A DNA stretch of 64,000 nucleotides, taken from Pseudobdellovibrionaceae bacterium (GTDB taxonomy: Bacteria > Bdellovibrionota > Bdellovibrionia > Bdellovibrionales > Bdellovibrionaceae). Positions 1-64,000 of the stretch are shown piece by piece. The notes under the pieces are model-generated. The model was not told the DNA's origin, ran no database searches, and saw only the letters and a list, made by a program, of their open reading frames with translations. The first letter of the stretch is position 1, and the number at the start of each line of letters is the position of its first letter. Where the stretch lies: the NCBI GenBank assembly GCA_022843825.1, contig JALHMX010000001.1:62001-126000 (forward strand), given 5' to 3'. A program made the translations under genes and the position numbers.

Positions 1-1
1 T

Positions 2-73
2 AAGAACTTTAAACCTAATATAGATCCTAGAGTTATCGGCGCAATGTTTGAATCACACAGGCCCGGGCGATAG
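2..73 (+). CDS. C-terminal end of an unidentified protein (partial)
   Basis: An open frame enters from the left edge and stops at TAG 71-73, encoding 23 residues ending in ESHRPGR. The codons are GC-richer than the following 1 kb, which suggests the tail of a normal chromosomal gene rather than of the AT-rich island. The fragment is too short to assign a family. It could also be chance. Confidence 0.3.
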   Translation, partial: KNFKPNIDPRVIGAMFESHRPGR

Positions 74-217
74 ACTAAAGTGTGAAAACAAAAATCGCGA
101 AATACTTTCATTAATTTCTGCACAATAGTTAAGTAAAAAAATATATTTTTGGTCTGGTTTATTAATTTTAGTTTGCTTTAACTTGTTCGCAAATGAAAAT
201 TTATGTAATTTTTGATA

Positions 218-859
218 ATGATAAATCAAATTTTAAATTTTATAGAAAAATTTCAATTGTTTTTAATATTTTTCGTATGTTTTATAGGATTTTTCTTTGA
301 AACATATCAAACGCTTTTTGTAGGTATTATAGCGGGCTTGATAGCAATATGCTACGAAAGGCAAAAGACTAAGATTGAGGATCAAACATTCAAAAGAGAG
401 ATTTTTCATCGATATAATGAAAAATATAATTTGTTAAATGATAACCTAGTAGATTTGTCGAAGATTTCAGTTAATGCACATCTAGAGTTCTATAGTGGCG
501 GTAAATCGGATTTAAAAGATTGGATAGAATATATCGAAGACACAAAAAATATTGAATATACGAAAAATATTTTTGATTATTTAAATTTATGCGCAGAAGA
601 ATATTACTGGCACAAAAAAGGATTTGTAGAAAAAGAGGTTTGGGGCTGCTGGCACAGTGGAATGATTAGTTGGTATAAGAAGGCGAAGCTAATGCAAGCA
701 GTAGTTCACATTGAGAAAAGTACGGAGGCATCCTATTACAATGAAGATTTTTTAGAGTTATTTGATGAAAAAGTAATAAAAGATTCATTTGAAGTGCGAA
801 AAATAGAAGATATGTCCCATTGTAACAATAAATTAATATTAAGACGCAATATATTTTAG
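218..859 (+). CDS. Two-helix membrane protein with cytosolic C-terminal domain, unknown function
   Basis: About 213 residues. Two hydrophobic segments (about residues 8-25 and 29-45) are followed by a charged soluble domain rich in Lys, Glu, Asn and Tyr. The C-terminal half contains the stretch EEYYWHKKGFVEKEVWGCW, which resembles uncharacterised proteins often found beside restriction and other defence genes; this is memory of a general pattern, not a search. Base composition is strikingly AT-rich compared with hsdM downstream, a sign of separate acquisition. A TTG codon at 212 is also in frame, but ATG 218 is preferred; no clear ribosome binding site precedes either. Function is unknown; a membrane-associated accessory to the restriction locus is only inferred from position. 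Confidence 0.65.
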   Translation: MINQILNFIEKFQLFLIFFVCFIGFFFETYQTLFVGIIAGLIAICYERQKTKIEDQTFKREIFHRYNEKYNLLNDNLVDLSKISVNAHLEFYSGGKSDLKDWIEYIEDTKNIEYTKNIFDYLNLCAEEYYWHKKGFVEKEVWGCWHSGMISWYKKAKLMQAVVHIEKSTEASYYNEDFLELFDEKVIKDSFEVRKIEDMSHCNNKLILRRNIF

Positions 860-871
860 CAACTAAAAATG

Positions 872-888
872 ATTGCATTATTTGCAAT
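872..888. promoter_or_regulatory. Small inverted repeat before the RHH gene
   Basis: ATTGCA (872-877) and TGCAAT (883-888) are perfect arms around a 5-base AT spacer, ending 18 bases before the ribbon-helix-helix start codon. RHH regulators commonly bind short dyads in their own promoters, so this may be an autoregulatory operator. Only the repeat itself is observed. Confidence 0.35.
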
Positions 889-906
889 ATATTTCACAAT
901 AAAATT

Positions 907-1092
907 ATGAAAATAATTAAAGAGAAAGATAATAATCCGGCAGTTGCAGTTACGTTTAGGTTACCAAAAGCACTGATGATTCAAATTTCAGATCTTGCTG
1001 AAAAAAATGAATTATCTAAACAAAAGCTCGTCGCAGCTATTTTAGATCAAGCAATTAAAGATAAAAATTTTCAAATTAAGATTAAGGATTAG
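907..1092 (+). CDS. Ribbon-helix-helix DNA-binding protein
   Basis: 61 residues. A beta strand VTFRLPKALM (residues 15-24) is followed by two helices (about 25-35 and 38-50), the layout of a CopG/Arc-type ribbon-helix-helix domain. The C-terminal tail is short and basic. It lies only 3 bases before hsdM and is probably cotranscribed. A role as transcriptional regulator of the restriction operon, or as an antitoxin-like control protein, is inferred from fold and position. A short dyad just upstream (872-888) is a possible binding site. No separate toxin gene is adjacent. Confidence 0.7.
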   Translation: MKIIKEKDNNPAVAVTFRLPKALMIQISDLAEKNELSKQKLVAAILDQAIKDKNFQIKIKD

Positions 1093-1095
1093 CTT

Positions 1096-3468
1096 ATGGC
1101 AATCAAAAAATCAGAACTATATTCAAAACTCTGGGCAAGCTGTGATGAACTTCGTGGCGGCATGGATGCCAGCCAATACAAGGACTATGTGCTTGTACTT
1201 CTTTTCATTAAGTACGTTTCAGACAAGTATGCAGGCAAGAAAGATGCACCCATCGAAGTTCCCAAAGGCGGTAGCTTTAATGATCTTATCGAGCTTAAAA
1301 ATAAGAAGGATATCGGCGACAAAATTAACGTCGTAATTAAGAAACTAGCTCAATCCAACGATCTTGTTGGTGTAATTGATGTCGCCGACTTCAATAACCC
1401 AGATAAGCTGGGTAATGGTAACGAGATGGTAGACCGTCTCACCAAGCTAGTCGGAATTTTTCAAGATCTGAATCTTACCAGCAACAAAGCAGAAGACGAC
1501 GATCTGCTCGGCGATGCTTACGAATATCTAATGCGCCACTTCGCTACTGAATCGGGAAAGAGTAAAGGACAATTCTATACTCCTTCTGAAGTTTCTAGGA
1601 TTATGGCTAAAGTGATTGGCTTATCTGAAGCTAAAAGGGCAGATCAATCAATCTATGATCCGACCTGTGGGTCAGGATCATTGCTGTTGAAGGCCCACGA
1701 TGAAGCACCGAAGGACCTAACGATATTTGGTCAAGAAATGGATAATGCCACTCGAGCTTTATCCAAAATGAATATGATTCTGCATGGATGCCCCGACGCT
1801 TCGATCTTACAGGGCAATACTTTGGCAAATCCACTTTTTAAAGATGCAAAGACGGGTAAATTGAAATCGTTTGATTTCATTGTGGCTAATCCGCCGTTTT
1901 CTACAAAGTCATGGACGAGTGGATTTAATCCCGCAGAAGACGAATACAAACGCTTCGAGTACGGCATTCCGCCAGAAAAAAATGGTGACTACGCATTCTT
2001 ACTTCATATCGTCGCCTCACTAAAGCCAACAGGTAAGGGCGCAATCATTTTGCCGCATGGGGTTCTCTTCAGGGGTGGAGCTGAGGCTGTAATTAGAAAG
2101 AATCTAATTACCCAAGGCTTCATCAAAGGCATCATTGGCTTACCAGCGAATCTGTTTTATGGAACAGGCATTCCAGCCTGTATCATCATCGTAGACAAAG
2201 AAGGCGCAAGCAACCGTAAGGGCATCTTTATGATTGATGCCAGCAAAGGATTTATCAAAGACGGCAATAAAAATCGTCTCAGAGCACAAGACATTCACAA
2301 GATCGTAGATATTTTTAACAATCAAACTGAGCTTGATAAGTATGCTCGCTTGATACCTATTTCTGAAATCAGTGATCCAAAAAATGATTTCAATCTAAAC
2401 ATTCCACGTTACATTGATTCAAGTGAGCCAGAAGATCTTCAGGACATATCAGCGCATCTGAATGGAGGCATGCCAGATTATGATATCGAGGCTTTAGATG
2501 CTTACTGGAAGGCCATGCCCAATCTGCGAAGTAGCTTATTCAAAAAATCATCTAGAAAAGGCTATTCAGATCAACTCGTTAAAACCAGCGAAGTTAAGCG
2601 AACAATTTTTGATCACCCAGAATTTAAAAGCTATAATCAAACCGTTCAAAAAACATTCAATAAATGGCGGGATTCAAATCTTGAACTGCTTAATAAATTT
2701 AAAGCTGGAAGTAAGCCAAAAGAAGTTATCAGTATTCTTGCTGAGAGTATCCTAACGTCTTTTTCAAAAGCACCTTTGATAGATGCTTACGATATTTATC
2801 AGCATCTAATGGACTATTGGGCGTTAACAATGCAAGACGACCTCTATCTAATTTCCCATGACGGCTGGGTTGGTGTCATAGATAAAAAGTCAAACACTGA
2901 GCTAATCCCTGCCAACCTGATCATTAAAAGATTTTTTGAGAAAGAATCAAAAGCTTTAGAAGACCTGCAAGTCGATTGCGACACCTTCACGCGACAAATG
3001 GAAGAGCTTGCTGAAGAGCATGGTGCAGAAGATGGGCTTCTAAATGAAGCTAAAAACGATAAAGGAAAAATCACAAAAGTAACTGTTAAAGCTCGCCTTG
3101 CAGAAATAAGAGCAGACAAAGATGCCGCTGAAGAAAAGAAGCTATTAGAGCAGTACTTAGAGCTCAGCGAAAAAGAGACAACAGCAAATAAGAAGATCAA
3201 AGATGCCCAGAAAGACCTTGATGAGAAGGTTGCAGCTCAATATTCCAAGATTAAAGAGCCAGAGATTAAAGATCTGGTTATTAACTGTAAGTGGTTAGCA
3301 GCAATTGAAACATCAATTCAGTCAGAGCTTGATCGTGTGTCGCAAACTTTGGGCAACCGAATTAAGCTGTTAACGGAAAGGTATGAAATTTCGTTAAATG
3401 AAATATCTGAAATGATAAAAACTTTAGAGCCGAAAATTTATTCAATCATTGGAAAAACTATAATATGA
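1096..3468 (+). CDS. hsdM: Type I restriction-modification DNA methyltransferase subunit HsdM
   Basis: 790 residues. It methylates adenine N6 in the recognition sequence chosen by HsdS and is required in the HsdR2M2S1 nuclease complex. An HsdM N-terminal helical domain (about 5-140) precedes the methylase domain with the SAM-binding motif DPTCGSGSLLL (about 188-198) and catalytic NPPF (about 265). The protein is much longer than the classical EcoKI HsdM (529 residues, recalled). The extra C-terminal 270 residues are Lys/Glu-rich and probably coiled coil (about 610-745). Its last codon overlaps the next gene by ATGA, showing translational coupling. Confidence 0.95.
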   Translation: MAIKKSELYSKLWASCDELRGGMDASQYKDYVLVLLFIKYVSDKYAGKKDAPIEVPKGGSFNDLIELKNKKDIGDKINVVIKKLAQSNDLVGVIDVADFNNPDKLGNGNEMVDRLTKLVGIFQDLNLTSNKAEDDDLLGDAYEYLMRHFATESGKSKGQFYTPSEVSRIMAKVIGLSEAKRADQSIYDPTCGSGSLLLKAHDEAPKDLTIFGQEMDNATRALSKMNMILHGCPDASILQGNTLANPLFKDAKTGKLKSFDFIVANPPFSTKSWTSGFNPAEDEYKRFEYGIPPEKNGDYAFLLHIVASLKPTGKGAIILPHGVLFRGGAEAVIRKNLITQGFIKGIIGLPANLFYGTGIPACIIIVDKEGASNRKGIFMIDASKGFIKDGNKNRLRAQDIHKIVDIFNNQTELDKYARLIPISEISDPKNDFNLNIPRYIDSSEPEDLQDISAHLNGGMPDYDIEALDAYWKAMPNLRSSLFKKSSRKGYSDQLVKTSEVKRTIFDHPEFKSYNQTVQKTFNKWRDSNLELLNKFKAGSKPKEVISILAESILTSFSKAPLIDAYDIYQHLMDYWALTMQDDLYLISHDGWVGVIDKKSNTELIPANLIIKRFFEKESKALEDLQVDCDTFTRQMEELAEEHGAEDGLLNEAKNDKGKITKVTVKARLAEIRADKDAAEEKKLLEQYLELSEKETTANKKIKDAQKDLDEKVAAQYSKIKEPEIKDLVINCKWLAAIETSIQSELDRVSQTLGNRIKLLTERYEISLNEISEMIKTLEPKIYSIIGKTII

Positions 3469-3677
3469 AAAAACTTATAGTGGCACAAAATGAAAAACTT
3501 AACGAATTAGATACTGAACTGCAGACTTATGGATGTCACCATTCAAATCCCGATATATGTAGCTCAAACTCTTTGGATAAAATCTGCGCGTTTGTTAACT
3601 CGAATTGCATCTGTAAATTACCTCCGAGATCATGGAAAAAAATCTATCAGAAATTAAGAGAGGGTCGGAGTGATTAA
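3465..3677 (+). CDS. Small Cys-rich protein embedded between hsdM and hsdS
   Basis: 70 residues. The start overlaps the hsdM stop (ATGA at 3465-3468), and the end overlaps the hsdS GTG start by 8 bases, so all three genes are translationally coupled. After a short N-terminal helix there is a compact region with five cysteines (about residues 24, 32, 41, 48 and 50) and a His pair, ending in the basic motif PPRSWKKIYQKLR. The cysteine spacing could bind zinc. I recognise no named family. Conservation of its tight position suggests an accessory role in the restriction complex, for example in assembly or nuclease control, but this is inference. Confidence 0.72.
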   Translation: MKKLIVAQNEKLNELDTELQTYGCHHSNPDICSSNSLDKICAFVNSNCICKLPPRSWKKIYQKLREGRSD

Positions 3678-4941
3678 AAAACGCCTGGCCGAATGGAAAT
3701 ACAAAAAAATATCTGATTGTGTAGAAAGCCTACGAGGCGGCATCGCAATCGCCCCATCTGATTTTACCGAAGCTGAGGAAAATACAGTCGTACATAAAGG
3801 CGATGTGACATATGACGGTCTTCTAAATTTAACAGGCCGACAAAGTAGGTTTGTAAAGTCAATTGTCAAGCTGAAAAACCCACAGGCGGTCGTTACCCCT
3901 GACTACCTTGTTGTTTCGCTACGAGATCTAGTTCCTGATACCCCGCAACTCGGCCTAATAAATCAAATTCCTGACAAGAATAAGTTAGTTCTCGCTCAAG
4001 GAACCTATGGATTCAAAGTAAAATCCAAATTGATTCTACCTGAGTTTTTATGTCTAATATCAGCGACTTTTGAGTATAGAAAGTTGATGAGACTTGTTGC
4101 CGTTGGTAGCACCCAAAAACACATGCGAAGTAGCGAGTTTTTTAATCTTAAAATTCCTGTTCCGTCTTTAAGTGATCAAAGTAAAATCTGTGAGCCCCTA
4201 CAGTTGATTTCAAAAAACATTGAGCATAATGAAAAGCTCATCGCCAAAAAGCGAGATATTAAACAGGCGACAATGCAGCAGCTTCTCACTGGCAAAACTC
4301 GCCTCTCTGGGTTTAGTGGGAAATGGGATGTACTACCATTAGGTTTAATCGCTGATCCTAGGAAAGAGTGGAGTTTTACTGGTGGCCCCTTTGGCTCGAA
4401 TTTAAAGTCAGCTGATTACACGACGTCGGGTGTTAGAATCATTCAATTGCAAAATATTGGTGATGGCGAGTTTCGTGGAGAATATGAGATCTATACCTCC
4501 ACAAAGAAGGCTGATGAATTAAAAAGTTGCAATATTTTTCCTGGTGAGATTATTTTATCCAAGATGGGAGATCCTGTCGCGAGGGCATGTCTGATACCCG
4601 ATAGCCATGATCGCTTCCTAATGTGTTCAGATGGTATCCGTTTAGCTGTTAATACAAAAATCCATAATACATATTATATTTACAGTCAAATAAACGCCCC
4701 GGAGTTTAGGACAAAGGCGAATAATGCTGGAACTGGCTCTACACGGAAACGCATTGGCTTGACTGAATTACGAGGCATCACAATTGGATGTCCGGCCCTC
4801 GCAGAGCAAAATGCAATTGCTAAGATTCTGTCAGACATGAATGTAGAATTATCAAGTCTCAGAACCAAACTCGAAAAACTCAAACTCCTCAAGCAAGGCA
4901 TGATGCAAGAGCTACTAACTGGAAGGATTCGTTTAGTATGA
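3670..4941 (+). CDS. hsdS: Type I restriction-modification specificity subunit HsdS
   Basis: 423 residues, read from GTG 3670 with a purine-rich ribosome site GGGTCGGAG directly before it. HsdS selects the bipartite DNA target. Two variable target-recognition domains (about 1-190 and 215-400) are each followed by a conserved helix that ends in near-identical motifs: ATMQQLLTGKTRL (about 199-212) and GMMQELLTGRIRL (about 410-422). These repeats form the spacer helices that hold the two half-site domains. The gene is intact. Its TGA overlaps the hsdR ATG. The target sequence cannot be read from the protein. Confidence 0.93.
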   Translation: MIKKRLAEWKYKKISDCVESLRGGIAIAPSDFTEAEENTVVHKGDVTYDGLLNLTGRQSRFVKSIVKLKNPQAVVTPDYLVVSLRDLVPDTPQLGLINQIPDKNKLVLAQGTYGFKVKSKLILPEFLCLISATFEYRKLMRLVAVGSTQKHMRSSEFFNLKIPVPSLSDQSKICEPLQLISKNIEHNEKLIAKKRDIKQATMQQLLTGKTRLSGFSGKWDVLPLGLIADPRKEWSFTGGPFGSNLKSADYTTSGVRIIQLQNIGDGEFRGEYEIYTSTKKADELKSCNIFPGEIILSKMGDPVARACLIPDSHDRFLMCSDGIRLAVNTKIHNTYYIYSQINAPEFRTKANNAGTGSTRKRIGLTELRGITIGCPALAEQNAIAKILSDMNVELSSLRTKLEKLKLLKQGMMQELLTGRIRLV

Positions 4942-7900
4942 TAACAAAGTCGTCCACGGTTGGACAAATCGAAAGAAAAACCCAAGATCGAATCGTCGGG
5001 CTATTTAAGACAAAGCTTCAATATGACTACCTTGGAAACTGGGAAGAAAACGCAGACAATAGAAATATCGAACGAGAGTATTTAGAAAAGCATCTAAATG
5101 GAAAGTACAACGACGACCTAATTTCAAAAGCATTGTTTGCGCTAGAAAAGGTCAACGACGATACGACCAAGAGCCTTTACGATTCCAATAAGGCGATCTA
5201 CAGCCTTCTTCGTGGCGGAGTGAAGGTTAAGCCAGGTGCTAGCGATAATACTGTCACGGTTGATTTAATTGACTGGAAAAATCCACTAGCCAATCACTTT
5301 GCTATCGCTGAAGAGGTCACAGTTAAGGGTAAGCATGAAAAGCGCCCTGACGTGGTTGTTTATGTAAATGGGATTGCTTTGGCAGTCATTGAACTTAAGC
5401 GTTCAACTGTTTCAATTGGCGAAGGCATTCGGCAAAATTTAGATAATCAGCAGAAACATTTTATTCAGCGATTTTTTAATACCATTCAGCTTGTCGTTGC
5501 AGGGAACGATACGCAAGGTCTTCGGTATGGAACTATCGAAACCACAGAAACTTATTATCTTGGCTGGAAAGAACCCAGTGATATCAAGAATCCATTCGAT
5601 AAGTCGATCCTTCAGCTTTTTGACAAAAAGAGGTTTTTAGAAATCATCCATGACTTCATCATCTTTGATGCGGGCGTTAAGAAAGTCCCCCGCCACAATC
5701 AGTACTTTGGTGTCAAGGCAGCGCAAGAACGTTTAAAGAAAAAAGAAGGTGGAATTATTTGGCATACTCAAGGCAGTGGTAAATCTATCACCATGGTTTT
5801 GCTGTCTCGCTGGGTTAGGGAAAACATCACTGACTCCAGAGTCTTGGTTATTACAGACCGAAAAGAGCTTGATGAGCAAATCGAAGGTGATTTTCTGGGT
5901 GCTGGTGAAGAAATCTATCGCTGCTCAAGTGCTAAAGATTTAATTGATAATTTAAATGCCTCTCAGCCAGCTTTGCTTTGTTCATTGGTTCATAAGTTTG
6001 GCCACCAGCAGGATGAAAACGATGTCGCAGGTTACATTGAAGACATACGAAGCCATTTGCCCAAAGACTTTAATGCAAAAGGTAATATGTACGTGTTTGT
6101 GGATGAATGCCATAGAACACAAAGCGGCGTTTTGCATGATGCAATGAAAGAGTTACTACCGAATGCGCACTTTATTGGATTTACAGGAACGCCATTACTT
6201 AAAAAAGATAAAGCTAAGAGTATTGAAATATTCGGAACATATATCCACACCTACAAATTTGATGAAGCGGTCAAAGATGGTGTTGTTTTAGATCTGCAGT
6301 ATGAAGCTCGTGACATCGATCAAGACATCACTTCAGCCGATAAGATTGACCAGTGGTTTGCGGCAAAAACCAAAGGTCTTAATGATATGGCTATTGCACA
6401 GCTCAAACAGAGATGGGGCACATTACGCAAAGTTTTTAGCGCAAGAGAACGTCTAGAGAAGATAGTTGCCGATATCCTGCTTGATATGGAAATCAAGGAT
6501 CGCCTTAAAAGCGGTCGTGGCAATGCGATGTTTGTAACCGACAGCATCTACTCTGCTTGCCGTGTGTATCAGATGTTTATTGATAAGGGCTTTACCAAGT
6601 GTGCAATCATCACCTCTTACTCCCCAAATATTTCTGAAATCAAAGGCGAGACTACTGGTGAAGGTAAAACTGAAAAACTACTTCAATACGATGCTTATAA
6701 AAAGATGCTGTCCAGCTGGTTCAATGAACCTGAAGATAAAGCAATTAATAAAGCTGAGCTTTTTGAAGAACAGGTAAAGAAGAAATTTGAAAAAGAACCT
6801 GGCCAGATGAAGCTTTTGATCGTGGTGGATAAGCTGCTGACTGGCTTTGATGCTCCGACGGCGACTTACCTTTATATCGACAAGCAAATGCAGGACCACG
6901 CACTTTTTCAAGCCATCTGCCGAGTCAATCGGCTCGATGGTGAAGACAAAGAGTATGGTTACATCATAGACTATAAAGATTTGTTCAAGAGCATTGAAAA
7001 AGCTGTTGATAGCTACACGACCGAAGCATTTGAAGGTTTTGATGAATCCGAAGTTGAGGGGCTTTTAAATAATCGTCTAGAAAAAGCCAAAGAAAAGTTA
7101 GATGAAGTTCGAGAACAAATAAAAATGCTCTGTGAGCCCGTCAGAGAACCAAAGGGCACCGAAGAGTATCTATACTATTTTTGCCCACAAGATGACGATA
7201 CAGAAGATGATATCCGCAACAAAGATCGCAATCGCTTAGCCCTTTATAAAATGGCTGCCTCATATCTGAGAAATTATGCTTCCTTGGCCAGCGAAATGGT
7301 TGAAGCAGGATATACAGATAAAGAGGCTAAGGACATAAAGTCCGAGGTGGAGTATTACGAGAAGGTTCGTGAGGAAGTAAAACTTGGCAGCGGTGACTAT
7401 ATTGACCTTAAAGCTTACGAGCCAGCTATGCGCCACTTGATTGATTCCTACATTGAAGCTGAAGACAGTGAAAAGATCTCAGCCTTTGATGATATGTCAT
7501 TGGTGGAACTTATTGTTGAGCGTGGTGATAAGGCGATTGAAGCGTTGCCAAAGGGAATTAAGAAAAGCGAAAAGGCCACCGCTGAAACAATTGAAAACAA
7601 CGTCCGTAAGGTTTTAGTCGAACAAACTCCAATCAATCCCAAATATTACGAGGACATGTCTGTTCTGTTTGAAGAGCTGATAGAAAAGCGCCGCAAAGGT
7701 GCAATCAAGTACGAAGAATATTTACGAAAAGTTGTAGAGCTGACTAAAAAGATCCAAAAGCCAGAAACAAGCTCAAAGTACCCAGTGACTATGAACACAC
7801 CTGCAAAGCGATCCTTGTTCGATAACCTTGGTGCAGATGAAAAACTAGCATCAGATTTAGATTCCGACATTCGAACAAACAAGAAGGATGACTGGCGTGG

Positions 7901-8006
7901 GGACAGGATAAAAGAGAAGGGACTTCGGTCTATTATTCGCAAGTATGTGCCCGATTCTGAAGTTGATCGGATTTTCAACTTAGTTAAAGAACAAAAAGAG
8001 TACTGA
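4938..8006 (+). CDS. hsdR: Type I restriction endonuclease subunit HsdR
   Basis: 1022 residues. This is the motor and nuclease of the type I complex: it translocates DNA with ATP and cuts unmodified DNA at a distance. The N-terminal PD-(D/E)xK nuclease shows RPDVVVYVNGIALAVIELKR (about 136-155). The SF2 helicase core follows with Walker A GSGKS (about 277-281), DECH (about 388-391) and GFTGTP (about 412-417), then a Lys/Glu-rich C-terminal region that would contact HsdM. All catalytic motifs appear intact, so the system is probably active. It starts inside the hsdS stop (ATGA). Confidence 0.95.
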   Translation: MITKSSTVGQIERKTQDRIVGLFKTKLQYDYLGNWEENADNRNIEREYLEKHLNGKYNDDLISKALFALEKVNDDTTKSLYDSNKAIYSLLRGGVKVKPGASDNTVTVDLIDWKNPLANHFAIAEEVTVKGKHEKRPDVVVYVNGIALAVIELKRSTVSIGEGIRQNLDNQQKHFIQRFFNTIQLVVAGNDTQGLRYGTIETTETYYLGWKEPSDIKNPFDKSILQLFDKKRFLEIIHDFIIFDAGVKKVPRHNQYFGVKAAQERLKKKEGGIIWHTQGSGKSITMVLLSRWVRENITDSRVLVITDRKELDEQIEGDFLGAGEEIYRCSSAKDLIDNLNASQPALLCSLVHKFGHQQDENDVAGYIEDIRSHLPKDFNAKGNMYVFVDECHRTQSGVLHDAMKELLPNAHFIGFTGTPLLKKDKAKSIEIFGTYIHTYKFDEAVKDGVVLDLQYEARDIDQDITSADKIDQWFAAKTKGLNDMAIAQLKQRWGTLRKVFSARERLEKIVADILLDMEIKDRLKSGRGNAMFVTDSIYSACRVYQMFIDKGFTKCAIITSYSPNISEIKGETTGEGKTEKLLQYDAYKKMLSSWFNEPEDKAINKAELFEEQVKKKFEKEPGQMKLLIVVDKLLTGFDAPTATYLYIDKQMQDHALFQAICRVNRLDGEDKEYGYIIDYKDLFKSIEKAVDSYTTEAFEGFDESEVEGLLNNRLEKAKEKLDEVREQIKMLCEPVREPKGTEEYLYYFCPQDDDTEDDIRNKDRNRLALYKMAASYLRNYASLASEMVEAGYTDKEAKDIKSEVEYYEKVREEVKLGSGDYIDLKAYEPAMRHLIDSYIEAEDSEKISAFDDMSLVELIVERGDKAIEALPKGIKKSEKATAETIENNVRKVLVEQTPINPKYYEDMSVLFEELIEKRRKGAIKYEEYLRKVVELTKKIQKPETSSKYPVTMNTPAKRSLFDNLGADEKLASDLDSDIRTNKKDDWRGDRIKEKGLRSIIRKYVPDSEVDRIFNLVKEQKEY

Positions 8007-8007
8007 C

Positions 8008-8715
8008 ATGGATGTAATCAAAGTTGGTGATCTCTCAATTGAGATAGACCGCAAAGATATTAAGAATGCACATCTTGAGGTGAATCCACCTGATGGTCAC
8101 ATCCGCGTAGCGACGCCACTGCAAATGTCTAATGATGCTGTTAGGCTTCTAGTTATTTCGCGAATCACCTGGATCAAAAAACAGATCAAAGCCTTTAAAA
8201 ATCAACAACGCGAAACCAAGCGGGAATATTTATCTGGGGAGAGCCACTATTTTTTTGGTAAGCGATATTTGCTAGACGTGGTTCATAGTCATGAAATTCC
8301 CAACGTTGCTATCAAAGGAAATCAAATTAAGCTCTTTGTTTCGTCGGATTCGACCAGAGATCAAAGGCATGCGGTTTTAGACAATTGGTATCGTAACGAG
8401 CTGAAGTCTGAAGCTGCAAATTTTATTGAAGAGTGGAAATCTAATCTCGGTTTAGAGCATGTTGAGTGGGAAATTAGAAAAATGAAAACTCAGTGGGGAT
8501 CCTGCTTGCCCGAGCAGAATAGAATTATCCTTAACTCTGAATTAGCTAAACAGCCTTATCACTCACTTGAATATGTAATTGTTCATGAATTGTTACATTT
8601 TAAAATTCCAGATCATAACGAAGAATTTTTTAAATTACTTGGAAGCAAGTTACCGGACTGGCGTTCGCTCAAAGAAGAGTTGAATTACAGATTGCCTTAC
8701 GCAGATTTTGAATAA
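8008..8715 (+). CDS. YgjP-type (DUF45/M48-like) metallopeptidase
   Basis: 235 residues. It starts one base after the hsdR stop. The C-terminal half has the zinc motif HELLHFKIPDHNEEF (about 193-207), giving HExxH plus a downstream His and Glu, and the family signature TQWGSC (about 161-166). Proteins of this family commonly sit at the end of type I restriction operons (recalled). The role may be proteolytic control of restriction subunits, similar in idea to the ClpXP-mediated alleviation known for HsdR, but that link is inference. No secretion signal, so it should be cytosolic. Confidence 0.85.
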   Translation: MDVIKVGDLSIEIDRKDIKNAHLEVNPPDGHIRVATPLQMSNDAVRLLVISRITWIKKQIKAFKNQQRETKREYLSGESHYFFGKRYLLDVVHSHEIPNVAIKGNQIKLFVSSDSTRDQRHAVLDNWYRNELKSEAANFIEEWKSNLGLEHVEWEIRKMKTQWGSCLPEQNRIILNSELAKQPYHSLEYVIVHELLHFKIPDHNEEFFKLLGSKLPDWRSLKEELNYRLPYADFE

Positions 8716-8784
8716 AGATTATCTAAATAAAATCCGCATTAATTTTAACTCATTGTGGGCTAGGTTCATCAAAAAAACTTATAT

Positions 8785-9822
8785 TTATTTCGATAATAGC
8801 AATGCGGCATTAAATTTAGCTTCAGCAGGATTCTTCAGTGCCGATAAAATATTTTCCGCAACTTTGTCGATGAGTTTTTGTCCCCAAAATGGATCAGTAT
8901 GATCATAATATATAACACGTATATGCTTAAGATCAAACGGTACGTCAGTTTCATTCGCGCATATTAAAACTACTGGTTTTTCTAAAGCATGTGCCAATCC
9001 AAGCTCATAAAAAACATTTGGATTTCGTCCTGTAAGATCTGCTATTAAAACTTTTGCACCATTTATTCCAGCCCAAATTTGTTCAATAATTTTACCTGTA
9101 CCAAAAATTTCATTATCAGCCCGTATTGGCGAGAGTCCTGCCTTTTGTATAGAAGGTGAATATATTTTGTCGTAGTAATCACCGATCGGTTTTGCGAAAG
9201 GCATTATAACAAAACATGTATCTGACGTGGAAACTTTTACAGTTTTTTCTAGCTTTAACAAGGCAACAGTCTTTTCGTCAGTAGGGCGATCAATTTGTTC
9301 TGACACATCAATTATTCTCATTTTACCATCTTGGTCTTCGTACAACTCCGCAAATTTAAGCGATGTGAGAAAAATATCTTTAAATTCTGAAACTTTCCCA
9401 GCAGGAACTTTAAATGTGTCTTGAAGAGCGTTGTCAAAGAATTGGGAATCCGGCAGATTTTCATTTCTATAATGATTATAAACTTCAGATAAAAGCGGTG
9501 CATTTAAAAATGCTTGTCGTAAACCAATAAGACGGTCAGTCGCATTTTGGGGTCGTAATATTTTTTTAGCTAATTCAGTTGGCTTAATTTTACCTTGTAA
9601 AGGACGCTCCAATAAACCGTATTTTATAGCTGAACTTAACTCCATACTATAAGGACCACTCCATTTAATTCCTAGGTAAGTAGCCGAATCTGCATCTGTA
9701 CATTCTTTACCAGCATTTTGTTTTATAATGGCTTCGGGTATTCTTAAAGATCTTTCTAAACTATAGCGAGGATAATTAGCATTACCCGAACTACGACTGG
9801 CTAATTTTTTCTTTTTTCCCAT
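8785..9822 (-). CDS. Winged-helix plus TIR-like/NDT-like nucleotide-binding protein, probable defence effector
   Basis: 345 residues. The N-terminal half (about 12-185) is helical and resembles DUF5343-type winged-helix domains. The C-terminal half begins with CFVIMPFAKP (about 203-212) and contains ADLTGRNPNVFYELGLAHAL (about 258-277), the hallmark of proteins with the TIR-like or nucleoside 2-deoxyribosyltransferase-like fold; the Glu in YELG matches the usual catalytic or base-cleaving position. Such domains in defence islands may hydrolyse NAD or nucleotides (family-level knowledge). The ribosome site AAGGAAT precedes ATG 9822. It points against the hsd operon and stands alone, with a dyad upstream. 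Confidence 0.75.
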   Translation of the reverse strand: MGKKKKLASRSSGNANYPRYSLERSLRIPEAIIKQNAGKECTDADSATYLGIKWSGPYSMELSSAIKYGLLERPLQGKIKPTELAKKILRPQNATDRLIGLRQAFLNAPLLSEVYNHYRNENLPDSQFFDNALQDTFKVPAGKVSEFKDIFLTSLKFAELYEDQDGKMRIIDVSEQIDRPTDEKTVALLKLEKTVKVSTSDTCFVIMPFAKPIGDYYDKIYSPSIQKAGLSPIRADNEIFGTGKIIEQIWAGINGAKVLIADLTGRNPNVFYELGLAHALEKPVVLICANETDVPFDLKHIRVIYYDHTDPFWGQKLIDKVAENILSALKNPAEAKFNAALLLSK

Positions 9823-9863
9823 ATTTCATTCCTTTTTCAACAATAGAGAGCTTTAATTAAAAT

Positions 9864-9880
9864 TTAAGTGATGCACTTAA
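9864..9880. promoter_or_regulatory. Inverted repeat upstream of the TIR-like gene
   Basis: TTAAGTG (9864-9870) and CACTTAA (9874-9880) are perfect 7-base arms around ATG, 41 bases before the divergent start codon of the TIR-like gene. This fits an operator near a promoter. The rest of the 279-base gap (9823-10101) is AT-rich and holds nothing else I can support. Confidence 0.35.
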
Positions 9881-10101
9881 TATAAGTCGGATGATTAAAA
9901 CATAAAGTTAAGTTTTTTATTTAACTGTATTCTATTGAAACAAAACCACAAAGTGCATGTACCAAGTCATTATGAATTTCGCCGACCTTCGCATATGTAA
10001 ATTTTATGAACCTTATTCAGTAAGGCATAAATTAAGTCTTTCACTTGAGTTAACTAGTCTAAAGACAGTGTAAACAGCCTCAAAAATTCCGATAACTCAT
10101 C

Positions 10102-10758
10102 ATGCAATCACAATTTATTTTAGGCTTAATCGTTTTAGCCATTATTTCTATTATCGCATATCTTGTCGTCCGAAGATTAAAAAAGGATAAATATGCTCAG
10201 AAGGCACTTGATAATTATTTGTGTCGCGAGCTAACGCCCCTTGAAATTGGGACGCTTTACGAACGCTATATTGGATATTTATTTGAAAAGGAAGGCTACA
10301 ACGTCGTCTATAATGGAGCACTTAATTCCTATGCAGATTTTGGACGGGATCTTATTGTAAGATGTGTTAACGAAGTTCTTCTTATTCAAACTAAGTACTG
10401 GGCAAAAAACAAAACTATTAAAGAAAAACATATATTTGAACTTTTCGGATCAATGACACATTTTAAACTTACATCTGAAAAGAATGGCGTACCTGTGAAA
10501 GCCATCTTTTACACCACAGCAAGATATAGTGACACCGCTAAAGAAGTGGCCAAGGTTTTAGGCGTTGAGCTAAGAACTGAGAAATTTAATAGGTCATACC
10601 CTATGATAAAGTGCAATGTCTCTGCAAACGGCGATAAAACTTATCACCTTCCGTTTGATCCGCATTATGACAAAGTCAAAATAGACCTACACAGAGATGA
10701 ATATTTTGTGCATACAGTTCAAGAAGCCATCGAAAAAGGTTTCCGTCGAGCCGCATAA
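10102..10758 (+). CDS. Membrane-anchored Mrr-type restriction endonuclease-like protein
   Basis: 218 residues. One N-terminal membrane helix (about 4-24) is followed by a basic stop-transfer stretch and an Mrr_cat-like nuclease domain (about 50-150). Active-site residues can be read as Asp in FGRDLIV (about 80) and the QTK of LIQTKYW (about 93-99); Gln in place of the usual Glu is typical of the Mrr branch. The last 60 residues contain KTYHLP and a final EAIEKGFRRA, resembling the zinc-binding fold of Ada-type domains but with one cysteine only. A membrane-attached nuclease against incoming DNA is inferred. Confidence 0.75.
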   Translation: MQSQFILGLIVLAIISIIAYLVVRRLKKDKYAQKALDNYLCRELTPLEIGTLYERYIGYLFEKEGYNVVYNGALNSYADFGRDLIVRCVNEVLLIQTKYWAKNKTIKEKHIFELFGSMTHFKLTSEKNGVPVKAIFYTTARYSDTAKEVAKVLGVELRTEKFNRSYPMIKCNVSANGDKTYHLPFDPHYDKVKIDLHRDEYFVHTVQEAIEKGFRRAA

Positions 10759-10768
10759 CGAAGCAAAA

Positions 10769-10811
10769 AAACCTAAGAATGTGGAGCTGTAACATTCACC
10801 GTTTTAGGTTT
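10769..10811. terminator. Candidate bidirectional terminator between convergent genes
   Basis: AAACCTAAGAATGT (10769-10782) can pair with ACATTC (10792-10797) and TTAGGTTT (10804-10811), leaving a 6-base bulge. On the minus strand the stem is followed by a run of six T, giving a good rho-independent terminator for the oxidoreductase gene, whose stop codon lies in the stem. Confidence 0.45.
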
Positions 10812-11876
10812 ATTAATTGCCGGACGTCGAATCTCTTGTTCTAAGGATGGACCTTTTACTTCTTTATTCTGGGCGACCAACACGGGCTTTTCTTCGCGCA
10901 AGGATTTTTCGACAGCTTCAATGACTTGCAAGTCGGCCATTCCTTCGTGGATTGAAGGCTCTGGTTTTTTGTTCTTTAAGATGCAATCAGAAAAATACAA
11001 TAATTCTGGGGCGAACTGATCATGTTTTTTGAATTTGCTAACCTTCTTTTTCTCGTTAATAGTAACGGTCATTTCCATGCCTTCGGCGTACTCATAGGCT
11101 TGGTCTAATGTCAGCGTACCTTTGGTTCCAATAAGGTCAAAGCGTGAAGTACTGGCGGCACCAAAACTACAGACGAAATTGGCAATTCGGTCTTTAGGAA
11201 ATTTCATCAACACGGAGACCATTTCGGGAACCTCTTTAAATCTTTTATCGCCTTTGGTAGAAGCGGCTTGGGCAAACACTTCGATGGGCTCATCAGAGAA
11301 TAAGTGTCTGCAGGCATTTATACAGTAAATTCCGATGTCGTGCAGAGGACCCCCGGCCTTTTCTTGATCGAGACGAATATTTGATTCATCTTCAACCTGC
11401 ATAGTAAACGTTGAATTGAATATTTTTAGATCGCCCAGTTTTTTAGAGCGTGCATAGCTTAGGGCTTTTAAATTTGCAGGATCAAAATGCAGCCGATAGG
11501 CTACCATAAATCGTGTATCACTTTTCTCGATTTCATGGGCCAGGCGTTGGCATTCAGCGACTGTCGGCACCACCGGCTTTTCACAAAGAACATGGATACC
11601 TTTGGATATGGCTTCCATAGCATAGGCGTAATGATCTGTGTTCGGTGTTGCGATGTAAAGGGCATCTATCTGGCCGCTGTCTAAACATTTTAAGAAATCT
11701 TTTTCCGCGAAGGTATTTTTAACTTTATATTTCCGACCGAGCTTTTTGAGTTTAGTCGGATCGCCAGAGATCAGCGCCGTCAATTCAGAATTTTTTTTAG
11801 CATTTGCAAAAGCAGGAAGCACGGCGACCTGTGCGATGTGACCTAATCCTAAAACACCATATCGAATTTTACGCAT
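10773..11876 (-). CDS. Gfo/Idh/MocA family NAD(P)-dependent oxidoreductase
   Basis: 367 residues. An N-terminal Rossmann fold with the dinucleotide motif GLGHIAQVAV (about 9-18) and the family motif EKPVV (about 98-102) is followed by the alpha/beta C-terminal substrate domain with HDIGIYCINA (about 178-187). Such enzymes oxidise or reduce sugars, inositols and related compounds; the substrate cannot be told from sequence. A strong AGGAG lies before ATG 11876. The C-terminal 35 residues are Lys/Pro-rich and look like an extra tail. It is monocistronic and convergent with the Mrr-like gene. Confidence 0.9.
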   Translation of the reverse strand: MRKIRYGVLGLGHIAQVAVLPAFANAKKNSELTALISGDPTKLKKLGRKYKVKNTFAEKDFLKCLDSGQIDALYIATPNTDHYAYAMEAISKGIHVLCEKPVVPTVAECQRLAHEIEKSDTRFMVAYRLHFDPANLKALSYARSKKLGDLKIFNSTFTMQVEDESNIRLDQEKAGGPLHDIGIYCINACRHLFSDEPIEVFAQAASTKGDKRFKEVPEMVSVLMKFPKDRIANFVCSFGAASTSRFDLIGTKGTLTLDQAYEYAEGMEMTVTINEKKKVSKFKKHDQFAPELLYFSDCILKNKKPEPSIHEGMADLQVIEAVEKSLREEKPVLVAQNKEVKGPSLEQEIRRPAINKPKTVNVTAPHS

Positions 11877-12021
11877 TTTTTACTCCTGTGTTTGCAAAGA
11901 TGCAAAGACAGGATTGCAGGCGCTATGCCAAACTCACCGACGCTGACATACACTTTCATTAAGGCTAATTAAATATTTTCGTTCGTTTATGGTACTTCGG
12001 CCTTGTTTGATGAGGATTTTT

Positions 12022-12342
12022 TCACCCTTGCACTAAATACAACAGCCCCAATCCCACAGCCATACACACTAAGGTGTTACGGATAAAAATCGTCAGCCCA
12101 AAACAAAATAATATAATAATAAAACGCTCTTTATGAAAAAGCCCGGCTACTTGGCCTTGATAATAAAAAGTCGCAGGGATAAATAAACCCGGCAGGATCG
12201 CCGCAGGAATATAGGTAAAAAGATCTTTAACTTCATTGGGAATTTTCATTCGATCGGATAAGCCAACGAAGGAATAGCGAATCAAAAAAGTTCCTATGGC
12301 TAATAAAAAAACAATCAATAAAAAGTAATTCGGATCTATCAT
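12022..12342 (-). CDS. azlD: AzlD-family branched-chain amino acid exporter small subunit
   Basis: 106 residues from the ATG at 12342, which overlaps the azlC stop (ATGA) and has AAGGAAAG upstream. It has four predicted membrane helices in a short protein, with LAIGTFLIRYSF near the N terminus and ILPGLF in the middle, typical of AzlD. It is expected to pair with AzlC in the inner membrane to export branched-chain amino acids or analogues. An in-frame ATG 36 bases further upstream exists, but coupling to azlC favours the shorter form. Confidence 0.85.
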   Translation of the reverse strand: MIDPNYFLLIVFLLAIGTFLIRYSFVGLSDRMKIPNEVKDLFTYIPAAILPGLFIPATFYYQGQVAGLFHKERFIIILFCFGLTIFIRNTLVCMAVGLGLLYLVQG

Positions 12343-13025
12343 GTGGCTTTCCTTGATTTTCTTTTTATGATTAACCACGCCAGCGCGATGGATAATAAAG
12401 CTGAAATCATCAAACCCGTATTTAACGGAGCTTTATAAAAAACTAAGGAAGCGATGGCGCTGAATAAGGCTATAAAGTAATGCGTTTTGGTTTTTAAAGC
12501 AGGAACCAATAAGGCGACAAAACTTAAAGGGATGGCGTAGTCCAAATTTAATTTTGGCGGGGCTATGTTTCCGAATAAATATCCAAACAGTACGGAAGCA
12601 TGCCAAGTGATCAGCATCGCCACGGCGGTTCCCATATAAAATTGAACGGCTTCGCTATTGGTTTTAAATTTATCTTGGTTAGCGGTCATGGCCGCATAAC
12701 TTTGATCGGTCAGCGTAAAGGCGCAAAAATATTTAACCCAGCGATTGGCATTTTCTAAATATGGGGACATCGCCGCACTATAAAGCATAAAACGTAAATT
12801 AATAATAAGACCTGTGGCTAACACAATCAGAATCGCCGTATTTAATTTCATAAGGGATACGGTAGCCAATTGAGATGCTCCGGCATAAACCACCTGATTC
12901 ATAAGTACAGCTTGCAGAAAGGACAAATTCGCTTCCGCAAAAACGACACCCATGACCATTCCGAAGGGAATGACTCCCGAAGCGATAGGCAGAATCGCTA
13001 TAAATCCTTTTTTAAAATTACTCAT
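12339..13025 (-). CDS. azlC: AzlC-family branched-chain amino acid exporter large subunit
   Basis: About 228 residues. It is highly hydrophobic with about six to seven helices. Family features include IASGVIPFGMVMG near the N terminus, the conserved VYAGASQ (about residues 45-51) and LTDQSYAA (about 110). It acts with AzlD, encoded directly downstream with an ATGA overlap. Two ATG codons, 13037 and 13025, are possible; the second gives the usual short basic N terminus MSNFKKGF. No regulator gene is adjacent. Confidence 0.87.
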   Translation of the reverse strand: MSNFKKGFIAILPIASGVIPFGMVMGVVFAEANLSFLQAVLMNQVVYAGASQLATVSLMKLNTAILIVLATGLIINLRFMLYSAAMSPYLENANRWVKYFCAFTLTDQSYAAMTANQDKFKTNSEAVQFYMGTAVAMLITWHASVLFGYLFGNIAPPKLNLDYAIPLSFVALLVPALKTKTHYFIALFSAIASLVFYKAPLNTGLMISALLSIALAWLIIKRKSRKAT

Positions 13026-13134
13026 GATGATGATCATGTTTGAGTTTATGAAATTTGTCTATTTTCAAGAACTTTAGTGCATAGCATGGTGATGGATGAT
13101 ACCAAATTGTTTACACTCGATAAAAATATAAAAA

Positions 13135-13147
13135 TCTCCAAAGGAGA
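13135..13147 (+). promoter_or_regulatory. Ribosome-binding site inside a small hairpin
   Basis: TCTCC (13135-13139) is perfectly complementary to GGAGA (13143-13147), the Shine-Dalgarno core of the VOC gene that starts at 13153. The 3-base loop makes a tight stem that could partly hide the ribosome site. The complementarity is seen; regulation is inferred and the stem is short. Confidence 0.4.
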
Positions 13148-13152
13148 AAAAA

Positions 13153-13635
13153 ATGAAAGTCTACGCCTGCATCTGGTCTAATGAAAGCGCTGCCGAAATG
13201 GTGAAGTTTTACAAATCTATTTTTAAGGGCACCAAAGTCGGAAAGTTTTCTTATTGGGGAAAAAACCCGATGGGTATTAAAGAAGGCTCGGTTTTGACGG
13301 CACACCTTACCATCCTGGGACAAAAGCTGATGTTATTAAATGGCTACATGGAAATGCCGCTTAATGACTCGGTCTCGTTCGTGGTTCCGTGCAAAACTCA
13401 ACAACAGATTGATTATTATTGGAAAAAATTAAAGGCTGGTGGTGGAAAGCCGGTGGAGTGCGGATGGCTGGTCGACAAGTTCGGCGTTCGTTGGCAGATC
13501 GTGCCCGCAGATTTTGATAAGTGGAACACCTCGAAAAACAAAGCGAAGAAAGAAGCTGTGATGACGGCACTGTGGAAGATGCAAAAAATTGACATCAAGA
13601 AATTAAAAGCAGCTTTTGATGGAACTAAAAATTGA
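13153..13635 (+). CDS. VOC-superfamily protein, PhnB / 3-demethylubiquinone methyltransferase-like
   Basis: 160 residues. It matches the PhnB-like branch of the vicinal oxygen chelate fold: N-terminal SAAEMVKFYKSIF (about 14-26), a middle LTILGQKLMLLNG (about 57-69), and the final strand motif DKFGVRWQIVP (about 109-119). The family name refers to an old annotation; most members have no shown activity. A good AAGGAGA ribosome site precedes ATG 13153. The cytosolic enzyme is alone with a broken GNAT gene downstream that overlaps its last codons. Confidence 0.85.
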   Translation: MKVYACIWSNESAAEMVKFYKSIFKGTKVGKFSYWGKNPMGIKEGSVLTAHLTILGQKLMLLNGYMEMPLNDSVSFVVPCKTQQQIDYYWKKLKAGGGKPVECGWLVDKFGVRWQIVPADFDKWNTSKNKAKKEAVMTALWKMQKIDIKKLKAAFDGTKN

Positions 13636-13720
13636 AATCATCGATCTATTTAAAAAGGCGCAGGCCATTCCAACTGTTGCAGATTGGATTTATCACGAAT
13701 TTTGGAAGGTTTATTTATAA
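13619..13720 (+). pseudogene. N-terminal remnant of a GNAT acetyltransferase
   Basis: A 33-residue frame starts at ATG 13619 inside the end of the VOC gene and stops at TAA 13718-13720. It reads like the beginning of a GNAT protein: an amphipathic strand KIEIIDLF followed by IPTVADWIYHEFW, a typical first helix of that family. The remainder of the domain is absent in all forward frames. This looks like a truncated gene that was once translationally coupled to the VOC gene. The family call is by eye. Confidence 0.5.
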
Positions 13721-13801
13721 TGACGTTTGATTGGTGACTGGCACTGAGCAGTACCCTTAGGTATTAAAAGCAGTTTAAAGCCGTCCTATTAGTTTTAATC
13801 C

Positions 13802-13906
13802 AAAATAAGTAACAAAATAAGCTTTAAACGTTACTTATTTTATTGTAAGTATCGTTCAAGTTAGTTAAACTGAATAAGTAACAAAATGCCCATATATTGT
13901 TACTTA
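13802..13906. promoter_or_regulatory. Two identically spaced inverted repeats upstream of fic
   Basis: The half-sites TAAGTAAC and GTTACTTA occur as pairs at 13806-13813/13830-13837 and 13875-13882/13899-13906. Both pairs have the same 24-base start-to-start spacing, and the units are 69 bases apart. The first pair extends to 12-base arms (13802-13813, 13830-13841). The last half-site touches the fic Shine-Dalgarno. This is the layout of a two-site operator, probably for the winged-helix domain of the Fic protein or another repressor. Confidence 0.65.
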
Positions 13907-13914
13907 GGATGAAT

Positions 13915-15081
13915 ATGAATAAATCTAAACGAATTGGTCGTCGCTTAAAAAGCTCTGTGGTTGGTGACGAGTTTTATATGACATACATACCTCAGAAATT
14001 GCCGCCTGATCCGGCTTTAGATATTAATGATTTGTTGCCATTGTTAGAGAAAGCGATCTCCGCTATCGCTCGTCTGGATGGAATGAGTATGGTTTTGCCG
14101 GATGCCTCTTTATTTTTGTATATGTACATTCGTAAAGAGGCTGTACTTTCTTCCCAAATTGAAGGAACTCAGTCGTCTTTGTCAGACTTATTATTATTTG
14201 AAACACAGGGCGCACCGGGGGCACCTTTAAACGATGTCACGGAAGTTTCATGTTATGTTTCAGCTATGAATTATGGTTTAGAAAGAATAAAAAAGTTTCC
14301 CATATCTTTAAGACTGATACGAGAAATACATGCGAAACTTATGGAAAATGGTCGCGGTGGAAATAAAATGCCGGGCGAATTTCGGACTTCTCAAAATTGG
14401 ATTGGCGGGTCACGACCTGGTAATGCTATGTTTGTACCTCCTCCACCAGAATTACTGATGGAAACGTTAGGTGATTTGGAGCAATTTTTAAATGATGAAA
14501 GTATACAACTTCCAGTTTTAATCAAAGCGGCATTGGCCCACGTGCAATTTGAAACTATACATCCTTTTTTGGACGGTAATGGACGCTTAGGTCGTCTTTT
14601 GATTACCTTTATTTTGTGTGAAGGCGGAGTCTTAAAAGAGCCTTTGTTGTATCTTAGTTTGTATTTAAAAACGAATCGTCAAAAATACTATGATCATCTT
14701 CAATCGGTCAGAGAAACAGGCGCTTGGGAAGCGTGGATCAAATTCTTTTTGACTGGCGTTATTGAAACAGCTCATCAAGCTACTGAGACAGCCCAGGCGA
14801 TTATTAAGTTATTTAATGCGGATCGTTTACAAATTGAAAAGTCGGGCAGATCTACGGCAACTATTTTGACGTTACATGCGTATTTACAAAGATATCCCAT
14901 ATCAAATACGACTAAAATAAAAAAAACATGCGGATTGGCGCTACCTTCAATCATGCGTGCCTTAAAAACTATGGAAGAATTAGGGATTGTAAAAGAAATT
15001 ACAGGGAAAGAGCGCCACAAAGTTTTTGTTTACCTTGAGTATCTAAATATTTTAAACAAGGGAACTGAGCCGCATAAATAA
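13915..15081 (+). CDS. Fic-domain protein AMPylase (adenylyltransferase)
   Basis: About 388 residues. It transfers AMP from ATP to protein side chains. An N-terminal Fic_N-like region carries the inhibitory helix motif SSQIEG (about 79-84), matching the (S/T)xxxE(G/N) pattern of class II Fic proteins. The catalytic motif HPFLDGNGRLGR (about 215-226) is complete, and a C-terminal winged-helix region follows (about 310-385). The overall layout resembles the Shewanella SoFic protein. ATG 13915 is chosen because AGGA lies 5 bases upstream; ATG 13909 and TTG 13897 are also in frame. The gene likely represses itself through the repeats upstream. Confidence 0.9.
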   Translation: MNKSKRIGRRLKSSVVGDEFYMTYIPQKLPPDPALDINDLLPLLEKAISAIARLDGMSMVLPDASLFLYMYIRKEAVLSSQIEGTQSSLSDLLLFETQGAPGAPLNDVTEVSCYVSAMNYGLERIKKFPISLRLIREIHAKLMENGRGGNKMPGEFRTSQNWIGGSRPGNAMFVPPPPELLMETLGDLEQFLNDESIQLPVLIKAALAHVQFETIHPFLDGNGRLGRLLITFILCEGGVLKEPLLYLSLYLKTNRQKYYDHLQSVRETGAWEAWIKFFLTGVIETAHQATETAQAIIKLFNADRLQIEKSGRSTATILTLHAYLQRYPISNTTKIKKTCGLALPSIMRALKTMEELGIVKEITGKERHKVFVYLEYLNILNKGTEPHK

Positions 15082-15084
15082 AAC

Positions 15085-15450
15085 CTAATCCCCACCGGCT
15101 GCATCAAAAGTACTCCATCCCTTAGGGCGATTGGTCGAAGGTAAAGTCGACTTTTGATCGCGGTTGAGGTGCAGGTGGGCTTTGGCGATGAAGTGCGCGG
15201 TGACTGGTGCGGTTAGAAATAAAAATAAGGTGATCAGCACTTCATGAACAAAAATGGTTTGATTGCGGTAAAAGAAAAAAATCATCGATGCCATCAGCGC
15301 ACCGCCCACACCTAGGGTGGTGGCCTTCGTCGGCGCGTGCAGGCGGGACATCAAGTCAGGTAATTTCAGCATACCGAAAGATCCCACCAAAATAAAAATT
15401 CCGCCGATAATAATGTGAATAGCAATTAGTAATTCAAAGATGAAATCCAT
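15085..15450 (-). CDS. mnhG: Mrp Na+/H+ antiporter subunit G
   Basis: 121 residues, three membrane helices. The family motif GSFGMLKLPDLMSRLHAPTK (about 23-42) is complete. MrpG is a small membrane subunit needed for the assembled multisubunit antiporter. It is the last gene of the operon and ends 3 bases from the convergent fic stop, so no room remains for a terminator between them. The C-terminal tail is soluble and slightly longer than usual. Confidence 0.93.
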   Translation of the reverse strand: MDFIFELLIAIHIIIGGIFILVGSFGMLKLPDLMSRLHAPTKATTLGVGGALMASMIFFFYRNQTIFVHEVLITLFLFLTAPVTAHFIAKAHLHLNRDQKSTLPSTNRPKGWSTFDAAGGD

Positions 15451-15464
15451 TTTTTACACTCCAG

Positions 15465-15734
15465 TTAATCAATCACATTGCCGCGCAAAATGAAACGGCA
15501 GTACGCCACCGTCGCCACAAAGCCAAACATCGCAAACAATAAGGCACATTCAAAATAAATCGTGGAATCATATTTGATCCCGTAAAAAATAATCAGGGCG
15601 ATGGTGTTGATAACCATCGTGTCTACGGCTAAAATTCGATCCATGGTGCTGGGGCCCTTAATCAGCCGCCACAAATTCATCAGCAAAGCTATTGAAACAG
15701 TGAAAAATCCAAAAGTTAATGCGTAGGCGATCAT
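15465..15734 (-). CDS. mnhF: Mrp Na+/H+ antiporter subunit F
   Basis: 89 residues with three membrane helices. The motif GPSTMDRILAVDTMVIN (about 28-44) is typical of MrpF, a small membrane subunit of the Mrp complex thought to help form the ion pathway. The start overlaps the mnhE stop by ATGA. The next gene, mnhG, follows after 14 bases. Confidence 0.93.
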   Translation of the reverse strand: MIAYALTFGFFTVSIALLMNLWRLIKGPSTMDRILAVDTMVINTIALIIFYGIKYDSTIYFECALLFAMFGFVATVAYCRFILRGNVID

Positions 15735-16228
15735 GTGAAAATCTCCTTAAGCCGGGCTTCATAACGGTTCTTCATATGGCGAACAGCCACTTCGGCATCC
15801 TCTGCATCCAGACAGTGGATCAGCAGACTTTGACCATCGGCAGAAATATCACTGCTGACCGTTCCCGGCGTCAGCGTGATGGTCCCTGCAAGCAGAGTGA
15901 TGGCTTCCGGTGATTTTAATTCTAAGGGTAAGGAAACCCATCGGGTTTTCAGTTGGCTAACCGGTCTAAACAAAATGAGCTTGGCCACTAAGATATTGGC
16001 CATCACGATATCCCAAGCAACCATCAGAACATAAATAACCACGTGGCGGTACGAGCGAACATTGGGACGCTGGGGCCAAAAATTGCTGGTCAAAATTGGA
16101 ATGATCAGACCTAACAAAGCGCCCAGCACCAGATCACCTAAAGAAAATCGGCTATTAAGCAATAACCAAAACACCGTTAGGGCGATCGCCAGTAACGGAT
16201 GTGGAAGCCAGCGTTTAAACAGGGTCAT
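15731..16228 (-). CDS. mnhE: Mrp Na+/H+ antiporter subunit E
   Basis: 165 residues. Two to three N-terminal membrane helices are followed by a cytosolic domain with LLAGTITLTPGTVS (about 112-125) and the later HCLDA, both usual in MrpE. It belongs to the membrane-bound Mrp complex. It overlaps mnhD by 4 bases at its start and mnhF by 4 bases at its end, supporting coordinated translation. Confidence 0.92.
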   Translation of the reverse strand: MTLFKRWLPHPLLAIALTVFWLLLNSRFSLGDLVLGALLGLIIPILTSNFWPQRPNVRSYRHVVIYVLMVAWDIVMANILVAKLILFRPVSQLKTRWVSLPLELKSPEAITLLAGTITLTPGTVSSDISADGQSLLIHCLDAEDAEVAVRHMKNRYEARLKEIFT

Positions 16229-17730
16229 GGTGCCTCCTTATTTAAGCTGAACACGGATTGAATATATTCAGTGGGTGAAAGTAATTGCTGTGCAGTATGA
16301 GTTGCGTAAACCAAAATCGGTTCAGCGAAAAGGACCAGCATAAGACTGAACAACAGTAAGCCGGTGACGGAAATAAATGGAATAACCGAAGTCGATACTG
16401 GCTGTGCTTTTTCGTTGGCCGGCGTAGTCTTCCAAAACAAAGTACTTCCGCCTTTAGCAAAACCGATGATGGATAATAAAGACATGCTTAAAATAATTCC
16501 CCAGATCAAGAATGTATTTTCTTCGCGACTGCTGTTTAAAATCATTAATTTACCAATAAATCCTGATAAAGGCGGCATGCCCGTCATGGCAATAGCCCCA
16601 AGAAAAAATAAACTGGCGATCAGACCCCGTTGCGCAAAACTTGCCCCGGCAGTCAGGTTATCGGAATGATCTTTTCGTCGCTGGCGAATAAGATCCACCA
16701 GTAAAAAAAGCGCAGCGGCAGCAACTGTCGAGTGCAGTAAATAATAAAGCGCAGCCGCTAGGGCATGGGTGGTGAAAAGCGAAATCGGAATCATCAGTGT
16801 TCCCATGGATCCGATCACCGCAAAGCTGATCAGTTGACCCAAATTTTTTGCGGCTAAAATTCCCAAGGTGCCAACCACCAAAGTCACTAAACCCGCAGGC
16901 AGCAGCCAAGGTGCAGCGATCCACGCCGTGGATTCACCAAAAATTAAAGTGTAGACTCGGATAATAGAGTACGCACCCACCTTGGTTAGAATAGCAAAAA
17001 GTGCGGCCACCGGTGCCGCCGTATTTCCATAGGTCCCAGGAAGCCAAAACTGAAAAGGAACTAATGCAGCTTTGATGGCAAAAACCACCAACAGCAACAA
17101 CGCGCCGGTGTGTAACAAGGCTTGCTCAGATGCCGGAAGTGCAGCGACCTTGACCGCCAGATCAGCCATATTCAACGTGCCTGCAACTCCGTAAATTAAA
17201 GCCGCAGCAATTAAAAATAAAGCGGAGCCCACTAAGTTTACAGCCACATATTGAACGCCGGCTTTTATGCGCGTAGCCCCTCCGCCATGAACCATCAAGG
17301 CATATGAGGCAATTAAAAGAACTTCAAAAAACACAAATAAATTAAACAAGTCACCGGTCAGAAAAGCTCCATTAAGACCCATGATTTGAAACTGAATTAA
17401 CGAGTGAAAATGCCGACCTTGGCGATCCAGTCCGCCAAGTGAATAAAGCAAAATAAAAAACGCCAGCACCGAAGTTAAAACCAACATCAAAGCAGAAAGC
17501 CGATCCAGCACGAAGGTAATTCCAAAGGGCGGAAGCCAGTCCCCTAAGTTGTAGGTCAGAATATCTCCGTGCAAAGCCATTTGTAACAGGGACACACTAA
17601 CAATAAAATTAAGAACTACGCCGATCATAGAAAAAGTACGCGCCACTAAGTGATCGCGGTACATTCCTAAAATGATCAGTACAGCTGTTAAGCAAGGTAT
17701 TAAAATAGGAAAGATCAGCCAGTAATTCAT
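16225..17730 (-). CDS. mnhD: Mrp Na+/H+ antiporter subunit D
   Basis: 501 residues, about 14 membrane helices. It is a paralogue of the complex I NuoN/NuoM proton channel subunits. The conserved NLFVFFEVLLIASYALM (about 126-142) contains the key helix-5 Glu, and KAALVPFQFWLPGTYG (about 216-231) contains the helix-7 Lys region, so the proton path appears intact. It overlaps mnhC and mnhE by 4 bases each. Confidence 0.94.
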   Translation of the reverse strand: MNYWLIFPILIPCLTAVLIILGMYRDHLVARTFSMIGVVLNFIVSVSLLQMALHGDILTYNLGDWLPPFGITFVLDRLSALMLVLTSVLAFFILLYSLGGLDRQGRHFHSLIQFQIMGLNGAFLTGDLFNLFVFFEVLLIASYALMVHGGGATRIKAGVQYVAVNLVGSALFLIAAALIYGVAGTLNMADLAVKVAALPASEQALLHTGALLLLVVFAIKAALVPFQFWLPGTYGNTAAPVAALFAILTKVGAYSIIRVYTLIFGESTAWIAAPWLLPAGLVTLVVGTLGILAAKNLGQLISFAVIGSMGTLMIPISLFTTHALAAALYYLLHSTVAAAALFLLVDLIRQRRKDHSDNLTAGASFAQRGLIASLFFLGAIAMTGMPPLSGFIGKLMILNSSREENTFLIWGIILSMSLLSIIGFAKGGSTLFWKTTPANEKAQPVSTSVIPFISVTGLLLFSLMLVLFAEPILVYATHTAQQLLSPTEYIQSVFSLNKEAP

Positions 17731-18047
17731 TTTAAATCCACATGATCGGTGTCGGTTTCAATATAGGATCTTAGCGCCATTACAACGATGACCGCCGTCA
17801 TTCCAAAAGAGATTACAATCGCCGTTAAAACTAAAGCTTGTGGAAGGGGATCGACATATTGATTTACATCCGCACGAATGATGGGTGGTTGATTCACCGC
17901 CAGTCGTCCCATCGCAAAAATAAAGAAATTCACCGCATAGGTAATTAAGGCAAAGCCCAGAATAACGGGGAAAGTTCGCGCGCGAAGCAAAAGATAAACT
18001 CCTGAGGCTGTTAAAATACCAATTGTGGCCGACATTAATAATTCCAT
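17727..18047 (-). CDS. mnhC: Mrp Na+/H+ antiporter subunit C
   Basis: 106 residues, three membrane helices, a paralogue of NuoK. The motif VDPLPQALVLTAIVI (about 66-80) is a family signature. MrpC sits in the membrane arm between subunits A and D. It starts one base after the mnhAB stop and overlaps mnhD by 4 bases. Confidence 0.93.
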   Translation of the reverse strand: MELLMSATIGILTASGVYLLLRARTFPVILGFALITYAVNFFIFAMGRLAVNQPPIIRADVNQYVDPLPQALVLTAIVISFGMTAVIVVMALRSYIETDTDHVDLK

Positions 18048-18048
18048 A

Positions 18049-20877
18049 TTATCTGCCTTTCTCTAGATCGCTGGCTTCGCGATTATCCGGCAAATGGGTG
18101 GCGCGTCTTTGAATTTGCGAAAGACTGGCTAAGGCCAACATCACTGCGCCCACCACAGTTAAAAATACTCCAACATCAAAAAACAAAGCGCTGGCTAATT
18201 CGGTTTTTCCAATAAGAGGAATAGGCACATAGCCGAAAGCACTTTTTAAAAACGAAAATCCCATCAGCATGGCGCCTATTCCGGTTAAGGCGGCGATCAT
18301 AATGCCAGCTCCAATTATTTTATGGTAATCAAAGCGCATACGTTTTGCGGCCCAGTTAAATCCGCTGGCCATGTATTGCACAATTAGTGCAATGGAAATC
18401 ACCAGACCTGCGATAAAACCACCGCCGGGAAGATTATGTCCCCGCAGAAAAATATAGACTCCGACCATGATCATCAGTGGAAGCATGACTCGGGTCGCGA
18501 CCACCATTAATAGTGGATGTCGATCGGCTGAGCGGGCCTGATCAGAAACCCAAGCGGCCAGTTTTGCTCCAGTAGCTCCGCGAAGGGCTCCATCCAGCAG
18601 GGCAAAAATAGCCAGTGCGGCGATACCTAGTACGGTGATCTCTCCGAAAGTATCAAAGCCACGAAAGTCGACTAAGATCACGTTAACCACGTTGGTGCCA
18701 CCACCTAAGGGTTTGGACTGCGCCAGATAATATTCTGAAATGCTGGAAAAATCGCGCGTGATCACAGCCCATGTTAATCCGCCTAAGCCTGCGCCGACAA
18801 AAATTGAAAGCACAGCATCGCGCAGTCGCCGGGCTTTACCACTTTCTTTGGGCGTAGTTTTCGGAAGTAAAGATAACGCCAGTAAGATTAATATAACAGT
18901 TACTACTTCCACTGAAATTTGGGTCAGTGCCAAATCCGGCGCAGAAAGATAAACAAAACCTACAGAGACCATCAGCCCAACCACACCTACAGTGACTAAC
19001 GCCACCAGCCTTTGCCGATGTAAAGTCACTATAATCGCGCAACAGACCAGCAACACCAGAAAGGCGGCTATAGCAACGGGAGGCGCGGCCAGAGTCGGGC
19101 GCAGACCAGGCGTTTGAAGGTTTGAAAAATAAGTCACAAAGCCCAACAAAGTCGTGCTGGCGATCAAAACAAAAAAGTATCTTTGTAAAGATCCGTTGTG
19201 AAAACCATGAATCAGCTTTTGAGAAACAGAAATCATCGCGTTGACTGTTTTGTCAAAAAGCGCTTTGGCTTGTACGACAGGAATTTTTTCGACCATGTTG
19301 TTAAGTCGTAGGTAGCGCCAGCAGATAAATACTCCAAGACCAAGAGCAATGGCTGACATAGCTAAAGCCGGGGTAAAACCATGCCATAGAGACAAGTGAA
19401 AATCGGGAATAGGTCCACCGATGACAGCCTTAGCGGTGGCGCGAACCAGCGCCCCAGCAAAAGTTTCAGGGAATAGACCGATCAGCGGAACCAGCAGCAC
19501 TAGCACCGCTGGTGGAAGCCACATGCCGAAGGGCGGGTCATGGGGATGAGTATTTTCAACAGCTTTTCGTGGACCAAAAAAAACATGAAAAATATAACGA
19601 AGCGAGTACGCCACAGAAAATACCGCAGCCAGGGTGGCCAGCACGGGGAACACCCACGGTTGTCCGAACCAAAAAGCTTTACTGGCTTCTTCCAGCATCA
19701 TCTCTTTGGAAAGAAATCCGTTCAGTAACGGAAAGCCCGCCATCGAGCCCGCAGAAATGATCGCCATGGTGGCGGTGATCGGTAAAATTAATAACAAACC
19801 GCCAAGACGTTTGATGTCGCGAGTTCCAGTTTCGTGATCAATAATTCCCGCGTTCATAAACAGAGCAGCTTTAAAAGTGGCGTGATTAAGAATATGAAAA
19901 ATGCCGGCCACAGCAGCCATCGGAGTGCCAAAACCAAAAAGCATGGTCATCAGTCCCAGATGACTGACCGTGGAGTAAGCCAACAAGGCTTTAAGATCAT
20001 CTTTAAAAAGTGCGATCACGGCGCCCATCAACATGGTGATCAGTCCGGTGGTGGCGACTATATAAAACCAAGCTTCTGTTCCGGCAAGCACCGGCCACAT
20101 TTTTGCCATCAAAAATACGCCGGCTTTTACCATGGTGGCTGAATGTAAATAAGCTGAAACAGGCGTGGGTGCGGCCATGGCGTGAGGCAACCAAAAGTGA
20201 AACGGAAACTGCGCGCTTTTAGTAAAACAGCCGCCTAAAATAAGAATTAAAGCCGGAAGATAAAGTGAAGACGATTGAATCAACTCTTTATGTTGGAGAA
20301 TTTGACTTAAGTTGTAAGAACCCACAATGTTTCCTAAAACTAACATTCCAGCAATCATGGAAAGACCACCGGCGCCGGTCACAGCCAAAGCCATGCGTGC
20401 ACCCTGGCGCCCCTCTGGCAGATGACCCCAAAAACCGATCAGCAAAAACGACGACAAGCTGGTTAACTCCCAGAAAATCAGCAAAATAAGAATATTATCC
20501 GAAAGAACAATTCCTAACATGGCCCCTTGAAACAAAAGCAAGTAGGTGAATAACTTTCCCATGGAATCATTTTTTGAAAGATAAAAGCGGGCATAGACTA
20601 TAACTAGTAAACCTATGCCTAGAATAAGTCCGGAAAACAACAGGCCTAAGCCATCCAGATAAAAATTAAAATTCAGTCCTAGACTGGGAATCCAGTTCCA
20701 GCCGACCGCTACAAATTCGCCGCGAAGTACAGCGGGTACATGGGTCAGCAGTAAAACAAAAGCCAGCAAGGAAAAGAATGCGGTGGCAACAGTGCAGGCA
20801 TTACGGCCTTGGCGAATTATCAAAGAAGGAAACAGAGCCCCTATAAAGGGCAAAATTAATATAAGGGCAAGACTCAT
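18049..20877 (-). CDS. mnhA: Mrp Na+/H+ antiporter subunit A fused to subunit B
   Basis: 942 residues. The N-terminal 500 residues are the NuoL-like antiporter module, with IFWELTSLSSFLLIG (about 133-147) and SAQFPFHFWLPHAM (about 218-231) carrying the expected Glu and Lys. A MrpA C-terminal helical region follows and then an MrpB-like domain (about 790-925) with LRGHNLPGGGFIAGLV. The A-B fusion is a well-known form of the operon. The complex exports Na+ in exchange for H+ and supports pH and salt tolerance. It is the first gene; the divergent 148-base gap upstream is shared with a lipoprotein gene. Confidence 0.94.
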   Translation of the reverse strand: MSLALILILPFIGALFPSLIIRQGRNACTVATAFFSLLAFVLLLTHVPAVLRGEFVAVGWNWIPSLGLNFNFYLDGLGLLFSGLILGIGLLVIVYARFYLSKNDSMGKLFTYLLLFQGAMLGIVLSDNILILLIFWELTSLSSFLLIGFWGHLPEGRQGARMALAVTGAGGLSMIAGMLVLGNIVGSYNLSQILQHKELIQSSSLYLPALILILGGCFTKSAQFPFHFWLPHAMAAPTPVSAYLHSATMVKAGVFLMAKMWPVLAGTEAWFYIVATTGLITMLMGAVIALFKDDLKALLAYSTVSHLGLMTMLFGFGTPMAAVAGIFHILNHATFKAALFMNAGIIDHETGTRDIKRLGGLLLILPITATMAIISAGSMAGFPLLNGFLSKEMMLEEASKAFWFGQPWVFPVLATLAAVFSVAYSLRYIFHVFFGPRKAVENTHPHDPPFGMWLPPAVLVLLVPLIGLFPETFAGALVRATAKAVIGGPIPDFHLSLWHGFTPALAMSAIALGLGVFICWRYLRLNNMVEKIPVVQAKALFDKTVNAMISVSQKLIHGFHNGSLQRYFFVLIASTTLLGFVTYFSNLQTPGLRPTLAAPPVAIAAFLVLLVCCAIIVTLHRQRLVALVTVGVVGLMVSVGFVYLSAPDLALTQISVEVVTVILILLALSLLPKTTPKESGKARRLRDAVLSIFVGAGLGGLTWAVITRDFSSISEYYLAQSKPLGGGTNVVNVILVDFRGFDTFGEITVLGIAALAIFALLDGALRGATGAKLAAWVSDQARSADRHPLLMVVATRVMLPLMIMVGVYIFLRGHNLPGGGFIAGLVISIALIVQYMASGFNWAAKRMRFDYHKIIGAGIMIAALTGIGAMLMGFSFLKSAFGYVPIPLIGKTELASALFFDVGVFLTVVGAVMLALASLSQIQRRATHLPDNREASDLEKGR

Positions 20878-20958
20878 TACATTTATTTACACAGATCTTG
20901 GCCTAACTACAACTGAGAGCTTCGCATCAAATTGAATTACGGTCTTGGTCCTAATTTG

Positions 20959-20975
20959 AGACAATTTCATTGTCT
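20959..20975. promoter_or_regulatory. Inverted repeat between the mrp operon and the lipoprotein gene
   Basis: AGACAA (20959-20964) and TTGTCT (20970-20975) are perfect arms around TTTCA in the divergent intergenic region. It may be an operator for either gene. A TATACT sequence at 21013-21018 lies only 7 bases before the lipoprotein ATG and could be its -10 box. Support is limited to the repeat. Confidence 0.3.
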
Positions 20976-21025
20976 AGTGTAAAGAATTTTTTCAGTTTTC
21001 ATGAATTTAAAGGTATACTTATGGT

Positions 21026-24000
21026 ATGCGGTACGTACAGTTGATATTTGTTTTATTAGCACTGGTGTTTTCATCTTGTACAAAAGATGGAGGATTCGCT
21101 CCGAATGCTATCGATGAGAATCCACCACCAAGCAACAGTGCCCCGGGAAGTATTTCTTACTCGAACTCTTCACCGGCCTATACTCCTAACACAGTCATAA
21201 ATAATAATATTCCAACGGTCACCGGCGGAGACCCGGTGACATTTTGGTCTATCAGCCCAGATCTTACCGCAGCAACAGGCTTAAATTTCAACACCGCCAC
21301 GGGAGTCATCAGTGGAACGCCGACGATTATTAATGATAGCGGAACAAGCTTCATAGTTACGGCGACTAATGCCTATGGCTCAGCGACTGTTAACATAACG
21401 ATCATCGTTAGCGTCGTTGAAGTTGCTCCGACACTTTCTTATTCTGGAACCTACACTTATTTTGCGGGCCAAACGGTTTCGCCGCCAATAACTCCGACTT
21501 TGGGTGGCGGAAATCCAACGTCATGTACATCTTTACCGGCATTACTAACAGGTTTTGTTTTAGATCCTACCACCTGTGTAATCTCAGGAATGCCGACGCA
21601 AACCGCGGCACAACAACTATTTACGATTACCGCCAGCAATAGCGGCGGAAGCAGCAGCTGGGCGATTAGTATTGGCGTCTTAGCCGTCGGCGCAAATAAT
21701 ATTGTTATTACCGGAGTCGCAAATTTTACCACCACAGCGTGTGCCCTATTTAATTTAACAGCTCGAGATATTTTTGGAAATGCTTCAGCGGTGGCTTCCA
21801 ACACCACCTTTAGTTTATCTGGCGCTGGTGCAGATGGCGCTTTTTACAGTGACTTAGCATGTAGCAATTCCATTTCTGACGTGGTTATTTCTAATGGCAG
21901 CTCCAGTGCCGTTTTTTACTACCGCAAAACCACGGCGGGATCGACATCTTTGGCGGCGACACTTTCTTCACCGGTAAATCCAGCCTTGGGAAGCGCTAGT
22001 CGAAATGTAACGGTGGGTAACAGCACACCGGCAAAATACGGTGTGGTGATACCTGCAACAGGAACGACGGTTTCTTGTAATAGCTTGACGATTAATGTTT
22101 TAGATGCCAGCGACAACGCCGTTAACGCGACCTCAGCTTTGACAGTAAACTTAAGCGGAACTGCTAGCGCTACTTTTTTCAGTGATGCCAGTTGCAGTTC
22201 TTCGACTTCAAGTTTGGCCATAGCTGCGGGTTCAAATTCGGGCACCGCCTACATGAGAAAAATCTCAACGGGATCTTCAACAGTCACGGCTTCATCTGCC
22301 GGAATGGCCTCTGGCACAGGATCAATTACTATATCAATGGCCCCAGCGGAAAGAATAAGATTTAGTACGGCGGCGGCCATTCCTTTTGCGGCCACAACTT
22401 GTCAGTCTTACACTTTGCAAACTCGAGATTCATTAAATAACAATACGGTTGCGGTTACTGCAGATACAGAGGTGACTTTATCAGGTGCTTCTGATGGAAG
22501 TTTTTATTCTAATTCAAATTGTACCGGCGCGATTACTAGCACCACGATCAACAGTGGCTCATCAACACGTGTGGTGTATTATTCGAAACCGACACCAACT
22601 GCTGTTGTTCCCGGAGCCAACATTGTCTTAACTGCCGACGTTGTGGGATGGAGTCCCGCGGCCACAGCAACAGTCAATGTTTCCACTGGTGATCCACTTA
22701 ATTTAGCCACTGCGAATCCAGCGATAGGTATTGCGGTTTCAACCTCGACACAGGTGACGGCAGCGAATAAATGTTTATTAACTACGGTACGGGTTCAAGA
22801 TGAGCTCAACACTTTAGTGCCAACATCTAAAGTTGTTTCACCTATAGTTGCGAATTTATCTGGAGGCGGTGCAGGCGCCCAGTTTTGGAGTAATGCCACT
22901 TGCACCACGCCGACGACCACAGTCACCATCAACGCCGGTGCAAACACGGGAAATTTTTATTACAGCAGCACGGCCGTCACGGCGACGGTTCCGATCAGTT
23001 GGACCAACGGTGGTTTAAGTGGCAGCGGCGGATCCAGAAATGTGACGGTATCCAGCGGTATTCCTTCAAGACTGACTTGGACGACAGCACCAACTAATTT
23101 TAATATCAATACTTGTCAGACTTTAACTTTCAATGTGCGCGATCCCAACACGGTGACTGCAATCGGGGCTAATGTTGATTCTGTCACTGTTTTTGATCTA
23201 TCCGATGGATCCGATGGCCAGTTCTTTTCAACGGCGGGTTGTTCTAATCCTATTACAACAGTACAAGTGGCGAATGGTGCGCAAATAGCCACTTTTTATT
23301 ATCGTAAAGCGACGGTGACTCCTCCTGCGGCGACTATTTCTGTAGATTTACAATCACCATTAGATCCGGCCATTGCCACACTGACTCGATCAGTGAATGT
23401 GGGTACTCCGGCGCTGGTTCCAAATAATATTTTGATCACCGCTGCACCATCTTCAAATTTAGTGGCGACGCAGTCGTGTAGTTTGCTAACCTTGCAAAGT
23501 CGTAATGGAACGACGCCGGCGAATGTAACTTCAAATTCTACGTACACATTATCTGGAACAAACGGCGCCAACTTCTTCTATGACAGCGGCTGTACCGCTG
23601 AGGCTTCACCCATTTCAATGACTATTTTAAACGGTACGAATTCAATCAGCGGTTTATATGTTAAAACAATGAACGTTGGAAACGTGACTATTAGTGGATC
23701 CGGTTCATTGACGGTGAACAGTCTGGTGTTAAACTATAGCGCTCCGCCACCAACACGGTTGGCGCTTTCTGGCCCGATTCTGATGAACGCAGGAAGCACG
23801 TGCGGAAGTTACATAGTAACGACGCAAGATTCTGCCGGCGTCGATCGAAATGTTATAGCGCCGACAACGATCTCATTTGTCAGCACCGGCGGCACCGCCG
23901 TACAATTCTACTCGGACGCATCATGCACCACCGCTTTACCAAGTAATCAAGTTAACTTGCTGACAGGATCAAGTAACGCCACATTCTATGTGCGCGGAAA

Positions 24001-24076
24001 TACTCCAGGCGCGGCTTCCATTCAAGCCAACAGCGCCGGTTTAACTTCAGCTAATTATGCAGTGACGATCCAGTAG
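21026..24076 (+). CDS. Large outer-surface lipoprotein with Ig-like and two-Cys beta repeats
   Basis: 1016 residues. A signal peptide ends in VFSSC, giving lipidated Cys18, then a Pro/Ser linker. Two putative-Ig/cadherin-like repeats (about 45-135 and 137-220) have the signature GVISGTPT. Seven repeats of about 100 residues follow (about 225-1016). Each has one Cys near a strand such as TLQTRD and a second in a motif like FYSDASC, then a V..NGSS..FYYRK strand, so one disulphide per repeat is likely. The protein is rich in Thr, Ser, Ala and Asn and should be a long surface stalk or adhesin. Similar repeats are common in Bdellovibrio-like bacteria (recalled). Confidence 0.88.
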   Translation: MRYVQLIFVLLALVFSSCTKDGGFAPNAIDENPPPSNSAPGSISYSNSSPAYTPNTVINNNIPTVTGGDPVTFWSISPDLTAATGLNFNTATGVISGTPTIINDSGTSFIVTATNAYGSATVNITIIVSVVEVAPTLSYSGTYTYFAGQTVSPPITPTLGGGNPTSCTSLPALLTGFVLDPTTCVISGMPTQTAAQQLFTITASNSGGSSSWAISIGVLAVGANNIVITGVANFTTTACALFNLTARDIFGNASAVASNTTFSLSGAGADGAFYSDLACSNSISDVVISNGSSSAVFYYRKTTAGSTSLAATLSSPVNPALGSASRNVTVGNSTPAKYGVVIPATGTTVSCNSLTINVLDASDNAVNATSALTVNLSGTASATFFSDASCSSSTSSLAIAAGSNSGTAYMRKISTGSSTVTASSAGMASGTGSITISMAPAERIRFSTAAAIPFAATTCQSYTLQTRDSLNNNTVAVTADTEVTLSGASDGSFYSNSNCTGAITSTTINSGSSTRVVYYSKPTPTAVVPGANIVLTADVVGWSPAATATVNVSTGDPLNLATANPAIGIAVSTSTQVTAANKCLLTTVRVQDELNTLVPTSKVVSPIVANLSGGGAGAQFWSNATCTTPTTTVTINAGANTGNFYYSSTAVTATVPISWTNGGLSGSGGSRNVTVSSGIPSRLTWTTAPTNFNINTCQTLTFNVRDPNTVTAIGANVDSVTVFDLSDGSDGQFFSTAGCSNPITTVQVANGAQIATFYYRKATVTPPAATISVDLQSPLDPAIATLTRSVNVGTPALVPNNILITAAPSSNLVATQSCSLLTLQSRNGTTPANVTSNSTYTLSGTNGANFFYDSGCTAEASPISMTILNGTNSISGLYVKTMNVGNVTISGSGSLTVNSLVLNYSAPPPTRLALSGPILMNAGSTCGSYIVTTQDSAGVDRNVIAPTTISFVSTGGTAVQFYSDASCTTALPSNQVNLLTGSSNATFYVRGNTPGAASIQANSAGLTSANYAVTIQ

Positions 24077-24214
24077 ATTTATTGCGGATTAAAAGTTTGT
24101 CGGCGATGTGCTTTCACCTTCTTGGGATGAAGTCTATAAAGTAAGTTGCACAAAATAAATAAAAAGATAAAGATAAAGTAAGCAACTAGTTTTATTAAGC
24201 AAAGGAGTTTCTGC

Positions 24215-24586
24215 TTGAAAATAATTTCAATACTACAAATAATCGTCGCACTTGGTCTAATTAATGTGTGGCTTCTGAGATACTCTAAAGAAACAGCTTA
24301 TCGTGGCCGATCAGCAAAAAATCTGAAAGAAGAGTTTGCAGTTTACGGCTTGCCTGAGTGGTTTCATTATTTAATTGGAGTATTAAAAGTCATTGCTGCT
24401 CTAGCACTTATTATTGGCTTGTGGAAACAGCAAGTAGCTTATGTGGCAGCACTAGTAGTATCAGTGTTGATGTTAGGTGCTTTAGCAATGCATTTTAAAG
24501 TTCAAGACTCTGCTAAAAAGTTTATTCCCGCGACTTTAATGTTGCTTATGGGGCTAGTCATCGTTTACGGCCACAGCGTAAATTAG
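24215..24586 (+). CDS. DoxX-like membrane protein
   Basis: 123 residues from a TTG start with AAAGGAG 9 bases upstream. Four membrane helices (about 4-22, 44-64, 68-90, 98-118) match small DoxX-like proteins, with YGLPEWFHYLIGVLKV before the second helix. Some members take part in oxidative stress or quinone-linked redox processes; specific activity here is unknown. It is convergent with the photolyase gene, 7 bases apart. Confidence 0.8.
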   Translation: MKIISILQIIVALGLINVWLLRYSKETAYRGRSAKNLKEEFAVYGLPEWFHYLIGVLKVIAALALIIGLWKQQVAYVAALVVSVLMLGALAMHFKVQDSAKKFIPATLMLLMGLVIVYGHSVN

Positions 24587-24593
24587 TGAGGTA

Positions 24594-26087
24594 CTATCGT
24601 TTGTACAGTCGTAGTGCTTTATCCCGTTGTACTGAATGATGTACAATGGGACTTGGATAGCCAAATTTACTTCGGTCACCATCAGGGTCATGAAGGTCTT
24701 TGGCCGGAATATTTTTAAGCTCCTTTATGTATTTTTTGATGTAGATCCCGTCAGGATCAAATTTAATACTTTGTAGCCATGGATTAAAAATTCTAAAGTA
24801 AGGCTGAGGGTCACAGCCGGTCGATGCAGCCCACTGCCAGCCACCGTTATTGGGGGCTAAATCACCATCAAGCAGAGCTTTCATAAAATAATTTTCGCCC
24901 CATCGCCAATCAATTAATAAGTCTTTTGTTAAGAAGGAAGCAACGATCATCCGCACACGATTGTGCATCCAGCCGGTTTGCGCCAGCTCTCGCATTCCAG
25001 CATCCACAATTGGAAATCCCGTCGTTCCATTGATCCAGTGTTGAAAAAAATCTTCGTTATTTTCCCATGCAATGTTTTCATAATGTTCTAGAAAACTTTT
25101 CGTTTCTACCCGAGGACAGTGATAAAGTATTGAGTAATAAAATTCTCTCCAGGCTAACTCTTTGACAAAATGTGCTGGGCCAGATTTTTCTTTCCAGTCT
25201 ATTTTTTCTAAACCCAATGCAGATATAATTTGAGGAACCGTTAAGCTGCCGTTTTTTAAATAAATAGAAAATCTCGACGTAGCTTGGATCGACGGGTAGT
25301 TCCGTTGATCTTTGTAATTTAATAGTTTTGCTTTGAAGCCTTCAAGCATTTCGAAAGCTTTAAAAAATCCTGCTTCTGGCAGGGGTATCGTTACTTTTTT
25401 TTGATTTTTCAATTCAAAGTCTTCTAAAGAATCTTTAAATGGAAAACTGGATTTTTTAGTAAATGTTTTCCAGGTCATTTTAAAAAGATCTTGTCGGCGA
25501 TTTTTCTTTAAATAGTAGTCTCGGACGTTAGTCTGCGATTTAAGCCGTGCTTCTCCTACGGAGCCATTTAACTTATCAAACCACTTACGAGCGTATGGAG
25601 AGTAGACCTGATAGAAATCCCCGGGCTTTTCGCTTTTAAGAACCTCAGTGGGCTCGAATAACAGATGATCGCGGCAATTTAGGACTTCAATATTAAAATC
25701 CGCGAGAATTCTTTCAATTTGGATATCTCGTTGAATGGCATAAGGCTCGTAGTCACGATTCCAGGTTATCAAAGATGGACTTGTTAGGTGATTTTTAAAA
25801 AAATTCAAAAGTTGCGGAAAAGCTTGGCTAGGTTGACAGTCAATCACTAACAAATCCCCGCCTTGTTCCACCAAGTCTGATTTTAGTGCCTTTAATGTCT
25901 TAATAAAAAAACCAAATCGGTTATGTGAAAAGTCAGAACGAGACAAAAATGTCGAATCAAAACAAAAAATGCCTAATGTTCGTCCGCGATTGCGTTTCCA
26001 GTTTATTTTAAGACCTTCATTGCCAGGCACGCGAAGGTCTCTTCGAAACCAGTGTATACCCCATTCGGTTTCCGCGTTAGTTTTCAA
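24594..26087 (-). CDS. phrB: Deoxyribodipyrimidine photolyase (cryptochrome/photolyase family)
   Basis: 497 residues. It repairs UV-induced pyrimidine dimers using blue light. The N-terminal alpha/beta antenna domain begins with HWFRRDLRV (about 12-20). The C-terminal FAD domain shows [49 protein letters not shown] and [20 protein letters not shown], all class I photolyase signatures. Its start overlaps the end of folE by 11 bases. FolE makes pterin precursors, and a folate cofactor is the usual light antenna, so the pairing fits cofactor supply. Confidence 0.94.
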
Positions 26088-26646
26088 ATTGTTTCCATAA
26101 CCTTGCTTTTTCTGCTTCAGAAAGATTCTCGAGACCTAATGAAAACTCGGTCCGCGTCTTAGAGGATTGTTTTTCTACGCCTCTCATCATCATGCACAAG
26201 TGCTGGGCTTCGACGACGACAGCCACAGATCTGGGATTAACAAAGTTATATATAGACTCGGCTATTTCCTTAGTTAAGCGCTCTTGCACTTGTAATCTTT
26301 TAGAGTAGACATCAACAATACGAGCAAACTTTGATAGCCCTAAGATTTTATTTTGAGGCAAATATGCGATAGAGGCTTTTCCCCAGAATGGAAGCATATG
26401 ATGTTCGCAAAGACTGTAAAATTCAATGTCTTTTACGCACACTATGCCACTGGATTCACTTTCAAAAATTCCTTCACCCACAACAGACTGGATAGATTCG
26501 GCGTAGCCTGACATGAGGTACTGTATTGCTTTATAAAAGCGTTCTGGTGTGCGCAGTAAGCCTTCACGCGTAGGGTTCTCGCCGATTTCTAAAAAAATTC
26601 CACGCGCCAGGTTTGGAATAGAAGGAGAATTTGATAACTCTTTCAT
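26077..26646 (-). CDS. folE: GTP cyclohydrolase I
   Basis: 189 residues. It converts GTP to 7,8-dihydroneopterin triphosphate, the first step to folate and pterins. Zinc and catalytic residues are visible in [12 protein letters not shown] (about 78-89) and [12 protein letters not shown]-like C-terminal [11 protein letters not shown] (about 150-160), giving the Cys, His, Cys ligand set. [20 protein letters not shown] is complete. It lies directly upstream of the photolyase with overlap and is probably a second, light-stress copy, although whether the genome has another folE is not visible. Confidence 0.94.
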
Positions 26647-26695
26647 TGAAAGGAACCAGCTTTGGCTTCAGAAAAGAATTCAAAAGAAGCATTAC

Positions 26696-27127
26696 TCATT
26701 TTTTTACCTCACAGTAAGGGCTATCCTGGCATTCAGCCGAGTCAGCATATCTTGGTAGGAAGGGGCGCACTAAAGCAAAGCACGAATAACTCATTTCAAG
26801 GCCAGACTTAAATAGGCGATTTTTAGCTATTCTTGCAAGCCACTGGTATTTCGGAAGTATAGACCATATTTCGATAAAAGCATCTACCCGCGTAGCCACT
26901 GAGCCATCTTGTCGGCGCACATGCATGACTTTGTGAATTTGAGTCGGATCCAATTTTTCACTTGCAGCATTGAAACCTGAAGAAAAGATATCAATAAACT
27001 GAATACGGTTGGCGCCGCGCTGTTTTTTGTAATGATTAATTTCCTTACTGCAAACCTTGCATAGACCATCATAGTAAACTTTAAGAGCAGTTTTGTTGGA
27101 TTTTGTTTGATTACCCATATTGTTCAT
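26696..27127 (-). CDS. DCC family (DUF393) thiol-disulphide oxidoreductase-like protein
   Basis: About 143 residues. The N-terminal motif KVYYDGLCKVCSKEI gives the family's CxxC after a YDG turn, followed by FIDIFS and a basic RRQDGSVATRVDAF stretch, typical of the thioredoxin-fold DCC family. Activity is unproven. Two in-frame ATGs (27127 and 27118) lie inside the palindrome shared with the divergent GbsR-like gene; no Shine-Dalgarno is seen for either. It is 49 bases upstream of folE on the same strand and may be cotranscribed with folE and phrB. Confidence 0.82.
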   Translation of the reverse strand: MNNMGNQTKSNKTALKVYYDGLCKVCSKEINHYKKQRGANRIQFIDIFSSGFNAASEKLDPTQIHKVMHVRRQDGSVATRVDAFIEIWSILPKYQWLARIAKNRLFKSGLEMSYSCFALVRPFLPRYADSAECQDSPYCEVKK

Positions 27128-27145
27128 ATTAGTATGAACAATATG
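27116..27145. promoter_or_regulatory. Perfect 13-base palindrome containing both divergent start codons
   Basis: CATATTGTTCATA (27116-27128) and TATGAACAATATG (27133-27145) are perfect arms around TTAG. It is the right size for a MarR/GbsR dimer site and sits at the start of the regulator gene itself. Both reading frames begin within the arms, so each gene's first codons spell Met-Asn-Asn-Met. Binding here would block both genes. Confidence 0.75.
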
Positions 27146-27652
27146 CAAAGTAAAGCTAAAAAAAATAAGCCAGCCCAAAGTTTACAAAAGCTATCTCTAT
27201 CTATCGGAAATTTCATTCGTTATTGGGGTTTCCGACGAATCCACGGTGCAATATGGACGCAACTGTATCTTTCTAAAACACCGCTAAGTTGCACGGACTT
27301 AACAGCCAGACTGGGTCTTTCAAAGGCACTTATTAGCCCTGCCTTAGATGAGCTTCATCAGTATAAATTGATACTTGAAGCCCCGGCGCCAAATGAAAAA
27401 ACTAAAGTCTACCAAGCCGTTGAGGATATTAATCAAGTGATCAGACATATTTTAAAAACCCGTGAAGCCAAGATGCTTAAACAAATAACTGAGGACTTTT
27501 CTATCTTTAAGAAAAGCGATGAAACTAACAAAGAGATTAACAAGGCCCATTTGAAGTCTTTAGAAGAGATGATATTTTCTGCCAATTTAATGTTACAAAT
27601 TATGTTAGAACAGAAAGATCTAATGAAGTTGCCGCTCGAAATTGAATCATGA
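27134..27652 (+). CDS. GbsR/MarR-type transcriptional regulator
   Basis: About 172 residues. After a basic N terminus the family motif FIRYWGFRRIHGAIWTQLYL (about 23-42) leads into a winged helix with CTDLTARLGLSKALISPALD (about 50-69). A C-terminal coiled helix would dimerise. GbsR-like proteins are repressors that sense small molecules. It is divergent from the DCC gene and overlaps the downstream kinase gene by ATGA. Starts at 27134 or 27143 are possible. The palindrome at its start is the likely autoregulatory site. Confidence 0.88.
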   Translation: MNNMQSKAKKNKPAQSLQKLSLSIGNFIRYWGFRRIHGAIWTQLYLSKTPLSCTDLTARLGLSKALISPALDELHQYKLILEAPAPNEKTKVYQAVEDINQVIRHILKTREAKMLKQITEDFSIFKKSDETNKEINKAHLKSLEEMIFSANLMLQIMLEQKDLMKLPLEIES

Positions 27653-28965
27653 AGACATCATCTTTAGCTCGAACTTTTGAATTAGCAAAGCTTGCAGCCC
27701 AAGTTGGCTTTAAAGAATTGAAGTCAGGCGACTTAAATTCGCGATTAGAACAGGCCGCATTAATCGCTCAAAGTTTATCTCGTCTCAAGGGGGCCGCCAT
27801 GAAGGCAGGTCAACTTTTAAGTCTGGATTTGGATGATTACTTTCCACCGGAAGCCATTGAAATATTAAGTCACTTGCAAAATTCAGCGACCGCTCATCCT
27901 TTTGAGGAAATTGAGCAAATCATAAAAAATGAAATAGCTGCCCCACAAAGAAAGCTTATAAAGTCACTTTCACGCGAGCCCATCGGAGTTGCAAGCATTG
28001 GACAAGTTCACAAAGCACTTTATAAGGATCGCGAGATCGTACTAAAGGTACAATTTTCTGATGTCGCGGATTCCGTCGAGTCGGATTTAAAAATATTAAA
28101 AACTTTGGGCACTTCATTTTGTAAGCTCAGCGGACGCAAAATGAATTTAGATCCACTTTTTAAAGAGTTTAGAGCCATTTTAGAACAAGAGTTAGATTAC
28201 CAGGCCGAAGCTAAATTCCAGAATCAATTTTATAAAAAAATTAATAAACTTAATGAAGTATCTGATTGCAATTACCGCGTGCCAGAAACGATTCCAGAAC
28301 TGAGTGGTCAAAAAGTTTTAGCCATGAGTTTTGAATCAGGCCTAACTTTTCGAAACTGGTTAAAGACCAAGCCTGATGCTAGTTTAAAAAAACATATTGC
28401 TATCGCTATTTTAGATTTGTATTTTCATGAGTTTTTTGAGTGGGGCTTAGTTCAGACCGATCCTAATTGGGGAAATTTTTTAATTGAACAAAAAGGATCT
28501 GATTTGAGCATTTGCTTATTAGATTTTGGTGCTACTAAACGCTACAGTCGTGAATTTATTCAAAACTATATAACCTTATTAGATTATGCTGCTAAAAATA
28601 AGAGTGTTCCATTGCGAGAGCTATCTATTCAATTGGGTTTAATCGATTCGCGCGAGGCGAAATCGACCTTCATTGCTTTTGAAGAGATGCTAAAGACAGC
28701 CATTAAACCATTTTTTGTTGAAAAATCGGGTACACCGTATTTTGATTTTGCAGACCGAAATCATACATTGGAGTCACAAAAAGCTGTAAAAGCTTTATCG
28801 CAAGGCTTAGTCTACAGCGCCCCGCCATACTCAATCATCTTCCTCCATAGAAAACTAGCGGGCGTATACTCCATATTAAAAAGCCTAGAGGTTCAGCTTG
28901 ATATTTCGAATTACTGGCAAATGATGAAAGATCTTTCGAATATCCCAAATAAGCCTCGTGATTAA
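27649..28965 (+). CDS. ABC1/UbiB (AarF)-family protein kinase-like protein
   Basis: 438 residues. It shows the ABC1 signatures: KAGQLLSLD (about 47-55, the KxGQ motif), the Ala-rich loop VASIGQVHKALY (about 112-123), VLKVQ with the ATP-binding Lys, catalytic QTDPNWGNFL (about 268-277) and the metal-binding LLDFGATK (about 288-295). Family members support ubiquinone synthesis or membrane lipid homeostasis, often as ATPases. It is coupled to the GbsR-like gene by an ATGA overlap, which is unusual for the housekeeping ubiB and suggests a stress-specific paralogue. Confidence 0.9.
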   Translation: MKTSSLARTFELAKLAAQVGFKELKSGDLNSRLEQAALIAQSLSRLKGAAMKAGQLLSLDLDDYFPPEAIEILSHLQNSATAHPFEEIEQIIKNEIAAPQRKLIKSLSREPIGVASIGQVHKALYKDREIVLKVQFSDVADSVESDLKILKTLGTSFCKLSGRKMNLDPLFKEFRAILEQELDYQAEAKFQNQFYKKINKLNEVSDCNYRVPETIPELSGQKVLAMSFESGLTFRNWLKTKPDASLKKHIAIAILDLYFHEFFEWGLVQTDPNWGNFLIEQKGSDLSICLLDFGATKRYSREFIQNYITLLDYAAKNKSVPLRELSIQLGLIDSREAKSTFIAFEEMLKTAIKPFFVEKSGTPYFDFADRNHTLESQKAVKALSQGLVYSAPPYSIIFLHRKLAGVYSILKSLEVQLDISNYWQMMKDLSNIPNKPRD

Positions 28966-28995
28966 TTCACATAAATGCTTTAAATCCATAATATA

Positions 28996-29100
28996 ATGGA
29001 CCCGGAGATCGGTGGAAATACGGGCATGGTGTTAGAAAATAGTTTGAAGCGGATGAACGAACTTATTGGTCGACAAGCTTCACAGAATAATATTCTATAG
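28996..29100 (+). other. Short open frame of 34 codons, possible gene remnant
   Basis: ATG 28996 to TAG 29100 encodes 34 residues with an amphipathic helix-like end (LENSLKRMNELIGRQ). No ribosome site is clear. It lies with a second scrap in the 284-base gap between the ABC1 and TauE genes. I recognise no family; it may be a remnant or chance. Confidence 0.25.
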
Positions 29101-29105
29101 TTTTT

Positions 29106-29249
29106 ATGCGTATATTAATACTTTTAGGATCAGTCAGAGAAAGTGTTTCTCCCAAACCCCATCTTTTAAATCATTTCGGCAGCAGTGCGTATTCTTATAG
29201 GCTGATTGAAAGTTTTAAAAAAAATCCTCAGCAAAGAAATGCTCCCTAA
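29106..29249 (+). pseudogene. Probable N-terminal remnant of an NAD(P)H-dependent FMN reductase
   Basis: A 47-residue frame starts MRILILLGSVRES, which matches the first strand and phosphate-binding loop of flavodoxin-fold NADPH-dependent FMN reductases. After about 17 residues the sequence stops resembling the family and ends at TAA 29247-29249, directly touching the ATG of the next gene. The rest of the enzyme is missing. The call is by eye and moderate at best. Confidence 0.4.
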
Positions 29250-30023
29250 ATGGATTTTATTATTATTTCGCTGGCTGCGTTTGTGGCTTCACTGTTGACG
29301 TTTTTTTCGGGATTTGGCTTGGGCACAATTTTGTTGCCGGTGTTTGCGATTTGGTTTCCGATTGAGTTATCAGTCGCGCTGACGGCGATTGTTCACTTTC
29401 TGAATAACGTTTTTAAGTTAGTCTTAGTTGGTAAATACGCCAATAAAGCCGTAGTGATTCGCTTTGGTCTTCCGGCGATTCTGTTTGCTTTTATCGGCGC
29501 AGCCTTGTTAGTCAAAGTCGGCGATCTTAAGCCCATCCTTGATTATGAAATGTTCAACCGAATGCTACAGGTCACTCCGGTGAAAGTGATCATCGCTATT
29601 CTAATGATCACTTTCACACTTTTTGAAATCATCCCCAGACTTAAAAATTTGCAAGTTGATCCGAAGTATCTTTCGGTCGGTGGGATGTTGAGTGGATTTT
29701 TCGGAGGACTTTCCGGTCATCAGGGCGCACTAAGAAGTGCGTTTTTAATTCGCGCTGGTTTAAGCAAAGAAAGTTTCATCGCCACCGGCATCGTCATCGC
29801 GTGTTTCATCGACTTTGCCCGCATCGGAGTTTACTCAACGCACTTTACGCAGCAAGGACTAACTGACAGCGCCGCTATCACGATAGCTGCGACACTGTCT
29901 GCATTTGCTGGCGCCTTTGTTGGAAGTAAACTTTTGAAAAAAATCACTATGGCTGCTGTTCAAGTTTTGGTTTCTATCGGACTTTGTCTGCTTGCCATCG
30001 CGCTGGGAATGGGTTTGATTTAA
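29250..30023 (+). CDS. TauE/SafE-family sulfite/anion exporter
   Basis: 257 residues, about eight membrane helices. The first repeat begins FFSGFGLGTILLPVFAIWFP (about 19-38) and the second has GMLSGFFGGLSGHQGALRSA (about 149-168), the duplicated family signature. It should export sulfite or an organosulfonate in the inner membrane, but the substrate is not encoded visibly. ATG 29250 follows immediately the stop of the FMN reductase scrap, and no clear ribosome site is present apart from AAAGAAA further upstream. Confidence 0.88.
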   Translation: MDFIIISLAAFVASLLTFFSGFGLGTILLPVFAIWFPIELSVALTAIVHFLNNVFKLVLVGKYANKAVVIRFGLPAILFAFIGAALLVKVGDLKPILDYEMFNRMLQVTPVKVIIAILMITFTLFEIIPRLKNLQVDPKYLSVGGMLSGFFGGLSGHQGALRSAFLIRAGLSKESFIATGIVIACFIDFARIGVYSTHFTQQGLTDSAAITIAATLSAFAGAFVGSKLLKKITMAAVQVLVSIGLCLLAIALGMGLI

Positions 30024-30049
30024 AATTAAAACAGAAAAGGGTGCAAAGC

Positions 30050-30286
30050 ATGACATTAAATAAACATGATGAGTTGTTACTTAAAGATCTTAAATTTCAG
30101 CCTATTTGGTTGATGATTTTTTATATTCTATTAGGCCTAACTAGTTTTATAATTGGTTTGAATATCGAAGATGCTCTTTCAAAGTGGTTGTGTGGCGGAG
30201 GCGGTTTTCTAATTGCGCTTGGATCTGAAAAGTTGGTCTCACGCAGAATTAGATTTGCAGCCCAACAACTTATACTTAGATCCTGA
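30050..30286 (+). CDS. Small two-helix membrane protein
   Basis: 78 residues from ATG 30050, with AAAAGGG about 9 bases upstream. Two hydrophobic segments (about 20-38 and 43-60) are separated by a short loop, and the C terminus is basic. A longer in-frame version overlapping the TauE gene is possible but less likely. The family is not recognised. It follows the exporter gene by 26 bases and may be cotranscribed. Confidence 0.6.
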   Translation: MTLNKHDELLLKDLKFQPIWLMIFYILLGLTSFIIGLNIEDALSKWLCGGGGFLIALGSEKLVSRRIRFAAQQLILRS

Positions 30287-30298
30287 GGACATATGCGT

Positions 30299-30331
30299 GG
30301 GACTATTTCTAGTAGTTACAGAAATAGCCCC
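30299..30331. terminator. Hairpin between convergent genes, likely bidirectional terminator
   Basis: GGGACTATTTCT (30299-30310) pairs with AGAAATAGCCCC (30320-30331) with one mismatch around a 9-base loop. It fills the 51-base gap between two convergent genes, the usual place for a terminator. There is no strong T run on either side. Confidence 0.5.
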
Positions 30332-30337
30332 TGAAGC

Positions 30338-31102
30338 CTACTTAATCTTATCTAAAAACGGTTTAATAATATCCATCGGGAATGGAATAATAATCGTTGA
30401 AGAGCGTTCGTTTGACATCTCGATCATGGATTGCAAATAGCGAAGTTGTAAAGAGACCGGGTTTTCAGCCAAAACAGCAGCGGCTCCGGAAAGCTTTTCA
30501 CTGGCTTGCAATTCACCTTCTGCAGCGATGATTTTGGCTCTTCGCTCACGCTCGGCTTCCGCTTGACGAGCCATCGCACGTTGCATTTCAACGGGAAGAT
30601 CGACACCTTTAATTTCGACGTGACTGACTTTCACACCCCAAGGATCGGTGCTCATGTCTAGAATTTCTTGAAGTGTGCGATTAAGACGATCTCTTTCACC
30701 TAACACGGTATCTAATTCCGCCTGACCGAGGACAGAACGCAAAGTGGTTTGTGCCAATTGCGAAGTAGCTATGAGGTAATTTTCAACTTCGATGACGGCA
30801 CGCACAGGATCAACGACACGAAAATAAACCACGGCATTAACTTTCATGGTGACGTTATCTTTGGTGATCACATCTTGCGGGGGAACATCCATAGTGACAG
30901 TTCGTAAATCGACGCGAACCATACGATCGATGATTGGGAAAAGAAAAATCATACCCGGCCCCTTGGCCGCGATGATTCGACCTAAACGGAAAACTACGCC
31001 GCGTTCGTATTCACTTAAAATTTTAATGGCTTGCGAAAGCAAACCGATTGCTAATATGCCTATAGTTAATAGGGTAGATAGGCCGATAGGTAGATTTTCC
31101 AT
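30338..31102 (-). CDS. Slipin (stomatin/SPFH-band 7 family membrane protein)
   Basis: 254 residues. One N-terminal membrane hairpin (about 8-25) is followed by an SPFH domain with [12 protein letters not shown] (about 32-43), [20 protein letters not shown] and [14 protein letters not shown], all bacterial slipin signatures. The end is a helical region with [19 protein letters not shown]. It forms oligomeric membrane scaffolds. It follows the NfeD-type protease gene by 22 bases, a pairing seen across prokaryotes where the protease cleaves the slipin C terminus (known for archaeal homologues). Confidence 0.92.
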
Positions 31103-31124
31103 TTTTTAGAACTCCTTTAAATTG

Positions 31125-32438
31125 TTAACTTCGTTGTACTTCTAGTTTTAAACCATTTACATTTTTTATTATGACAGAATCATTTTGCTTTAACTGGTCA
31201 TTTGAGAAAAATTCCCAAACTTCGCCGCGGATAGAAACTTGGCCCGAGCGACCATCATCGTTGACATGCATCACTTTGGCAGAATAGCCCGCAAGTCCCG
31301 CGGGACCGCCGCCACCCACGCGCTGTAAAGTTTCAGCTGATAATTTTTTTATGCGCGAAGTGGCCACCGCGATCAGCATGGCGCCGGAAAGAAAAGTGAA
31401 TCCCAAAGTTAATGCGAATAATGGACTAAGTTGAAGATCCGTGGCTTCAGGATCCACCACCCACAATAATCCCAACACCAGCGAGACCGCACCGCCGGCG
31501 GCCAGTATACCACCAGAAATTACAAAAATTTCGGCAATCACCAGCGCAGCTCCTAAGCCGATCAAAACTAATCCCCCCACACGAATGGGAATAGCTTGAA
31601 AAGCGATGAAGGCGGTAATTAAACATAATCCGCCCAAAATTCCGGGAATACCTAAGCCAGGGGAACTGATTTCGGTGTAAATCAGAAAAATTCCCAGCGT
31701 CATTAAAATCGCCGCGATGTTAGGGTGTGAAAGCATGTTTAAAAGTTTTTCCCCTAAAGTCATTGGAATCGGTTGAAAAACTAAATCAGGCTTAGCGTCT
31801 ATTTTTGTAAGAATATTTCCCACCAGCACGGTGCGGCCATCTATTTTTTGCAGTAAGCTGGTGCGATCTTGTGCGATGACGTCGATCAATTTTTCTTTCA
31901 AGGCTTCTTCGGCAGAAAAGCTGGAACTTTTGGAAACTACGGCTGAGGCCGCTTTAATATTTCTTTTTCGAAGTTCTGCCATCGCGCGCGCAAAGGCCGC
32001 AATATCATTCACAGCTTTATCTGACATGGGCCCTTTGATCTCTTCACCTTGAGCGCCCACGGGATGAGCCGCGCCGATGTTAGTTCCCGGAGCCATTGCT
32101 GATAGATGCGAAGAAATCATAAGAAGTGCACCGGCCGAAGTGGCCGCAGCACCGGCTGGCGCGGTAAATACCACGACTGGAATTTTAGCTTTGTCGATCG
32201 ATTGCGCCATTTCGCGAACACTGCTGACCAAACCGCCGGGAGTGTCTAACTCAACTAATAAAAAATTGGCATTAGCTTCAGTCGCTTGCTCCAGCGCCCG
32301 CTCTAAATAATGCGCCGTCGCTGGATTAATAGTGCCGCGAATTTCAGCCACATAAGCGGACGACGCGAATGCTGAAGAAGCCAGCGTTAAGGAAAGAAAA
32401 AATCCTGCTAACCAAGAATTTCTAATCGTGTTCATCAT
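31125..32438 (-). CDS. NfeD1b-type membrane-bound ClpP-class serine protease
   Basis: 437 residues. A signal peptide (1-25) precedes a ClpP-like domain with the nucleophile in TSAGALLMISSH (about 98-109) and the general-base Lys in VSKSSSFSAEEAL (about 166-178), a Ser-Lys dyad. Four to five membrane helices follow (about 235-350), then an NfeD OB-fold domain (about 370-437) with GRSGQVSIRGEVWEF. It pairs functionally with the slipin encoded next. It may be part of one transcript with the MscS and CCC genes upstream. Confidence 0.92.
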   Translation of the reverse strand: MMNTIRNSWLAGFFLSLTLASSAFASSAYVAEIRGTINPATAHYLERALEQATEANANFLLVELDTPGGLVSSVREMAQSIDKAKIPVVVFTAPAGAAATSAGALLMISSHLSAMAPGTNIGAAHPVGAQGEEIKGPMSDKAVNDIAAFARAMAELRKRNIKAASAVVSKSSSFSAEEALKEKLIDVIAQDRTSLLQKIDGRTVLVGNILTKIDAKPDLVFQPIPMTLGEKLLNMLSHPNIAAILMTLGIFLIYTEISSPGLGIPGILGGLCLITAFIAFQAIPIRVGGLVLIGLGAALVIAEIFVISGGILAAGGAVSLVLGLLWVVDPEATDLQLSPLFALTLGFTFLSGAMLIAVATSRIKKLSAETLQRVGGGGPAGLAGYSAKVMHVNDDGRSGQVSIRGEVWEFFSNDQLKQNDSVIIKNVNGLKLEVQRS

Positions 32439-32479
32439 GTTTGATTCAATATACGAATGATGACGTTATGGCAAACACC

Positions 32480-34714
32480 TTAAGAAAAAATCTCTTCAAA
32501 TTCCAAATTCTCCCCGGCCAAGACGAAAACTGTGGTGGGCAAAGTTTTGTTATTTTTAAGCAGATCGGCGTAATAGGTGCTGTAATCCTGCGCGGTCTGA
32601 GTTGGGCCTGGTTTGCGCATGCCCAGAAAAACTAAATCCGCATCTTGAGAGTAGCGGCTAATAACAGAAAAAGGTTCATCAGCGCCCAGCACTTTAATAT
32701 CCAAATCAGCAACTAGCCGTGCTTTGTTTAAAAAGTCAGTAAGGTATTTGACGGTGCCTTGGCGTTCACTTTCATTTTTTACCAGTGCTCTTACGACCAG
32801 TTGAGAACGTCGCCAATCGTAACTGCGTTGAAGTAAGTATGCTAGGCCCAGCATTAAGCTGGAGTTTTGTGTGTCACCACTCCACCAAAGATCGATGCGC
32901 TTGGTTTGCTGGCGTGTAGGAAATAATCCTAAGAATCTGCGTTTGGGTTTGTTGGCGTCAGGGTTGGCGGTCTTGCGAACCACCACCAGATTGCGATTCA
33001 GTGAGCTAACTAACGCAATCAACTCGGCAAAACTTTCAAAGTTGTCTTGGTTCTCTGTTTCACCCAGCATAATTGTATTTGGCACCAAGGGGCCGATGCC
33101 ATAATTTTCTATTAAAGCTTTTACGCCAGTCATGGTGTTATCTGCCAAATGAACATCGACCAGTGCAGGCACACCTTGTTTTTCCAGAAACTCGCGGATG
33201 GAGGTTTTGATTCCTTCTATACGATCGGATGTGACAGAGCGCTTCGGTAGAATCGAAGCCACCGTTAGAAAACTTCGATGTTGATTAATAGCATGAGCCA
33301 TTTGAATCAGATACCATCGTAACGTCGGAGATCCACTTAAGACTAAAATGTGCGGACGCCAAGAGCGCGCGTTTTTTTGGTAATTATTAAGACGGTAGAT
33401 GGCGAAGCGGGCCAGCGACAACAAAAGGCTGCGACGAACATCGCCCCATCGCGATTTCATATGTCGCTTGCGCATGATCCAGTAAACTAGTCCGCAGAAA
33501 AATATGGCGCCGTAGGTGGCCCCGGGATCAATCATTAACATTGCACTGAAACATGCGCCGGCACCAATCAGCGACAGAATCCACGGTGTGCGAAATTTCG
33601 GTCTCCATGATGGATTTCCGATCAGGCCCTCAAACCCCGCCGATAAATTTAAAAATCCGTAAGAGGTTAGAAAGAACATCGACAAAACAGGAGCGATGGC
33701 ATTCAGATCGCCCAGCATAATGCCACCAAGTCCCACTAAAAAAGCCACGCCGGTAGCAATTCGTGGTTCATCACCGTTGGCAGAACCCGTGCCTAAAAAA
33801 CTTGGTACTACGCGGTCACGCGCTAGCGCTTGCAGTGTGCGAGGCGCTCCAAGTAACGCTCCCAAAGCGCTTGATAGGGTGGCGCCCCAAATTCCCAGCA
33901 GCACTAATCCCCCTACGCGCGAAACCTCCATCATAATCATTGGGTTAGTTCGCAATACATCCTCGGGCACCAGCTTCCACAAAAATATCGGAATAAAAAG
34001 ATAAATAAGATAACCGATAAGTACGGCGCTTAACGTTCCCAGCGGTAAAGACTTAGCGGAGTTTTTTAAATCGCCGGACATGGAAAGTCCCGCCTCAATT
34101 CCAGTTACCGCCGGAAAGAAGACGGCGAAGGCCAACCAAAAACTGACCGGGCTGGTCAGGGCTTCAGGCACGACCACTTTACCTTCGGGCGCAGCGCCCA
34201 GAAAAAAAGAAACCAGCGAGACAGCGATAATCACAAAGATCGCCATTTGCGCCTTAAGTGCTAAGTTGGCAGATAGATAAGCGACCACAGTCAGAAAGAT
34301 CAGGCTGACCACGCCGATGGCTAAAATGGGAACATTGGGTAACAAACTATGAACGGACTCTGCAAAACCCGCGATATAAAATGAAACCCCCAGGGCTTGT
34401 GCTAAAAATAGCGGAAGACCGATGGCGGCCCCGGCTTCGATACCGAAAGATCGCGAAATCATATAGTAGGCACCACCGGCACCGACGCGCATATTTGTTG
34501 CCGTCGCAGCTATGGATAAACCTGTCAGAAAAGTAATCGCGCTAGAGATGGTGACGATGATCAGCGTGGCTGTAATTCCAACATGGCCCACGATCCATCC
34601 CATGCGCAGGTACATGATGACGCCCAAAATGGTAAGGATGCTGGGAAGAAAAACTCCTTTAAAAGTTCCAAACCCTTTGCTTTCCGGCACCGATTGTTGT
34701 TCAGACGACCTCAA
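32480..34714 (-). CDS. Cation-chloride cotransporter (SLC12/CCC) family, amino acid permease fold
   Basis: 744 residues. The N terminus has GTFKGVFLPSILTILGVIMY (about 16-35), the classic first helix of Na-K-Cl type cotransporters, and twelve helices are predicted up to about residue 420. A cytosolic domain of about 320 residues follows, with a universal-stress-like fold pattern as in other CCC proteins. It would move Na+, K+ and Cl- in symport. It overlaps the MscS gene upstream by 4 bases, which suggests a joint role in osmotic balance. Amino-acid transport is a less likely alternative. Confidence 0.87.
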   Translation of the reverse strand: MRSSEQQSVPESKGFGTFKGVFLPSILTILGVIMYLRMGWIVGHVGITATLIIVTISSAITFLTGLSIAATATNMRVGAGGAYYMISRSFGIEAGAAIGLPLFLAQALGVSFYIAGFAESVHSLLPNVPILAIGVVSLIFLTVVAYLSANLALKAQMAIFVIIAVSLVSFFLGAAPEGKVVVPEALTSPVSFWLAFAVFFPAVTGIEAGLSMSGDLKNSAKSLPLGTLSAVLIGYLIYLFIPIFLWKLVPEDVLRTNPMIMMEVSRVGGLVLLGIWGATLSSALGALLGAPRTLQALARDRVVPSFLGTGSANGDEPRIATGVAFLVGLGGIMLGDLNAIAPVLSMFFLTSYGFLNLSAGFEGLIGNPSWRPKFRTPWILSLIGAGACFSAMLMIDPGATYGAIFFCGLVYWIMRKRHMKSRWGDVRRSLLLSLARFAIYRLNNYQKNARSWRPHILVLSGSPTLRWYLIQMAHAINQHRSFLTVASILPKRSVTSDRIEGIKTSIREFLEKQGVPALVDVHLADNTMTGVKALIENYGIGPLVPNTIMLGETENQDNFESFAELIALVSSLNRNLVVVRKTANPDANKPKRRFLGLFPTRQQTKRIDLWWSGDTQNSSLMLGLAYLLQRSYDWRRSQLVVRALVKNESERQGTVKYLTDFLNKARLVADLDIKVLGADEPFSVISRYSQDADLVFLGMRKPGPTQTAQDYSTYYADLLKNNKTLPTTVFVLAGENLEFEEIFS

Positions 34715-35586
34715 AGCGGGCTTCCTGGTTGTTGTTCAGAGCGAACATGCAGATCCAACTGAGGAAATGGAATTTCAATGCCTTCAGCTTTTAACGCTTT
34801 CCATACTGCCATATTCACTTGGTGTTTTATCACACCGGGTTTTTTAGAAAAATCTTGCGTCCATATTCGAACTAAAAAATTAATAGAGTGTTCTCCAAAA
34901 TTATCCAGAATCACATCTGAATCCATGTTTTCTAAAACACCGGGCACTTTATCAACTGCGGCCTTCAAAGTGCTGACGACTTTTTCAGGATCTGATTTGT
35001 AGGAAACGCCGATAGGTATGCGTATTCGTACGACGTCATCGGTGTGGCTCCAGTTGACGACGTTCTTTGAAACAAAATCAGAGTTAGGAATGATAATCGA
35101 AATATTATCATTGGTCAGAACAGTCGTAGAGCGCAATCCGATTCGCGTCACCTGACCCATGACTGTTCCCACTTCAACACGGTCAGCGACTTTAATGGGT
35201 TGCTCAAAAAGAATAATTAAACCACTGACAAAGTTATTGGTAATATTTTGAAGTCCGAAACCCAGCCCGATTCCCAGTGCGCCGGCCAGCACAGCCAGCG
35301 TACTCAGGTCTAAACCGGCGGATTGCAAAATAACCAAGGTACCAATTGTCAGAATAAAATAGTGAAGTAAGGATAAAACGGTGTCCGTTTTAGAGTTATG
35401 AAATCGAGTTAACCGCTTTTGCAAGATACGACGAATTCGGCTAGAGATGAAGTAGAGAACAAAAAATAAGAGCAAGATATGCAAGATGGCAAACAAAGTG
35501 ACTTCAAAACTGCCTATTTTAAAAAAAGCTCTGTTAAATACGTCGATCACTTGTTGAAACCATGAGGTTATGCTTTTATATTCCAT
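34711..35586 (-). CDS. MscS-family mechanosensitive ion channel
   Basis: 291 residues. Two to three N-terminal helices lead to the pore helix LAVLAGALGIGLGFGLQNIT (about 92-111), the Gly/Ala-rich TM3 of MscS, then the beta domain with VGTVMGQVTRIGLRSTTV and the C-terminal alpha/beta domain ending in PFPQLDLHVR. It releases osmolytes on membrane tension. It is coupled to the cotransporter gene (ATGA). A second, different MscS gene is at 53.4 kb. Confidence 0.92.
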   Translation of the reverse strand: MEYKSITSWFQQVIDVFNRAFFKIGSFEVTLFAILHILLLFFVLYFISSRIRRILQKRLTRFHNSKTDTVLSLLHYFILTIGTLVILQSAGLDLSTLAVLAGALGIGLGFGLQNITNNFVSGLIILFEQPIKVADRVEVGTVMGQVTRIGLRSTTVLTNDNISIIIPNSDFVSKNVVNWSHTDDVVRIRIPIGVSYKSDPEKVVSTLKAAVDKVPGVLENMDSDVILDNFGEHSINFLVRIWTQDFSKKPGVIKHQVNMAVWKALKAEGIEIPFPQLDLHVRSEQQPGSPL

Positions 35587-35620
35587 TTGAATAAACTATA
35601 TCTTAATCGAGGCAACGACA

Positions 35621-37390
35621 ATGATTGACTCTCCTTATACTCCAATAATTTTGCTAGCTGTTCTTCTGGTGCTTTTTGTTTGGAACCGCTGGCGCTATGA
35701 TCTGGTGGCCATCTTCGGTCTTATTTGTTCTGTGGCCTTGGGCATAGTTCCTGTTGAAACAGCATTTCTGGGTTTTGGACATCCGGCAGTAGTGTTGGTT
35801 GCTGCAGCACTTATCATTAGTGCGGGGCTTAAATCCTCAGGTGCGCTAGAAGCCGTCACGGGATATCTTCCTGTACAAGGCAAATCATTATGGTTTCAAC
35901 TTATTATTGTTTGTGGCCTTACAGCATTTCTTTCGGCTTTTATAAATAATGTTGCAGCTGTGGCATTGATGATCCCGTTTGTGATCAAGTTGGCTTATGA
36001 TTCAAAACGCTCTGCGCGTTTGTATCTAATGCCTCTGGCGTTTGCTTCTTTGCTGGGTGGTTTGGTCACTTTGATTGGAACACCGCCAAATATTATCATT
36101 GCCACTTACCGGGCTCAAGCTACGGCTGAAGGTCGCTTCACCATGTTTGATTTTACTCCGGTGGGACTTATTTTGTGTTTGGCTGGAATAATTTTTATTT
36201 CTTTTTGTTCGCGATTTTTTATAAAAGTCTCTCAAGTTGGTGAGGGAGGTTTGTTTAAAAAGACGCACGATTTTTTAACTGAGCTTCAGGTTGGCGACGA
36301 CAGTCCGCTTATAGGAATTACCGTAAGAGAGCTTTTGGAAAAATATCCTGACTGCAATCTTCTGGGTATAAAGCGCGAAGCGCGTCCCTTTGTCATGCCT
36401 CGTCCTTATGAAAAGCTGCAAGCCGGCGATTTTTTGATTATGGAGGCGGTCTCTGAAGTTCTTGAGATTTTTATATCCAAAGAGAAATTTACTTTATTAG
36501 GAAAAGATCTGAACGTCGAGATTTTGGGTGATGAAAATACCAAGATTGTAGAACTGATCGTGCCTGCGGATTCCTATGCAATAGGGCGATCCTCCCGACA
36601 GTTGGATTTACGTTGGAAATATTCCGTCAATGTGTTGGGAATTGCGCGCGTGGGAAATAGGATAACTCGTCAGCTGGGCGATGTACTTTATAATGTGGGT
36701 GACATCATTTTGTTGCAAGGGGAAGAGTCCAACATCGCCAAAGCCGTTGAAGATATGGGCTGGGTCTTTTTATCAGAGCGAAGTACTTTATTTAAAAGCA
36801 AAAGAGAAATATTTCGACCGGCCCTTCTTTTTCTGGGGGCTATTCTTGGAAGTTATTTTGGTTACTTCGATATCACGTTGGCCTTTACGGGTTGCGCTTT
36901 GTTGTATGTTTTGATGGGCTACATTCGCCCAGCCGAACTTTATAATAAAATCGAATGGCCGGTGATTGTGCTGTTGGCCTGTCTGATTCCCATCGGTGAG
37001 GGCATGGAAACAGCCGGGTCATTAAAAATTATTTCTGATTCCATCTTAGTTTTAATTGCGGGCCTAAGCCCCATTTATATTTTAGTAATACTTATGGCAG
37101 TCACCATAATGCTGACAAACGTTATCAACAATGCTGCTGCCGCCATTGTCATGGCGCCGGTGGCGCTTGAAATTGCGAAGCAACTCAAAGTTTCACCCGA
37201 TGCTTTATTGATGGCGGTGGCCGTGGCCGCATCCACCGCATTTATCACCCCCATCGCCCATCAGTCCAACGCCCTGGTTATGGAACCGGGTGGCTACGAA
37301 TTTAAAGAGTATGCTTATCTGGGTTTTCCACTGACTGTTTTGGTTTTACTTTTGTCGTTACCGTGTTTATTGTTTTTTTGGCCGTTTTGA
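35621..37390 (+). CDS. SLC13/DASS-type permease with two internal TrkA-C domains
   Basis: 589 residues. Two transporter halves flank a soluble insert. The first has FINNVAAVALMIPFVI (about 108-123) and GGLVTLIGTPPNIIIA (about 145-160); the second has TNVINNAAAAIVMAPVAL and TAFITPIAHQSNALVMEPGG. The insert (about 210-385) contains two RCK_C/TrkA-C repeats, with DDSPLIGITVRELLEKYPD and later NVLGIARVG. Such proteins import dicarboxylates, sulfate or other anions with Na+; the TrkA-C domains sense a ligand. Substrate is undetermined. It diverges from the MscS gene. Confidence 0.9.
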   Translation: MIDSPYTPIILLAVLLVLFVWNRWRYDLVAIFGLICSVALGIVPVETAFLGFGHPAVVLVAAALIISAGLKSSGALEAVTGYLPVQGKSLWFQLIIVCGLTAFLSAFINNVAAVALMIPFVIKLAYDSKRSARLYLMPLAFASLLGGLVTLIGTPPNIIIATYRAQATAEGRFTMFDFTPVGLILCLAGIIFISFCSRFFIKVSQVGEGGLFKKTHDFLTELQVGDDSPLIGITVRELLEKYPDCNLLGIKREARPFVMPRPYEKLQAGDFLIMEAVSEVLEIFISKEKFTLLGKDLNVEILGDENTKIVELIVPADSYAIGRSSRQLDLRWKYSVNVLGIARVGNRITRQLGDVLYNVGDIILLQGEESNIAKAVEDMGWVFLSERSTLFKSKREIFRPALLFLGAILGSYFGYFDITLAFTGCALLYVLMGYIRPAELYNKIEWPVIVLLACLIPIGEGMETAGSLKIISDSILVLIAGLSPIYILVILMAVTIMLTNVINNAAAAIVMAPVALEIAKQLKVSPDALLMAVAVAASTAFITPIAHQSNALVMEPGGYEFKEYAYLGFPLTVLVLLLSLPCLLFFWPF

Positions 37391-37405
37391 AAGGAAGGAA
37401 AAAAA

Positions 37406-37465
37406 GTGATCTACTTCGGTCGCAACGGAGACATCCACACCGAATTATTTCCGGGCGCGAAGTAA
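37406..37465 (+). other. Tiny 19-codon frame with a strong ribosome site
   Basis: GTG 37406 follows AAGGAAGGA at a suitable distance and opens 19 codons ending in TAA 37465. The frame begins 15 bases after the SLC13 stop and encodes MIYFGRNGDIHTELFPGAK. It could be a real micropeptide, a truncated gene start, or chance; I know of no family. Confidence 0.25.
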
Positions 37466-37466
37466 G

Positions 37467-37910
37467 TTACGTCTCAAATTTTGTAAGACCATTTCCAATT
37501 TCAGTATTATTAAGAACAATTCGATATTCTATAGGAAATGATTTTGATAGCATGGCGCTAACACCGCAGTATTTGGTCTGCGACAGAGTGACAGCTTCAA
37601 TTAATTTTTCAGGTTCTACGGTTCCTTCAACAACGAAGCTTAAGATGGCTTTATCAAAAACGATAGGGTGCTTGCCGGTAGAGGTTTGAATATCAACATC
37701 GATATAAAAGCTTTGCGGAGGTTGTTTGTTCTTTTTTAAAAGAGCGATGACATCCATAGCAGTACAACCACCTAAGCCCATCGCCACTAGTTCTTTAGGG
37801 GTCGGCGCTTTATCTTTTCCTAGGGGTGACTTTGCATCCATTAAAATGTTGTGCTCTCCCGCTCGGCCATCAAACTCCATTCCCTCTTTCCATGCGACTA
37901 CTGTTTTCAT
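37467..37910 (-). CDS. OsmC-family peroxiredoxin
   Basis: 147 residues. The two redox cysteines are visible in MGLGGCTAMDVIALL (about 44-58) and TKYCGVSAML (about 120-129), with the family loop PTPKELVA in front of the first. It reduces organic hydroperoxides using lipoylated or thiol donors. Its ATG overlaps the stop of the membrane protein gene upstream (ATGA), and it is the last gene of a coupled stress operon with a 1-Cys peroxiredoxin. Confidence 0.92.
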   Translation of the reverse strand: MKTVVAWKEGMEFDGRAGEHNILMDAKSPLGKDKAPTPKELVAMGLGGCTAMDVIALLKKNKQPPQSFYIDVDIQTSTGKHPIVFDKAILSFVVEGTVEPEKLIEAVTLSQTKYCGVSAMLSKSFPIEYRIVLNNTEIGNGLTKFET

Positions 37911-38365
37911 TTTTTCTCCTGTAAGTTTTCTGTACGAAGCTCTGTGTGTCTAATTTTTCCGCCAAGATTAGCAGTATAGACTAAACTTAATAGCGCGATA
38001 GCGGCAAGACCCATGACGATTAAATTAATTAAGCGACGCTGGGATTCGATTTTTTGAAACCAAAGCGCAAGAAATGCGGCGGCTCCTGCGGCAAGTGTAA
38101 AAACAAGAGAAAATTTGCCAGCGTCCTCGTGGGACTCAATAAAAGACTCAGCAACCCCGGGCAGGTGTTCAACGACTTCTTCTGCTGGTTCTCCTGTCAG
38201 ATATATGGGAAGGACTACTAACGCCACACCTAAAAGAATTATTAATGAAAATCTTTGCACCGAAGCGTTCTTAGTCCATAGACCGTGGCCTAAAAATGCA
38301 AGAACAATAGGAATTCCAATAAGGGGAATGTGATTAATGATAAGATGCACATGCGCAAAATTCAT
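37907..38365 (-). CDS. DUF2231-like four-helix membrane protein
   Basis: 152 residues from ATG 38365, which overlaps the peroxiredoxin stop. It has four predicted membrane helices, with the N-terminal motif FAHVHLIINHIPLIGIPI, where His residues of HVHxxxNH could bind metal or heme. Similar proteins occur with redox and stress genes (recalled), but no activity is established. Translational coupling on both sides ties it to peroxide defence, perhaps as an inner-membrane electron-transfer partner. A longer start at 38392 is possible but would overlap the previous gene. Confidence 0.75.
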   Translation of the reverse strand: MNFAHVHLIINHIPLIGIPIVLAFLGHGLWTKNASVQRFSLIILLGVALVVLPIYLTGEPAEEVVEHLPGVAESFIESHEDAGKFSLVFTLAAGAAAFLALWFQKIESQRRLINLIVMGLAAIALLSLVYTANLGGKIRHTELRTENLQEKK

Positions 38366-38997
38366 GTAAGATCCTTCTGGCAAAAATACCAATCGGCACA
38401 GTCATAACCTTCGTTCAATCTTGCTTTTGCAGCGGCGACGGTCGTCGGAGGAGGAACGATGACCTTTTGCCCTTCACTCCAGTTTTCGGGCGTGGCAACA
38501 CTGTGCTTATCGGTCGTTTGTAGTGCTTTGACCAGACGTAAAATTTCAGCAATCGATCGGCCATTCGTCATCGGATAATAGATCATCGCACGCAGTACAT
38601 TCTTATCATCGATGACAAATAAAGCGCGAACCGCCGCGGTCGTGCTGGATCCGGGCTGAACCATTCCGTAAGAATTGGCCACCGACATTGAAATATCTTC
38701 GATAATTGGGAATGGAACATCAACATCGAATTTATCCTTAATATTTTGAACCCAGGCGATGTGCGAATAATTGCTGTCGATGGAAAGTCCTAGTAGCTCG
38801 CAGTCAATTTTTTTGAACTCAGGATAGCTTTTTGAAAAAGCTATGAACTCCGTTGTACAGACTGGCGTAAAGTCTGCGGGATGCGAGAAAAGAACCAGCC
38901 ACTTGCCTTTATAGTCGGACAATTTTCGATTGCCGTGCGTGGTCTTACAGTCAAAGTTTGGCGCAGTTTCGTTAAGTCGTGGGTATTGAATATCCAT
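38362..38997 (-). CDS. 1-Cys peroxiredoxin (Prx6 family)
   Basis: 211 residues. The peroxidatic Cys is in HPADFTPVCTTEF (about 34-46), and the long C-terminal domain of the Prx6 group is present with YYPMTNGRSIAEILRLVKAL. Prx6 members normally use one Cys. The C terminus has extra cysteines in YDCADWYFC, which could serve as a resolving pair and is worth noting. It reduces peroxides in the cytosol. Good AAAGGAGA precedes ATG 38997. Confidence 0.94.
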   Translation of the reverse strand: MDIQYPRLNETAPNFDCKTTHGNRKLSDYKGKWLVLFSHPADFTPVCTTEFIAFSKSYPEFKKIDCELLGLSIDSNYSHIAWVQNIKDKFDVDVPFPIIEDISMSVANSYGMVQPGSSTTAAVRALFVIDDKNVLRAMIYYPMTNGRSIAEILRLVKALQTTDKHSVATPENWSEGQKVIVPPPTTVAAAKARLNEGYDCADWYFCQKDLT

Positions 38998-39026
38998 AGG
39001 ATCTCCTTTTGTTAAAATTTATTAAA

Positions 39027-39416
39027 TCAAATATTTTCGACGACTCTTTGCAGCCGCTTGTCCGCCGCCGCGGCCATTTCGCTGAGTTTGTCGTCTGCAA
39101 GCAAACCCATGACGACACTGGCCTTGGCAATTTCGATGGAAATTTTACCGGAATCTATTTTACGAACAACAGCATTACAGGGTAGTAGGCCCGTTACATC
39201 CGAGTTACAAAGAAAGGCATCATAAGCCAGTTTCGGATTGCACGCGCCCAATATCACCAGCGGCTGCATATCATGGCCTAATTTTTCTTTGACCTTCAAA
39301 TGAAAATCAATACGAGTTAAGACGCCAAAACCTTCGGCCATCAAGGCTTGACTGGTCTTTTCAATAGCCTGGTCCATGGTTCCACCGATTTCTTTTTTGA
39401 AGTTAACTTTGATCAT
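39027..39416 (-). CDS. DUF302 domain protein
   Basis: 129 residues. ATG 39416 has GAAGGAGATG just upstream, so the shorter start is preferred over an upstream in-frame one at 39470. The family pattern is clear: GFGVLTRIDFH near residue 30, LVILGACNPKLAYDAF (about 50-65), LLPCNAVVRK (about 74-83). DUF302 proteins have an alpha/beta fold of unknown activity and are often near thiol and redox genes. It is 29 bases upstream of the peroxiredoxin and likely heads this operon. Confidence 0.87.
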   Translation of the reverse strand: MIKVNFKKEIGGTMDQAIEKTSQALMAEGFGVLTRIDFHLKVKEKLGHDMQPLVILGACNPKLAYDAFLCNSDVTGLLPCNAVVRKIDSGKISIEIAKASVVMGLLADDKLSEMAAAADKRLQRVVENI

Positions 39417-39541
39417 CTTCCCATCTCCTTCATTGAGCTTAGCGACAGACTTACACGGCTGATCGGCCAAAATGTCTCATAAACCGAATATATGTAAGCT
39501 TATAGCGTATGATATTTGATTAAGCGAAGAGTATGCCAACG

Positions 39542-42500
39542 CTATCCCGTGGTTAGCATTCCGCAGGCGATACCGACTAAAGTTTCTTTAAGAAGCTTCT
39601 CGTCGTTGCGTTGCATGGCTTGGATTTGCAGAAGGTTTAGGATGTGGATGTACGGAGAGCGTAATTTTACGCTTTCCTCTAGCCATGGACGATGGGGAAT
39701 AAGTTGTTTGGCTTGGCTGATGTCTTTAAAAAACTTTAAGGCTTTTTTATATTCAGTTTCGATTTGATTATAGGTTTTTTCTGAGCTCTTGCCGTGTTTC
39801 GCGATAAGATAGTGCTTCCAAATTCCCAGCTCAACTTTGGCCAGAGTGAATCCCATGGTTTTTACAAAAGACGACATAAACGGATCTGAAAGATAAAGTT
39901 GGCGCAGATCTTCTTGGTCTGAGGTGTTAAGTTGGGACCAAGCGGTGCCCACGCCCCACCAACTGGGAAGCAGCAACCGAGTTTGTGTCCAACACAGCAC
40001 CCAAGGAATAGCGCGTAGTGATGACAGCGATGCTACTGATCCTGCACGCTTGGTCGGCCGCGATCCAATTTTTAAAACGCTTAAATAATTATACGGTGTC
40101 GCTTCCAGACAGTAATTCAGTAACTCCGAATTATCTACAAATTTTCGGTATTCAGTTTCAACTTTACTGGCCAGCAAGTCTAAACTGGGTCGAGCTTTGA
40201 ATTTAACTTTTTTTGCTCCCCTTAAGCGGGCCTCATTACTTAAATGCAAACACTGTGCACTTAATATTTCTTTGGTGGCAAACGTACGCTGAATCATTTC
40301 GCCTTGTAAAGTCAGCTTCGGCGTTTGAATCGCAGAGTTCGGCCACCACGAGATCTGCTCGCGCAGGCTTCCACCGCCGCGGGCAATACTTCCACCGGAT
40401 CCGTGAAAAAATGTAGGAGTAATATTGTATTTCTTTAGTGTGGTTTCGATTTCAAACATCGAGTTTCGAATCAAATGGCGGCTGGCCAGAACTCCCAGTT
40501 GTTTAGAGGAATCCGAATAACCCAGCATAATTTCTAGTTTTCCATTGAGCTTATTTAAGGCTAGTTGAAGATTTTGTTCGTCTTTCAGCCAGGCATTTAA
40601 AATTTTACTAGAATTTTTTAGCGCGTCACGAGTTTCAAACAACGGAACCACGGGCAGAAATTTATTTCCGCTGCAAAGACTGACTAATAGATTGGCGGTA
40701 TTAATATCTTCTGCGGATTCACAATTGGAAATAACGAACTCACGCACATAGGAAGAAATATCAGCACCTTCAGAAATCTTTATTAAGGTTTGCAGCATTA
40801 AACGAATAGAGGACCCTTTGTCAGTCAAAGCTTTTTTAATTTCAGCGGCATCTTCCCGTAATTCAATTGGTAACACCATGGCGGGAAATAATTGAAATAA
40901 TCGGGTCATCAACAAAACTTGATAATGATTAGAAACAAAGTGACTAGAGCGTTTTAGAAAAGAGAAATACTGTTTACGCCACTCAGTGATGGCTTTTCCA
41001 TCTTGTGTTTTGATTTCATTTAGCCGAGACAGCGAACGAATAAGTTGTTGAATCGATTGAATTTCAAAATCGCGGTTGTGACCCAGATCTTTAAGTTTTT
41101 CTAAATCCACTAAAACTTCTGATAATTTTTTGCGAACAATACCGGTTAAACGTTTACGAGAGCCCAACAAACACTGCAGCATAACTTTTTCATCGACGCC
41201 AGGGTGTCCATCTTTGTCGCCGCCAACCCAGGTGTGCAAATTAATTTTGTAACCTTCTTTGCGACTTAAAATAAAATCAAATATACTTTCATTGAAAACC
41301 ACAGAAAAAATGTATTCAGCTTCATCTAATACCGTTGGCTGCGTTGATTTAACCAGCGGGTGCAACCATAGCATTCCCAGCTTACTGCGAATTTCTTCAT
41401 CGTTCAGAATAAAATTATTTTGCAGGCCATCCACCATTAAATCTGTTAGCTGTCTTAAAACATTAACCACCACCATCGGGCGGGCCTCAGTGGGATGCGC
41501 GGTCAGTACAAAATTCAGTTCGGTCTGCGAAGCTAAAAATTGATAAGTTCCTTTTTGTCGTTGGCGCCAAGTGCGATAGGCGGCTTCACACACATTCACC
41601 ATCTCGAGTAGTACCGAAAAGCCATGGGCAAATTTATATTGATCCTTAGGTGATTCTAATTTTAATTTTTGCAGCAATGATTCTAAAATAACTTCGTCTT
41701 TAGATGAACGCGACTTTTTAAGGCGTTGTCGATAATATTCGATGCGCTCGTAAAACTTCTCGCCTTCGTACTCTTGAATGACTTCGCCAAAAAGCAAAGT
41801 CATTTTACGGATTAGTCGTCGCAATTCTTTAGGTAGGTGCTCGATAACAAATTTTTTGTTTGCTAAAAACAAAACGACAGTATCCCGTTGGCGTTTAATA
41901 TCTTTTTCGGTGGCCACATCGGGGTTAAGCCATTCAATCACAGCGGCAAAACCCAAACTTTCGGGGTCATTAAATAAATAATTTTTGGCCACGTCTAATA
42001 CAGTAAAATTTTGATTCAACTGAAAACTTAAAGTCGGATCGAAAATTCTTTTATTAACTACTTCAATGGCATATTCTTCAGGTGTGTACTTGTCTTTGAA
42101 TTTACTGTATCCGCGAAGCCTTGCGCCGGCACGAATTCTTTTTAAATTGTACTTGCGAACTATGTCTTGGCGGGCGCGATAAAGCATTCCGCCGATTCCT
42201 TTTCCGCGATACTCTGGATCCACCATGACCTCGGCGCCATAGAGCGTTTTGCCTTTGCGCGGGTTATGATTGTGAAAAAATCCACCAGAAGTAAAATCTT
42301 GCCAGTTGTCTTGCGGAGAATAATCATCCCAAGAAATAATGAGGCTGAAAGCTAAACCTACAATTCTGTTGGTATTTTTATCAATGACGACCAGTTGCCC
42401 TTCAGGAAAGTATGAATGATGAGCTTCCAGCTGTGCGATCGACCAGGGTTTAGAAAACGGGTAAACTTTTTTGCAAAGCTCTTGAATATCCGCAAAGTGT

Positions 42501-42553
42501 TCAAATTGCGGGTTTATGATCTCAAATTTATTTTGATTATCTAAGTTTGACAT
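39542..42553 (-). CDS. GNAT acetyltransferase domain fused to phosphoenolpyruvate carboxylase
   Basis: About 1003 residues from ATG 42553. Residues 1-235 are a GNAT domain with GAEVMVDPEYRGKGIGGMLY (about 105-124), close in style to the N-terminal half of Bacillus YhcX. The rest is PEP carboxylase: VLTAHPTEA (about 350, catalytic His), WVGGDKDGHPGV (about 445), MLGYSDSS (about 678), FFHGSGGSIARGG (about 717) and LLPSWWGVGTA. It would make oxaloacetate from PEP and bicarbonate. In typical enzymes the loop is FHGRGGSIGRGG; here the first Arg is Ser, so activity may be changed. It overlaps the nitrilase gene upstream by 17 bases. Confidence 0.9.
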   Translation of the reverse strand: MSNLDNQNKFEIINPQFEHFADIQELCKKVYPFSKPWSIAQLEAHHSYFPEGQLVVIDKNTNRIVGLAFSLIISWDDYSPQDNWQDFTSGGFFHNHNPRKGKTLYGAEVMVDPEYRGKGIGGMLYRARQDIVRKYNLKRIRAGARLRGYSKFKDKYTPEEYAIEVVNKRIFDPTLSFQLNQNFTVLDVAKNYLFNDPESLGFAAVIEWLNPDVATEKDIKRQRDTVVLFLANKKFVIEHLPKELRRLIRKMTLLFGEVIQEYEGEKFYERIEYYRQRLKKSRSSKDEVILESLLQKLKLESPKDQYKFAHGFSVLLEMVNVCEAAYRTWRQRQKGTYQFLASQTELNFVLTAHPTEARPMVVVNVLRQLTDLMVDGLQNNFILNDEEIRSKLGMLWLHPLVKSTQPTVLDEAEYIFSVVFNESIFDFILSRKEGYKINLHTWVGGDKDGHPGVDEKVMLQCLLGSRKRLTGIVRKKLSEVLVDLEKLKDLGHNRDFEIQSIQQLIRSLSRLNEIKTQDGKAITEWRKQYFSFLKRSSHFVSNHYQVLLMTRLFQLFPAMVLPIELREDAAEIKKALTDKGSSIRLMLQTLIKISEGADISSYVREFVISNCESAEDINTANLLVSLCSGNKFLPVVPLFETRDALKNSSKILNAWLKDEQNLQLALNKLNGKLEIMLGYSDSSKQLGVLASRHLIRNSMFEIETTLKKYNITPTFFHGSGGSIARGGGSLREQISWWPNSAIQTPKLTLQGEMIQRTFATKEILSAQCLHLSNEARLRGAKKVKFKARPSLDLLASKVETEYRKFVDNSELLNYCLEATPYNYLSVLKIGSRPTKRAGSVASLSSLRAIPWVLCWTQTRLLLPSWWGVGTAWSQLNTSDQEDLRQLYLSDPFMSSFVKTMGFTLAKVELGIWKHYLIAKHGKSSEKTYNQIETEYKKALKFFKDISQAKQLIPHRPWLEESVKLRSPYIHILNLLQIQAMQRNDEKLLKETLVGIACGMLTTG

Positions 42554-43430
42554 GTTCCACGGTTTGTAAAATTTCAGCTGTCGTTTGACTGTCCCGAAGC
42601 GGCAATACTGTGCCTGAAATTCTTGAGGTTTCAATTAAGTCCAAATCAAGATCACCCACAATCATACTTTCTTGATTCACGTGGCCTTCAGCCAACAGGC
42701 CGTCACGTGAAAATGAATAATCTGCCGGAGTATAAATCGCCGCTTGGCCGTAGTTCATAGCCACTGCGGGAACCATCGGGAGCGATCCCACCGTAGGCGA
42801 GTGAATAACATACATTTGATTTTCAATTGCACGCGCCTGTGCACAGTAACGAACTCGTAAATATCCATTGCGATCATCGGTACAACTAGGCACCACTAGA
42901 AAGTGCGCGCCTAAGCGTGCAGCAGCACGAGCCAATTCCGGAAACTCAACATCGTAGCAAATTGCTACAGCAAATTTACCGAAGTTGCTTTCAAAAACCC
43001 TCAAATGAGTGCCCGCACTGACAAACCACTCTTCTTTTTCAAAGCGGGTCATGTGCAGTTTTGTTTGAATGTCGTATTCACCATTCGGTGAAAATACATA
43101 ACATTTGTTTAATAACTTTGATTTATCATTTTCATCAAAGCCGGGCATCGTGCCACCAACGATGATCATCTGACTTTTTTTGGCCATTGCAGAAATGGTT
43201 TCAACAATGCGCTCTTCTTGACGTGCTAAATCTTTAATTTGATCTGCGATCGGGCGCTCGATATTAGCCAGCGTTAACAGCTGTGTGGTAAAATATTCGG
43301 GAAAAACCAAAAGCTGCACCTTATAGTCGCGTGCTGTCTCTACGAAAGCTCGCACTTGCAGACTAAAGTCATCAAAAGATTTAACAGGGCGAATAAAATA
43401 TTGCAGTGAGGCTACTCGTAATTTGTTCAT
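42537..43430 (-). CDS. Carbon-nitrogen hydrolase (nitrilase family), YhcX C-terminal-like
   Basis: 297 residues from ATG 43430; a longer start at 43469 is also open. The Glu-Lys-Cys triad is visible: LLVFPEYFT (about 41-49), KLHMTRFEKEEW (about 122-133) and AICYDVEFPELARAA (about 152-166). The sequence GYLRVRYCAQARAIENQMYV is a near match to the hydrolase half of YhcX-type proteins, where it follows a GNAT domain in one chain. Here it stands alone and the GNAT is on the next protein. Hydrolysis of an amide is expected; the substrate is unknown. Confidence 0.92.
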   Translation of the reverse strand: MNKLRVASLQYFIRPVKSFDDFSLQVRAFVETARDYKVQLLVFPEYFTTQLLTLANIERPIADQIKDLARQEERIVETISAMAKKSQMIIVGGTMPGFDENDKSKLLNKCYVFSPNGEYDIQTKLHMTRFEKEEWFVSAGTHLRVFESNFGKFAVAICYDVEFPELARAAARLGAHFLVVPSCTDDRNGYLRVRYCAQARAIENQMYVIHSPTVGSLPMVPAVAMNYGQAAIYTPADYSFSRDGLLAEGHVNQESMIVGDLDLDLIETSRISGTVLPLRDSQTTAEILQTVEHVKLR

Positions 43431-43531
43431 ACGAAATCTTAACAGCAGCATGAGAACAGTACAAGGCATAACTTGGAACTTGCATTCTCTGCTATTTTTA
43501 GCTCATATAATAACATTAACAAGGAGTATAT

Positions 43532-44038
43532 ATGATTTATGATATTACCGTTCCTCAGTTCTGCAAAATGTTAAATAATTTAAATGCGATTTTAACCAAA
43601 GCAGCAGCTTTTGCTGAAACAAAAAAAATTGAACCAGATGTTTTATTAAATTCACGCTTGGCGCCGGATCAATTTAACTTAATTCGTCAAATTCAGATCG
43701 CTTGCGATTCAGCAAAAATTGGAGTGTCAAAACTGACGGGTAAAGATGCCCCGGTTCATGACGATAAAGAAACAACTTTACCGCAGCTTCAAAAAAGAAT
43801 TACGGAAACAATTTCATTTCTCAATTCATGCACAGAAAAAGATTTTGCTGCTGCAGCCGAACGCCAAGTCACTACGCCACGCTGGGAAGGCAAATGGTTG
43901 CTGGGTCATGAGTATGTAACTCAGCACACGATTCCCAATGTTTATTTTCATATTACCGTGGCCTATGAAATTTTGCGCCATAACGGTGTCGAGATTGGTA
44001 AAAAAGATTATTTGGGGCCAATGCCATTTAAGCATTAG
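43532..44038 (+). CDS. DUF1993 family protein
   Basis: 168 residues. AAGGAG precedes ATG 43532. The family pattern is present: IYDITVPQFCKMLNNL at the start, RLAPDQFNLIRQIQIACDSAK (about 42-60), and HEYVTQHTIPNVYFHI (about 127-142). The fold is DinB-like helical, with His residues that may bind metal. Function is unknown. The gene ends with TAG at 44036-44038, and the same frame continues open into the next gene, which has no ATG of its own. Confidence 0.87.
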   Translation: MIYDITVPQFCKMLNNLNAILTKAAAFAETKKIEPDVLLNSRLAPDQFNLIRQIQIACDSAKIGVSKLTGKDAPVHDDKETTLPQLQKRITETISFLNSCTEKDFAAAAERQVTTPRWEGKWLLGHEYVTQHTIPNVYFHITVAYEILRHNGVEIGKKDYLGPMPFKH

Positions 44039-44086
44039 TCAGGCGATTTTATTAAAGACACAGCACTGGAAAAATCTTTAACTTAC

Positions 44087-44965
44087 TTGGCCTCTGAAGA
44101 GGCTTTGCAAAGTATCGAGCGCGATCCTTATTGGCCTAAGTGGGATTCTCCGTGGTGGCACATGAGTCTTTTACATGAAATGGGATTAGCGCATAAAATT
44201 CCGCAAGTTGCTGTTGCTAAAATGGTTCAAGTTTTAAAACATCATTATCTTCCAGTTTTTCCAATTAAAGAAGAAGAAGTGCCAGCAGGTATAGATCCTT
44301 ACCGAAAAATTCTTTGTCTTTGCGCTGTGGGAAACATGTATCAAGTTTTATTTAACGCCGGTGTTGACGTGGATCAACAACTGCCGTGGATGCGAGAATG
44401 GTTTTTTCGCTACCAACTACCTGACGGCGGGTTGAACTGTGATGAAAGTGCGTACAGTAGGCCTCATCCTAAAAGCTCGTTATTGACGACAATTGCTTGT
44501 TTAGAAGCTGTTCTTTTTTGTCATCGTCACGAACTGACGCCTAAAGAAATAGATTTTTTGAATAAAGGTGCAAACTACTTAGTAAAACAAAAACTTTTCC
44601 GTAAAGTTTCGACTGGTGAGGTTATTGACAAAGATTGGTTGGAAATTCGATTTCCGCGCTTTTATGATTATGATTTTTTACGAGGGTTTTATTTTTTAAA
44701 AAAATGGCAAAAACACTCGGGCTTTAAAATACCACAGGACATTGTTGATGAAGTCGAAAAATTAGTTTCACTACAAATGACCGACGAAGGCATCAAGCTT
44801 AAGCGATATAATTTTATCGAGAACAAAAGCTATAATCCAGGGAAAGATGGTCAATGGGTTTGGGCAGCAATTACAGATTTTGAACTGATGAAATCGGTCA
44901 GTTATGACGGATGCATTTGTCACCCCGTCACCATACAATGGAATGAGATTAGTCTTAAATCCTAA
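44087..44965 (+). CDS. Alpha/alpha-toroid (prenyltransferase/squalene-cyclase-like) protein, uncertain start
   Basis: 292 residues if read from TTG 44087. The repeated helical pairs with Trp/Asp/Gly motifs such as DPYWPKWDSPWWHMSLLHE (about 12-30) and YQLPDGGLNCDESA (about 109-122) suggest an alpha/alpha-toroid fold like the terpenoid cyclase/prenyltransferase superfamily; the activity is unknown. No ATG or ribosome site is found. The frame is open back to the TAG of the DUF1993 gene, and the upstream 16 codons look coding (helical, DTALEKSLTYLASEE), so the true start is probably further upstream or the gene is read through from DUF1993. Confidence 0.65.
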   Translation: MASEEALQSIERDPYWPKWDSPWWHMSLLHEMGLAHKIPQVAVAKMVQVLKHHYLPVFPIKEEEVPAGIDPYRKILCLCAVGNMYQVLFNAGVDVDQQLPWMREWFFRYQLPDGGLNCDESAYSRPHPKSSLLTTIACLEAVLFCHRHELTPKEIDFLNKGANYLVKQKLFRKVSTGEVIDKDWLEIRFPRFYDYDFLRGFYFLKKWQKHSGFKIPQDIVDEVEKLVSLQMTDEGIKLKRYNFIENKSYNPGKDGQWVWAAITDFELMKSVSYDGCICHPVTIQWNEISLKS

Positions 44966-46239
44966 CTCTCCGCTAGATAAATAGATTCATCTAGTTGCTT
45001 TTCCGATTTAGCGACGACGCAAGTGACGACCGCATCACCGGTTACGTTCAGTGCTGTACGGGTCATATCTAATAAACGATCGACACCGATAATTAAACCG
45101 ATGCCTTCTACCGGAAGATCAACTTGTCGTAGAACCATGGCTAAAGTGATCAAGCCTACGCCCGGAACGCCAGCAGTACCGACTGAAGCCAGAGTTGCGG
45201 TTAAGATGACCATGATAAAACTGGTCAGGCTAAGCTCTATTCCGTAGGCTTGTGCAATAAAAACCGTGGCCACACCTTGCATGATAGCAGTTCCATCCAT
45301 GTTTATAGTAGCTCCAAGCGGCATAGTAAAAGAGGCCACAGTATTTTTTACTCCCAATTGTTTTTCTACCGCATCCAAACTTACCGGCAAAGTGGCATTA
45401 CTGCTTGAGGTTGAAAAAGCAAAGACGATCACTTCTTGAAATTTGCGAAAGAAGATAAGCGGGCTTAAGCCGCCAAGTATTTTAAGTAGACCTCCGTAGA
45501 CAAAGATAAAATGAATTAAGATTACACCTATAACTGTAAAGAAATATTTTGAAAGTGGTACTATCGCAGAAAATCCTTGGCGTGCAAAGACCTCAGCAAT
45601 CAAACAAAACACACCGATAGGGGCAATGACCATCACCATGGTCACCATTTTCATAACGATATCGTTCATGTCATTGAAGAAACCTAAAACTCGACGGCCG
45701 GGTTCACGCGACATACTGATAGCCACGCCGAACAGTAAGGAAAGGACTATGATTTGAATCATATTTCCCTCAGTCATGGCCCGTAGGGGATTAGTCGGGA
45801 CAAAATCAATAATAACTTGCGCCAGCGAAGGAGCTTCTTTGGCTGCAAAATTAGTCTCCGTAGTTAGCGCAAAACCCGCACCGGGCCGAGTAAGTATAGC
45901 TGTTAATAACGCTAAAGCGATAGCGACTGCGGTCGTTGCTACATACAGAACCATGGTTTTGGCGCCGATTCGGCCCATGCGACCGATGTTATCCATAGAA
46001 CCCACACCACATACCAGGGACACAAAAACTACAGGAACCACTAAGAATTGAAGGGAGGCGAAGAAAATCTTGCCGCCGGTGAAGAACACGCCGCCCACTA
46101 AAAAGTTAGAAAATCCGTTTTCCCCCATGGCTTTCAACAGCAAACCTGTGATTAAGCCTGCGACTAAGGCTAATAGAATCCAAAAGGTAAGACTACGGTC
46201 AAAGATACGCAACTCTTGTTCATTATTTTTTTTCTTCAT
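44962..46239 (-). CDS. Dicarboxylate/amino acid:cation symporter (DAACS/GltP family)
   Basis: 425 residues. It shows the signature FSTSSSNATLPVSLDAV (Ser-rich re-entrant loop, about 272-288) and the NMDGTAIMQG motif (about 313-322), with a proline/glycine loop GTAGVPGVGLITLAMVL (about 351-367). Eight membrane helices and two re-entrant hairpins are expected. It imports glutamate, aspartate or C4-dicarboxylates with Na+ or H+. It is convergent with the toroid gene (4-base overlap) and divergent from an AGCS symporter. Confidence 0.94.
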   Translation of the reverse strand: MKKKNNEQELRIFDRSLTFWILLALVAGLITGLLLKAMGENGFSNFLVGGVFFTGGKIFFASLQFLVVPVVFVSLVCGVGSMDNIGRMGRIGAKTMVLYVATTAVAIALALLTAILTRPGAGFALTTETNFAAKEAPSLAQVIIDFVPTNPLRAMTEGNMIQIIVLSLLFGVAISMSREPGRRVLGFFNDMNDIVMKMVTMVMVIAPIGVFCLIAEVFARQGFSAIVPLSKYFFTVIGVILIHFIFVYGGLLKILGGLSPLIFFRKFQEVIVFAFSTSSSNATLPVSLDAVEKQLGVKNTVASFTMPLGATINMDGTAIMQGVATVFIAQAYGIELSLTSFIMVILTATLASVGTAGVPGVGLITLAMVLRQVDLPVEGIGLIIGVDRLLDMTRTALNVTGDAVVTCVVAKSEKQLDESIYLAES

Positions 46240-46372
46240 CTGTGAAGCCTAACATCAGTGCAACTTTTTGGGAAATAATATTTTTTGCGTGTTTATAATC
46301 TTGTATTGATTGCATCTTGTGAGTTTAAATAATAAGTAAAAGCAAAAAGAATTTCTAAAAATAGGGGTGTGT

Positions 46373-47794
46373 ATGGGAATTTTTGATACATTGGACGCAT
46401 TTTTTGGGCAACTTAACGGCGTCATCGCTCAAGTCCTTTTCTTTGACGTATTCCCGGGAGAGGCCACCATGCCTTTGGCTGTGGGCTGGTTGATTGTCGG
46501 CGCGGTATTTTTTACCATTCGCTTAAAGTTTGTTAACGTCAGATTTTTTAAACATGCCATTCACATTACCCGCGGTAAATACGACACCGGAAAAGAAGAA
46601 GGGGAAGTCTCTCACTTTCAAGCTTTAACGACTGCTTTATCAGCGACTGTAGGACTAGGAAACATCGCCGGTGTAGCTATTGCCGTAGGAATCGGTGGAC
46701 CTGGCGCCACATTTTGGATGATCGTGGCCGGATTGCTGGGAATGACATCAAAATTAGTGGAATGTACTTTGGCCGTGATGTATCGCCGTATTTCCAGTGA
46801 AGGAAAAGTCATGGGCGGACCGATGGAATATTTATCCATGGGTTTTAAAGAAGTCGGTTTTCCTAAAATGGGAAAAATCTTAGCGGTGGTTTTTTGTTTT
46901 ATGTGTATCGGTGGATCATTAGGCGGAGGAAACGCTTTTCAGGTCAGCCAATCTTTGAATGCAGTTAAAGGCACCATTTCATTTTTTGACGGCGCACCAT
47001 GGGCTTATGGTTTACTGATGACAGTTTTGGTCGCGATGGTGATCATTGGCGGTTTAAAACGTATTGCCAAGGTGACCGAAAAATTAGTGCCTTTCATGTG
47101 CGGAGTATATTTGTTAGCCGCAGTTAGCATTCTTTTGTATCATTTCACAGATATTCCATCTGCCATCGGTTTAATTATTCAAGGCGCATTCACTCCTGAA
47201 GCTGGCTACGGTGGTCTTATCGGCGTATTAGTTACCGGATTTCGTCGAGCTGCGTTTTCCAATGAGGCCGGAGTGGGATCCGCTGCTATTGCTCACTCAG
47301 CGGCAAGAACCAAACAGCCAATTCGCGAAGGATTCGTTTCGATGCTTGAGCCTTTCATTGATACAGTAGTGATTTGTACAATGACATCACTGGTGATCGT
47401 GATTACCGGGGTCTACAATGCACCTGAATTTGCAGGATTGGTTCAGTCTAATCAAGGAGCGGCGTTAACATCAGTAGCATTCGGATCAGTTATTAGTTGG
47501 TTTCCGCACGTTTTATCATTATCAGTGTTTATGTTTGCTTTCTCGACCATGATTTCTTGGTCTTATTACGGAGAGCGCTGCTGGTCTTATTTATTTGGCG
47601 AAAAATCATCAATGATTTATAAAGTTATATTTTTAGTAGCCACTTTCTTAGGGGCTGTGACAAGTGCCACCAATGTTATCGATTTTTCAGATTTAATGAT
47701 TTTGGCCATGGCCTTCCCGAATTTCATCGGTTTGTATGTCTTAGGTGGCCGAGTGAAAAAAGCCATTGATAATTATCAAATTGAAAAATTCTAA
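46373..47794 (+). CDS. Alanine/glycine:cation symporter (AGCS family)
   Basis: 473 residues from ATG 46373, with ATAGGGG upstream; a GTG six bases earlier is also in frame. Family signatures include [17 protein letters not shown] (about 88-104), [16 protein letters not shown] and [20 protein letters not shown] (about 295-314). It imports alanine or glycine with Na+. It converges on radD with a 4-base overlap of ends. The 133-base divergent region 46240-46372 should contain both promoters, although I cannot assign boxes. Confidence 0.94.
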
Positions 47795-49530
47795 GACAGC
47801 TCTTCAGCAAAAACTTTTTCGGTTATTTTCCAAAACTTATCTTGCTTGCGAGCAATAACGAAGTTGGGAAGACGAAAAAGTTTTTGATAGCGCACCACTT
47901 GTTCTGGCGTTGTTAATTCAACGGCCAGCTCAGGACGACGCAAATGGGATCGAAGAAAGTTGATGTTAAATTTTTTAATGGCCGATGGATTGTTAAAAAA
48001 ATGGGCCTCGCTGACGTACTTCGCATCAAAATCATAATAGCGAATTTCTAAGTAAGCGTTTGAGTTTTTATCCAGACGTGATTCAAAAGTAATTTTATCC
48101 GGAGTTAACACGTGCGCATTTTTAGAAAGTCGTGCCTGCTTAAGCTTAGCTTCAGCATCGATAAGCTCGGCCTTGCACTTATCACATTCGCGTGCAGTGA
48201 TATCATTTTCACAACCGCAGGCATGACAAATTTTAAATCGAAATCGAAATCCACAAGGGATAATTTCTAAAGTGGAAGTGCTTTGAGTGGCTCCGCGACA
48301 CTTACGACCATAGTGTTCATACACCACGCCATCGTCATCGGCATAACCCCAAAAATTATTCTCATGTCCACACTGGGGACAGGGAACGATTACCGGAACA
48401 GTATCTTTACGCGGCCGTCGATCACCAATTTCAGGCGCATAGATATCATGGCCCATGCCCGTGTAATCCAGCACATAACAGTCGTCTTTCTCTTCGGATA
48501 AGCGCAGGCCGCGGCCCACAATTTGTTGATATAAACTATTCGATTCAGTCGGACGCAAAATAGCGATCACATCGACGTGGGGAGCATCAAATCCCGTGGT
48601 TAACACCGAAACATTCACCAAGTATTTAAATTTTCGTTTTTTAAAATCGTTAACGATTTGATCGCGCTCTTTGATGTCCGTGTCTCCGATAACTAAACGT
48701 GCATCGTCTTTAGGAAGATAGCCCATAATTTCTTCGGCATGTTTCACTGAAGCACTAAAAATCATTACGCCTTTCCGATGAAAGCGTTCGGTTATATCAA
48801 TAATATTTTTTATAATTAGTGGTGTTAAACGTTTTTGATTTTTTAAAACCTCTTCCACTTCAGCTGTTGTGTAAGCAGTTCCACGCTCTGTAAGCTCAGA
48901 AAAATCATAGCAGGTGACGGGTATGTCCACCTTAACGGGAATAGTTAAGTATCGATTTTTAATCATGTAGGAAAGGGGTAATTCATAAACACACTGTTTA
49001 AAAAATCTATTTTTATCGGTTTTGATTTCGCCGGATTGCGAATATTCATAGATCCAACCCAGGCCTAAGCGATAGGGAGTTGCTGTCAGGCCTAAAATGC
49101 AAAGCTCTGGGTTACGTTGTTGCAATTTTTTGATCACTTCTTGATATTGAGTGGACCCTTCTTCGGCTACGCGGTGGCATTCATCAATGACAAGTAAGGA
49201 AAAATTATTAAAAAATTCATCGGGCGCTCGGGCCACTGATTGTACGCTGCCAAATATCGCTTTATCATCAAAATCTTTTTTTCCCAGACTGGCGGAATAA
49301 ATCCCAGCTGATAAACCATAATTTTTATATTTTTGATAATTCTGCTCCACCAGCTCTTTAACATGGGCCAACACCAAAACCCGACCCTTCGCAATACGCG
49401 CCAGTTCTGCAATCACCAAGCTTTTCCCCGCACCAGTCGGCAAAACAATCACCGCTGGCACACGTCTTTTCTGAAAAAACGCCACGACGTTATTTACGGC
49501 TTGTTGTTGATAATCCCGCAGTTTATACAT
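47791..49530 (-). CDS. radD: RadD (YejH) DNA repair SF2 helicase/ATPase
   Basis: 579 residues. It is strongly similar along its length to E. coli RadD (recalled). Walker A is [20 protein letters not shown] (about 29-48), then [18 protein letters not shown], and [20 protein letters not shown] leading to [12 protein letters not shown]. Two zinc-ribbon-like clusters follow, [12 protein letters not shown] and [18 protein letters not shown]. RadD helps repair double-strand breaks and recombination intermediates. It is intact. The start is next to a REP-like hairpin. Confidence 0.94.
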
Positions 49531-49550
49531 AGACGAATGCTACTCTAATA

Positions 49551-49609
49551 AAAGGGGTCAGGCTACTTTTCGGAACGCAGTGCATATCTAAAAGTAGCCT
49601 GACCCCTTT
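49551..49609. repeat. REP-like palindromic element with 20-base perfect arms
   Basis: AAAGGGGTCAGGCTACTTTT (49551-49570) is perfectly repeated in inverse orientation at 49590-49609 around a 19-base loop. The GGGTCAGGCTAC core is widespread in the genomes of unrelated bacteria as a repetitive palindrome, often linked to REP-associated (RAYT) transposases (recalled). No transposase is in this window. It lies between two divergently transcribed genes, so it is not positioned as a simple terminator. Confidence 0.7.
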
Positions 49610-49624
49610 AGGAAAGGTGATTTT

Positions 49625-49819
49625 ATGGAAGAAAAAGATTTTGAAGGCACATTAGTCTTTGAGAAGTTGGCTGAGATTGGTAAAATTGATGCTTTCTTGG
49701 AAGCCATCGATGTTGACGATTTTGCACGTGCAAAATCGTTGATGAAACATGCAAATATAGATAGCGAAATAATACAACTAGTCCTACAGAAAATGGGCGA
49801 TGCAGACGGAGAGCATTAA
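49625..49819 (+). CDS. Small acidic hypothetical protein
   Basis: 64 residues. AGGAAAGG precedes ATG 49625. It is helical and acidic, with FLEAIDVDDFARAKSLMKHAN giving two amphipathic helices and no Cys or signal. I recognise no family. It starts 15 bases after the REP-like hairpin and ends 2 bases before the SnoaL-like gene, so it belongs to that operon. Confidence 0.65.
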   Translation: MEEKDFEGTLVFEKLAEIGKIDAFLEAIDVDDFARAKSLMKHANIDSEIIQLVLQKMGDADGEH

Positions 49820-49821
49820 TT

Positions 49822-50184
49822 ATGAATAATAAAGACATCGCGATAGAGTTTATACAAACCTGTGCGCTTAAAAGTCCAAAGTTGGCTTTTGAAAAATTTG
49901 TTAATCCTAACTTTAAACATCATAATCAGTATTTTCCTGGGGATGCACAGTCTTTAATGAGTGGCATGATGGATGCTGATAAGGATAGTCCCAATAAAAG
50001 CTTTACCGTAATGCATGTCTATGAAGCTGAAGACAAAGTGGCGTTATATTCCCATGTCGTGAAAGAAGCGATGGAAATTGCGGTAGTCCATATGATGCGA
50101 TTTGAAAATGGCAAAATATCGGAGCTTTGGGATGTCGGTCAAGTTATGGAAAAATACTCACCTAATGAAAATGGAATGTTTTAA
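49822..50184 (+). CDS. SnoaL-like / NTF2-fold protein
   Basis: 120 residues. The N-terminal helix AIEFIQTCALKSPKLAFEKF is followed by FVNPNFKHHNQYFPGDA and a C-terminal sheet with HMMRFENGKISELWDVGQ, the usual layout of SnoaL-like NTF2-fold proteins. Such proteins act as small-molecule cyclases or isomerases or only bind ligands; the role is unknown. It overlaps the next GNAT gene by one base. Confidence 0.82.
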   Translation: MNNKDIAIEFIQTCALKSPKLAFEKFVNPNFKHHNQYFPGDAQSLMSGMMDADKDSPNKSFTVMHVYEAEDKVALYSHVVKEAMEIAVVHMMRFENGKISELWDVGQVMEKYSPNENGMF

Positions 50185-50714
50185 TGTCGCTGCAGCAAGC
50201 GCCGACACTTGAGACCGAGCGCTTAGTTCTGCGTGCGCATACACTGCAGGATTTCGAATTATGTTTTAAGATGTGGGCCGATCCTGTAGTTGCGAAATAT
50301 ATCGGGGGTAAGCCGTCCACCGAACAAGAAACTTGGTATCGGTTGATGCGATACTTAGGGCATTGGTCATTATTAGGTTTTGGGTACTGGGCTGTGCAGG
50401 AAAAACAAAGCGGTGAATTTATAGGTGAGGTCGGATTTGCCGATTTCAAACGTCAGATGACTCCATCCATTCAAGGTATTCCAGAGTTGGGGTGGGCCTT
50501 GCGTTCAGAATTTCATACGAAAGGTTACGCCACCGAAGCTTTGAAAAAAATAATGTCATGGTCTGATCAAACGTACCAATGGCGAAAAACTGTTTGCATT
50601 ATCACCCCTGAAAACAAAGTCTCTGTTCGTGTCGCTGAAAAGTGCGGATACACACTAAAGACAGAAGCAAAAATGAACGAAAGCCCGATATTACTTTTTG
50701 AACGCGCTATTTAA
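50184..50714 (+). CDS. GNAT N-acetyltransferase, RimJ/RimL-like
   Basis: 176 residues. It begins with the family's TLETERLVLRAHTLQDFELC (about 7-26), then the acetyl-CoA-binding region GWALRSEFHTKGYATEAL (about 96-113) and a final ITPENKVSVRVAEKCGYTL. The substrate, perhaps a ribosomal protein N terminus or small amine, is not known. The start ATG shares one base with the preceding stop. The end overlaps the convergent dehydrogenase gene by 8 bases. Confidence 0.92.
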   Translation: MSLQQAPTLETERLVLRAHTLQDFELCFKMWADPVVAKYIGGKPSTEQETWYRLMRYLGHWSLLGFGYWAVQEKQSGEFIGEVGFADFKRQMTPSIQGIPELGWALRSEFHTKGYATEALKKIMSWSDQTYQWRKTVCIITPENKVSVRVAEKCGYTLKTEAKMNESPILLFERAI

Positions 50715-51798
50715 GACGGGCGATTTTTCCATCGTCGGTAGAGATGTACAGGAAGCCGTCGGGACCGGTGCGGACATTTCTAAAACGCAGCGAAAGATCG
50801 GAAAGTAATTCTTCTTGGGCGGTGACTTTCTGACCGTCGATTTTTAAGCGACGTAAATGTTCGCCGGACAAGTTCGCCATAAAAATATTATTTTTCCACT
50901 TAGGAAATGCACTTCCGGTGTAAATTGTAATTGCTGATGGGGATATCGACGGAGTCCACTGCACTACGGGCTGTTCCATTCCCTTTTTGGCGGTGCCTTC
51001 GCCAATCTTTGGTCCGTAGTATTCGCGACCAAATGTTATAACCGGCCAACCGTAATTAGTTCCTGGCGTAATTAAATTAAGTTCGTCTCCTCCGCGCGGT
51101 CCCATTTCGGAAGACCACAATTCATTTTTTTCAAGATGATAAACTAATCCCTGAGGATTGCGGTGACCATAACTCCAGATTTCAGGTCGTGCTTTTTTAT
51201 TTTTTAAAAACGGATTATCAGAAGGCACTGTACCGTCTTCTTTCAAGCGGATAATTTTTCCGTTATGAAATTCTAAGCTTTGCGCGCGGTCGCGGTCGTT
51301 ACGATCACCGATGGAAACAAAAATGTGGCCCTTGCCGTCGAAATCAATTCGGGATCCAAAGTGAATTGAGTTATCATTGGAGCCTACGCCCGTGAATATT
51401 TTTTTAAAGTTAACTAGTTTGTTTTTTTCCACAGTTCCGAAGCCAACTGCGGTCATCGAGCCATCTGCTACCGGCTCTGAATAGGCAAGATAGACTTTAT
51501 TTTTATCTTTAGGATGAACGCGAACATCCAACAATCCGCCTTGACCCTTACTCCACACTTTTGGCGCACCAGAAACTTCAGTCACAGCCTTCGTCTTAAG
51601 ATCAAAAAGCTTAAGCTTGCCCCCACGCTCGGTAAAAATAATCTGATCTTTATTTAAAAAATCGAAGCCCCAAATCACATCTTTTTGCTGCGTCAGCACC
51701 TCAAACGTAAATTTTTGCCCTTCAGAGGTATAGACTTTGTCTGCTGCTACCGAAACAGAGGAAACTAACAACAAGATTGAACAAAATAAACTGATCAT
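50707..51798 (-). CDS. Secreted PQQ-dependent sugar dehydrogenase (GSDH/YliI-like)
   Basis: 363 residues with an N-terminal signal peptide (1-18). The six-bladed beta-propeller of soluble aldose dehydrogenases is indicated by NSIHFGSRIDFDGKGHIFVS (about 143-162), GDRNDRDRAQ, YGHRNPQGLVY (about 210) and GGDELNLITPGTNYGWP. It oxidises sugars in the periplasm with PQQ as cofactor; whether this organism makes PQQ is not visible. AAGGAG is upstream of ATG 51798. Confidence 0.92.
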   Translation of the reverse strand: MISLFCSILLLVSSVSVAADKVYTSEGQKFTFEVLTQQKDVIWGFDFLNKDQIIFTERGGKLKLFDLKTKAVTEVSGAPKVWSKGQGGLLDVRVHPKDKNKVYLAYSEPVADGSMTAVGFGTVEKNKLVNFKKIFTGVGSNDNSIHFGSRIDFDGKGHIFVSIGDRNDRDRAQSLEFHNGKIIRLKEDGTVPSDNPFLKNKKARPEIWSYGHRNPQGLVYHLEKNELWSSEMGPRGGDELNLITPGTNYGWPVITFGREYYGPKIGEGTAKKGMEQPVVQWTPSISPSAITIYTGSAFPKWKNNIFMANLSGEHLRRLKIDGQKVTAQEELLSDLSLRFRNVRTGPDGFLYISTDDGKIARLK

Positions 51799-51899
51799 AA
51801 ATTCTCCTTACGACAGATAGAAATTAATCTAGCTAGACAAAGTAATTAAAGTCAAAAATAATGAAACCGATGGGAAAATTGGGACTTACGAATTTTATT

Positions 51900-52745
51900 T
51901 TAAGGAGGCGCGGTTTTATACGGGTGAAGCGCGGGCAGTGTTGCAACGGTTCCCCACTTCCAAGCAAGGTAGCCTTCCAACTGGTGTCTGACGGGATCAG
52001 TTAAAGGTACACTGGCGATGACAAGTTCAGAGATATGGGCGGCGGCGCCTCGGTTGGCTGCTGAATAATCATTACCGATAAGTAAAGTTTCTGCGTTTAG
52101 ATTATCTGGATTAGTTGCGGTGGATCCCGCAAGCGTTCCATTAACATAATGGCTCCGAGTGCCCGTGGATAATGGACGTACAACTGTGTATACATAATCG
52201 GTTGTGGTGGTCGGAACGAAAGTGGTGTTGTATCGATTACCATTTTGATCCCAGTTAATTGAATTGGACGTTGAATTCCATATAAACCAAAAAAAACTGG
52301 CACTAACTGCAGGACGTTTTGTAAGAAGCGCTCGGACATTACCTGTATTATTGTGTCTCATGACTACGCCGTAGGTGTAAGTTTGCCAAGTTAGGCCCGT
52401 GACGACTAAACTATTGTTGACTGCATCCCATGTTATTGTAGGTAATCCTCCAGTCCAACCAGTGGCATTGTAGGTAGGATATCGTCCCGCAATGCTTTGA
52501 CTAGCATGATAACCATTACCGCTAAGATCTCTCCACTCGGTGACGGGATCTCCATCGTTCGCTTGAGAAATTCCAGCCACACCGGCGCGCACTGATGAGG
52601 CTTCGCTGGAATCATACCAAGCTAACAGATCCGTTCCTAAGTGTGTAGGCGTCCATCTTCTTTGAGTCCAATATGAAAACGGTACAAACATCTGTGCCTG
52701 AGATACTGAAGCTGTTAGTAAAATTAAAAAAATACTCAGTTTCAA
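51900..52745 (-). CDS. Secreted LamG/concanavalin-like jelly-roll protein
   Basis: 281 residues from a TTG start with GAGGGG upstream. A signal peptide (1-17, ending SQAQ) is followed by one beta-sandwich domain with DLLAWYDSSEASS, VTEWRDLSGNGYHA and HYVNGTLAGS, typical of LamG-like carbohydrate-binding or phage-tail-fibre-like modules, ending in HQLEGYLAWKWG. The last motif is a common finish for such domains. It is probably exported and may bind glycans; no catalytic residues are apparent. It follows the Cys-rich gene by 12 bases. Confidence 0.82.
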   Translation of the reverse strand: MKLSIFLILLTASVSQAQMFVPFSYWTQRRWTPTHLGTDLLAWYDSSEASSVRAGVAGISQANDGDPVTEWRDLSGNGYHASQSIAGRYPTYNATGWTGGLPTITWDAVNNSLVVTGLTWQTYTYGVVMRHNNTGNVRALLTKRPAVSASFFWFIWNSTSNSINWDQNGNRYNTTFVPTTTTDYVYTVVRPLSTGTRSHYVNGTLAGSTATNPDNLNAETLLIGNDYSAANRGAAAHISELVIASVPLTDPVRHQLEGYLAWKWGTVATLPALHPYKTAPP

Positions 52746-52757
52746 TTAATCCCCTCT

Positions 52758-53180
52758 TTAATATTTTTTCTTACAGTAAGTTGCGCAACTTGATTTAATA
52801 TTTTTTTGCTTTGATTTTTTAGCTCCAACAAGTGTGGCGACGTAATCCGCTTTATCGAAGCGTGTGTTAGGATTGCAGTCTGTGGCATCATTGAACTCTT
52901 TTTGCCAACCCACGTAGTCGGCGGTTTGATAATCGATGTCGTCACTGATTCGACACCCTAGGTAGCAGTGCGCGCGCTTATCATTACCCAGTTTTAGCGC
53001 TGTCTTTTGTTCAGCATCTATAATTTTTTTGGCTTTATAAAGATCAAAAAATGAGGGCATTGGCGGTTGAATGCTCATCCATTTTTGTATCTCTGGTTCA
53101 GAAATTTCGAGGCAGGGCTGATTGGCCTGGGCAGCCACCGTAAATATCGAAAATAATATAATTAATAGATATCTCGACAT
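52758..53180 (-). CDS. Secreted Cys-rich small protein, unknown function
   Basis: 140 residues. A signal peptide (1-19, ending AQA) is followed by a mature region with six cysteines, RAHCYLGCRIS (about 70-80), DATDCNPNTRFDKADYVATL and a final SCATYCKKKY. The HC..GC plus D..C..FD.AD pattern looks like a fixed disulphide or metal scaffold, but I do not recognise the family. It is upstream of the LamG-like gene with a 12-base gap, so both may be exported together. Confidence 0.72.
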   Translation of the reverse strand: MSRYLLIILFSIFTVAAQANQPCLEISEPEIQKWMSIQPPMPSFFDLYKAKKIIDAEQKTALKLGNDKRAHCYLGCRISDDIDYQTADYVGWQKEFNDATDCNPNTRFDKADYVATLVGAKKSKQKNIKSSCATYCKKKY

Positions 53181-53363
53181 AGTGTATTTCTATCATGTTG
53201 GACTCTAAAACGACAAGTTATTTGACATTGTTATGGTCAGATCACCGTGAGTCTTCCCGTGTCACTTAACCGACCAGTACAGGACGGACGTAATACGAGT
53301 TGAGATAATCTTAAATTTAAGTTATTTATTCATAAGCGAGCTCTATGAGGAGAAATTGTTTTT

Positions 53364-54239
53364 ATGGATAAAATTGAATTTAAAAGTCCAATAAATTTAT
53401 TAATGAATAAAATTACCAGTTGGTTTGAAGCATTTATTCTTATTTTACCAAATTTACTGATCGCCACGCTGGTCATATTTGCCTTCATTATGGCAAGTAA
53501 GGCTGCGGCTCGGGTATACTGTAAAGTCACACGCATAGATAATTCAGCAGTTAATAGATTAATTGAAAGCATGATCAGAATATTTATTATTACCTTGGGT
53601 GTGGTCACGGCTTTAGGTATTTTAAGTTTAGATAAAGCCTTAACTTCGGTATTGGCGGGGGCCGGTGTTGTTGGTTTAGCTTTAGGTTTTGCCTTTCAAG
53701 AAATTATTTCTAATTTTATCTGCGGAGTTATTATTACGATTAAAAAACCCTATGTAGAGGGCGACATCGTTCAAATTGATAACTTTGTTGGAACAGTTGA
53801 TCGCATTAATCTACGCACGACGGACATCACAACTTTTGAAGGCCTTGATGTTTTAATACCAAATAAAGATATGTTCACAAAACCAGTGACGAATTTAACC
53901 AAAACTGCGCGTCGACGGGTGGAACTTAAAGTTGGAGTCTCTTATTCAGAAGATTTACGCAAAGTCGAGCGACTGGTCAAAGAAGCCTTAAAAGATTTGC
54001 CAGACCTTATTCAAGATACCATTGACGTTTTTTATAGTGAATTTGCAGACAGTTCTATCAATTTTAATGTTTATTTTTGGGTGAATTTTCCAGGCAATGG
54101 AGCTTTTCCCCGATCTAAACATGAAGCCGTTATGAGAATTAAAGAAACTTTTGATGCTCACGAGATTACGATTCCATTTCCAATGCGTACTTTGGAAATT
54201 AAAAACAGCACTGGTGCGCCCACAGAATTGATCGATTAA
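53364..54239 (+). CDS. MscS-family mechanosensitive ion channel (second copy)
   Basis: 291 residues. Membrane helices near 20-45 and 68-90 are followed by the pore helix VLAGAGVVGLALGFAFQEII (about 97-116), then the MscS beta domain VGTVDRINLRTTDITTFEGL and the soluble domain ending ITIPFPMRTLEI. GAGGAGA is upstream of the ATG. It is the first gene of an operon with GNAT, cardiolipin synthase, MazG-like and DUF4336 genes and is distinct in sequence from the MscS at 34.7 kb. Confidence 0.92.
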   Translation: MDKIEFKSPINLLMNKITSWFEAFILILPNLLIATLVIFAFIMASKAAARVYCKVTRIDNSAVNRLIESMIRIFIITLGVVTALGILSLDKALTSVLAGAGVVGLALGFAFQEIISNFICGVIITIKKPYVEGDIVQIDNFVGTVDRINLRTTDITTFEGLDVLIPNKDMFTKPVTNLTKTARRRVELKVGVSYSEDLRKVERLVKEALKDLPDLIQDTIDVFYSEFADSSINFNVYFWVNFPGNGAFPRSKHEAVMRIKETFDAHEITIPFPMRTLEIKNSTGAPTELID

Positions 54240-54667
54240 TGACTCAAAAATTATATACTCTACACAACAAAGAAGATCTTATTCGCTGTTATCCCATCAT
54301 GAAGGAACTTAGACCGCATTTATCATTAGAGGAGTATTTATCTATTTATGAAGTAGCACATCAATCAAATGGTTATGAAATAGTAGCGATTGAGGAGAAT
54401 GGAAATATCTTAGCACTTATGGGTTATCGTTTTATATCGGACTATGTACGCGGTAAATATCTTTATATCGATGACCTAGTAACTACAGAAGCTGCTCGGT
54501 CAAAGGGATTCGGGGCTCAACTCTTAAAATACGCTGAAGAGTTGGCTTTAGAATCAGAAGTTAGTGTGTTACGCCTTTGCACAGGACTAACTAATGAGGG
54601 CGGAATTAAGTTTTATGAACATAATGGCTGGAGCAAACGATCCTACGCCTATGTTAAAAGGATTTAA
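54239..54667 (+). CDS. GNAT N-acetyltransferase
   Basis: 142 residues. The motif VTTEAARSKGFGAQLLKYAE (about 81-100) is the acetyl-CoA pyrophosphate-binding region, with a YLYIDDLV strand in front and the C-terminal FYEHNGW. It shares one base with the preceding mscS stop, so it is translationally coupled. The substrate is unknown. Confidence 0.9.
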   Translation: MTQKLYTLHNKEDLIRCYPIMKELRPHLSLEEYLSIYEVAHQSNGYEIVAIEENGNILALMGYRFISDYVRGKYLYIDDLVTTEAARSKGFGAQLLKYAEELALESEVSVLRLCTGLTNEGGIKFYEHNGWSKRSYAYVKRI

Positions 54668-54670
54668 TTA

Positions 54671-56086
54671 ATGGAAATCAGCACGTTAAGTCTAATTTGG
54701 ATAGCCACCTATTTCCTGGGTTTTCTATTTGCTATCCTTGCTTTGTGGCGTGCACGTACCGCACAAGGTGCTACAGCATGGGTGGTCGCCCTTATAGGAT
54801 TTCCAGTCATTTCGATTCCGTTGTTTTTGATATTTGGCAGAAATAAGTTTTACGGTTATGTACGAAATCGTAAAAACTTAGAAAATGAAGCCTTAAGACA
54901 GACTACAGAGATTAGAAAATTTTTTAACGAACAAAAAAGTTTAACCTCAGTATTAAAAGAACTAACAGTTTTAGCCTCTAAGGCCAATCAGCCCGGATTT
55001 ACCACGTCTAATGAATTAGAACTTTTAGTTAATGCAGAGGCGACCTATAAGTCGATGTTTGAGGCCATAGAAAAAGCTAAAGAATATATTTTGTTTCAAT
55101 TTTATATTTACCGAGAAGATGATATTGGAAATAAATTTAAACAGGCTTTAATTAAAAAAGTAGCTCAAGGCGTAAAAGTTTATTTTTTGTATGATGGCAT
55201 TGGCAGCAGGATAAGTAAGTCTTTTACTCGAGAAATGCAAAAAGCAGGCGTAAAAATATTTGGCTTTGAAAGCACTAAAAAATGGCCGTCTCAGTGGCAA
55301 ATCAACTTTAGAAATCACCGTAAAATTGTTGTGGTCGATGGTCATGAAGCTTTTATAGGGGGTATTAATGTTGGTGACGAATACTTAGGTAAAAGTGATT
55401 TCGGCCCATGGAGAGATACACATGTTAAGATCTGCGGACCAGCCGCCGCTGCGGCACAAATTTCTTTTATAAAAGATTGGTACTGGGTGACAGGAAAGGC
55501 GTTAAAATTAACGTGGGTAGATCCTACCCCGGGTCATGGCGCAGATGTTTTAGTCTTGCATACGGGGCCCTCTGATGAAGGTGACGTGTGCTCTTTGGCT
55601 CATTTGGCTATAGTGACCTCAGCGAAAAAAAGAATATGGATTTCTAATCCTTATTTTATTCCTCCAGATAGTTTATCAGATGCTTTGGCATTGGCCGCAC
55701 TTCGTGGTGTTGATATTCGAATAATTATACCTTCCTACGGAGATAATCTTTTAGTGCAATATGCATCTTATCCGCATGTAGAAAAACTTTTACGCGTAGG
55801 TGTAAAATTTATGAAGTACACAGCGGGATTTCCTCATCAAAAAGTCATGTTGATCGATGATGATATTGGCGTTGTGGGTTCCACAAACTTTGACGCCAGA
55901 TCTTTTTTTATTAATTTTGAAATTATGGCCATTTCAGATGATGCCAATTTTATCAAAAACATTGAAGACATGCTTAAAAATGATTTTTTGCAGTCAAAAG
56001 ATTTAACCATACATTTTTTCGATAACTTACCGCGCTGGAAGCAGTTGGCGACCAGAGCTGCACGTTTGTTTGCACCTATGCTTTAA
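54671..56086 (+). CDS. cls: Cardiolipin synthase (phospholipase D family)
   Basis: 471 residues. Two N-terminal membrane helices (about 5-25 and 36-56) precede two PLD domains with HKD motifs: NHRKIVVVDGHEAFIGG (about 214-230) and PHQKVMLIDDDIGVVGSTNF (about 387-406). It joins two phosphatidylglycerols to make cardiolipin in the inner membrane. The start is 3 bases after the GNAT stop. Grouping with an MscS channel fits membrane-stress adaptation. Confidence 0.93.
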   Translation: MEISTLSLIWIATYFLGFLFAILALWRARTAQGATAWVVALIGFPVISIPLFLIFGRNKFYGYVRNRKNLENEALRQTTEIRKFFNEQKSLTSVLKELTVLASKANQPGFTTSNELELLVNAEATYKSMFEAIEKAKEYILFQFYIYREDDIGNKFKQALIKKVAQGVKVYFLYDGIGSRISKSFTREMQKAGVKIFGFESTKKWPSQWQINFRNHRKIVVVDGHEAFIGGINVGDEYLGKSDFGPWRDTHVKICGPAAAAAQISFIKDWYWVTGKALKLTWVDPTPGHGADVLVLHTGPSDEGDVCSLAHLAIVTSAKKRIWISNPYFIPPDSLSDALALAALRGVDIRIIIPSYGDNLLVQYASYPHVEKLLRVGVKFMKYTAGFPHQKVMLIDDDIGVVGSTNFDARSFFINFEIMAISDDANFIKNIEDMLKNDFLQSKDLTIHFFDNLPRWKQLATRAARLFAPML

Positions 56087-56095
56087 AAGGATTAT

Positions 56096-56416
56096 ATGAA
56101 ACTCAAAAAATTAACAGAAGAACTAGAAAAAGTAGCCATCATCTATTCCAAAAAATATAAAATTAAACGCACGGGCGATTGGTACATGATGAAGATCCAA
56201 GAAGAACTGGGCGAGTTATCCTCGGCTTATTTAAAAACTACGAAACGCGCACGAACTAAAAAGAAGACTCAAGCCGAGCTTCAAGAAAACTTTAAAGAAG
56301 AGTTCGCCGACGTGCTTTCAATGTTGTTATTGTTTGCTCGCCATCAAAAAATTGACATGGATAAAGCGGTGCAGGAAAAGTGGCTGAGTTATTTAGATAA
56401 GCCTGAAGAGATTTAG
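56096..56416 (+). CDS. MazG-like nucleotide pyrophosphohydrolase
   Basis: 106 residues. AAAGGAT precedes the ATG. The alpha-helical core has the metal motif KIQEELGELSSAY (about 32-44, ExxE) and a second FKEEFADVLSMLLLFA (about 66-81, ExxD), as in MazG/HisE-type all-alpha NTP pyrophosphatases. It probably removes damaged or excess nucleotides. The strongly basic segment between the motifs (KRARTKKKTQ) is unusual. Confidence 0.87.
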   Translation: MKLKKLTEELEKVAIIYSKKYKIKRTGDWYMMKIQEELGELSSAYLKTTKRARTKKKTQAELQENFKEEFADVLSMLLLFARHQKIDMDKAVQEKWLSYLDKPEEI

Positions 56417-56435
56417 ATAGGAAACGAAGGTTTGT

Positions 56436-57131
56436 ATGTCGCAAGTTGCATTCCACTATGATCCTCCAGTTCAGTTGGATCAAAATTTATGGGAAATTAA
56501 AGGACGCTGGAAAAATAAATTTGGACGTCGCATGACAGTGGTGCGATTAAACGATGGCCGTTTAATTATCCATAATGCTATTCAGCTGCATGAGGACGAA
56601 CTCTATTGGTTGAAAAGTCTGGGTACGGTTTCATTTATTATAGCACCGAATGTTTTTCACTGTTCTGACTTAGCATGGATGAGTCATCACTTCCCACAGG
56701 CACAATGTTATGCGCCAGCAGAAAAGCGAAAAGATTTTCTGGATAAAAATGTGGATATCAAAATCACCGAGCAGGATTTTCCTAAAGATATTTCTGAATT
56801 TGAATGTATTTACATTAAGGGAACTAAAATTTCTGAATCAGTTTTTATTCATCATCCTTCAAAAACGTTAATACTTTGTGATTTAGCTTTTAATATGCCG
56901 CAGGTCTATACGGGATTATCAAAATTTTTTATGCAATGGAATCGGGTGTTTCGTTTGGGACCCACCAAGTTAACTCGGTGGATATTTACAAAAAATATCG
57001 GCGAGCTGAGAAAAAGTTATGAACAGTTGTTTAAACATGATTTTGACAGGGTCATTGTTAATCACGGTGAAACGGTTAATCAAAACGGAAAGGCCCTGCT
57101 TAAAGCAGGCTATAAGGAAATTTTTGGATAA
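56436..57131 (+). CDS. DUF4336 metallo-beta-lactamase-like protein
   Basis: 231 residues. The family pattern is seen in LWEIKGRWKNKFGRRMTVVR, IHNAIQLHEDELYWLKSLG (about 49-67) and IAPNVFHCSDLAWM (about 73-86), with a later VIVNHGETVNQNG. DUF4336 proteins have a degenerate metallo-beta-lactamase fold and unknown activity. It is the last gene of its operon and is followed by a hairpin. Confidence 0.87.
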   Translation: MSQVAFHYDPPVQLDQNLWEIKGRWKNKFGRRMTVVRLNDGRLIIHNAIQLHEDELYWLKSLGTVSFIIAPNVFHCSDLAWMSHHFPQAQCYAPAEKRKDFLDKNVDIKITEQDFPKDISEFECIYIKGTKISESVFIHHPSKTLILCDLAFNMPQVYTGLSKFFMQWNRVFRLGPTKLTRWIFTKNIGELRKSYEQLFKHDFDRVIVNHGETVNQNGKALLKAGYKEIFG

Positions 57132-57161
57132 AATAAGGGAGCCTGGATCGGCCCCCTTATT
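57132..57161 (+). terminator. Hairpin terminator after the DUF4336 gene
   Basis: AATAAGGG (57132-57139) and CCCTTATT (57154-57161) are perfect arms around 14 bases, starting right after the stop and followed by TCTT. It also lies just beyond the end of the convergent hsp20 gene, so it may act in both directions. Confidence 0.6.
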
Positions 57162-57178
57162 CTTACCTATTGTAGGTT

Positions 57179-57682
57179 TTACTGCTCAGATTCTTTTTTT
57201 GCTCCTACAAGCCGTTCAAAAAGCCCACTTTTATTCGCTTGGATGGCGATTTGACGTGGTTTGGCAGCGGGTACCTTTGGTAAGATCAATTCTAATACAC
57301 CGTTTTCATATCGAGCTTCCACTTTATCACTTTCTACAGAACTTGGAAGTGTGAAGCTGCGTTTAAAAACTCCGTACGACTTTTCATAGCGTTGAAACTT
57401 CTGATTTTCGTCCGTTGATTTTTCGCGTTTGCGTTCCCCTGATATGGTTAGCATATTATCTACTAATTCGATTTTAATATCTTCCTTTTTCATTCCTGGA
57501 ACGTCCATACTCATTAAGTAGTAATCTTCTGTCTCTGAAATTTCTGAGACTGGACTCAACGCTTTATCTTGATACACATTTGCTGGTGTATTCTGAGACC
57601 AACGATCAAAAAAATGATCCATCTCATCAAAAAGATCGTGACTTAAATTTCTACTAGTTAGATAGGGTGTTAATAATCTCAT
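57179..57682 (-). CDS. Hsp20/alpha-crystallin small heat shock protein
   Basis: 167 residues. The alpha-crystallin domain (about 40-140) shows YYLMSMDVPGMKKEDIKIEL (about 52-71), the loop SGERK and the final strand YENGVLELILPK. The C-terminal IxI-like anchor is weak (KPRQIAIQ). It holds unfolding proteins. AAGGAGG precedes ATG 57682. The gene upstream on the same strand, 71 bases away, is a 53-residue membrane peptide; both may be stress-induced. Confidence 0.94.
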   Translation of the reverse strand: MRLLTPYLTSRNLSHDLFDEMDHFFDRWSQNTPANVYQDKALSPVSEISETEDYYLMSMDVPGMKKEDIKIELVDNMLTISGERKREKSTDENQKFQRYEKSYGVFKRSFTLPSSVESDKVEARYENGVLELILPKVPAAKPRQIAIQANKSGLFERLVGAKKESEQ

Positions 57683-57753
57683 TTTAGTCCTCCTTTATCT
57701 TATTAAGGTTTATCTGTATAAAATCTGTGTCGAAAACTTCTTTCGTCAAGTAT

Positions 57754-57915
57754 CTAAATTGTTTTATCCAATGATGGCGAGGGAACCTGAATGGTAAGCA
57801 CTTCTTGATCAGCGCTATCCATAGCATTGGCGCCGGACATCACAACAATAAGCCCCACAAAGCCCAGTATAACAATGAACTTATGAAGCAAATTATATAC
57901 TGCATTTAAAGTCAT
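57754..57915 (-). CDS. 53-residue single-span or secreted small protein
   Basis: ATG 57915 is preceded by AACAGGAGGTATTTT, an almost perfect ribosome binding site. The frame gives a hydrophobic helix (about 13-28, FIVILGFVGLIVVMSG) and then ANAMDSADQEVLTIQV, so either a signal peptide with cleavage after ANA or one membrane span. It ends at TAG 57754. I recognise no family. It sits in the 390-base gap between hsp20 and the DUF2914 gene and runs in the direction of hsp20. The remaining gap bases show no other gene. Confidence 0.6.
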   Translation of the reverse strand: MTLNAVYNLLHKFIVILGFVGLIVVMSGANAMDSADQEVLTIQVPSPSLDKTI

Positions 57916-58036
57916 AAAATACCTCCTGTTAATTATTATGTGTTATTGCTTCTGATAAAAACCGTGAGTTCGTGTTAAAAATTGTCAAGGTGGCCTGAGT
58001 GATGCGTTTAGTCGATATCTGTTCCGGGCGAAAGTC

Positions 58037-58064
58037 TTGGCTAACCTAGATTTATGCGTATAAA
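58037..58064 (+). promoter_or_regulatory. Candidate promoter of the DUF2914 gene (possible leaderless start)
   Basis: TTGGCT (58037-58042) and TATAAA (58059-58064) are spaced by 16 bases, a plausible sigma70 pair. The expected start of transcription would fall within a few bases of ATG 58073, and no Shine-Dalgarno is present, so the mRNA may be leaderless. Confidence 0.35.
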
Positions 58065-58072
58065 TTATTTTT

Positions 58073-59170
58073 ATGGTTACCGAATGGAAACAAAAAATAG
58101 CGGAAGAATACACAAAGCATGAAAAGAAACTGGAAATTGGTTTCTTTATCGGTGGCTTTATTTTTGATATTTTCTTTTTAAGTGAAATAGATGATGTTTT
58201 TTCATTAGGCCAGCAGTTGATTTATTTATTGATCATCGCGTGGGTATTGCACTATGAAATACTGTTTCGATTACATAAGTGGAGACCTCAGCGTGGTCTT
58301 ATATTTAAGATTTGGAGTTTTCGAAGTTTTATCATGCACTTCCTTATGGGAAGCTTGCTTAGTATCTATTCCTTGTTCTACATCAAAAGCTCATCCCTAT
58401 TAAATAGTTTAATTTTCTTAACGGTTATGATTGCGCTGCTGGTCGCTAATGAACTTCCACTGTTTAAAAAAGCTAAAGTCAGTTTTAAGTTTGCTTTGTA
58501 CACTATTTGCTTGTTTTCATTTGTCTCCATACTTTATCCCTTATTGCTGGGCTTTGTGGGCTGGACACCGTTTGGTTTAGCTATGGTTACCACGATGTTG
58601 CTGTTTTTAGCCCAGGTAAAGTTACTGCGTCGTCAATTGCAGGATGAAACTTTAATTTTGAAAGTTGTAACAGCACCCGGCATATCCGTCGTCATGGTTT
58701 TTACCTTTTTTTATTTCTTAGGCTGGATTCCGCCAGTACCAATAAGTGCGACAGAACAGGGTATTTATTATAACGTTGAACGGCAACAGGAAAAATATTT
58801 GCTGACCACACAGCGTCCGTGGTGGCAGTTTTGGAGTGCGGGCGATCAAGACTTTAAAGCGCGTCCTGGCGATAAAATATTTTACTATGTTCAGATTTAT
58901 TCACCAGCACGATTCTCAGATCAGGTTTTTGTGAAATGGAGCTTCAAAGATCCCTCCCACGGTTGGCAAAAAACTGATCGCATACCCTTGCAAATAACTG
59001 GCGGACGAAAAGAGGGATTCAGGGCCTCGACTTATAAAACAAACTATCAACCGGGAAAATATCGTGTCCAAATTGAAACGTCGATGGGGCATGAAATTGC
59101 CAGACTGACATTCACGGTTCAAACTGATAACAGCATTGAACCGCGAGATTTTAAAGTACTTACAAGATAA
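58073..59170 (+). CDS. DUF2914 membrane protein
   Basis: 365 residues. An N-terminal cytoplasmic stretch, then about seven membrane helices (about 22-235) and a periplasmic C-terminal DUF2914 domain (about 265-355) with PGDKIFYYVQIYSPARFSD, VKWSFKDP and YKTNYQPGKYRVQIET. Such proteins have no known activity; the domain resembles a carbohydrate- or ligand-binding beta fold. The gene is monocistronic and ends exactly where the convergent redoxin gene ends. Confidence 0.85.
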   Translation: MVTEWKQKIAEEYTKHEKKLEIGFFIGGFIFDIFFLSEIDDVFSLGQQLIYLLIIAWVLHYEILFRLHKWRPQRGLIFKIWSFRSFIMHFLMGSLLSIYSLFYIKSSSLLNSLIFLTVMIALLVANELPLFKKAKVSFKFALYTICLFSFVSILYPLLLGFVGWTPFGLAMVTTMLLFLAQVKLLRRQLQDETLILKVVTAPGISVVMVFTFFYFLGWIPPVPISATEQGIYYNVERQQEKYLLTTQRPWWQFWSAGDQDFKARPGDKIFYYVQIYSPARFSDQVFVKWSFKDPSHGWQKTDRIPLQITGGRKEGFRASTYKTNYQPGKYRVQIETSMGHEIARLTFTVQTDNSIEPRDFKVLTR

Positions 59171-59782
59171 TTAGTATTTAACGGAACAGCCGTAAGGTTT
59201 AGTTGAAGTAGTAGCTACAGATTTACCTGCTAACGAGGCCTCTAAAGCTTCAGCTACGTAATTTTTTGATTTAGGAATAACATCAGCACTTGAAGAATCA
59301 TTGCTATCGATAGCTCCGGCATACACAACATTTCCTTCAGGATTGATGATATACATGTGTGGAGTTACTTTTGCGTCGTAGGCTTTTCCCATAGCTCCTG
59401 TTTCATCTAGAAGAATGGCTGCAGTAGCGGATTTTTTGTCCTTAAAGTATTTTGTCGCAGCGGCAGGGGTCATATGTCCTTGTTTTCCTTTAACTGATGA
59501 AATAACGGTTAACCAAGTAATTCCCTGTGCAGTGTATTTTTTTTGAAGATCCTGCATATTAGTGCTTTTTTCATAGTGTTTTTTTACATAAGGACAATCT
59601 TTGTTAAACCACTCAAGCACTAACCATTTTCCCTTGTAGTCAGAAAGTTTTTGAGTTTTTCCAGCTGCGTCTTTGACTTCGAAGGCAGGGGCTGGTTTTC
59701 CGGGAACGGCTTCTGCCCATGCTAAAGTCGGCGCTAAGACTAATGCATAGGCTATAGCTAATACTGATAATAATTTTTTCAT
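59171..59782 (-). CDS. Exported thioredoxin-fold redoxin (AhpC/TSA-like)
   Basis: 203 residues with a signal peptide (1-23, ending AWA). PAPAFEVKDAAGKTQKLSDY (about 30-49) and LEWFNKDCPYVKKHYEKST (about 57-75) identify a redoxin with one N-terminal Cys (CPYVK) and a conserved AKVTPHMYIINPEG (about 136-149). It is probably a periplasmic thiol peroxidase or reductase. Its start overlaps the DsbD-like gene stop (ATGA), so the DsbD protein likely keeps it reduced. AAGGAGA is upstream. Confidence 0.9.
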   Translation of the reverse strand: MKKLLSVLAIAYALVLAPTLAWAEAVPGKPAPAFEVKDAAGKTQKLSDYKGKWLVLEWFNKDCPYVKKHYEKSTNMQDLQKKYTAQGITWLTVISSVKGKQGHMTPAAATKYFKDKKSATAAILLDETGAMGKAYDAKVTPHMYIINPEGNVVYAGAIDSNDSSSADVIPKSKNYVAEALEASLAGKSVATTSTKPYGCSVKY

Positions 59783-61749
59783 TGTGTCTCTCCTTTTAAA
59801 ATATTTAAGGTCAGAAGCTGAGGCAATAGTTTAGGCTCAGACCCGTCTCTTGGATAATAAGTATAAACTGGAACTGAGCTGCGGCCAAGCTTTGAAAGTG
59901 CAGCAGTGATTTTTGGGTCGTATCGAGTCCAATCAGCGCGCATCAGCAAGATATTATTTTCTTTAAAGTAATTCTGAGCTTCGACAGTGTCCAGCACCGC
60001 CTGTTTGTTAACCTGGCAAGTGATGCACCAAGCCGCAGTAAAATCCACAAACACAGCCTGACCATTTTGCCGAGCCTCTTTAAGCTTTGCTTCATCATAG
60101 GCCTGCCAATTAGAAGTTATTTGCGATGAAGTGGGCGACCCCAATAAATTAAGGCTGTAGGCTAGGCCACCAACAACAATTAAGGTGACAAGTGCTAAAA
60201 TAATATTTTTTTGAGAGGACAAATATTTTGATAACCAAATTGCTAGCGACACAACAAAAATGGCGATGCTGGCTAAATACCAACCATGAGTGTGAGCTTG
60301 CTGTCCCAAGACCCATAATAGCCATAGCACCGTCGCAAAAAGAGGAAATGCAAAAAATTGCTTAAGCACTTCCATCCATGGGCCTGGCTTGGGAAGCACA
60401 GTAAGTAGTCGAGGAAAAAAAGCGAACAGAATAAAAGGCAAGGCCAACCCAAAGCCTAAACCTAGAAAAATGATCAGTGCACTTAAAGCGGGTAAGGTAA
60501 TCGCCGCACCTAAAGCAGCCCCCATAAAAGGTCCAGTGCAAGGTGCCGCCACAAAAACCGAAAGTACTCCCGTACCAAAAGATGAAGAGCCCCCCTTAAG
60601 TTGACCCGAGAAGTTCATAATTGATGTACCCATCTCAAAGGCGCCCAAAAAATTTAAAGCCATAAGCCAGAATAAAAGAACTAAACCTAAAATCACCGCA
60701 GGTGATTGAAGTTGAAACCCCCATCCCACCGCAGCGCCAAATGATCGTAAAAACAAAAACAGACCGCCTAACAGCACAAAAGTGGTCATCACTCCTAAAG
60801 AGTACAGCAAACAATCTTTAACTCGGTCCTTCCCTTTAGTTTTTAAAAGCGAAAACGTCTTTATGGAAATAACAGGAAATACACAAGGCATCAGATTTAA
60901 AATTAAGCCGCCTAAGATTGCAAAAAAGATTAAAGACAAAAGTGATTCAGCACTGACTGCGCCTGTTAAGGACAAAGGAATATCATTGAACTGCCAAGCC
61001 GTATTATTATAAGCCGCTACGAAGCTAAGCTTAGCTGGCGCAGTTACGCTGGTGGTTTTAAAAATAAACTCATCACCATTGGCATCGATCTCTGGCGTCG
61101 CCGCATGAATAAAATCGCCATTTAAAGGAAATATCTGCAAAGTTTTTAAATCAGAGGCTGATTTAACTTTTAATTTTAAATGACCTTGATCCAGATAGGC
61201 CATTGATATCTTTAAAGGCGCTGAATCAGCAGACTCTGGCACGCGCGCCAAAAACTTTTTAACTAAGTCTAGGTCCGCCGCTTTCCAGCGCGAAGCTGCA
61301 CTATGAACCGGTTGTTTGAAATTTATTTTTGCAAAGCCAGGCACACAGTCAATTTTACAGACCAGCCACTCTAAGTTCATTTTAATTTCTACGTCAGATG
61401 TCGATTTCGGTTTTACAGAGAATAAGTAAACCACAGATCCTTCGTAGCCAATATTCGTCAAGTGCGCGATAGGTAGGCGGGCTGGAAAAGGCCATAAAAT
61501 GGGGCCAATATCTGCCGTCTGACTGGAAAAATCAAATTTAGGAGCAGCTCCCGAATCCCCAGGATTCTGCCAGTACACATGCCACTCGGGGTCTGGCTGA
61601 AAATAAAGTCCCATCACAGTTTCATCCTCAGAGGAAAAAATCTGCGGTGCCAAAACCCGAATACGGATATGTTGATCTTTAATAGATTCTTGGGAAAACC
61701 CCATACTTAAAAACAAAAATTGAACTAAAACGAATACAAATATTTTCAT
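59779..61749 (-). CDS. DsbD/ScsB-type membrane thiol:disulphide interchange protein
   Basis: 656 residues from ATG 61749, which gives a proper signal peptide; an earlier ATG at 61773 adds 8 residues. A periplasmic N-terminal domain (about 25-260) is followed by eight membrane helices carrying the two redox motifs LNLMPCVFPVISIK (about 283-296) and FVAAPCTGPFMGAAL (about 395-409). The C-terminal thioredoxin domain has AAWCITCQVNK (about 571-581). It carries reducing power from cytosolic thioredoxin to periplasmic partners, most likely the redoxin encoded next. Confidence 0.92.
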   Translation of the reverse strand: MKIFVFVLVQFLFLSMGFSQESIKDQHIRIRVLAPQIFSSEDETVMGLYFQPDPEWHVYWQNPGDSGAAPKFDFSSQTADIGPILWPFPARLPIAHLTNIGYEGSVVYLFSVKPKSTSDVEIKMNLEWLVCKIDCVPGFAKINFKQPVHSAASRWKAADLDLVKKFLARVPESADSAPLKISMAYLDQGHLKLKVKSASDLKTLQIFPLNGDFIHAATPEIDANGDEFIFKTTSVTAPAKLSFVAAYNNTAWQFNDIPLSLTGAVSAESLLSLIFFAILGGLILNLMPCVFPVISIKTFSLLKTKGKDRVKDCLLYSLGVMTTFVLLGGLFLFLRSFGAAVGWGFQLQSPAVILGLVLLFWLMALNFLGAFEMGTSIMNFSGQLKGGSSSFGTGVLSVFVAAPCTGPFMGAALGAAITLPALSALIIFLGLGFGLALPFILFAFFPRLLTVLPKPGPWMEVLKQFFAFPLFATVLWLLWVLGQQAHTHGWYLASIAIFVVSLAIWLSKYLSSQKNIILALVTLIVVGGLAYSLNLLGSPTSSQITSNWQAYDEAKLKEARQNGQAVFVDFTAAWCITCQVNKQAVLDTVEAQNYFKENNILLMRADWTRYDPKITAALSKLGRSSVPVYTYYPRDGSEPKLLPQLLTLNILKGETQ

Positions 61750-61808
61750 GAAAATATTTTCGACTGGTCCCATCCAATCGACAAGATTTAACAGTATTAA
61801 CTAAAAAT

Positions 61809-61890
61809 AACGCCATGCCCGCAAACAGGGTAGTCCTAAAAACTAGGCGTTCTCAGCTCTTATTCATTTGTGGTGAGGTACCACAGTTTT
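61809..61890 (+). ncRNA. Candidate structured RNA or attenuator (speculative)
   Basis: The outer stem AACGCC (61809-61814)/GGCGTT (61846-61851) closes a three-way shape with an inner stem TGCCC/GGGTA (61816-61820/61828-61832). A second hairpin TGTGGT (61869-61874)/ACCACA (61880-61885) is followed by GTTTTATT, like a terminator. Together they look like a short RNA ending in a terminator, upstream of the GNAT-like gene at 62065. No known class was recognised. The rest of the 315-base gap holds only the CACTTAA dyad. Confidence 0.25.
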
Positions 61891-61926
61891 ATTCCGAGAC
61901 TTTGAGCCATAATGATTCAATTAATC

Positions 61927-61941
61927 CACTTAAATTAAGTG
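61927..61941. promoter_or_regulatory. Inverted repeat upstream of the GNAT/diiron locus
   Basis: CACTTAA (61927-61933) and TTAAGTG (61935-61941) are perfect 7-base arms with one central base, 123 bases before the TTG start of the GNAT-like gene. It is a plausible operator. The same half-sites occur in opposite order at 9864-9880, which may be coincidence in AT-rich DNA. Confidence 0.4.
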
Positions 61942-62064
61942 AAAGACTATATCTAGCCTTAAGTTTTTTTAGACATACCCGATAATATGTAAAATAAAAA
62001 TTCTAAAAACGTTAGATCGCCAGTATGTTTTCAGTGGATTATACCGTTATATAAAGGAATAATT

Positions 62065-62736
62065 TTGAATCTTAAAGATTTACAACTTTACGTATTTTCA
62101 GGGCGCGGCCACTTGGAACAAGAGCAACATTACTATGAAAAATGTTATGAGACTTGGAAAAACATTTGGAAACAAACGTTTCTAGAGCTTGATGGTAATG
62201 ATAAATTATATTCAGATAATTTTACACGCCAAGATAAAATACTTGGATTATTTTACAAAGATGTGTGCGTGGCCGTAGCAGGCTTAAGGACGAGTAATTT
62301 TTTGTTTAAAAACAGTGAAGACGATTCAATTTTTTCGTCATGGAATCTGGATGCAATAGCGAAGCTAATTAAAGAGGGTTCTCGCGTTATGGTTTGCAGT
62401 AATTTAGCAGTACATCCTGATTACAGAGGAGAAATATCTTATGGGCTTACTTTAAAAAATTTAATAACATACTTAGCGACCAAGCAGTTTTTAGAGTCAG
62501 ACTGTGACTCGATGGCAGGAACGGCGCGAGTAAATCGCGGAGCAAATAAGGTAGCCTATAGTAATGGAGCACACTTAATACAGAAATCTGAAATGCATGG
62601 AGTAGAAGTGGATCTGGTGGCATTTTACAAAAGCGAGTTAATTAATAGAGTTGGCGATTTAAAAGGCGATTCTATTTGGAATAAACGTATTGATTTTACA
62701 GAAGTTAAATTTAACAAAACATTGCGAGTCGCTTAA
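62065..62736 (+). CDS. GNAT-fold N-acyltransferase-like protein
   Basis: 223 residues from TTG 62065, with AAAGGA about 6 bases upstream. The C-terminal half has the GNAT pattern VCSNLAVHPDYRGEISYGLT (about 111-130), then SMAGTARVNRGANKVAYSNG (about 151-170), with a final EVDLVAFYKSE. The N-terminal region contains NFTRQDKILGLFYKDVCVAV. The size and look recall N-acyl amino acid or signal synthases, which also use a GNAT fold, but the substrate is unknown. It is followed after 19 bases by a diiron-oxygenase-like gene, so the two likely modify the same product. Confidence 0.72.
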   Translation: MNLKDLQLYVFSGRGHLEQEQHYYEKCYETWKNIWKQTFLELDGNDKLYSDNFTRQDKILGLFYKDVCVAVAGLRTSNFLFKNSEDDSIFSSWNLDAIAKLIKEGSRVMVCSNLAVHPDYRGEISYGLTLKNLITYLATKQFLESDCDSMAGTARVNRGANKVAYSNGAHLIQKSEMHGVEVDLVAFYKSELINRVGDLKGDSIWNKRIDFTEVKFNKTLRVA

Positions 62737-62755
62737 TGACAAAGGGGAATTTTTT

Positions 62756-63397
62756 ATGACACTTGAACAACTAGCACGTCAGGAAACAGCTAAGACAAAA
62801 GATATTATTTTAAACTATCCGTGGGAAGATCCAAAAGCCTATGCGATGTGGTTAGCCCAGACATATTATATGGTATCACATTCAACACGTTTGGTGGCGT
62901 TGGCGGGAGCCTACGTGCCAGTAGGAAATGAATCCTTGCATGCTCGATTTGTAGATCATTCTAAAGAAGAACGCGGGCATCAGGCTGTATGCGTAGCCGA
63001 CATGAAACAGCTGGGTTATAAATTGAGTGATTTTCCTATGACATTTCAAGCGCAGGCGATGTATCAGATACAATATTATTGGATTCAGTTTCGTGGAGCA
63101 GCCTCGTTTTTTGGTTACACTTTAGCTTTGGAATGCTTAGCAGAGGAGTTTGGTCCGCAACTAGCCGCTAAAGTTTTAAAAGCCCACGGACCTAAAGCAT
63201 CCATGTTTTTAAAACTACACAGTGAAGATGACCAAGAGCACACCCAGTCCGCCTTTAAACAAATTGAAAAGCTTTCTCCGGAAGATGCCCAAGCAGCTAA
63301 AGATAATTTAATTATTTCTAGCGAGATCTATCGATCTATGTTGATCGAAGCTCAAGCTAAGTTGAAGCAGAATTTATCGAAGAAGCAAGCGGCTTAA
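62756..63397 (+). CDS. Heme-oxygenase-like diiron redox protein (TENA/PqqC superfamily)
   Basis: 213 residues from ATG 62756, with AAAGGGG upstream. All-helical with HSTRLVALAGAYVP (about 43-56), the first metal motif HSKEERGHQAVCVAD (about 68-82) and a second LHSEDDQEHTQSAFKQIE (about 155-172), giving the Glu, His, Asp, His set of the iron-containing redox enzyme family (heme-oxygenase-like diiron oxygenases and oxidases). Members cleave or oxidise lipids and amino-acid-derived metabolites. Coupling to a GNAT-like acyltransferase suggests oxidation of an acyl product. The gene end overlaps the convergent gene by 41 bases. Confidence 0.82.
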   Translation: MTLEQLARQETAKTKDIILNYPWEDPKAYAMWLAQTYYMVSHSTRLVALAGAYVPVGNESLHARFVDHSKEERGHQAVCVADMKQLGYKLSDFPMTFQAQAMYQIQYYWIQFRGAASFFGYTLALECLAEEFGPQLAAKVLKAHGPKASMFLKLHSEDDQEHTQSAFKQIEKLSPEDAQAAKDNLIISSEIYRSMLIEAQAKLKQNLSKKQAA

Positions 63398-64000
63398 AAA
63401 CTACAACATTATCAATTAGTTTTTTAGTAATCGTTTTGCTGGCTTCGATACGAGGGCTTTCAATAGCTAATGTAGCTACAGGCCTGCCTTCTTGAGAAAA
63501 TAGTGGCGCTATATAATGTATATCATCTGATATATTCAATCGATCTTGGGATTTAAGCTCAGAAATAGTATGGGTTTTCAGTTCTGGCTTTATGACAGAA
63601 CGAACTTCACTGGCGTAGATTTGTTTAACATAAGTTAGCAACTGCTCCTCAAAACTAATATCGCGAGTATACAGCTCCGGCATTTGATAACAATACAGCT
63701 TTTCCAATGAATACGAACAGAACTTAAAAAAATTAAGATTTCTGAAGACTTGGACCAGGCTCGAGTTATGAATTTCTATGACATTTCCTGATTTAATATA
63801 AGTGAATAAATCTGAAGTTGGGCGATAGCCCAACTGTGATAATGCATTCCAAACGACACGGATAGAATCAAGCAAGCTTGAACCCTCAGCCTGTACCGCT
63901 TTGTAGACATTAAGATAAATTTGTAATGAATTTAAAATGTTAAAACGTGCCTCGCTATTTAGATTAGAGAAGTGTTCAAGATTGCTATTGTGAAAAGGGA
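63357..64000 (-). CDS. GAF-like sensor-type protein (5' end outside window)
   Basis: The frame is open on the minus strand from the stop at 63357 to the window edge, about 214 residues, so the start lies beyond 64000. A helical N-terminal part is followed by a GAF/PAS-like fold, with KSQDRLNISDDIHYIAPLFS leading to EGRPVATLAIESPR. No catalytic motif is visible in this portion, so a sensor domain of a regulator or kinase is a guess. It converges with the diiron gene and may respond to its product. Confidence 0.6.
   Translation of the reverse strand, partial: PFHNSNLEHFSNLNSEARFNILNSLQIYLNVYKAVQAEGSSLLDSIRVVWNALSQLGYRPTSDLFTYIKSGNVIEIHNSSLVQVFRNLNFFKFCSYSLEKLYCYQMPELYTRDISFEEQLLTYVKQIYASEVRSVIKPELKTHTISELKSQDRLNISDDIHYIAPLFSQEGRPVATLAIESPRIEASKTITKKLIDNVVVFKPLASSINSAST

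Follow-up and report, generated by a model that had tools for sequence, protein, structure and literature searches.

The window analysed here is a 64,000-nt stretch of DNA from a Pseudobdellovibrionaceae bacterium, in which two divergent gene groups meet at positions 27116-27145. The plus strand carries the gene of a GbsR/Mj223-type regulator of the MarR superfamily (27143-27652; 169 aa when counted from the second of two in-frame ATGs), assigned by an AlphaFold model, Foldseek and a profile search, and its stop is overlapped by the gene of an ABC1/UbiB-type atypical kinase (27649-28965; Pfam PF03109). On the minus strand lie the genes of a DCC1-like thiol-disulfide oxidoreductase (26696-27118; 140 aa from the second ATG; PF04134) and, downstream of it, GTP cyclohydrolase I (FolE; 26077-26646; PF01227) and a DNA photolyase (24594-26087; PF00875 and PF03441), the start of the last overlapping folE. 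The photolyase also matches the NCBIfam 8-HDF photolyase family, with a score under that family's cut-off.

No Pfam family was found for the regulator. Its resemblance to Mj223 (1ku9), the template of the GbsR family, covers both sequence and fold, the similarity by which the GbsR/Mj223 subgroup is recognised: the profile search gives 1ku9 with E 7.9e-16, and Foldseek ranks it first for the AlphaFold model (E 2e-7, TM 0.59/0.66). The best NCBIfam match, the choline-responsive CudC equivalog, was rejected, as it reaches 19.3 bits against a cut-off of 218. The protein is a member of the broad GbsR/Mj223 subgroup, outside the CudC equivalog, and its neighbours (photolyase, FolE, DCC1, ABC1) include no osmolyte genes. 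Within 130 bases, no other start codon that keeps the conserved domain was found for the plus-strand ORF.

Positions 27116-27145 read CATATTGTTCATA-TTAG-TATGAACAATATG, an inverted repeat with perfect arms (13 of 13 bp) around a 4-bp spacer. This agrees with the earlier note on this DNA, which had also reported ATG-AAC-AAT-ATG on each strand and no Shine-Dalgarno (SD) sequence for either gene. Both observations are confirmed: the string is in frame with the ORF on each side (plus strand, 27134 or 27143 to 27652; minus strand, 27127 or 27118 to 26696), and no SD was found in the window upstream of either divergent ORF. By chance, about 0.01 palindromes as large as this one are expected in the window and about 0.5 in the 2.4-Mb genome. 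As judged from its conservation, this one is not a chance palindrome, since the dyad is kept in relatives.

The window contains no second copy at up to three mismatches (expected number of matches, 0), and the extended consensus finds this single site in the whole genome. Either the central TA or the arms are missing from other matches resembling GTTCAT-N6-ATGAAC in this genome; at low stringency, matches are only 1.5 to 2 times as frequent as in the control. From these searches, the regulator appears to serve only the site at 27116-27145.

A separate, dispersed 61-bp palindromic element was observed in G000. Its ends are constant (AAAAGGTGCCAGG...CCTGGCACCTTTT); its interior varies and, in some copies, is self-complementary throughout. 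Copies lie at G000:C1:206600, C3:38662, C3:106238, C3:116883 (L162, L170, L174) and elsewhere. Its end sequence occurs 24 times in the genome, many of them as inverted pairs 48 bp apart.

Relatives of the locus occur in metagenome assemblies named as Bdellovibrio and Bdellovibrionales. Orthologues of the regulator from further genera and families retain the dyad with the core GTTCAT-N6-ATGAAC, also at orthologous loci with DCC1. In the window the core occupies 27122-27139, and it is near-invariant in 42 compared sites. The strict site, as found by either search, is present in 26 of the 30 genomes with the regulator clade (a match of at least 179 bits) versus 1 of 111 genomes without it (Fisher test, 4e-23, relatives being counted as independent); two of the four regulator genomes lacking the strict site (G058, G087) have variant sites. 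The palindrome is absent from the examined upstream regions of distant GbsR paralogues (below about 172 bits). With one mismatch allowed, 38 of 141 genomes from the order have the extended motif, some of them by chance, while the tighter motif GTTCATRNTANYATGAAC occurs in 28 of 369 genomes from the phylum, compared with 1 of 369 for the reversed pattern used as a control. The co-occurrence of site and regulator makes it very likely that the palindrome is the operator of the neighbouring GbsR-like protein.

The site also precedes genes away from the regulator, namely DCC1/ABC1 pairs and genes for photolyase, photolyase-related proteins (PF03441, PF04244) and a lipocalin, and it stands before genes for OsmC-like proteins. 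From these placements, the palindrome is predicted to be the operator of a small regulon and not a coding curiosity. One site (L120) was dropped as a chance match, the regulator being absent from its genome. Outside the order, the exact operator motif was observed at G213:C73:3927 and G285:C171:1996 (possible transfer or chance). Shortened copies of the regulator with an operator-like palindrome kept, apparently decaying paralogues, were observed as L154/L056 and L087 (G032); G032 also has an intact regulator (L014/L147).

To describe promoters, 84 half-sites from the 42 sites were anchored on the dyad, 70 of these halves bearing a gene. On each strand the related sites show a TTGACA-like -35 element, exactly 17 bp, a -10 element (TANTAT), 7 bp and the second ATG. 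The first two bases of both -10 elements are the central TA of the palindrome's "spacer"; as the 42 sites were chosen with this TA required, it is not independent evidence in them, while searches not requiring it find TA in nearly all regulator-linked sites. The match to the -35 consensus peaks at the 17-bp spacer (mean 3.43 of 6, with TT[GT] in 76% of gene-bearing halves), and the mean is 0.8-2.0 at spacers of 13-16 and 18-25 bp, with the fixed core raising the values at 10-12 bp. Where no gene was recognised in a half, TT[GT] still stands at the -35 place in 71% of cases, and therefore the -35 signal is not tied to the presence of a gene.

The bases 22 and 23 bp from the dyad are A and A in 39 and 41 of the 42 sites, respectively, and positions 15-21 vary. 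This near-invariance is explained by the predicted -35 elements, which fall on codons 3-4 of the gene on the other side; among 26 class-A orthologues of the regulator, 23 have AAA or CAA as codon 4. The -35 elements are nearer to consensus if the opposite side does not code from the second ATG (3.86 vs 3.07 of 6; examples are TTGACC, TTGACA and TTGACT), and therefore the conservation is at the DNA and not at the protein level. In L092 the promoter reads TTGACA-N17-TACTAT.

For the window, the comparison predicts TTGATT-N17-TAGTAT for the regulator, with the -35 element at 27107-27112 of the plus strand (placed by the 17-bp spacer peak, in codons 3-4 of DCC1 as counted from the second ATG) and the -10 element at 27130-27135 (placed by the hexamer register of the sites). 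For DCC1 it predicts TTTACT-N17-TAATAT, with the -35 element at 27149-27154 of the minus strand, in regulator codons 3-4 (AGT AAA), and the -10 element at 27126-27131. The promoter call thus rests on relatives: the window hexamers match the consensus at 4/6 and 4/6, under the threshold of a simple sigma70 consensus scan, which finds no promoter in the region. Since the TA at 27130-27131 belongs to both -10 elements, the two are predicted to form a single bidirectional promoter with a shared operator. The canonical starts would be 23 bp apart (-7T at 27135 and 27126) and the ATGs are 25 bp apart; bidirectional promoters share -10 bases and have starts 7-25 bp apart, and the -10 elements and spacing predicted here agree with both features. 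The predicted promoter overlap, the TA at the dyad and the putative -35 elements inside the opposite coding sequence had escaped the earlier note.

The second ATG is the predicted start codon and the approximate transcription start on both sides, at 27143-27145 of the plus strand for the regulator and at 27116-27118 of the minus strand for DCC1. Among 28 regulator orthologues with the site, the second ATG is in frame in 26, and none has the first ATG in frame with the second lost. Orthologues L091, L092 and L102 read ATGAACTAAATG, with a stop codon TAA between the two ATGs, and L146 reads ATTAACTTTATG, in which the first ATG is lost and the second kept; a start at the first ATG is impossible in these four because of the stop or the loss. 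As all four keep the second ATG, the first ATG of ATGAACNATATG (27134-27136 on the plus strand, where the earlier note had placed the start, and 27125-27127 on the minus strand) is probably a dispensable part of the -10 element and operator. It is unusable also in many DCC1 orthologues, which start instead at an SD-led ATG at +13 to +15. The AAC-AAT between the ATGs is then probably untranslated operator or discriminator sequence, and the shared N-terminus MNNM is probably not real: the four shared first residues proposed for both proteins do occur in the drawn ORFs, but the proteins, which the comparison starts at the second ATG, probably lack them.

An SD-led alternative start accompanies none of the 37 second-ATG starts versus 21 of 33 other gene starts, in which the second ATG is lost or out of frame (Fisher test, 9e-10; here, as in all statistics of the comparison, related sites are treated as independent). 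In these 21, the SD-led ATG lies 13-48 nt downstream, and the SD often comes only a few bases into the predicted mRNA (for example, ATGGGAGGTCCACATG in L145). A transcription start at this place would predict just such an exchange, with either a start codon or an SD standing at the 5' end.

Of 173 genes without an SD in 464 kb of the window's genome (the window and L155-L174), 24 have TANNNT precisely 12 nt upstream of the ATG, against a background of about 2% and under 1% in genes with an SD; leaderless genes are likely common in this genome, and leaderless initiation may be so in its lineage. The -10 element of the window starts 13 nt before the second ATG and ends 7 nt before it, next to the genomic peaks at 12 and 6 nt, and there is no SD. 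The 1-nt offset from the peak makes a leader of 0-2 nt the honest range. Bacterial initiation prefers T at -1 and A at +1, and the pair at 27142/27143 favours the A of the second ATG as the start. From the position of the palindrome and the absence of an SD, both mRNAs are predicted to be leaderless or to carry a leader of 0-2 nt. The proposal that operator and initiation signal are combined is partly supported by the same two features, while its placement of the translation start at the first ATG is not. No paper on leaderless genes in Bdellovibrio was found in the literature searched, and a 5'-end map of B. bacteriovorus reports attack-phase promoters, mostly of FliA type, with leaderless mRNAs unmentioned.

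If the leaderless mRNAs began at the first ATG instead, both proteins would start with MNNM and the palindrome would be kept partly as coding sequence. The first ATG is indeed in frame in 33 of the 37 second-ATG starts, and the minus side of L126, a DCC1 orthologue without a clear SD, has the first ATG in frame and the second lost. However, no regulator orthologue shows that pattern, while the four with an unusable first ATG show the reverse; moreover, no conserved -10 element lies 12-13 bp upstream of the first ATG, and Asn, Tyr, His and Asp codons all occur after AAC, which makes such a start unlikely. It is also quite unlikely that the palindrome is only an operator, with promoters elsewhere and long leaders in which it would act as an RNA hairpin controlling translation. 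The strand does fold into a 13-bp hairpin (z = -3.6), and the covariation after AAC described below would fit an RNA stem, but DNA symmetry accounts for the pairing equally well. Such a hairpin would bury both ATGs without an SD; besides, the conserved -35/-10 register puts the 5' end near the second ATG on both strands, and in SD-led L145, L147, L100 and L140 the SD lies a few bases past the predicted start.

The outer arms pose a question of their own. Any of the four bases may follow AAC, yet the one present matches its partner in 74% of sites versus 31% in shuffled ones, and different sites within one genome carry different bases here. The arms reach 26 bp in L004/L095, and in L095 (G043, ~2758) the first codons of the regulator are mirrored on the non-regulator side, where all they encode is a stopped peptide of 11 residues. 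A mirrored copy of the regulator's first codons is also seen on the non-regulator side of L134 (~2989). The matching of the variable base and the mirrored codons of L095 suggest that template switching has corrected the quasi-palindrome, in addition to selection acting on the core. That the outer-arm symmetry arose in this way, unselected, with the start of one gene copied across, has in our estimate not quite an even chance and is compatible with the preferred explanation. On the other hand, the core and the TT of the -35 element are conserved even though they do not pair exactly, and this requires selection.

The best explanation, which we consider probable, is that the operator of a GbsR/Mj223-type regulator lies inside a symmetric bidirectional sigma70-type promoter with both mRNAs near-leaderless. 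RNA polymerase would read -35, 17 bp, -10 (TANTAT), 7 bp and ATG on each strand and, owing to the overlap of the -10 elements at the central TA, would be bound in one direction at a time. We infer that a regulator dimer on GTTCAT-N6-ATGAAC would cover both -10 elements and shut both operons together, one comprising the regulator and the ABC1 kinase (autoregulation), the other DCC1, folE and photolyase. On each strand, transcription would begin at the second ATG or no more than about 2 bases from it, the same bases thus fixing promoter, operator and start codon. A fuller version is offered more tentatively, as rather doubtful: one palindrome would serve as operator, both -10 elements and both leaderless starts, with the -35 elements in the opposite codons 3-4 and with arms matched by template switching, stamping N-terminal codons on the neighbour. 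The content of the regulon (photolyases, lipocalin, OsmC, DCC1, ABC1 kinase) suggests control by light or oxidative stress; as the gene content overlaps the light-induced LitR regulons of Pseudomonas, the favoured guess for the signal is light or oxidative damage.

If true, this would be an extreme overlap of genetic information: about 48 bp would hold the operator together with both promoters and both start codons, an arrangement kept across an order of predatory bacteria most of which are uncultured. The palindrome would serve as a natural test case for the repression of bidirectional promoters, and natural "mutants" with the second ATG lost and an SD gained would make leaderless initiation directly testable. 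The motif GTTCATRNTANYATGAAC would predict the regulon of an uncharacterised GbsR clade.

Each ingredient is already known (bidirectional promoters, GbsR repressors, divergent leaderless regulator genes); a partial literature search found no paper with all of them fused in one palindrome. Bidirectional promoters share -10 bases, are occupied by polymerase in a mutually exclusive manner and have starts 7-25 bp apart, with preferred spacings of 18, 10 and 23 bp (Warman, Grainger; PMC12825309, PMC10268837). The window resembles them, with predicted starts 23 bp (canonical) or 25 bp (ATGs) apart, and by our own derivation the 23-bp spacing makes -12T and -11A coincide as the central TA. Unlike the near-symmetry of a single -10 element seen there, the palindromy here extends to the operator, the start codons and partly the -35 elements, and leaderless starts are predicted.

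In the telomere phage PY54, the divergent cI and cro regulator genes have an operator between them and both mRNAs are experimentally leaderless (PMC4488713), but promoters and operator are separate, and no shared -10 element or start-codon palindrome is described. The LitR/CarH light regulons of Pseudomonas PplR/PmlR include photolyase, FolE and a cryptochrome-like protein (PMC9758184), and the window locus likewise has photolyase and FolE genes, although those regulators belong to the LitR/CarH family and the one here to GbsR, light control being a proposal. The regulator resembles GbsR/OpuAR repressors (PMC6207618, PMC7396694) in the Mj223 (1ku9) fold and profile, while its neighbours are unrelated to osmolytes. 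The operator defined for GbsR is, like the palindrome here, an AT-rich inverted repeat, its half-sites being separated by 4 bp (PMC7396694); it lies downstream of one start, and the OpcR operator lies on a -35 element, whereas the predicted operator of the window lies on two -10 elements.
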